DNA of 21,908 nucleotides from a virus: IMG/VR virus record IMGVR_UViG_3300028844_001869, positions 1 to 21,908 of that record; one strand, 5' to 3'. The stretch's first letter is position 1, and each line of letters starts with the position of its first letter. A program made the translations under genes and the position numbers. Below are positions 1 to 21,908 of this stretch, piece after piece. The notes below the pieces were generated by a model that was not told the origin of the DNA, searched no databases, and saw nothing but the letters and a program-made list of their open reading frames with translations.

Positions 1-1815
1 GCCGTACAGCGCCCAAAGTTCAGTTTCTACGCCGCCAATAACTCCATCCACTGTAATTCGTGATGTCCCGTTGGAATCAAGTTTTAAGCGGTGCTGGTAG
101 CCATAAGTGCCGACGTTAGTAGTCGCACCGGTGTAGCTTGTAGTTGCCGCAATCATGTACGGTGCATTTTGGTTAGGAGCGTAGGAGACAACCTCTGCTA
201 CAACTTCATCGCTGGTCGTAAGACTGCCAGTAACATCTACGCCGCCGCTTGTGGTGTTTAGCTTTTCTGCGCCGTAATAGTACATCTTGGCTTCGCCGGT
301 AGAGCCATCAGCAGCGAAGTAATTTGCAATACCGCCAGACCCGTCGTCAGACTGGATATAGACGTCTTTATCGTTCGCTATATTAGTTAGATACAAATTT
401 CCGGTAGCAGCGGTAACGTTGCCATTAGTCCCGTTAAATTTAATGAGCAGGTCGTTGTTATCACCAAAACGCAGCTCATTGTCGTCGCCAAGTGAGACAT
501 GCGAGGTAGAAGTTAACCCAGCAAAAGTAGGATCATCAGTTGTAGCAACGCCCTGATTAAGAGCCTTAACAGAAGCTATAGAAGTTAGCTCGCTGTCCAT
601 TAGCGCTCCAGCAGAAGTAACGTTTGCTGTATCAGTTACGTCAGCTCCTACTTCTATGCCGTCTAGCTTTGTGCCGTCTGCCGCTACATCTCGACCATCA
701 ACGGTGCCTGTAACGGTTACTGAGCCAAATGTAGGGCTGTCGTTAGGCTGTACTGCGCTATCTGCTAAAGCGCCTTGAGCGGCAGTGGCATAGTCTGAAC
801 TATCAAACGCTTTAACTTGAGCGAGGTTTGTTACCTCACTATCCATCAAAGCACCAGCAGCGGTCACGTTTGTTGTGTCGGTTACATCAGCATTAGCTTC
901 AATACCGTCTAGCTTTGTGCCGTCTGTTGCTACATCTCGACCATCAACAGTACCTGTAACAGTTACTGAGCCAAATACAGGGCTGTCGTTAGGCTGTACT
1001 GCGCTATCTGCTAAAGTGCCTTGAGAAGCGGTAGCATAGTCTGAACTATCAAACGCTTTAACTTGAGCGAGGTTTGTTATCTCGCTGTCCATTAGCGCAC
1101 CAGCAGCAGTGACGTTTGTCGTGTCTGTTACGTCTGCATTAGATTCAATAGTATCAAGTTTCGAACCGTCAGCTGCTACATCTCGACCATCAAATGTACT
1201 GTTCGTTGAGATTGCACCTGTCATAGCGCCACCAGATGTCATTAAAGCTCCAGCAGCGGTCACGTTTTCTGTATCAGTTACGTCTGCGCTTGCTTCAATA
1301 CCGTCTAGCTTTGTGCCGTCAACGGCAACATCGCGACCATCAACTTCGCCGTCTTTTAACAATACGCCGTCAATAGTAACGCCGCCGTCTGCTGTGGTTT
1401 CGTCAATATTATCGACTGTTATTTTCTGGCTGGCGTCTATAATAATGTCATTTGCGCCAGATGTGTTTCCATTGTCTAAAATTTCTGACAACTCATTTAC
1501 AGATTCAACCTGACCATCCACGTAGGATTTGATTGATTGCTGAGTTGCCAACGCTGTGGCGCTATCGGAGACCAAATCATCTTCATCAAGGATGGCTGTG
1601 ACAGTCGTGCTTGCCGCAATCGTCAGGTCTGTATTAGCTGCCAGATTAGTTGCTGTAACCGCCACTGGATCGTTTGCGCCAATTATTGCGCCGTCGATTG
1701 AGCCGCCATTTACATCAATGGCAGTGATTGGAGCCGTGCCGTCAACCTTTTCGATGGCCTCGTTAATCTTGGTGCGGATAGAGAGACCGCCTTCGCCATT
1801 GTTAAAAGTCGCCAT
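1..1815 (-). CDS. Repeat-rich tail fibre protein, C-terminus beyond left edge
   Basis: I translated this frame by hand: it is open from the ATG at 1815 to base 1 (605 codons, no stop), so the gene continues outside the window. The start has a good ribosome site (GGGGAG, overlapping the stop region of the previous gene). It begins MATFNNGEGG, and near residue 85 carries LATQQSIKSYVD, a motif I know from many phage fibre proteins. The middle holds four copies of a module beginning DGRDVA-DG-KLD-IE and running through ADVTDT-NVT-AGALM; the last three are spaced exactly 82 residues apart. The composition is rich in G, T, D, A and N with few aromatics, as expected of a trimeric beta-structured fibre shaft. 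The C-terminal visible part (LRFGDNNDLLIKF) looks like a fibre tip-proximal domain. The likely role is host recognition or a side fibre at the tail end. The class is firm; the receptor and the end of the protein are unknown. Confidence 0.85.
   Translation of the reverse strand, partial: MATFNNGEGGLSIRTKINEAIEKVDGTAPITAIDVNGGSIDGAIIGANDPVAVTATNLAANTDLTIAASTTVTAILDEDDLVSDSATALATQQSIKSYVDGQVESVNELSEILDNGNTSGANDIIIDASQKITVDNIDETTADGGVTIDGVLLKDGEVDGRDVAVDGTKLDGIEASADVTDTENVTAAGALMTSGGAMTGAISTNSTFDGRDVAADGSKLDTIESNADVTDTTNVTAAGALMDSEITNLAQVKAFDSSDYATASQGTLADSAVQPNDSPVFGSVTVTGTVDGRDVATDGTKLDGIEANADVTDTTNVTAAGALMDSEVTNLAQVKAFDSSDYATAAQGALADSAVQPNDSPTFGSVTVTGTVDGRDVAADGTKLDGIEVGADVTDTANVTSAGALMDSELTSIASVKALNQGVATTDDPTFAGLTSTSHVSLGDDNELRFGDNNDLLIKFNGTNGNVTAATGNLYLTNIANDKDVYIQSDDGSGGIANYFAADGSTGEAKMYYYGAEKLNTTSGGVDVTGSLTTSDEVVAEVVSYAPNQNAPYMIAATTSYTGATTNVGTYGYQHRLKLDSNGTSRITVDGVIGGVETELWALYG
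661..1152 (-). repeat. Two tandem 246-bp direct repeats inside the fibre gene
   Basis: Copies at 661-906 and 907-1152 are nearly identical, each starting with GTCTAGCTTTGTGCCGTCT on the plus strand. A diverged third copy begins at about 1153, and a further partial copy of its first part lies near 1303-1340. The core ATCTCGACCATC recurs at 688, 934 and 1180, exactly 246 bp apart, with a related site at 1330 (150 bp further). The unit is in frame and encodes 82 residues, so copy number can change without breaking the reading frame. Confidence 0.9.
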
Positions 1816-1818
1816 GTT

Positions 1819-2316
1819 TTATCTCCCCAGCAGGATGATTGCGCCGTAACCAACAGCAGTGCCAGTGCCGGTCAGGGTTGTATTAAATCTAAGGTTCACA
1901 AACTGTGATGACCCACCCGTCTCATACAGAAAACAGAACGACTGTGATCCTGTGCTGCCGAAGCTAACATTCACAAGATTCACAGGGGCTGAGACACGAT
2001 TGGAAAACACTCTAGCCGTGATCGTGTCAGAGACGGCGGTGCAATCAATAACGCCGCACATCAGCGCGTAGTTGCTGTCTGCTAAGTTCGCATCCACGCC
2101 GGTGTTCATGGTGCATAGGGTGGTGGTGGTGTTTGTGGTATGAGTTGCGGAGCCAGTCACGATGGATAGCCCAAGCGCTCTGCTGACAATGTTCGGCGCA
2201 GTGTCGTCGCCCTGCTGGATGGCCAGCGTGTTGTCTCGCAAAGCAGTCATAAGAGACTGCGTGATAGGGCTGTCTTGGTCTATTGACCCATCTGCGATAG
2301 TTGAAAAAGTCGCCAT
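1819..2316 (-). CDS. Small virion or tail-end protein of unknown role
   Basis: This is a 165-residue protein lying between the tail tip gene (3 bases upstream) and the fibre gene (3 bases downstream), so it belongs to the tail operon. Its N-terminus shares MATF with the fibre protein that follows. Residues about 14-45 (DQDSPITQSLMTALRDN, then a Q/G/D-rich AP segment) resemble an N-terminal motif I have seen in many phage tail-end proteins of the type SP-IT--LM-A-RDN. The rest is Ser, Thr, Gly and Asn rich with alternating hydrophobic residues, consistent with a beta-sandwich such as a fibre-associated or carbohydrate-binding domain. There is no signal peptide or membrane segment. A structural role is inferred from position and composition; the exact function is not recognised. 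Confidence 0.75.
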   Translation of the reverse strand: MATFSTIADGSIDQDSPITQSLMTALRDNTLAIQQGDDTAPNIVSRALGLSIVTGSATHTTNTTTTLCTMNTGVDANLADSNYALMCGVIDCTAVSDTITARVFSNRVSAPVNLVNVSFGSTGSQSFCFLYETGGSSQFVNLRFNTTLTGTGTAVGYGAIILLGR

Positions 2317-2319
2317 GTC

Positions 2320-4128
2320 TTATCCGATCTTTGCGCTTGTGCTGCCGTCGCTCAGCAAGCCACTGTTATTGCCAATATACGCTGATTTAAACGGCACGTC
2401 ATTGGGGTCGTAGTCTCCACTGCCGTTCGCCAGGATGAAGAAGATGCGCCCATATAGGCCAGTGTCCTCGCACATATACTGCACGATCTCGTTCGCCACC
2501 TTCTCCTCGCGCGCCAGAACGGTCCACGGTCGCAAGCGACGCTCTCCAAATTCATCTACGTCTAGGTAGTGGTCCACGTAGAACGTATCCCCGATCTGAT
2601 AGTCACCATCCTTAATGTCTACTCTGAACGTGGCTTCGGTTGGCGTATCGACATACTTGTTTGACAGCTTAGTTGCTGTCGCTTGGGCGATGATGCTCTG
2701 CGTCGTCCAAGCACCCTTGATCGTGCGGATCGACGAACTGCCGTATAGTTCATCCGTCTCGCTTTCCAGATCAGCAATGACATACAGATTCTCGTAATTT
2801 TTAACGCTCTCCTCGTCCTCGGTTGGGTTCTCAAGCGTGTAATAAAACCAGACTTGCGATGCTCTTTCGCGCGGCTTGTCCTTGAGGGAGAAGGTGCCGC
2901 TAATAATGTTGTTGGTATCAGCGAGCGTATCAGGCGGGGAATCAAAGCCTCGAATGGTCTTTAGCTTAACCCGCTGCTCTGTTTCCTCCCACCAGATGTA
3001 GAAAGAAAATTGCTCCGACATCTCAGATATTAGCTTCGCAATGCTGAACGGCTCGGTGAGCAGCCGCGTGGCTCTGGTAAAGCCTAGATAGTCTCTGACT
3101 TCATTGGCGCTTGGCTGTCCTGCTACGAAGTCAGCCATGAAGTCTGATGGTATGCCTCCCCGCGTCTGTAGAAGGTCAACCAGAACCGTGCTGACGTCTG
3201 CGTCAGTATAGCGAATACACTGCTGCACGGACGCATCGAAGCCATGAGAATTAGCCTGAGTGTTATCTGTACCGCGAACGATGCCGGAGAAGGTCACGCC
3301 ATTGCTGGTCGTTGCACGGCTGGTATACGTCATCACCTCATCGCCAATGCGTAGACTGCCGCTGGCGTCATAGTCCGCAAGAACAGCGTTCGCCACCTCA
3401 AAGCTAGTGTCGGCATCTGTGATGTCTGCAAACAGGACACCCGGCGAGGCCACAGGAGCCTGCGCCTGCCGCTCTTCGATGCGCGCCAGAACGTCTTTGC
3501 ACTTTAGAGTGATGTCGCCTGCGCTGTTTTGATTGCTGACGCTGTCCACGAAGTACATTCGCACAGACATCTCTGACAGGTCTTGCCCGGCGTATCCCTC
3601 ATACACCTTGACCTGCATGTTGGTGCGGTATTTGTTCCGCACCAACCAGCGCGACCAGAACGAGCCACGATCCTTTGACAGAGGGTCCCAGCTTCTGCCG
3701 CTGACGTACGGGTCAACGAGCCTATCTGTATGCTGGAAGTCTTTGAAGCGAATGGTGCAGAGCGCGCGATTGCCTAGCCCCTTGCTGTCCTTAGAAGCCC
3801 CAGCCAAGTTTATCTTCGTTGGGCTGGTCGATACGCTGACAAGCGCCGGGAAGATGTACTCCGGCATGGTGCTGTTCACCGGGTCAAAGTCAGGCTGGCG
3901 CGCGCCTTCTTGCAAGATAGGCAGGAACTGCGCCTTCGTGAAATACAGGCTGAGAGGCGTTCCCAGCGCGAAGTTTGCTGTGTCTTGGCAGGTGGCGCGG
4001 GTGTTGTAGCACTGCGTGTCAGCGGTGCCTGATGCCGTGCAGGGAGACACGCCGAACTGGTTTTCACACAGCGGCTGTAAAATCTCGACAATCTGAATCG
4101 GCTCACGGCCTGCTGGGTAATCAGTCAT
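2320..4128 (-). CDS. Tail tip / hub protein with N-terminal cysteine cluster
   Basis: This 602-residue protein follows the distal tail gene with an 8-base overlap, which is where siphophages keep the tail hub or tip. Residues 21-47 contain four cysteines (C21, C30, C40, C47) in a segment including QCYNTRATCQD. Lambda tail tip protein L binds an iron-sulfur cluster through a four-Cys set, and tail tip proteins of related siphophages carry similar clusters; that comparison is by pattern only. The next ~150 residues (FKDFQHTDRLVDPYVSGR) resemble hub beta-domains. Around residues 230-300 there is a likely inserted beta-domain (RIGDEVMTYTSR, FSGIVRGTDNTQA). Residues 320-600 contain alternating strands typical of large hub proteins and end in a flexible Gly/Ser tail. 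The start is translationally coupled and has no strong ribosome site of its own. The tail tip assignment is good; the metal or cluster binding is inferred. Confidence 0.75.
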   Translation of the reverse strand: MTDYPAGREPIQIVEILQPLCENQFGVSPCTASGTADTQCYNTRATCQDTANFALGTPLSLYFTKAQFLPILQEGARQPDFDPVNSTMPEYIFPALVSVSTSPTKINLAGASKDSKGLGNRALCTIRFKDFQHTDRLVDPYVSGRSWDPLSKDRGSFWSRWLVRNKYRTNMQVKVYEGYAGQDLSEMSVRMYFVDSVSNQNSAGDITLKCKDVLARIEERQAQAPVASPGVLFADITDADTSFEVANAVLADYDASGSLRIGDEVMTYTSRATTSNGVTFSGIVRGTDNTQANSHGFDASVQQCIRYTDADVSTVLVDLLQTRGGIPSDFMADFVAGQPSANEVRDYLGFTRATRLLTEPFSIAKLISEMSEQFSFYIWWEETEQRVKLKTIRGFDSPPDTLADTNNIISGTFSLKDKPRERASQVWFYYTLENPTEDEESVKNYENLYVIADLESETDELYGSSSIRTIKGAWTTQSIIAQATATKLSNKYVDTPTEATFRVDIKDGDYQIGDTFYVDHYLDVDEFGERRLRPWTVLAREEKVANEIVQYMCEDTGLYGRIFFILANGSGDYDPNDVPFKSAYIGNNSGLLSDGSTSAKIG

Positions 4129-4924
4129 AGGCGCGTGCTCTGACGCTCATAGAGACGCTCATCAGGTCTCTGATGCCCATGTTCTGCGGGATAGGAACCT
4201 CATCAAGCTGCGCATACGCCACGTCGCCAAACGTCGTCGGACGCCATGCTATGAAGAACGGTTGAGCTTCAGTAGCAAGCTGGAAGTTGGGCCAGTTCGC
4301 TCGCACCCAAGTCGATCCAAGGTGCTGCCAAGCATATTGAGTTTGCAGATATGAGCGCTGCTTAGCCCTGCCCAAAAACTCGCCTGTCTCGCTGTAGTTG
4401 CTGCGCAGGATCGTCTGTCGCGCCATAGGGACAGGAGCATGGCCGCCATACAGCGGACGCTCCATTTGCATCGCTCTGCCGAACTTGATGACGCCTATTT
4501 CGGGGGCGGTGCCGCCTGTGATGGCGATGCGCCAGCGTTGGCGTGTCTGAGGCTCAAAAATGAACATGATCGGTTCATCAGATGAGATAGGCGTGACAGG
4601 AGAGATGCTTGCCCACGCTGACCCGTTCCAATACTGCACCAGAGCGCTGTTTCCATTAGTCCCCATCGTATGAGCGGCGATAGCAGCATAGTCACACTCG
4701 ACCGCACTGCCGTGATCATACTCCCACGTAGCCGCTACGCTGGATGGCTTCCATCGCTCATACGTCAATGTGTTTAGAGGCGCGTCAGCGAAGAAGCCAG
4801 TGGCAGTGCTTGACCCGACTGCCGTGCCACCATCCAACCAGTTGAGCGTGTGGCCGATGCGAGCGTGCGTTAAAGGATAATCACCGGATGGCAGGGAATA
4901 GCCACTTTCAAGAATGACGGTCAT
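4121..4924 (-). CDS. Distal tail structural protein
   Basis: This 267-residue protein sits directly after the tape measure gene, sharing ATGA with its stop codon, and has a GAGG ribosome site 5 bases before the ATG. In siphophages this position holds the distal tail protein that joins the tail tube to the tip. The sequence is rich in aromatics and beta-strands, e.g. ALVQYWNGSAWASISPV followed by a phrase on RWRIAITGG, a pattern seen in galactose-binding-like beta-sandwich domains. The C-terminal half (FFIAWRPTTFGDVAYAQL) looks like a second beta domain, as in tail proteins that contact the tube. No catalytic motif is visible. The role is inferred from position and fold-like features; a receptor-binding function is possible but not shown. 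Confidence 0.7.
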   Translation of the reverse strand: MTVILESGYSLPSGDYPLTHARIGHTLNWLDGGTAVGSSTATGFFADAPLNTLTYERWKPSSVAATWEYDHGSAVECDYAAIAAHTMGTNGNSALVQYWNGSAWASISPVTPISSDEPIMFIFEPQTRQRWRIAITGGTAPEIGVIKFGRAMQMERPLYGGHAPVPMARQTILRSNYSETGEFLGRAKQRSYLQTQYAWQHLGSTWVRANWPNFQLATEAQPFFIAWRPTTFGDVAYAQLDEVPIPQNMGIRDLMSVSMSVRARAYD

Positions 4925-6837
4925 GCAAGCCTCACCACAGCGCCGTCTTCGACAGCTTCGTTAATCTGGTTGATAAGCCCGACCACTTGGTCACGGCTAA
5001 ACATGTCACCACCAGCCAAGGAGATAGCCACGTTGCGCGAGACTGGCGCAGGTGCTGTTTCCCCACCAGATGTTGCGGCTCCACCTCCACCTCGGCCCCC
5101 ACCAGAGCCCGCGCCTCTGATTGCATTGACCATCTGAAGGCCAGCCCCAAGAACTGCAACTGCCTTTGGTATCCTCGCCCACCAAGGCAAAGTAGGATCA
5201 GCCAAGACGGCATTATATGCGCGATATGCGTTGATTAACGCTTCCGTAGCGCCGAATACCTTGGCTATGCCAATCATCTTCTTGCCGCTTGATTGCATCA
5301 CGCCAGCAATCGCGCCGAACGTGCCTGCAACTGTAGCTAGGCGAAAGTCTTCAGCTTTCTGAGTTATTTTGTTGCGCTCGTTTTGATAGCTTTCCTCTAG
5401 CAAAAGAAGCTGTTCCTTGTGCTCTTGTTCTTTCAAAATCCCTTGGGCGAAAGCCTCGTCGAGTATCGCTTGCCGAGTTGCCAGCTTCTCCTGAAGAATT
5501 TCCATCTCAGTCGAAGTTTCTTTGAATAGGGCTTGCTTCAATGTGTCTAATCGCCTTTGAAGCTGTTCTTTCTGTCGATTGGCCTCAGAATTAGGGTCGT
5601 CAGAATCGTCACCGCCAAACATGCCGCGAATATCGAAGCCCCCACCGACATCTTCAGAAAGCAGGTCGCGTAGCCTTTGCAAAGCCACTCTCGGAGCGTC
5701 AACTGCCCCTTGTAGAATTCGTAGCTGACCTTCTAAATCTTCTAATTCTTGTGTGTATTCTCTGACGCCCTCTGCCCCTCTGAGAGCACGAGGAAGAGCG
5801 GTGGTAAGGCCTCTAGTGATAGCAGCGCCGATGTCGGGAAGCTGAAAGCCTTCGCCCATTGCTGCTGACCAAATTGCGCCAAAGACCTCAAGGCCAACTT
5901 CTTTAATCGCGTTGAAAGTTCGAATGATAATTTCTGCGCCAGTGACGACAGCGTCTGGTACAAATTCTTGGAAAGCGACGGCTGCATCTCGCTCAAATTC
6001 AGTGAGAGCTATTTGCAGCTTCGTGAAAACCGCTGCAACCCTCGCCCCTATCCTGCTCGTTTCTTCAGCAACGATGTCAGCTAAAAGAGAAAATGCCGCT
6101 CCTATGCCGCCCACTCGCTGAGCTAATGTTACAAACCGTTCAATGAGATAACCAACGCCAACAACCAACGCGCCGATCCCTGTGCGGATCAATGCCTTCC
6201 TCATAAATATCAGCGCGCCAGAGAGCGTCATCGTTGCGACCTTCGCAGCGACAAAACCGGCCACCAGAGGTCCGCCGAATGCAACAGCAGCGACTCCAGC
6301 TGTGATTATGACTTGATCTAAATTGTTGATCAAGAAGTTGATGCTATTAACGGCTACGTCGCCAAGCACCTTGAACGCAGACGCCATGCTGACCAACAGA
6401 GGCTGAAGGACGCCGAACGCTCCTGCTACGTCGGCCCCTCCGGCTGCTGCGTCGGCCAACACGCCACCGAGCGGAAAGCCAATGGCAACGACCGCGCCGA
6501 GAGCGGCACCAAGCAAGCCCATGCCGCCCAAAAGCTGAGGAAGCTGGGTTGCAAGCGCTCTGCTAGCACCCATTCCGCCATCGACCATGACTGCGAAGTC
6601 AGCAAGCTGGAATGAGGCGTTCCTAACGCCTCCGCTGAAACCTGTGTAGCTGTTCCTAGCACGTCTGACCTGCTTGGATGCAGCATTCATTCCGACGCCT
6701 AGGCCGCGAAGCTGGCCGCGAGTCTTCTCTGCGACGTTCCCAGTTTGACGAAGTTCTTGTTGGGCAGTATTAAGAGCCGCATCAAGTTGCTTGGCGTCGC
6801 CCGTCAGCTCAATATGTGCTCCAGTGACCTTAGTCAT
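4921..6837 (-). CDS. Tape measure protein
   Basis: At 638 residues this is the longest tail gene in the window and lies just downstream of the tail assembly chaperone pair. Its ATG overlaps the stop of the frameshifted chaperone product (6830-6832). Residues 1-75 are charged and helical, 80-260 hold several long hydrophobic segments (e.g. QLLGGMGLLGAALGAVVAIG), and 370-500 form predicted coiled coil rich in E, Q, K and L. A Gly-rich linker (GSGGGRGGGGAATSGG) precedes a small C-terminal domain. This is the classic tape measure pattern: it sets tail length, is packed inside the tube and may help DNA cross the inner membrane through its hydrophobic helices. At the usual about 0.15 nm per residue the tail would be roughly 95 nm, ignoring processing. 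No peptidase or lytic domain is evident. Confidence 0.92.
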   Translation of the reverse strand: MTKVTGAHIELTGDAKQLDAALNTAQQELRQTGNVAEKTRGQLRGLGVGMNAASKQVRRARNSYTGFSGGVRNASFQLADFAVMVDGGMGASRALATQLPQLLGGMGLLGAALGAVVAIGFPLGGVLADAAAGGADVAGAFGVLQPLLVSMASAFKVLGDVAVNSINFLINNLDQVIITAGVAAVAFGGPLVAGFVAAKVATMTLSGALIFMRKALIRTGIGALVVGVGYLIERFVTLAQRVGGIGAAFSLLADIVAEETSRIGARVAAVFTKLQIALTEFERDAAVAFQEFVPDAVVTGAEIIIRTFNAIKEVGLEVFGAIWSAAMGEGFQLPDIGAAITRGLTTALPRALRGAEGVREYTQELEDLEGQLRILQGAVDAPRVALQRLRDLLSEDVGGGFDIRGMFGGDDSDDPNSEANRQKEQLQRRLDTLKQALFKETSTEMEILQEKLATRQAILDEAFAQGILKEQEHKEQLLLLEESYQNERNKITQKAEDFRLATVAGTFGAIAGVMQSSGKKMIGIAKVFGATEALINAYRAYNAVLADPTLPWWARIPKAVAVLGAGLQMVNAIRGAGSGGGRGGGGAATSGGETAPAPVSRNVAISLAGGDMFSRDQVVGLINQINEAVEDGAVVRLA

Positions 6838-7395
6838 CGCCTTGCGCCTTCATTTTTTGAGCGTGTTGCTCTCTCGCTCTACGCCAATCTCCATTTGAGA
6901 AACCGTTTCCGCCGGGTCTCTCCTGCTTGTCATCGTGCCCCTGCTGAAGCCATTGAAACTCTTTGGCAGACATTTCCCAGAACTCGGAAGGTGCTATTTT
7001 CCACTCAAGAACGCATACTTGATATGCGACCTTGACTATTTCTTCCGAGCCTTGCGCTTTCCCACATTACTTTCCTTCCCGCCTTCGCCAAGCAATGCGA
7101 TCAGCAGCTTGCCGGTTTCAGCTTGGGCTGAGACGATCCCTTCGTCCATGAAGAGCTCGCCAATCTCATCTTCTTCCATGTCTGCGGCAATAGAAACCAT
7201 CTTCACACAAGCATCTGTGTCCAGAGCCACTTTCGGTTCGTACTCCCTACCCTCTTCATCAGCTTTGATCTGCTTCTGCACTTCTTGAGCGATGAATACC
7301 GGGTCAGCAACCTTCTCAGTGATGCCCTTCATGGTCTTCCACGAAAGGCTGCACTCGATCTCTGACCCGGCTAGTTTAAGCGTCGTTGTCCTCAT
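6830..7395 (-). CDS. Tail assembly chaperone, -1 frameshift fusion product (lambda G-T like)
   Basis: This is the long form of the chaperone. Reading starts at the ATG at 7395, stays in frame to GGA AAG at 7062-7057, slips back one base, and continues for 75 codons to TAA at 6830-6832, giving 188 residues. The extension contains LEWKIAPSEFWEMSAKEF, matching the conserved segment of the second chaperone ORF in many siphophages (FW-MS--E). The -1 frame is closed by TAA at 7067-7069 just upstream of the slippery site. It offers no ATG, GTG or TTG before the conserved motif, so independent initiation is unlikely. The extension ends inside the start of the tape measure gene. Lambda gpGT bridges tail tube subunits and the tape measure protein; the same role is inferred here. 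Confidence 0.88.
7036..7395 (-). CDS. Tail assembly chaperone, short form (lambda G like)
   Basis: This 119-residue protein is translated without frameshifting and ends in a Lys/Arg-rich tail (GKRKARKK). The first part (TTTLKLAGSEIECSLSWKT) predicts strands and then an amphipathic helix, as in chaperones adjacent to the major tail protein in siphophages and gene transfer agents. It is acidic in the middle (ADMEEDEIGELFMDEG). It starts one base into the stop codon of the major tail gene (TGATG), so the two are translationally coupled. Its role is to coat the tape measure protein during tail assembly; it should not be in the finished virion. The assignment rests mainly on position, size and the attached frameshift extension. 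Confidence 0.85.
   Translation of the reverse strand: MRTTTLKLAGSEIECSLSWKTMKGITEKVADPVFIAQEVQKQIKADEEGREYEPKVALDTDACVKMVSIAADMEEDEIGELFMDEGIVSAQAETGKLLIALLGEGGKESNVGKRKARKK
7057..7063 (-). promoter_or_regulatory. Programmed -1 ribosomal frameshift site GGGAAAG
   Basis: The heptamer G GGA AAG is in the correct phase (X XXY YYZ) within codons 111-113 of the chaperone ORF, six codons before its normal stop TAG at 7036-7038. It is identical to the slippery heptamer of the lambda G-T tail genes. Slippage leads straight into an open 75-codon extension with a conserved chaperone motif. Confidence 0.87.
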
Positions 7396-7799
7396 CAGGC
7401 AGCAGACGCAGTGTAGGTGACAGCACCGGACGACATAAAGGTAGCGGAGAACTCGACTGCGCCATCATGCTCGCCATTCAGCTCAAACGAGGAGAGGTGA
7501 TATGTGCCGGATACGTTTCCGGGGCTAGCTAGCGAAGAAGGCAGGTCAACCTTCAACACTTCGCCAGTGGTCGATGCGTTGTAGAATTCAGCAAGAAGAA
7601 CTTCGTCGGAAGAAACGCCAGACACAGTTACTTCTACATTTTTGACGCCCGGAGTTGCAAGAAGCTTGCGCCATCCGCTATCGTCGTCTGTGGTGACATC
7701 GACCATCTCGTTTGAGTTGGTCATGCCGCGAGTGCGAACGCCGACTAGGGTCGTAGAGTCCCAGTCAATCGTCAGTTCGCGTCCATTAAAGCCTGCCAT
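7395..7799 (-). CDS. Major tail tube protein
   Basis: This 134-residue protein has a strong ribosome site (AAGGAG, about 8 bases before the ATG) that is built from the last codons of the previous gene, fitting high expression. It begins MAGFNGRELTIDWDSTTLVGV and contains TNSNEMVDVTTDDDSGWRKLL, a pattern typical of TP901-1-like and gene-transfer-agent-like major tail proteins (a loop with N-x-VDVTT-D, then G-R). The C-terminal half (YHLSSFELNGEHDGAVEFSA) matches the closing beta-strands of tube subunits, which end with an S-G phrase. It would polymerise into hexameric rings around the tape measure protein. The neighbours on both sides (tail terminator, chaperones) confirm the call. Confidence 0.92.
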   Translation of the reverse strand: MAGFNGRELTIDWDSTTLVGVRTRGMTNSNEMVDVTTDDDSGWRKLLATPGVKNVEVTVSGVSSDEVLLAEFYNASTTGEVLKVDLPSSLASPGNVSGTYHLSSFELNGEHDGAVEFSATFMSSGAVTYTASAA

Positions 7800-7803
7800 T
7801 AAT

Positions 7804-8289
7804 TCACTCCTTCTGGATGGTCAGCCTAAAGTCCATAATCCCATGACGTGTTTCGCCATCTGGATCTCTTAATGCCTGACTGCTGTCGCACAGGCAATCA
7901 ACTATGTTATATCCGGCCTTGCTGAGGCTGCCACGATTCAAGATATCGTATATCTCGCCCATGATGGATTTAACCTCTTTGAAGCCTGCAGATCGACTCC
8001 AAACGTCTATGGTAATCTCCACCTCCTTGCCAAGAGTGTCGTCTGTGTCCCATGCAGTCGTGCTGTCGTCACCAATGACTGCGTATGGGAAATTCTCTCT
8101 GGGCATTCCTTCTGGAAGGTATGGCACGTCGTCATAGACTGCGGCAGAAATTGGAGACCATTCCAGCCAAAACGTATCATCATTCCAGTTGTTTGCATCG
8201 ACCCAAACAGCGCCAGCCAAAACAGGCAAAGCCAATCGCGCCGTCAGTGCGTCAAAAACAATCTCTTGGGTTGCCGTTTCAAAGCTCAT
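7804..8289 (-). CDS. Tail terminator / completion protein, DUF3168-like
   Basis: This is a 161-residue protein. The open frame extends upstream to 8367, but the likely start is the ATG at 8289. It shares ATGA with the stop of the preceding gene and has GAGG 8 bases upstream, and the extra 26 upstream residues are a shadow of the HK97-gp10 gene. The protein opens with a helix (SFETATQEIVFDALTARL), then FPYAVIGDD, strands around EVEITIDVWSRSAGFKEVK, and ends in RHGIMDFRLTIQKE. This order (P-V-IG, then a strand with VWS, then RHG and a final F+L-I strand) is the DUF3168 pattern of tail terminator proteins. They cap the growing tail tube and make the head-tail joint. Confidence 0.85.
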   Translation of the reverse strand: MSFETATQEIVFDALTARLALPVLAGAVWVDANNWNDDTFWLEWSPISAAVYDDVPYLPEGMPRENFPYAVIGDDSTTAWDTDDTLGKEVEITIDVWSRSAGFKEVKSIMGEIYDILNRGSLSKAGYNIVDCLCDSSQALRDPDGETRHGIMDFRLTIQKE

Positions 8290-8747
8290 TTCGTCCGCCT
8301 CAGAATCTCTCTTCCGAGCTCTTGTATCATGTCCTTTGTGGCTTTCCTGAAACTCGGCCTGAGCCAAGGTCTCTTGGCCATCTTCGATGTTCCACGCTCA
8401 AGGTAAAGTCCATACTTCAGATTGGTCCCAATGACGCCTCTCATCCGTGGAGCAGGCTTGGCATACTCAGTGACCTGAGTTCTGCGCTTCAGCTCGCCAG
8501 TGTCTGTGTTTGGAAAAGCGCCGGGAGGAGAGGCCTTGTGAATCGGTGACAAGTTCCTTCCGGGGCCACGCTTGTATATTCGACCGCCACTGGAAGGGGT
8601 GTCTAGGTTCTTATTGACGTTGGCTTTTGTCTGGTCCAATGTGTCGTTGATCACTCTGGCCGTCACCTGTTCAACATCGTCACCAAGCTCTTTCAAAGCA
8701 GAGATTACCGTGTTAAAGTTCTTGAGTTGGATGTTGAACTTAGCCAT
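8286..8747 (-). CDS. HK97-gp10 family neck protein
   Basis: This is a 153-residue basic protein. The C-terminal half carries KYGLYLERGTSKMAKRPWLR followed by PSF, which is the hallmark of the HK97-gp10 family (Y-x-E-GT-M-x-P-LRP). The first part predicts a long helix (NTVISALKELGDDVEQVTAR) followed by a hinge with Gly, Pro and basic residues. These proteins sit at the head-tail interface or act in tail completion. The start shares TGATG with the stop of the adaptor gene, and GGGAG lies about 10 bases upstream. The gene order (gp6-like, adaptor, gp10, DUF3168, major tail) is the usual connector order of siphophages. Confidence 0.9.
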   Translation of the reverse strand: MAKFNIQLKNFNTVISALKELGDDVEQVTARVINDTLDQTKANVNKNLDTPSSGGRIYKRGPGRNLSPIHKASPPGAFPNTDTGELKRRTQVTEYAKPAPRMRGVIGTNLKYGLYLERGTSKMAKRPWLRPSFRKATKDMIQELGREILRRTK

Positions 8748-9109
8748 CAGGAAGGTTCTCCCTCTGCCAACATCATCTCTAGGAACTGCTGAGCATCATC
8801 GACGTCATAGACAGACTTGATGTTGTAAGTCCTGTTCCTGTACACAACACGGTCTTCTGCGCTGTAATAAGGAGCGCCGTATGCATCTCCTCGAAACCTT
8901 ATCGCAATCTTGACTGAAAGCCTAGGGCTCAGGCGCATGGCAGAAACCAGTTCGCTGCCGCGCATTGGCATCCACTTCGCCCATGCACTGTCGCCAGAGG
9001 ACCAAGTTTCGGTCCATCCTCCCATGCTGTCAGATGCCTGGGTCTTAGACTGTATCGTCACCCGACTACGAAGGTCTCTGGCTGAGTATTTAGAGCAGCA
9101 ACTCACCAT
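8747..9109 (-). CDS. Head-tail adaptor (SPP1 gp16-like)
   Basis: This 120-residue protein contains RDLRSRVTIQSKTQASDSMG followed by GWTETWSS, then a W-x-M spacer and RGSELVSAMRL. It ends with RVVYRNRTYNIKSVYDVD. This is the layout of small head-tail joining proteins of the Phage_H_T_join group: LR-RV-I, then D--GG, W, and finally R--Y-I--V-D. The protein would form a ring under the portal-connector complex and close the DNA channel until tail docking. Its ATG overlaps the end of the gp6-like gene by 7 bases. A GTG one codon downstream is an alternative start and would change nothing functional. Confidence 0.85.
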   Translation of the reverse strand: MVSCCSKYSARDLRSRVTIQSKTQASDSMGGWTETWSSGDSAWAKWMPMRGSELVSAMRLSPRLSVKIAIRFRGDAYGAPYYSAEDRVVYRNRTYNIKSVYDVDDAQQFLEMMLAEGEPS

Positions 9110-9747
9110 GCTAGTTCATCCATCCGCCTGTAGGGCGAAAGAAGCCTCTTCACCTCTGCAGTCATGCCTTCGCAGCCATCGTACATCTGTTCAACATAGC
9201 TTCGTATGGCCTGCAACATCGGATCGGGGATAGAGCCGCTGCCGTATCCTGCGACGTAAGTTATCTTGACCGCGTCCTGCGCTCGCAGGTCACTAGGCCA
9301 AGTTTCACCCTCGTTGAGATAGATGCGTCCGCTTTGAAGATCTACCTCATATTTAGTATTGCTGTATGTTGATACATCATTGCTTCTGTCGAACGTCTGC
9401 ACGGTCGTCACTGATTGAAGCGGAGGGAATGGCACATCAAATGCGTCTCCTCCGCCAAGAATGTAAGGCCTGCTCGCGGTGTGGACGCCGGGACCAAGAG
9501 CTATAAGTCTATCATCGCCGTCTGGCTCTGTGAATCCGTCTGACTTCAATACGAAGGTCTCGGTGAGTAGCGCAAGGCGCAGATACTGCTTAATCGCTTC
9601 TGTGGCAGTTGAGACGTATGCCGCAATCACCGCGTCATCATCGCTGGTGTCAACGCGCAAGAAAGTCTTCATGTCCGCAGTGCTGATGGCTGGGCTGTCT
9701 GTGCTGTCCGTCACATAGGCAGACTTGCGGTTAAACCTCATCGGCAT
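9103..9747 (-). CDS. Head-tail connector, gp6 / phiE125 gp8-like
   Basis: This 214-residue protein has an N-terminal helical part including ISTADMKTFLRVDTSDDDAV and YVSTATEAIKQYLRLAL. This is the characteristic start of head-tail connector proteins (--DMK-FLRVD-S-DD--I---I--A---) such as HK97 gp6 and phiE125 gp8. A beta-rich middle contains FPPLQSVTTVQTFD and KYEVDLQSGRIYLNEGETWP, followed by KITYVAGYG and a final helix ending in LLSPYRRM. It would form a ring on the portal. The sequence offers ATG CCG ATG. The second ATG (9741) is better spaced from the AAGGA ribosome site, so the true protein may lack the first two residues. Confidence 0.88.
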   Translation of the reverse strand: MPMRFNRKSAYVTDSTDSPAISTADMKTFLRVDTSDDDAVIAAYVSTATEAIKQYLRLALLTETFVLKSDGFTEPDGDDRLIALGPGVHTASRPYILGGGDAFDVPFPPLQSVTTVQTFDRSNDVSTYSNTKYEVDLQSGRIYLNEGETWPSDLRAQDAVKITYVAGYGSGSIPDPMLQAIRSYVEQMYDGCEGMTAEVKRLLSPYRRMDELAW

Positions 9748-9892
9748 CTTCCTTCGAAAGCATCGTTGCCTTCATGGCCTTCCCAACAGCACGCAGAAGC
9801 GCAGTCTTCTTGGCCCGCTCAATATCGCGCCAACGCGGCTTGGCTACGTCTAGGGCAGCTTCAGCCATTGCTTTAATGTTCGCTTCAGTCAT
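9731..9892 (-). CDS. Small basic protein, 53 residues, unknown
   Basis: This short ORF runs from the ATG at 9892 to TAA at 9731. It starts 8 bases inside the end of the 72-residue gene and ends 17 bases inside the gp6-like gene. It is supported by a ribosome site AAGGAAGG about 9 bases upstream, and it fills what would otherwise be a 137-base hole in a tightly packed operon. The product is MTEANIKAMAEAALDVAKPR, then WRDIERAKKTALL and a basic, helical remainder. No known domain is recognised. Position between capsid and connector genes suggests a small structural or assembly protein. It is below usual ORF length cut-offs and easily missed. Confidence 0.6.
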   Translation of the reverse strand: MTEANIKAMAEAALDVAKPRWRDIERAKKTALLRAVGKAMKATMLSKEDADEV

Positions 9893-10103
9893 TGCTTGGA
9901 ACCTTCCTTAGCCTTCCACGCTTGCGCGCCTTGTTCTCTGGTGCGGCAGGCATTGCCTTCGTCACAATCTCACACGCGCCTGCATCAATCAAGATGTGGA
10001 GCATATTGTCGTCAACCCGATGCACAGACCCCTCGGACCACAACTCGACTGAAAGACCGTTGGGCGACACAGGAAGTGTTCTCAGCATTTTTATCTCAGT
10101 CAT
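9885..10103 (-). CDS. Small hypothetical head-region protein
   Basis: This 72-residue protein begins MTEIKMLRTLPVSPNGLSVE and then has ELWSEGSVHRVDDNMLHIL followed by IDAGACE. This pattern (short strand with MLRT, an SP-G turn, strand, a helix ending in L-DAGA-E) is common in small proteins between capsid and connector genes of siphophages. I know of no assigned function for it. The last 20 residues are Lys/Arg/Pro rich (APENKARKRGRLRKV), as in a flexible nucleic-acid or capsid-binding tail. The start shares ATGA with the stop of the upstream frame-split gene, so it is translationally coupled. Confidence 0.75.
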   Translation of the reverse strand: MTEIKMLRTLPVSPNGLSVELWSEGSVHRVDDNMLHILIDAGACEIVTKAMPAAPENKARKRGRLRKVPSND

Positions 10104-10640
10104 GGGCTGTGTGTCCGCTGTATGAAGATCGCCTTATCCCAGACATTAACATTTTCATCGAACGTAAGGAAGAAGCGCAGCCCTTCGGCCCCAAAGGCAT
10201 TCGTCACGAACAGAACTTTGTTGAAAACGATGAAGTCCTGAATGCCGGAACCCTTGGTTAGCGGCTTGCGTTCATCGGTGATAGAGTTGGAGTAGCCAGC
10301 CCCAATCTTGCCTGCAATGTGAACGAACGTCTGTGTTGAGGTCGCCTTGTCTACCTTGAAGTCAATGCTGACTGTGTAGACCTCGCCAGTCGCTTGGGGC
10401 TGGCCGGAAACTCGTGTCGCTGTCAGCCGCTGCGCCATCAATGCTGAGAAGCGTCTCAGTATCTGCGCTGATTGCCTGCTTGTTGTCTGCTGTGTACGTA
10501 TCGTCGTGGTAATAGAGCCATCCGCCATCATATCCGGTGCGGCGCTCTTCTCCTGCATCAGTGCGAATGATGAGGTCTGCGCCTCTCTTGCCTTCTTCAG
10601 ACGCGGAAGGAATTTGGTCCCAATTTATTTGTGACATCAT
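10100..10640 (-). pseudogene. Virion protein gene split across two reading frames
   Basis: The first part (10640 to about 10400) reads MMSQINWDQIPSASEEGKRG and GYDGGWLYYHDDTYT, and continues to LLSIDGAAADS. It then runs into non-conserved sequence and stops at 10362. The second part, in the +1 frame, reads QPQATGEVYTVSIDFKVD and continues to IFIQRTHSP, stopping at 10100. Together they look like one head or tail decoration-like virion protein, which I recall as a single ORF in related phages. Joining at the C4 run (plus-strand GGGG, 10396-10399) by dropping one C gives about 179 residues. The crossing could lie anywhere from about 10395 to 10430. Possible reasons are a natural indel, a small deletion, a sequencing or assembly error, or programmed +1 frameshifting; there is no CCC codon in phase at the run, which argues against the last. 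The start is probably the second ATG (10637), 6 bases after GGAGG. Confidence 0.65.
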
Positions 10641-10654
10641 GCTCCTCCGTGAAT

Positions 10655-10686
10655 GAAAAGAGGGGCGACCTTAGCCGCCCCGCTCT
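10655..10686 (-). terminator. Intrinsic terminator after the capsid genes
   Basis: On the minus strand the sequence reads GGGGCGGC, loop TAAG, GTCGCCCC, then TCTTTTC. This is an 8-bp GC-rich stem with one G-U pair (arms 10674-10681 and 10662-10669) followed by a U-rich run. It lies 8 bases after the stop of the decoration-like gene, where a partial stop would keep capsid transcripts more abundant than connector and tail transcripts. Confidence 0.8.
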
Positions 10687-10688
10687 AG

Positions 10689-11138
10689 TTAAGTTGCCGC
10701 TGTTCCACTGTCGATGGATGCCGAACCCATGTTCGCACCCATGCGCTTAGTGGCGTGGACATTCACGACAGCATTGGTGCCAGTGGTGCCAACAGCAGTC
10801 ATGCGCACATAACGCTTGCTGCCAATGTAGCCAATGGAGCCGATCAGCTTGTCGTCGTCCGTGTCTGCGGTCACGGTCAATGCAGCTTCAGTGCCAACAA
10901 GGTCAGCGTCAGCCACTGCGGTCGCGCCTGCGTCCGTAGTGTCATCGCCTTCCTCCACCTGGAACGAGAAGCCGGATGCCGTGCCAGCGTCGGTGACAGT
11001 ACCAGTGCCAACAGAGAACGTAACGCTCTGCCAGCCCTGCATGTCGATCCAATCACCTTCTGCTTTGGTTGTGCCGGACAGAGTAGCCGATAGGCCCATC
11101 CCGTATTCAGCATCGTTGCGGGTATCAAAAACAGCCAT
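10689..11138 (-). CDS. Head decoration-like structural protein
   Basis: This 149-residue protein lies immediately after the major capsid gene with a strong ribosome site (AAGGAG, 9 bases before the ATG). It begins MAVFDTRNDAEYGMGLSATL and is low in charge, rich in T, A, G and D. It ends with GYIGSKRYVRMTAVGTTGTN followed by short strands. Small beta-rich proteins with a GSKRYVR phrase directly after the capsid gene are common in siphophages. I have usually seen them unannotated or called decoration or capsid-stabilising proteins. Strong expression signals and the terminator right after it suggest that it is made in amounts like the capsid protein. The decoration role is inferred. Confidence 0.7.
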   Translation of the reverse strand: MAVFDTRNDAEYGMGLSATLSGTTKAEGDWIDMQGWQSVTFSVGTGTVTDAGTASGFSFQVEEGDDTTDAGATAVADADLVGTEAALTVTADTDDDKLIGSIGYIGSKRYVRMTAVGTTGTNAVVNVHATKRMGANMGSASIDSGTAAT

Positions 11139-11151
11139 TGTTTAAGTCTCC

Positions 11152-12381
11152 TTATGCAGCTACTTTGCCGATGATGATGCTGTCGTAGTTCGTGACATCT
11201 CCACCAACGCGCTGAGTTGTGTAGTAAGTGATGAAGCCTTTGTTAGTGAACGGGTCACGAAGCACCTGAAGGCCAACACGATCGACGACCGTATAAGCAG
11301 AAGAGAAGTCTGCGTAAACGATCGACAGAGCGTTCGCTCCAACGGCAGGCATGTCATCCATGAAGTTGACAGATTTGCCGAGCATCTGCAGCGTTGCCTG
11401 ACCGTCTCGAAGCAGGACTGGGCTGAAGAAGTAAGTGTCAGAGCCTTTAAGCTGAAGAGCAGCGCCGAAGGTCGTACGCTTCATTCCCCACGTTGCAGCA
11501 CCCTGATAATCTTCTTTCAGGGCATTCTGCACGTCAATCAGGCCATCAGACGTCAGGGCAGCAGCAGCGCCCATGCTCACCTGATTGATCGCACCACGTT
11601 CGTACGTGCCAGACACAGCCTGTGCAGCATATGTCAGGAATCCACGTGGCTTGTTCACGCCATCGCCATTCACAAAGGCGCTATTCTGCGTCCGTGCGAA
11701 CTTGTCAGCAACCTTGCCAGACAGCCATGCTTCGACGTTGAGGTAAGAGTCCTCAATCATCTCAGTCGTCATGCGCGGATCGGCTTCGATCTTGTGAGCC
11801 GCAATGACTTTCTGGCCGAGTTCCGGTGTGTTGGTTTCACCGCCAGAAGCGCCTTCACCGACCCAGCGAGCTGCTGCTTCGTTGTCATCAATCAGGATGT
11901 CGATTGATTTGGCACCAGTCCGCTCGACATTGGCGACCTGACGAACCGGAGAGGTCTCGAACACGCGGTCAATGATGATGCTGGACAGCTCTGGACGAAC
12001 AAGATACCCACCGTCAGGATTCACGTCCGTGGACATGGACTTGATCTCTACGCCTTCAGAGCCAGCCTTGAAGCCTTCTGGCAGAGTGCCGTAGGCCATG
12101 TACTGGCGCAAAGCGTCGCGGTGCTTGGACTCTGACTCTTCGTCAAATTTATCACGCTTTGATTCGACGCTAGGACGCTTCAGAGCAGCTTCCAACTTGG
12201 CCTGCTTCTGCTGCATCTCGTCCATTTTGGCCGTGATGTCCTCAGCCATCTTGTTGTGCTTTTCTTCAGTTACGACGTCTTTGTTGTTGTCGCTCTTAAG
12301 CTCGTCGACCTCCTTGCGGAGACTTACGAGTGTTGGGTTGATCTGCTCGACCAGCCCTTTGATTTCTGCAAAGTCAGACAT
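11152..12381 (-). CDS. Major capsid protein, HK97 fold
   Basis: This 409-residue protein starts at the ATG at 12381, which has GGAGG 5-6 bases upstream; an extension to 12396 is open but lacks such a signal. Residues 1-75 are charged coiled coil (LVSLRKEVDELKS; MDEMQQKQAKLEAALK), the delta or scaffold domain of HK97-type capsid proteins. The mature shell domain likely begins near residue 115 (STDVNPDGGYLVRPELSSII). The P-domain and A-domain are recognisable by VFETSPVRQVANVERTGAK, ARWVGEGA, an E-loop-like stretch, FVNGDGVNKPRGFL and the C-terminal VGLQVLRDPFTNKGFITYYT. The adjacent upstream gene encodes the protease that would remove the delta domain. It overlaps that gene by 8 bases. Confidence 0.96.
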   Translation of the reverse strand: MSDFAEIKGLVEQINPTLVSLRKEVDELKSDNNKDVVTEEKHNKMAEDITAKMDEMQQKQAKLEAALKRPSVESKRDKFDEESESKHRDALRQYMAYGTLPEGFKAGSEGVEIKSMSTDVNPDGGYLVRPELSSIIIDRVFETSPVRQVANVERTGAKSIDILIDDNEAAARWVGEGASGGETNTPELGQKVIAAHKIEADPRMTTEMIEDSYLNVEAWLSGKVADKFARTQNSAFVNGDGVNKPRGFLTYAAQAVSGTYERGAINQVSMGAAAALTSDGLIDVQNALKEDYQGAATWGMKRTTFGAALQLKGSDTYFFSPVLLRDGQATLQMLGKSVNFMDDMPAVGANALSIVYADFSSAYTVVDRVGLQVLRDPFTNKGFITYYTTQRVGGDVTNYDSIIIGKVAA

Positions 12382-13030
12382 TTTGTCCTCCTGCATTATG
12401 CAGCGTTTGATTTAGAAGGGCTTTGAGTTCATCAACCTCTCGCTGATTATCCTCTGGAACGACAACGTCTGCATCACGCAGAACATCATCGCGCCGTTTC
12501 CACGCAGCTGAGGCCATGGCCTTGGCCTCTGACCGAGTGAAACCTAGAGTCCGGAAAGCACGCTCAATGTCGCGCACATCGGCATTCTTGACAGACGTCA
12601 CGATCGCTTCGCTGTTTGCAGGCATAGTAACAAGCGAAGTCTCAATGAGGTCTACTGATTTAAGGCGGCGATTGTTGCCGTCCATGTCATAATCTCGCGT
12701 GATGTAACCAATAGACAATCCATCTATCGCGCCTGCCTTGACAAGCTCGTAGGCGTCTCTGCCTTTGGTCGACTTGGTCGCTATGCGACCTTTCATATAC
12801 AGACCCTTTTGATCTTCTCTGTACTCGTCCCAGACGCCGATCGGTTCTTCCATGCGGTGCTGGTACAACATCTTGGGCTTGCGTCCCCTGAGGCTGTCCA
12901 TGAACGCGCCTGCTTGGATGATGTCGCCGTATGAATCAACATTGCCGAACACAGCGCCATATCCCTCGATCTGGCCTTCGTCTCCGACAGCCTTGACATC
13001 AAGGCTCATGGTCTTTTGTTCTATTGTCAT
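12374..13030 (-). CDS. Prohead maturation protease, HK97 (S78) family
   Basis: This is a 218-residue serine protease of the assemblin-like fold. Visible motifs are IEGYGAVFGNVDSYGDIIQA near the N-terminus, LYQHRMEEPIGVW with the likely catalytic His58, GLSIGY with nucleophile Ser106, and VDLIETSLVTMPAN with Glu130 as a candidate third member. The core ends near residue 145. The remaining 70 residues are helical and charged, as in proteases that stay associated with the scaffold. It cleaves the capsid delta domain inside the prohead. It has a GAGGT ribosome site, lies upstream of the capsid gene, and overlaps it by 8 bases. Confidence 0.94.
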   Translation of the reverse strand: MTIEQKTMSLDVKAVGDEGQIEGYGAVFGNVDSYGDIIQAGAFMDSLRGRKPKMLYQHRMEEPIGVWDEYREDQKGLYMKGRIATKSTKGRDAYELVKAGAIDGLSIGYITRDYDMDGNNRRLKSVDLIETSLVTMPANSEAIVTSVKNADVRDIERAFRTLGFTRSEAKAMASAAWKRRDDVLRDADVVVPEDNQREVDELKALLNQTLHNAGGQNV

Positions 13031-13049
13031 GGTCTACCTCTTTCGTGGT

Positions 13050-13078
13050 ATTATTTTCCAGATGAGAAAAGAAAACAA
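13050..13078 (-). promoter_or_regulatory. Candidate sigma-70-like promoter before the capsid operon
   Basis: On the minus strand TTGTTT (13073-13078) and AATAAT (13050-13055) are separated by 17 bases. They match the -35 consensus at 3 of 6 positions and the -10 consensus at 5 of 6. The site lies in the only sizeable gap (49 bases) between the 68-residue gene and the protease, where an extra capsid promoter would be useful. In this AT-rich patch such a match can arise by chance, so this is weak evidence. Confidence 0.3.
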
Positions 13079-13079
13079 G

Positions 13080-13286
13080 TTAAAGGTAATCTCCCTCTGG
13101 AAGCTCATCAGCTATCGGAGGATGAATCAAGTCTTCTGGACCAAAAGGCCTGTTGAAGTCAATGAATTCTCTCATCAACTCTTCCAATTGATTGTAGTCC
13201 AGCACAGAAGAACCGCGACTGTCAGGCCAATACGCGTCTGGGTATTTGTTGAAATACTCGATGCAAAGCTCGTCAAACTCACTCAT
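13080..13286 (-). CDS. Small, very acidic protein after the MuF-metallopeptidase gene
   Basis: This 68-residue protein starts 8 bases inside the end of the MuF gene, so it is translationally coupled to it, and it uses ATG. It contains 17 Asp/Glu against 4 Lys/Arg, a net charge of about -13. Helical stretches are FDELCIEYFNKY and YNQLEELMREFIDF, followed by a Pro-rich acidic tail ending in LPEGDYL. I do not recognise a family. Direct coupling to a gene with an effector-like C-terminal domain, small size and strong acidity are features shared with immunity or inhibitor proteins. A simple head-assembly accessory is equally possible. Function is not established. Confidence 0.7.
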   Translation of the reverse strand: MSEFDELCIEYFNKYPDAYWPDSRGSSVLDYNQLEELMREFIDFNRPFGPEDLIHPPIADELPEGDYL

Positions 13287-15045
13287 TCAGCAGATCCTCG
13301 AACGCATGAGAGGTCAAGGGGAAGAAGAGCCTGAACAAATTATACTGACTTTCGTTGCCGCTCGTGTAGGCCTCAAACCAGTTTGCCCAAATTTGAGCAG
13401 AGTTGCCGCTTCCAAGATTCTTGTAGGGGAGGTTCTCGTCGTTCACTAACATACGCGCCCGCCTCTTATCAAGGTCTCTGAAGTTCTTGTAATAACTATC
13501 TTTATGGCCGAACCTGTATCCGACTGCATTGTTTGTTGCCGCGCCTAAAGAGTCGCTGAGACCAGACAGAACAGACTCATGGCCGTATCTCGTGCTGTTC
13601 AAGAAATAATGATGGTCTTTGTCGTCTATCGCAGCCAGAAGAGCTGCCGCTGAATTAACTCTTGAATACCATGAGCCTTCATCTCTGGCAAAACCAGTCA
13701 TCTGCTCAGGAAGCATCTCTACGAACTCATCGTAATCGAAATTCCTGTCAGCCAGCTCTTTTGCCAACAGAGGTCTGATCGGCTGATCGACCGCAACCCT
13801 TGAAGTTATGTAGCTTATCTTCGACAGGAAGCTCCTCTCTGAGCTTCGAGCATCTTCTTGGTTGGCGACGACCTCCTTCCTCTTCCAAACATTGTAATAG
13901 TCTGAAGGCTTATATTTTCTCCAGACAGCAGCGTCTTCGACTATTTCAGGTCTGGCGAGCATCGAGATGTCATCTACGGTTGTATCTGCTCGCTTCTTCG
14001 CAAGGCTATAGGCAACGTGATGGCCGTATTCATGCCTCATAACGAGCTTGTGTGCCGCTGCACTAAGAGCTTTGTCCATTGTTATTCTTAAGCTGCCGGG
14101 TGAATACCAAGCACCTTCTGAGCTTTCCGCGACTTCGACGATGCTAGGCAAGGATGGCAACATCGCCAATCGCTGCGGCAACGCATTCAAGAATGCAGGC
14201 ATTATTCGAGTCCGCTCCAGAGGGGTCATGCGCGAGAATATGCCTTGCACGCTCAACTTCTCTGCAGGCCTCTCATCCACCAATGACTCTTCAGCTGCTC
14301 TCTTGAAAGACATTGAACAGCGACAGTTTATAACATTTCCGCCTGATCCGGCAGGGTCTCCAGGATAGCTGAGTTCTTCATGTCCTCCGCCAACCATAGG
14401 AATCTTGAACTTCTGCTCGAGAGCCACAGCCTGCTCGATCCTGTGATTGAACTTGCTGGTCGAGCCGCCAGCCTCGCCAAAGTCTCTTGTGCGGTCATCT
14501 AGGACATGACCCCAACTCTTTACCAATGGCCTTCCTGATTCTGCAGCCGTGCGCAGCTGCGCGTAGTTCATAGAGCCATGCATCTCTGTTCTGGCAATCA
14601 GAGCGGACCTAAACCTAGTAAGCATTGGCTGTCTCTCGCGCATGTCCTTTGCGATCTCTTGACCACTGCTGCCATCCCTTTCGCCACGCCTGATGGACGC
14701 CAAGATGTCGGCTCTTGTGCTTTGAGATATTTGAACGATCTTCTTGCCTGCGTGCAAGACCATGTATTCTTCAACGAACCGATCGAAGAGCATGTCTTGC
14801 TTGAACTCTAGGTGCTCGTAACAGTCTTTGAAGCTCTCTATGATCGGAGTGCCGAATAGCGGAATTGATATATCATACAGCTCACGCAGCATTGAGCGAA
14901 CTCGATCTTCTGCGTCTGGCGGCAGTATAGCCTGATTGCGCCTCTCATAGTTGTCTATCGCTGATTCGCTCAGATAGGTCAGCGTCCGCTCAACAATCGG
15001 CTGAGCGGATTCTACCGTCTTGTCCATCAGATCTTGATTAATCAC
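13279..15045 (-). CDS. MuF-like head morphogenesis protein fused to a HEXXH metallopeptidase-like domain
   Basis: This is a 588-residue protein with a GTG start. Residues about 1-105 are helical. Residues 108-250 form a MuF (SPP1 gp7) domain: RRGERDGSSGQEIAKDMRER, IARTEMHGSMNYAQL, KSWGHVLDDRTRDFGEA, and the ending NCRCSMSF with N240-C241-R242-C243. After a linker, residues 300-588 contain WYSPGSLRITM and then VMRHEYGHHVAYSL, giving the zincin motif H338-E339-x-x-H342. WFEAYTSGN near the end offers E558 as a possible third zinc ligand. MuF proteins of many phages are a few hundred residues long and end near the CRC motif, so about 300 residues are added here. MuF proteins are packaged in the capsid and can be ejected with DNA. 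C-terminal toxin-like domains on MuF are known from temperate phages, so an injected protease effector is plausible, as is a capsid-internal peptidase. Confidence 0.85.
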   Translation of the reverse strand: MINQDLMDKTVESAQPIVERTLTYLSESAIDNYERRNQAILPPDAEDRVRSMLRELYDISIPLFGTPIIESFKDCYEHLEFKQDMLFDRFVEEYMVLHAGKKIVQISQSTRADILASIRRGERDGSSGQEIAKDMRERQPMLTRFRSALIARTEMHGSMNYAQLRTAAESGRPLVKSWGHVLDDRTRDFGEAGGSTSKFNHRIEQAVALEQKFKIPMVGGGHEELSYPGDPAGSGGNVINCRCSMSFKRAAEESLVDERPAEKLSVQGIFSRMTPLERTRIMPAFLNALPQRLAMLPSLPSIVEVAESSEGAWYSPGSLRITMDKALSAAAHKLVMRHEYGHHVAYSLAKKRADTTVDDISMLARPEIVEDAAVWRKYKPSDYYNVWKRKEVVANQEDARSSERSFLSKISYITSRVAVDQPIRPLLAKELADRNFDYDEFVEMLPEQMTGFARDEGSWYSRVNSAAALLAAIDDKDHHYFLNSTRYGHESVLSGLSDSLGAATNNAVGYRFGHKDSYYKNFRDLDKRRARMLVNDENLPYKNLGSGNSAQIWANWFEAYTSGNESQYNLFRLFFPLTSHAFEDLLNE

Positions 15046-16576
15046 CGTATGCCACTTGGTATAGAACGTCTGCTAGATCTTTACCCTCAAGCGATCTGGC
15101 CTTAGCCTTCGCCCAAGACTGACCGGCGTCTCCACCCCAAAGAGCCCAAGCAACTCTACCGGCGCTAGGATAACCTTTCTCTCCCGGTCGGAAGCCTTCT
15201 GCCCTCTTGTCTACCTCATGCCGAGCGAAGAAGCTGTTCATCCTCTTGACCGTGTCGGCCGACAGGCTTTTGCCGTTGACGATGTCTCTGGCTCGCGCAA
15301 CGCCTACAGCAGTTCCTCCTCTGTTGTGTTCCTTGCGCCAATCAAGACCTTTCCTGGCCTCTGATCGCATGCCCTGAGAAGGCTTGAAGCTGTCTGCCTT
15401 GGTTTCAACCTGACCAGAGACCTCTTTCAGCTCGCCTTCCGGATCGGAGCTGAAGCCCATCATGATCCTGCTTTCTTGCAGCGTCAAAACGCCTTTGTCG
15501 TATGCCTCAACAGCCCGATCAAACTTCTTCTTTCTGACTCCCTCGAGAGCAGAGACGCCATCTAGGTTGAGCTTGAACTTCAATCCCTCTTCATAATTTG
15601 GAAGAAGCCAAGCCGACAAGCCGCCAACGAACTCTTGCATCGTTGGTATGACGGTGTCGGTGTAGAGCCTCTCTTTAGCCTGCTCTAGGTTGTTGAATGT
15701 GCTCGCGTCATTATCTACCAGAGGTAATGGCACACCAAGCGCCGACGAAACATATTTAGACATCTCTTTCATGGTGTTGATAAAGTCCATGTCCATGGGA
15801 GTCTTGCTCATCTCGACGAACTCGGCATCGTCGGCTAGCATTGGGATCTCACCGCTGTTTCGCTCCCCAGACATGGAAGACTTGAAGTATTCCCTCATCC
15901 TCTGAATCGCCTCTCCGCCCGGATATCCGCCTTTGAACCTTATCAAGCCGGAAGGTCTGGCGCTGTTCTTGAGCAGACTGTAGTTCCACGTGCTGCCGGC
16001 ATTGTGCGTGTCTACCGAGAGCGCAGCTGCCATCAGAGGCGATTGTCCTCTCCAATAGTTGTCTGGGTTGTAAGTCTTAACGAAAAAGACGCAAGACTCT
16101 CCTGTGATCGGGTCAACCTCGAAGTATTGCTCGTGCCTTCCTTTGACGTGGCAATAAGCCTTGGGCAAGCCTCTAGTTCCGGGCTTGACTTCCATGTCAA
16201 CTGGATTTAGAGGCCACAGCTCAACGTAATTGTCGTCTGGCGCTCCGACGCAGAAGCACTCACCGAACAACATCCTGTTCGTGATCATCTCGCCCAGCCA
16301 CTGCTCGTAAGACTGCCATGGGTTGGGCTGAGCCAATAGCTCTAGAACAGGATGCTCTTGCAAGACCTCTTCGTCCCTGCAGACCTCTAGAGGTATGTTC
16401 TTACAAGCCTCGACGACCTCCCTGATCGCACGATAGACCACGACATTGAGCTGATACCCTTCTCGGATATAGGTTCGTCGGTCTGAATTAGAAGACCAGC
16501 TAGCTGAAGAACTGAAGTAGAACGATTGCCCTGCAGGGTGCTCTTTCTTCTCTGGTCTGGTGTCAAAGGGCCACAT
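15038..16576 (-). CDS. Portal protein with extra C-terminal domain
   Basis: I place the start at the ATG at 16576 (512 residues). It overlaps the large terminase stop by one base (TGATG) and lies 7 bases after GGAG; the GTG just upstream is less well spaced. Residues 1-380 are a HK97-type portal: YQLNVVVYRAIREVVEACKN, EHPVLELLAQPNPWQSYEQW, NRMLFGECFC, NYWRGQSPLMAAALSVDTH, and the crown and stem region SALGVPLPLVDNDASTFNN. Residues about 396-505 are an added domain containing ARKGLDWRKEHNRGGTAVGV, FFARHEVDKRAEGF and GYPSAGRVAWALWGGDAG. I have seen this domain in other phage proteins near capsid genes, but I know of no function for it. The portal forms the dodecameric DNA gate of the head. Confidence 0.94.
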   Translation of the reverse strand: MWPFDTRPEKKEHPAGQSFYFSSSASWSSNSDRRTYIREGYQLNVVVYRAIREVVEACKNIPLEVCRDEEVLQEHPVLELLAQPNPWQSYEQWLGEMITNRMLFGECFCVGAPDDNYVELWPLNPVDMEVKPGTRGLPKAYCHVKGRHEQYFEVDPITGESCVFFVKTYNPDNYWRGQSPLMAAALSVDTHNAGSTWNYSLLKNSARPSGLIRFKGGYPGGEAIQRMREYFKSSMSGERNSGEIPMLADDAEFVEMSKTPMDMDFINTMKEMSKYVSSALGVPLPLVDNDASTFNNLEQAKERLYTDTVIPTMQEFVGGLSAWLLPNYEEGLKFKLNLDGVSALEGVRKKKFDRAVEAYDKGVLTLQESRIMMGFSSDPEGELKEVSGQVETKADSFKPSQGMRSEARKGLDWRKEHNRGGTAVGVARARDIVNGKSLSADTVKRMNSFFARHEVDKRAEGFRPGEKGYPSAGRVAWALWGGDAGQSWAKAKARSLEGKDLADVLYQVAYGD

Positions 16577-17796
16577 CACAACACTCCGAATATATTCTCT
16601 ATTGATCCACCGACCATAGGCTGCACTGCGTAACGCAGAGCGTCGATGTAATGATTATTCGCGTCGACCATCTTCGGCAATATGTCGCCGGACAGACGAT
16701 CCTGCTTGTAAGAGTAGAGCCTGAACTCTCTGGCAGTCTCAGAGCAGTCAGGGTGTATGATCACCCGGTCCATAGACTTGATGAAAGATACACCATCCTC
16801 TACGCTGCCCGGCCACTTCTTGACTGACCTTATGCTTGGTATGCCGTGCCGTTGCAGGTAGCTTATGGACTCTGGCCTAGCACTGTCTGCCCTAACAGTG
16901 TGCATCGCTATCGTTGGCATTCGGCTCGTGACGAACGAGGCAGTGTCATCCAGCTCTAGGGCGACCCTGCCAGCCTCTCTCCTGATGTACAGGCGTTCGT
17001 CTTTTATGTAGCACTCAACTGCTGCTGTGGGGTCTTGAGCAAAGCCAAAGTCTAGGCCGAAGTATGGCCCGTCCCAATGGGACTGCGGCTCAAACTCTTG
17101 CACCTCGAACTTGCTTGAGAACACCTGAGCGTCGCTGTTCTGAAGGTAGTCGCCTTCCCAGATGTGCGCATACGTATTTGCGTCTAGCCTTCCCATCTCC
17201 CTAGTTCTTAGCATCTCCAGGCCTTCAGGGAAGAATGGGTTGTCGCTCCAGTTCAACCCAGCTATTAGAGCTGATTCAGGAGGCTTTCGCCTGAACCTCT
17301 TGTCAACAGGACTGCTTTCTCTCCTAGGATTCCATATAGCCCAAAGCTCAGACTTTGGTTGCCTGAAGACGGTTGCCTCTAGAGCAAGCCAAGACTCTTC
17401 AGGAACGTCTTCTGCCTCTTCGACTATGGTCAGATCGATGCCAGCCAAAGACTTGATTGAGCTAGAGTTGTGCCTCAGACCTCGGAACACAAACTCTGTG
17501 CCATTCCTCCCGCGCAAGTAGTCAACGCCTACTTCATAGTGCGCCTCTAGCCAAGGAATGTTGCTGATGACATCCTTGACCTCTCTGTGGAAGCTGTCTT
17601 TGATTGAGACCTGAAGCTCCCTAGTGCAAAGGATCCTGAGAGGCTCTGCATAGCCCCACACAGCTGCAATCAGCGCTGCCGTCTGAGACTTGCCTGAGCC
17701 ACGGCCTCCGTAAGATGCCCTGTACTGAACAGAGCCTCTTGCTGGGCCATACACATCGACCAGCTTTTCGGGTATCTCAACCTTTGCGCTTTGCAT
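16576..17796 (-). CDS. terL: Large terminase, ATPase and nuclease
   Basis: This 406-residue packaging motor protein resembles the PBSX-type terminase group. The Walker A motif is GGRGSGKS at residues 30-37. Walker B and the catalytic glutamate are in DLTIVEEAED (121-130). A coupling-like motif region follows with LWAIWNP. The C-terminal RNase H-like nuclease has candidate metal-binding Asp residues D249 (GLDFGFAQDPTA), D304 (VRADSARPESI) and D385 (NHYIDALRYAV). The length is normal and nothing is missing. The ATG lies 20 bases inside the small terminase gene, so the two are co-translated. The protein docks on the portal, pumps DNA and cuts the concatemer. Confidence 0.97.
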   Translation of the reverse strand: MQSAKVEIPEKLVDVYGPARGSVQYRASYGGRGSGKSQTAALIAAVWGYAEPLRILCTRELQVSIKDSFHREVKDVISNIPWLEAHYEVGVDYLRGRNGTEFVFRGLRHNSSSIKSLAGIDLTIVEEAEDVPEESWLALEATVFRQPKSELWAIWNPRRESSPVDKRFRRKPPESALIAGLNWSDNPFFPEGLEMLRTREMGRLDANTYAHIWEGDYLQNSDAQVFSSKFEVQEFEPQSHWDGPYFGLDFGFAQDPTAAVECYIKDERLYIRREAGRVALELDDTASFVTSRMPTIAMHTVRADSARPESISYLQRHGIPSIRSVKKWPGSVEDGVSFIKSMDRVIIHPDCSETAREFRLYSYKQDRLSGDILPKMVDANNHYIDALRYAVQPMVGGSIENIFGVL

Positions 17797-18100
17797 CTGC
17801 TGCCTGTATTACTATGGTCGTCGGTTGAAGAGTGCCGTCCGAAGATGAGTGATCCATAGACTGTTGAGGCTTGCCGTAACCTCTATCCAGAAGAGCGTTT
17901 GCAGCGGTGATCCTAGCCGTGTCGCTAGGAGAGTTCATGCAAACATCTATGAGAGTCTTGAGGGCATCCATCGTGTGAGAGCGAGCGAGCTCAGACAGCT
18001 TGATCGCAGATTCACGCGTCTTCGTCGTTGGGGAGCCGGGCTTGCGACCTGCGCCCTTCCTGGCCCCTCCCCTTCCGCTCTTCTTAGGTCCGTCTGGCAT
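17777..18100 (-). CDS. Small terminase subunit
   Basis: This 107-residue protein lies immediately upstream of the large terminase gene and overlaps it by 20 bases. It has a very basic, Gly-rich N-terminus (GGARKGAGRKPGSPTTK), an AT-hook-like pattern common in small terminases and related DNA-binding phage proteins. A helical section follows (AIKLSELARSHTMDALKTL and ARITAANALLDRGYGKP), matching the repeat-like helix-turn ending of such proteins (A--ALLDRGYGKP). It ends in a polar, basic tail. It would recognise the packaging site and load the large subunit. The ATG is preceded by AGGAT. The exact DNA target is not visible. Confidence 0.88.
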   Translation of the reverse strand: MPDGPKKSGRGGARKGAGRKPGSPTTKTRESAIKLSELARSHTMDALKTLIDVCMNSPSDTARITAANALLDRGYGKPQQSMDHSSSDGTLQPTTIVIQAADAKRKG

Positions 18101-18168
18101 TGAATCCTATCTTTGATTTAAGGTTCAGGCAGATTGGATTATCTTGTAAAAAAGAAGTAAAAGAAAGC

Positions 18169-18417
18169 TCATTGTTTCGTCTGGGTTCCAAGTTCTAAAT
18201 TATCTCTGGTTTCAGCAACTCTATAGCTTCTTTCTCTTTCTCTCTTATCAACTACAACGAAGAAGAAGAGGTAAATAAGCGTCCCAAGAGTAACCAGAAC
18301 AAGCGATAATTTAGAACTTGGAACCCAGACGATCCCTTGGTTTTCTTGCCTTCCTCTCTTTTTCTTGCGAAAACGACGATAAATCTTTCCGCATAATCCA
18401 GGTTCCAAAGGCTGCAA
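18169..18417 (-). CDS. Doubtful small membrane protein ORF
   Basis: This is an 82-residue ORF starting with TTG at 18417, without a clear ribosome site. It begins 3 bases after the end of the nuclease stop codon. The product is basic at the N-terminus (IYRRFRKKKRGRQ), has one strong hydrophobic segment (KLSLVLVTLGTLIYLFFFVVV), and a highly charged C-terminal part (DKRERERSYRVAETRD). This looks like a single-span inner membrane protein. However, both arms of the inverted repeat lie inside it and encode SSKLS and NLELG regions, so the coding signal may be accidental. If real it could be a small lysis- or exclusion-type membrane protein, but I make no functional claim. Confidence 0.3.
   Translation of the reverse strand: MQPLEPGLCGKIYRRFRKKKRGRQENQGIVWVPSSKLSLVLVTLGTLIYLFFFVVVDKRERERSYRVAETRDNLELGTQTKQ
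18177..18332. repeat. Long inverted repeat upstream of the terminase genes
   Basis: The arms 18177-18204 and 18305-18332 are perfect reverse complements over 28 bases; the left arm begins TCGTCTGGGTTCCAAGTTCT. Pairing continues inward with only two mismatches and one wobble to 18212/18297, giving 33 complementary positions of 36. The arms are separated by about 84-100 bases of purine/pyrimidine-skewed sequence. No T-run follows the right kind of stem, so this is not an ordinary terminator. Confidence 0.95.
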
Positions 18418-18419
18418 TG

Positions 18420-18851
18420 TCAGGATGAGAACGGGTCAAAGGTGTCTTTAGCCTCTTCCCACATCGAGAGGCTGTATCTAGACTGGTTTTCTATCTTTAT
18501 CGTTCCATCTTCTTCTTTCCTAGACTCTTGAACCCACATCGACTGCATACTTCGCCAATCAAATGTGATGATGGTTTTGGTGCCCTTGATCCCGGCCAAG
18601 AAGAAGCTTCTGCCGCCAGCATCATTAATCTTCCTAGAGAACATCCTTTGAGCGCTCTGCGCCTTGACGTACAGCTCGCCTTTAGATATTTCTGCCAACT
18701 TGAGCTCTATGAATACCGAGCTAGGCCCATTGACAAGCACCAAGTCAGAAGCGCCGACTGTGCCTCCAGACTTGTTTTCTATCCAGACGATTTCGCCCCA
18801 TGCCTTACGCTTGATCCAAGCTCTGACATCTGCCTCTGTTTTAAATTTCAT
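18420..18851 (-). CDS. Small PD-(D/E)XK-type nuclease
   Basis: This is a 143-residue protein. The frame is open to 18926, but the ATG at 18851 has a GAGGGTG ribosome site and starts the conserved part, while the upstream 25 residues are Arg/Gly-rich and unlikely. Motifs are GGTVGASDLVLVNGPSSVFI with D36, then IELKLAEISKGEL with E49 and K51, and VKAQSAQRMFSRKINDAGG with Q65. This order (G-SDL, then F-E-K, then Q) is that of VRR-NUC and Holliday-junction-resolvase-like nucleases found near phage primase/helicase genes. It could resolve recombination or replication intermediates before packaging, or trim DNA ends. The exact family is not certain. Confidence 0.78.
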   Translation of the reverse strand: MKFKTEADVRAWIKRKAWGEIVWIENKSGGTVGASDLVLVNGPSSVFIELKLAEISKGELYVKAQSAQRMFSRKINDAGGRSFFLAGIKGTKTIITFDWRSMQSMWVQESRKEEDGTIKIENQSRYSLSMWEEAKDTFDPFSS

Positions 18852-18971
18852 TCGTTCACCCTCATAATTCCCTCGTCGCCTCTGTTTCCCGGTTTCCAGC
18901 GACGAGGGTCGGCCTTGCGACCTCAACCAGATTTCGTGGCGCTGGGGGCGCCTTCTCTGGCTGTTCTTTAT

Positions 18972-21191
18972 TTACATTTCGCTTTCGCTTATCTCGGAAG
19001 GCTTGACAATGAATTCACGTATGCAGTTCATTGGTTCTTTCGACCTCTGAGCAGCGTCCCAAGCTTGATCATTCAGCAGTGCATACTGAAGCCTCCCATG
19101 AGCCTTGACCCTCTGAGGCCAAGAGTTTATGCCTGAGTCTGTCATCGCCCTTCTTATCTCGTAGTCGCTGTCGAATACCCTTCCTTGAACTGAGTTCCTT
19201 ACCCAAGCAATGATGTCTTTCATTAGCAGAGCAGCGGCCTCTTTCTTATCCTTCAGCTGCTCTGCCAAAGCAGCGGCCTCCGCCTGAGCCTCAGACCTTG
19301 ATCCTTCGATGAGCTCTTTCTTGCGCTCAGTCATTGGCGCTCGTTCTGCAGGATTCACATATTCTCCATACTTGTTGGCCCATTGCTTGACGATCGAAAG
19401 ACCACCGCTCTGAAGCCATCTCCGCAGTGCAACGAACTTCTCTTTCGGCCAAGCGACTTCAGTCACTTCAGGATAAAACCAACGCCTGTCATCATTCTCC
19501 ATCTTGAGCGCTCGCATTGAGTTTGAGCAAGCCAGCACATGGCACCAGTTGTCTATCACATACTGACGCATATATTTCTGATTCACCGTGACGTCTTGGT
19601 CTGTTATGACGCTCTTGAGAGCATTGTAAGCCTTCCACGAAGAGCCAGAGTAGATCTCATTGACGATCGCGAGACGCTTATGAGCTACCCAGTCGTTGAA
19701 CGCAGACGTTATGTCATTCTCTCCTGGGAACCCGACATTCTGTATACCGACAAGAGGCGCAAGGATGGACGCTCCGAGCGTAGTTTTCCCAATGCCCTGC
19801 CTTTCGCTCACCAGCAGAAGGCCATATGCCATGCGCGTCTCGGGCTTTGCTATGATCGTTGCGCACCACTTGAGAACCTCTTTGAGCTCTTTTTCGTTCA
19901 CGAACATGTATTGCATGAACTCTAAGAACGGCGTGGCGTCGCCTGCGGTCTGCTTGATGTTGGAGGGGACGTGCAGGTTGATTGCATTAGCACCTCTGTA
20001 GTCAACCAGAAGGCCAGAGTAGTCTGGTCTGTAGCAGACCTTTGCAGAGCGGCCTTTGTAGCTCTTTGTTATCAGCCTTGACGTGTCGCTGGCGTGGCTA
20101 AACGCAGCGACCATTTTGTTCATCACAGCCTCAGAGCGAATGATCTCCGGCATTTCTGTGCAAACGAAAGCGTCAGCCTCTTCCACATACGCCCACATCT
20201 GCTTGAAGCTGTCTCTCAGAACCGTTGTCGGACGACCTTTGCCGGTAGAGCTTGGAATGAGGTCTGTTGCCCATGTCGCCGGGTTCATCAGAGACCGCAT
20301 AGAAGGTCCGACGTAAAAGTCAACGCCGTCTAGCTCTTTGAACATCTCTTTCGGAAATTTATCCGCAAGGTCAAAGCTCGGAGGAAAGCGGTCATTAAAC
20401 TCAATGGAGAAAGTAGTGACCTTGAGCGCCTTTGAGATGGATGTTATTGAAGAGCGACCGGCCTCATCATTGTCTGAGACGATGTAGGCTCGTTCTACGC
20501 CTTGCTTCATCAGAACCTTCCAGTCAGTCCGGTTTGGATTCATCGCGCCACCGATCCAACCGACGTGCGCAGCGCCAGAAAGCTCATCGCCCCAAGGGTG
20601 CGCCTTACGAGCCTCTGTTGCGATGCGAGACTTGCCCTGCGTCAGCCATTGGCAATAAGCCGCTGCCTTTGCGCCTTCGTGAATGAAGACAACCTTGTTG
20701 TCCTTGAGCTGCTCTAATCCCCACAATGGCAGCTCACCATCAGGCTCGCACATCCTCCACTTCTCGTCGTCCCAATAGGTCCAAGGCACATAATTCTTGG
20801 TCACCGCTCCATCGCTTGAAGTATTGTCGATCCTAACCTGAATCATCAATATCTGCTTTCCGTCTGCGGTCCGGAACTCAAATATGTTCTCTGGCTCCGA
20901 AGACTTGATCATCGGAGGAGGATTGATGATGCGGTTTATGCGCTTGATCTTTGGGAAGTCGATGCTGTCCCAAACTGACGCTATCAGCGCTTGCTCTGCC
21001 TCGGTTGGAGAGTGCTCAAGAGAAGAGCAGCTTATCTCTCCATCTTTGCCAAAGCGAATGACCGCTATATCCTTCCAATAGTTTCCGGCTGTCTCTCGGA
21101 CAACAGCAGTTTTTATTGACCTAGGCTCTGCCCCAACCCTGTTCAAATAGTCCCTGACTGCCGGTATTTCATCGAGCGAGCTAATCTTCAT
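18972..21191 (-). CDS. TOPRIM primase / SF3-type helicase
   Basis: This 739-residue replication protein shares ATGA with the end of the polymerase gene. A TOPRIM domain lies at about 160-265, with VVFIHEGAKAA (E172) and AYIVSDNDEAGRSS (D240, D242). An AAA+ helicase domain like those of DUF5906/D5-type phage proteins follows, with Walker A SERQGIGKTT (462-471), Walker B RLAIVNE ending at E512, a polar sensor LACSNS with N557, and an Arg pair in DDRRW (569-570). Residues 630-665 form a coiled coil (SEAQAEAAALAEQLKDKKEA). I see no N-terminal Cys/His zinc-ribbon, which many TOPRIM primases have. The protein likely primes and unwinds at the fork for the adjacent DNA polymerase. Confidence 0.9.
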   Translation of the reverse strand: MKISSLDEIPAVRDYLNRVGAEPRSIKTAVVRETAGNYWKDIAVIRFGKDGEISCSSLEHSPTEAEQALIASVWDSIDFPKIKRINRIINPPPMIKSSEPENIFEFRTADGKQILMIQVRIDNTSSDGAVTKNYVPWTYWDDEKWRMCEPDGELPLWGLEQLKDNKVVFIHEGAKAAAYCQWLTQGKSRIATEARKAHPWGDELSGAAHVGWIGGAMNPNRTDWKVLMKQGVERAYIVSDNDEAGRSSITSISKALKVTTFSIEFNDRFPPSFDLADKFPKEMFKELDGVDFYVGPSMRSLMNPATWATDLIPSSTGKGRPTTVLRDSFKQMWAYVEEADAFVCTEMPEIIRSEAVMNKMVAAFSHASDTSRLITKSYKGRSAKVCYRPDYSGLLVDYRGANAINLHVPSNIKQTAGDATPFLEFMQYMFVNEKELKEVLKWCATIIAKPETRMAYGLLLVSERQGIGKTTLGASILAPLVGIQNVGFPGENDITSAFNDWVAHKRLAIVNEIYSGSSWKAYNALKSVITDQDVTVNQKYMRQYVIDNWCHVLACSNSMRALKMENDDRRWFYPEVTEVAWPKEKFVALRRWLQSGGLSIVKQWANKYGEYVNPAERAPMTERKKELIEGSRSEAQAEAAALAEQLKDKKEAAALLMKDIIAWVRNSVQGRVFDSDYEIRRAMTDSGINSWPQRVKAHGRLQYALLNDQAWDAAQRSKEPMNCIREFIVKPSEISESEM

Positions 21192-21908
21192 TTGCTCATA
21201 TCTCCTAGATATCTGATTTGATCTATTGCGACCATCTTGAAGTCAGAGCTTCCTCTGACCTTGCCCTTGATCGCGTATAGGCACTTGTTTGCTCTTCCAC
21301 GGTCAACGATCTCTCGTCCAATTCCATCATACTTGAACCGATTAACCTTGCCGAATATCGAGCCTGTGTCGTCTACGAGCTGCAGATTCAGAGAGTTCAC
21401 CTTCCCGTCGGTGATCTCATAGCCCCTTTTCTGCACGTTGATTGCTTCATTTTCGTCTCGTGGATTGATCTTCCCTAGAGTGCAAAACAGAAGAACAGAA
21501 TACTGTTCGCTGCGAACCTCGATCGAGCTTATCTCTGTTGGAGGTGTGTAGATGCTCCTCTCGGCAGGATCTGGCATTATGTCGTTGACCTTGTCTCTGA
21601 TCGGCCATAGGCTATCGATGTTCGTCTTGGGGTCTGCCAAGAGCTTTTGAGCCCTTGACGGCATCGGCTCTCCTCTTGCACGAGCGCCGATGATTTGATT
21701 GGCCAATTTTGGCCCTATCCCGACGACATTGTGCAAGGGTCCCACCAAGACCCTCTTGCCACCCTTAGATCCGATTTCCCATCTGTCTGTCGAGATTTCA
21801 CCTTCAACTGGCAGGTAGTCGTAACCTTCTGCCTTCATCTCCCTCAATATCTGGATCTGTCGCATAGGATCCTTTTCATGGGTGAGCGTCGCCGCAGCAA
21901 ATTCAAAA
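21188..21908 (-). CDS. DNA polymerase III alpha-like polymerase, C-terminal part only
   Basis: The frame is open to the right edge of the window; 239 residues are visible, and the gene begins outside. An internal ATG at 21865 can be mistaken for the start, but the in-frame upstream codons read FEFAAATLTHEKDP. Joined to MRQIQILREMKAEGYDYLP, these match the end of the polymerase core of bacterial DnaE (AA-LT-EK--------E-----G---LP). A helix-hairpin-helix follows (VVGIGPKLANQIIGARARG). An OB-fold-like segment comes next (GKVNSLNLQLVDDTGSIFGK), and the protein ends in FKMVAIDQIRYLGDMSK. The polymerase active-site Asp residues would lie upstream, outside the window. It is the first visible gene of the replication operon and is coupled to the primase-helicase by a 4-base overlap. 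Confidence 0.85.
   Translation of the reverse strand, partial: FEFAAATLTHEKDPMRQIQILREMKAEGYDYLPVEGEISTDRWEIGSKGGKRVLVGPLHNVVGIGPKLANQIIGARARGEPMPSRAQKLLADPKTNIDSLWPIRDKVNDIMPDPAERSIYTPPTEISSIEVRSEQYSVLLFCTLGKINPRDENEAINVQKRGYEITDGKVNSLNLQLVDDTGSIFGKVNRFKYDGIGREIVDRGRANKCLYAIKGKVRGSSDFKMVAIDQIRYLGDMSK

What the first reader, a model, noticed from the sequence alone, without database searches (positions are those of the whole stretch)
18177..18332. 28-bp perfect inverted repeat (36-bp extended) before the terminase genes
Two arms about 100 bases apart match perfectly in a packed genome where almost all other sequence is coding. The location between replication and packaging modules fits a packaging recognition site, an origin element, a large RNA structure, or the scar of a small mobile insertion.
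Basis: seen in the sequence. Interest (0 to 1): 0.55.

Follow-up and report, generated by a model that had tools for sequence, protein, structure and literature searches.

The report
Repeated hairpin element in uncultured phages
The mirror-image repeat is real and is one copy of a recurring hairpin-like element that a group of uncultured phages keeps at the boundaries of gene blocks, so it looks like a gene-control signal rather than a DNA-packaging site.

Summary
The repeat is real: perfect 28-nt arms, 18177-18204 and 18305-18332, 100 nt apart, between a nuclease-like gene and the putative small terminase gene. A twin contig carries it unchanged. Diverged relatives carry a hairpin at the same place with different, mostly still complementary arms. 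Of 47 phage loci with a related primase, 19 (15 distinct lineages) have it at this boundary; 11 end before it. At least three Pfam terminase types follow it. A covariance model finds two or three copies in 6 of 26 records. Copies in one genome share an arm sequence (12.2 of 14 positions) that differs between genomes (8.15 of 14). Several lie just before a start codon. In 11 of the 19 a NusG-like antiterminator gene comes next; not in the window. I read it as a phage-specific operon-boundary regulatory element, most likely a hairpin in the transcript (0.45). Strand tests do not decide between RNA and DNA, so a DNA operator is close behind. Packaging site, origin, small gene or insertion scar fit worse. 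The nearest known kind is the start-associated inverted repeats of some actinobacterial phages, also of unknown function.

The parts
18305..18332 (-). 5' arm of the element as read on the gene strand; holds the box GGTTCCAAGTTC at 18314-18325
18205..18304 (-). spacer; partly self-complementary, with a pyrimidine-rich first half and a purine-rich second half that relatives partly keep
   Evidence: interior alone not more structured than shuffles in this copy
18177..18204 (-). 3' arm of the element, perfect complement of the 5' arm; box at 18184-18195 on the + strand
18420..18860 (-). nuclease-like gene just upstream (VRR-NUC-like by motif, recalled; weak PHROG matches 'DNA helicase' and 'endonuclease')
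17777..18100 (-). putative small terminase gene downstream (by position; PHROG 15261, unknown function)
16576..17796 (-). terminase large subunit, Pfam Terminase_3 and Terminase_3C
18972..21191 (-). DUF5906 primase-like gene, marker of the lineage that carries the element

Best explanation
The repeat is one copy of an undescribed, dispersed inverted-repeat element of a lineage of phages with a DnaE-like polymerase and a DUF5906 primase. Shown: it is kept at the boundary between the replication block and the late block; its arms differ between phages but stay mostly complementary; a genome can hold two or three copies with a shared arm sequence; several copies end shortly before a start codon. 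Inferred: it is transcribed as part of the leader of the next gene block, folds there into a long hairpin, and sets the fate of the transcript, by RNase III-type cutting and protection of the downstream message or, where a NusG-like gene follows, by helping to load an antiterminator. The shared arm sequence is presumably read by a phage-specific factor. That it is a conserved regulatory family I hold at about 0.85; the RNA hairpin mechanism at 0.45.
For: Same boundary in 19 of 47 primase-related loci, 11 of the 47 ending before it. Arms with compensatory changes: 9 of 32 predicted pairs in a six-sequence alignment; 4 double changes in the first 30 pairs between window and L111. Covariance model finds non-training copies (L129, L144, L116 at E 7e-8 to 2e-7) and two or three places in 6 of 26 records. 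Shared arms within genomes. Position between genes of one direction, in 15 of 23 copies with a Shine-Dalgarno-like stretch and start codon within 13-48 nt by a loose pattern. NusG-like gene next in 11 of 19.
Against: No clear strand preference: G-T 80 against A-C 58 mismatches, p 0.07; gene strand folds better in 19 of 28, p 0.09. Interiors structured at z below -2 in only 7 of 23 on the gene strand and 8 of 23 on the other. Two second copies are flipped relative to the late copy of their genome by direct alignment. A shared arm sequence fits a DNA-binding protein at least as well. No NusG-like gene in the window or its twin record, and NusG-like genes occur without the element (L041, records G022 and G025). 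No transcript data.
Confidence: 0.45

Rival explanations
1. DNA operator: the two arms are binding sites in duplex DNA for a phage-encoded regulator that binds pairs of inverted boxes at operon starts, perhaps with looping; the hairpin is incidental.
For: Arm box is genome-specific and shared between copies; no strand bias; flipped copies; interiors mostly unstructured.
Against: Perfect arms reach 28 nt here, and in G015 20 and 28 nt with one mismatch between, long for an operator; paired changes lie beyond the box.
Confidence: 0.32
2. Mobile or formerly mobile palindromic element (MITE-, REPIN- or Correia-like) that spreads inside phage genomes.
For: Terminal inverted arms; two copies 97% identical and 46 kb apart in G015; flipped copies.
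Against: Same boundaries kept across diverged phages while the arms change; no target-site duplication was looked for; 0 of 385 alphaproteobacterial genomes matched, a weak test.
Confidence: 0.12
3. Packaging site (cos/pac) or replication origin.
For: Lies next to the terminase genes and after the replication block.
Against: Terminases of at least three Pfam types follow it; two or three copies in 6 of 26 records, some before a helicase or a tail gene.
Confidence: 0.05
4. A small membrane-protein gene lies across the element (82-aa frame 18169-18417).
For: An open frame crosses the element in the window, and L111 and L116 have a similar one.
Against: Only 8 of 23 copies have any frame open through the element on the gene strand, and beyond L110, L111 and L116 the peptides look unlike; no ATG start in the window's frame (TTG).
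Confidence: 0.03

Closest known systems
Start-associated and extended start-associated sequences (SAS/ESAS) of Cluster K mycobacteriophages (PMC3203893, passages read)
   Same: Several inverted repeats per phage genome, upstream of translation starts, with a consensus that differs between phage groups; function unknown.
   Different: There 17-bp imperfect repeats with a mostly 4-13 bp spacer beside a 13-bp SAS; here arms of about 12-28 nt or more, spans of about 107-180 nt, two or three copies, no SAS found.
18-bp inverted repeats of Cluster EG Microbacterium phages (PMC7302621, passages read)
   Same: Intergenic inverted repeats, typically 14-22 bp upstream of start codons, conserved although the region differs.
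   Different: One short 18-bp palindrome, 8-10 instances, same sequence in all three phages.
Correia repeat enclosed elements of Neisseria (PMC2649163, passages read)
   Same: Inverted repeats with a core, up to about 157 bp, often 5' of genes; in mRNA the stem is bound and can be cut by RNase III.
   Different: About a hundred or more chromosomal copies with evidence of mobility; here few copies in phages at fixed boundaries, arms unlike between genomes.
LoaP and its leader hairpin in Bacillus velezensis (PMC12691694, passages read)
   Same: A NusG paralogue working through an RNA hairpin in an operon leader.
   Different: Small UNCG-type hairpin before an intrinsic terminator; here a long hairpin, no terminator-like site near the window's copy, and NusG-like gene next in only 11 of 19.

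Membership tests
Phage start-associated inverted repeats (as a kind) | Several copies per genome upstream of starts, phage-specific consensus | tested here: met
   Met in relatives: 6 of 26 records with two or three places, shared arms, 15 of 23 near a start by a loose pattern. In the window itself one copy, 76 nt before the next start.
ESAS of Cluster K mycobacteriophages | 17-bp repeats, short spacer, beside a 13-bp SAS | tested here: not met
   Arms and spacer far longer; SAS itself not searched for.
NusG-paralogue antitermination site (LoaP/RfaH type) | NusG paralogue in the same phage | tested here: inconclusive
   Next gene in 11 of 19 boundary copies; none in the window's 21.9 kb or its twin record, both incomplete.
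NusG-paralogue antitermination site (LoaP/RfaH type) | Protein binds the element and prevents termination | not testable with these tools
   Needs bench work.
RNase III processing site | Transcribed long duplex cut in vivo | not testable with these tools
   Long duplex predicted; no transcript data.
Intrinsic terminator | GC-rich stem followed at once by a T run | tested here: not met
   0 terminator-like sites in 17700-18950.
Known RNA families (Rfam 15) | Match at the family's gathering score | tested here: not met
   0 in the window; three microRNA-precursor models far below their gathering score, best E 1.7e-5 at 32.8 of 245 bits.
cos/pac packaging site | Tied to its terminase, single site | tested here: not met
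   Terminases of at least three Pfam types follow it; several copies in 6 of 26 records.
MITE-like mobile element | Target-site duplication and empty sites | not tested
   No clean empty site was compared.

The most novel reading that the evidence does not exclude
The element is the recruitment signal of a new phage processive antitermination system: each phage marks its gene blocks with a hairpin of its own arm sequence, and a co-evolving factor, in many members a NusG paralogue encoded right after the late copy, loads there and carries RNA polymerase through the late genes.
Probability: 0.2. Interest if true: 0.8.

Novelty: new variant of a known kind. Interest (0 to 1): 0.55.

Why it matters
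It turns a lone palindrome in one contig into a lineage-wide signal, multi-copy in several members, whose sequence changes from phage to phage while its pairing and place mostly stay. That points to a recognition code between a phage and its own regulator. Similar repeats are known in a few actinobacterial phages, where the papers read here call their function unknown; a separate lineage with longer arms and, often, a neighbouring NusG-like gene gives a concrete hypothesis to test.

Tried and rejected
Packaging site: dropped because the element goes with unlike terminases and is multi-copy. tRNA, Rfam families at gathering score, intrinsic terminator: none; one sigma-70-like site on the other strand, 0.7 expected by chance. 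Small gene: frames mostly not shared. Bacterial hosts or prophages: R1 over 385 alphaproteobacterial genomes found nothing, with stricter filters and no positive control, so it shows little. Three named phages with a DnaE or helicase 32-38% identical to the lineage (Cronobacter Ss1 whole; 50 kb each of Serratia MyoSmar and Luteibacter Pluto) gave no match to R1. BLAST of two copies of the element and of two NusG-like proteins against named phages gave nothing useful. An RNA-versus-DNA decision by G-T/A-C bias and by folding the interior failed. An arm comparison with looser anchoring over 26 copies gave p 0.08 for within- against between-genome pairing; anchoring each arm at a GG[ATC][ATC]C start over 23 copies gave 0 of 5000; that anchoring makes the first bases alike in all. 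Rows of the 28 dropped: L135, L139, L140, L141, L152 (other arm type or place). Own-arm pairing tests are partly circular, since many copies were found as inverted repeats.

Paper searches listed nothing that describes this element, judged by titles and abstract starts. Passages were read in PMC3203893, PMC12691694, PMC7302621 and PMC2649163; all other papers were seen as listings only. The names MITE and REPIN are used from general knowledge and a listing.

Full report
The window has two perfect 28-nt arms, 18177-18204 and 18305-18332, with 100 nt between. A symmetric alignment of the whole stretch pairs 57 of 69 aligned positions in Watson-Crick fashion, and it folds far better than shuffles on either strand. 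The neighbouring genes run on the minus strand: a DUF5906 primase-like gene, a nuclease-like gene, the element, a putative small terminase gene, terL and portal. The C-terminal part of a DnaE-like polymerase lies upstream; the twin contig L001 carries most of that gene, 35-39% identical to phage DNA polymerase III alpha subunits in the rows listed.

The twin contig L001 matches 11,330 bases of the window with 12 differences, none in the element. Contigs with a 78-79% identical TerL but other genes upstream (such as L002 and L008) lack the repeat. The nuclease-like gene led to L085 and L086, which have the same gene order where covered; L085's primase is 81% identical. They carry a hairpin at the same place with outer box GGTTCCAAG...CTTGGAACC and a partly different stem. 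In the first 30 stem positions compared between the window and that phage (as L111), 19 pairs are the same, 4 changed on both sides and stayed paired, 3 window pairs are broken in L111, 2 mismatches of the window are paired in L111, and the rest are one mismatch in both and one G-U.

A primase alignment brought in 47 loci. I sorted them by eye. In 19 an element lies at the replication/late boundary: L110, L111, L114, L115, L116, L117, L119, L120, L121, L122, L123, L124, L125, L126, L129, L130, L131, L133, L144. L114/L115, L119/L120 and L123/L124/L125 are near-duplicates, so these are 15 lineages. L121 is degenerate (E 0.59); L123, L124 and L131 are weak (E 0.05-0.19). The gene before it is nuclease-like in most, not shown in L131, and in L133 that gene is farther upstream. 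Eleven loci end before the boundary (L090, L091, L092, L112, L113, L118, L132, L148, L149, L151, L153). Eleven have another gene order (L134-L143, L147): 8 have a hairpin with other arms, between a DUF932 gene and an SNF2-like helicase gene in L139, which R1 scores weakly or not at all; L136 and L138 end before that site; L134 shows none. L152 has a different-looking hairpin between primase and nuclease. Five show none (L127, L128, L145, L146, L150). Whole records of L127, L134, L145, L146, L150 and L151 gave no R1 match at E<=0.01.

The arms vary: GGTTCCAAGTTC, GGCTCCAAGCTC, GGCTCAAAGCTC, GGTTCGTAGTTC, GGTACCAGTTC, GGTACGGGTTC, GGATCCAAGATC and others. In an alignment of six, 9 of 32 predicted pairs have at least one sequence with both sides changed and the pair kept; several inner pairs are broken in one or two sequences. 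The covariance model R1 from these six finds copies outside its training set on the gene strand: L129, L144 and L116 at E 7e-8 to 2e-7, L130 at 5e-6, L126 at 5e-4; L133 matches best on the other strand at 0.0016, and L130 and L126 score slightly better there too. As controls, 34 loci sharing only a TerL gave none at E<=1, and 54 further loci (565 kb) gave only L095 at E 0.02, a locus fetched by an arm pattern. In the window no second copy was found with filters off.

R1 over the whole records behind 26 handles matched 16; 6 of the 26 (G005, G008, G013, G015, G016, G021) hold two or three places at E<=0.01. Sites recur: the late boundary; a place before a helicase-like or another gene near it; and, in two large records, before the same tail gene (baseplate-like by recall; no Pfam match). 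Copies in one genome share their arm sequence: 12.2 of 14 positions within genomes (20 ordered pairs) against 8.15 between genomes (486), with 0 of 5000 label shuffles as extreme, over 23 copies with 15 genome labels; L119 stands there for G008 and L123 for G010, whose copies are identical. A looser anchoring gave p 0.08. Two copies in G015 are 97% identical though 46 kb apart. By direct alignment two second copies (G008, G013) are flipped relative to the late copy of their genome; for the G013 copy R1 prefers the other reading.

Place and neighbours suggest regulation. By a loose pattern 15 of 23 copies have a Shine-Dalgarno-like stretch and start codon within 13-48 nt (chance level not measured, and some of these starts are not those of the next gene); the window's copy is not among them, its next gene starting 76 nt on. 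In 11 of the 19 boundary copies (7 of 15 lineages: L114/L115, L117, L119/L120, L122, L123/L124/L125, L129, L133) the next gene is NusG-like. Four of these proteins match PHROG 6386 'transcription antiterminator' at E 3e-8 to 1e-11, three with weak Pfam NusG or KOW matches and L129 with none; the others come from a profile of the four or the PHROG model. That model also rings in 12 of 14 control genomes, so it marks NusG-like proteins in general. The window, L111, L116, L121, L126, L130, L131 and L144 have none next, and L041 and records G022 and G025 have NusG-like genes without a recognised element.

The terminases differ: Terminase_3 with 3C in the window and L111, Terminase_3 with 6C in L126, Terminase_6 domains in L116, L117, L119 and L130, TerL_ATPase/nuclease in L129. 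That speaks against a packaging site.

Whether it works as RNA or DNA is open. Over 28 copies, G-T exceed A-C mismatches 80 to 58 (p 0.07) and the gene strand folds better in 19 (p 0.09; Wilcoxon 0.06). Without the outer 20 nt of each arm, 7 of 23 interiors have z below -2 on the gene strand and 8 of 23 on the other. So in most copies the arms, not a full-length fold, are what is kept. The 3' half often keeps a purine-rich stretch even where its 5' partner changed. I favour a transcribed hairpin, because of the leader position, the long arms and paired changes beyond the box, at 0.45; a DNA operator at 0.32.

Compared with what is known, the closest kind is the start-associated inverted repeats of actinobacterial phages: ESAS in Cluster K mycobacteriophages, whose consensus also differs between phages, and the 18-bp repeats of Cluster EG Microbacterium phages. 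Arm length, spacer and copy number differ, so this is not ESAS proper. Correia elements show that such palindromes can act through RNase III, and LoaP shows a NusG paralogue working through a leader hairpin. No named phage carrying the element was found by the searches made, and no paper describing it in the searches listed under Tried and rejected.

Noticed in passing
window 556-1343: A tail-protein-like gene holds four copies of a 146-nt direct repeat (68-75% alike to the reference copy), spaced 246, 246 and 150 nt.
   Followed up: no
L101 1879-2033, L102 3862-4006, L103 447-593, L105 5780-5928, L106 8479-8633: Phages with another large terminase gene (about 500 aa) have tandem GGTTCCAAGGTTCC boxes as inverted repeats in non-coding gaps; R1 scores them only weakly (E 0.08-0.8 for the best of L101, L102, L103, L105; L106 not scanned). 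They may be a second lineage with such an element or a convergence.
   Followed up: partly
window 18401-18409; L085 around 5423: A further half-box (GGTTCCAAA; GTGGAACC in L085) sits just after the nuclease-like gene in both phages; single boxes are at about chance level in the window.
   Followed up: partly
L130 6259-7164: Here the gene after the element is an ADP-ribosylglycohydrolase (Pfam E 1e-65).
   Followed up: no
L009 1080-1280: Another strong palindrome, built of repeated CAGTGG/CACTGACC units, in a phage that shares only the terminase.
   Followed up: no
L109 8235-8348 (Sphingomonas echinoides ATCC 14820): A GC-rich hairpin (z -2.8) lies between a 40% identical primase gene and the next gene, 23 nt before its start; possibly a distant counterpart in a prophage-like region. 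R1 does not match it.
   Followed up: partly
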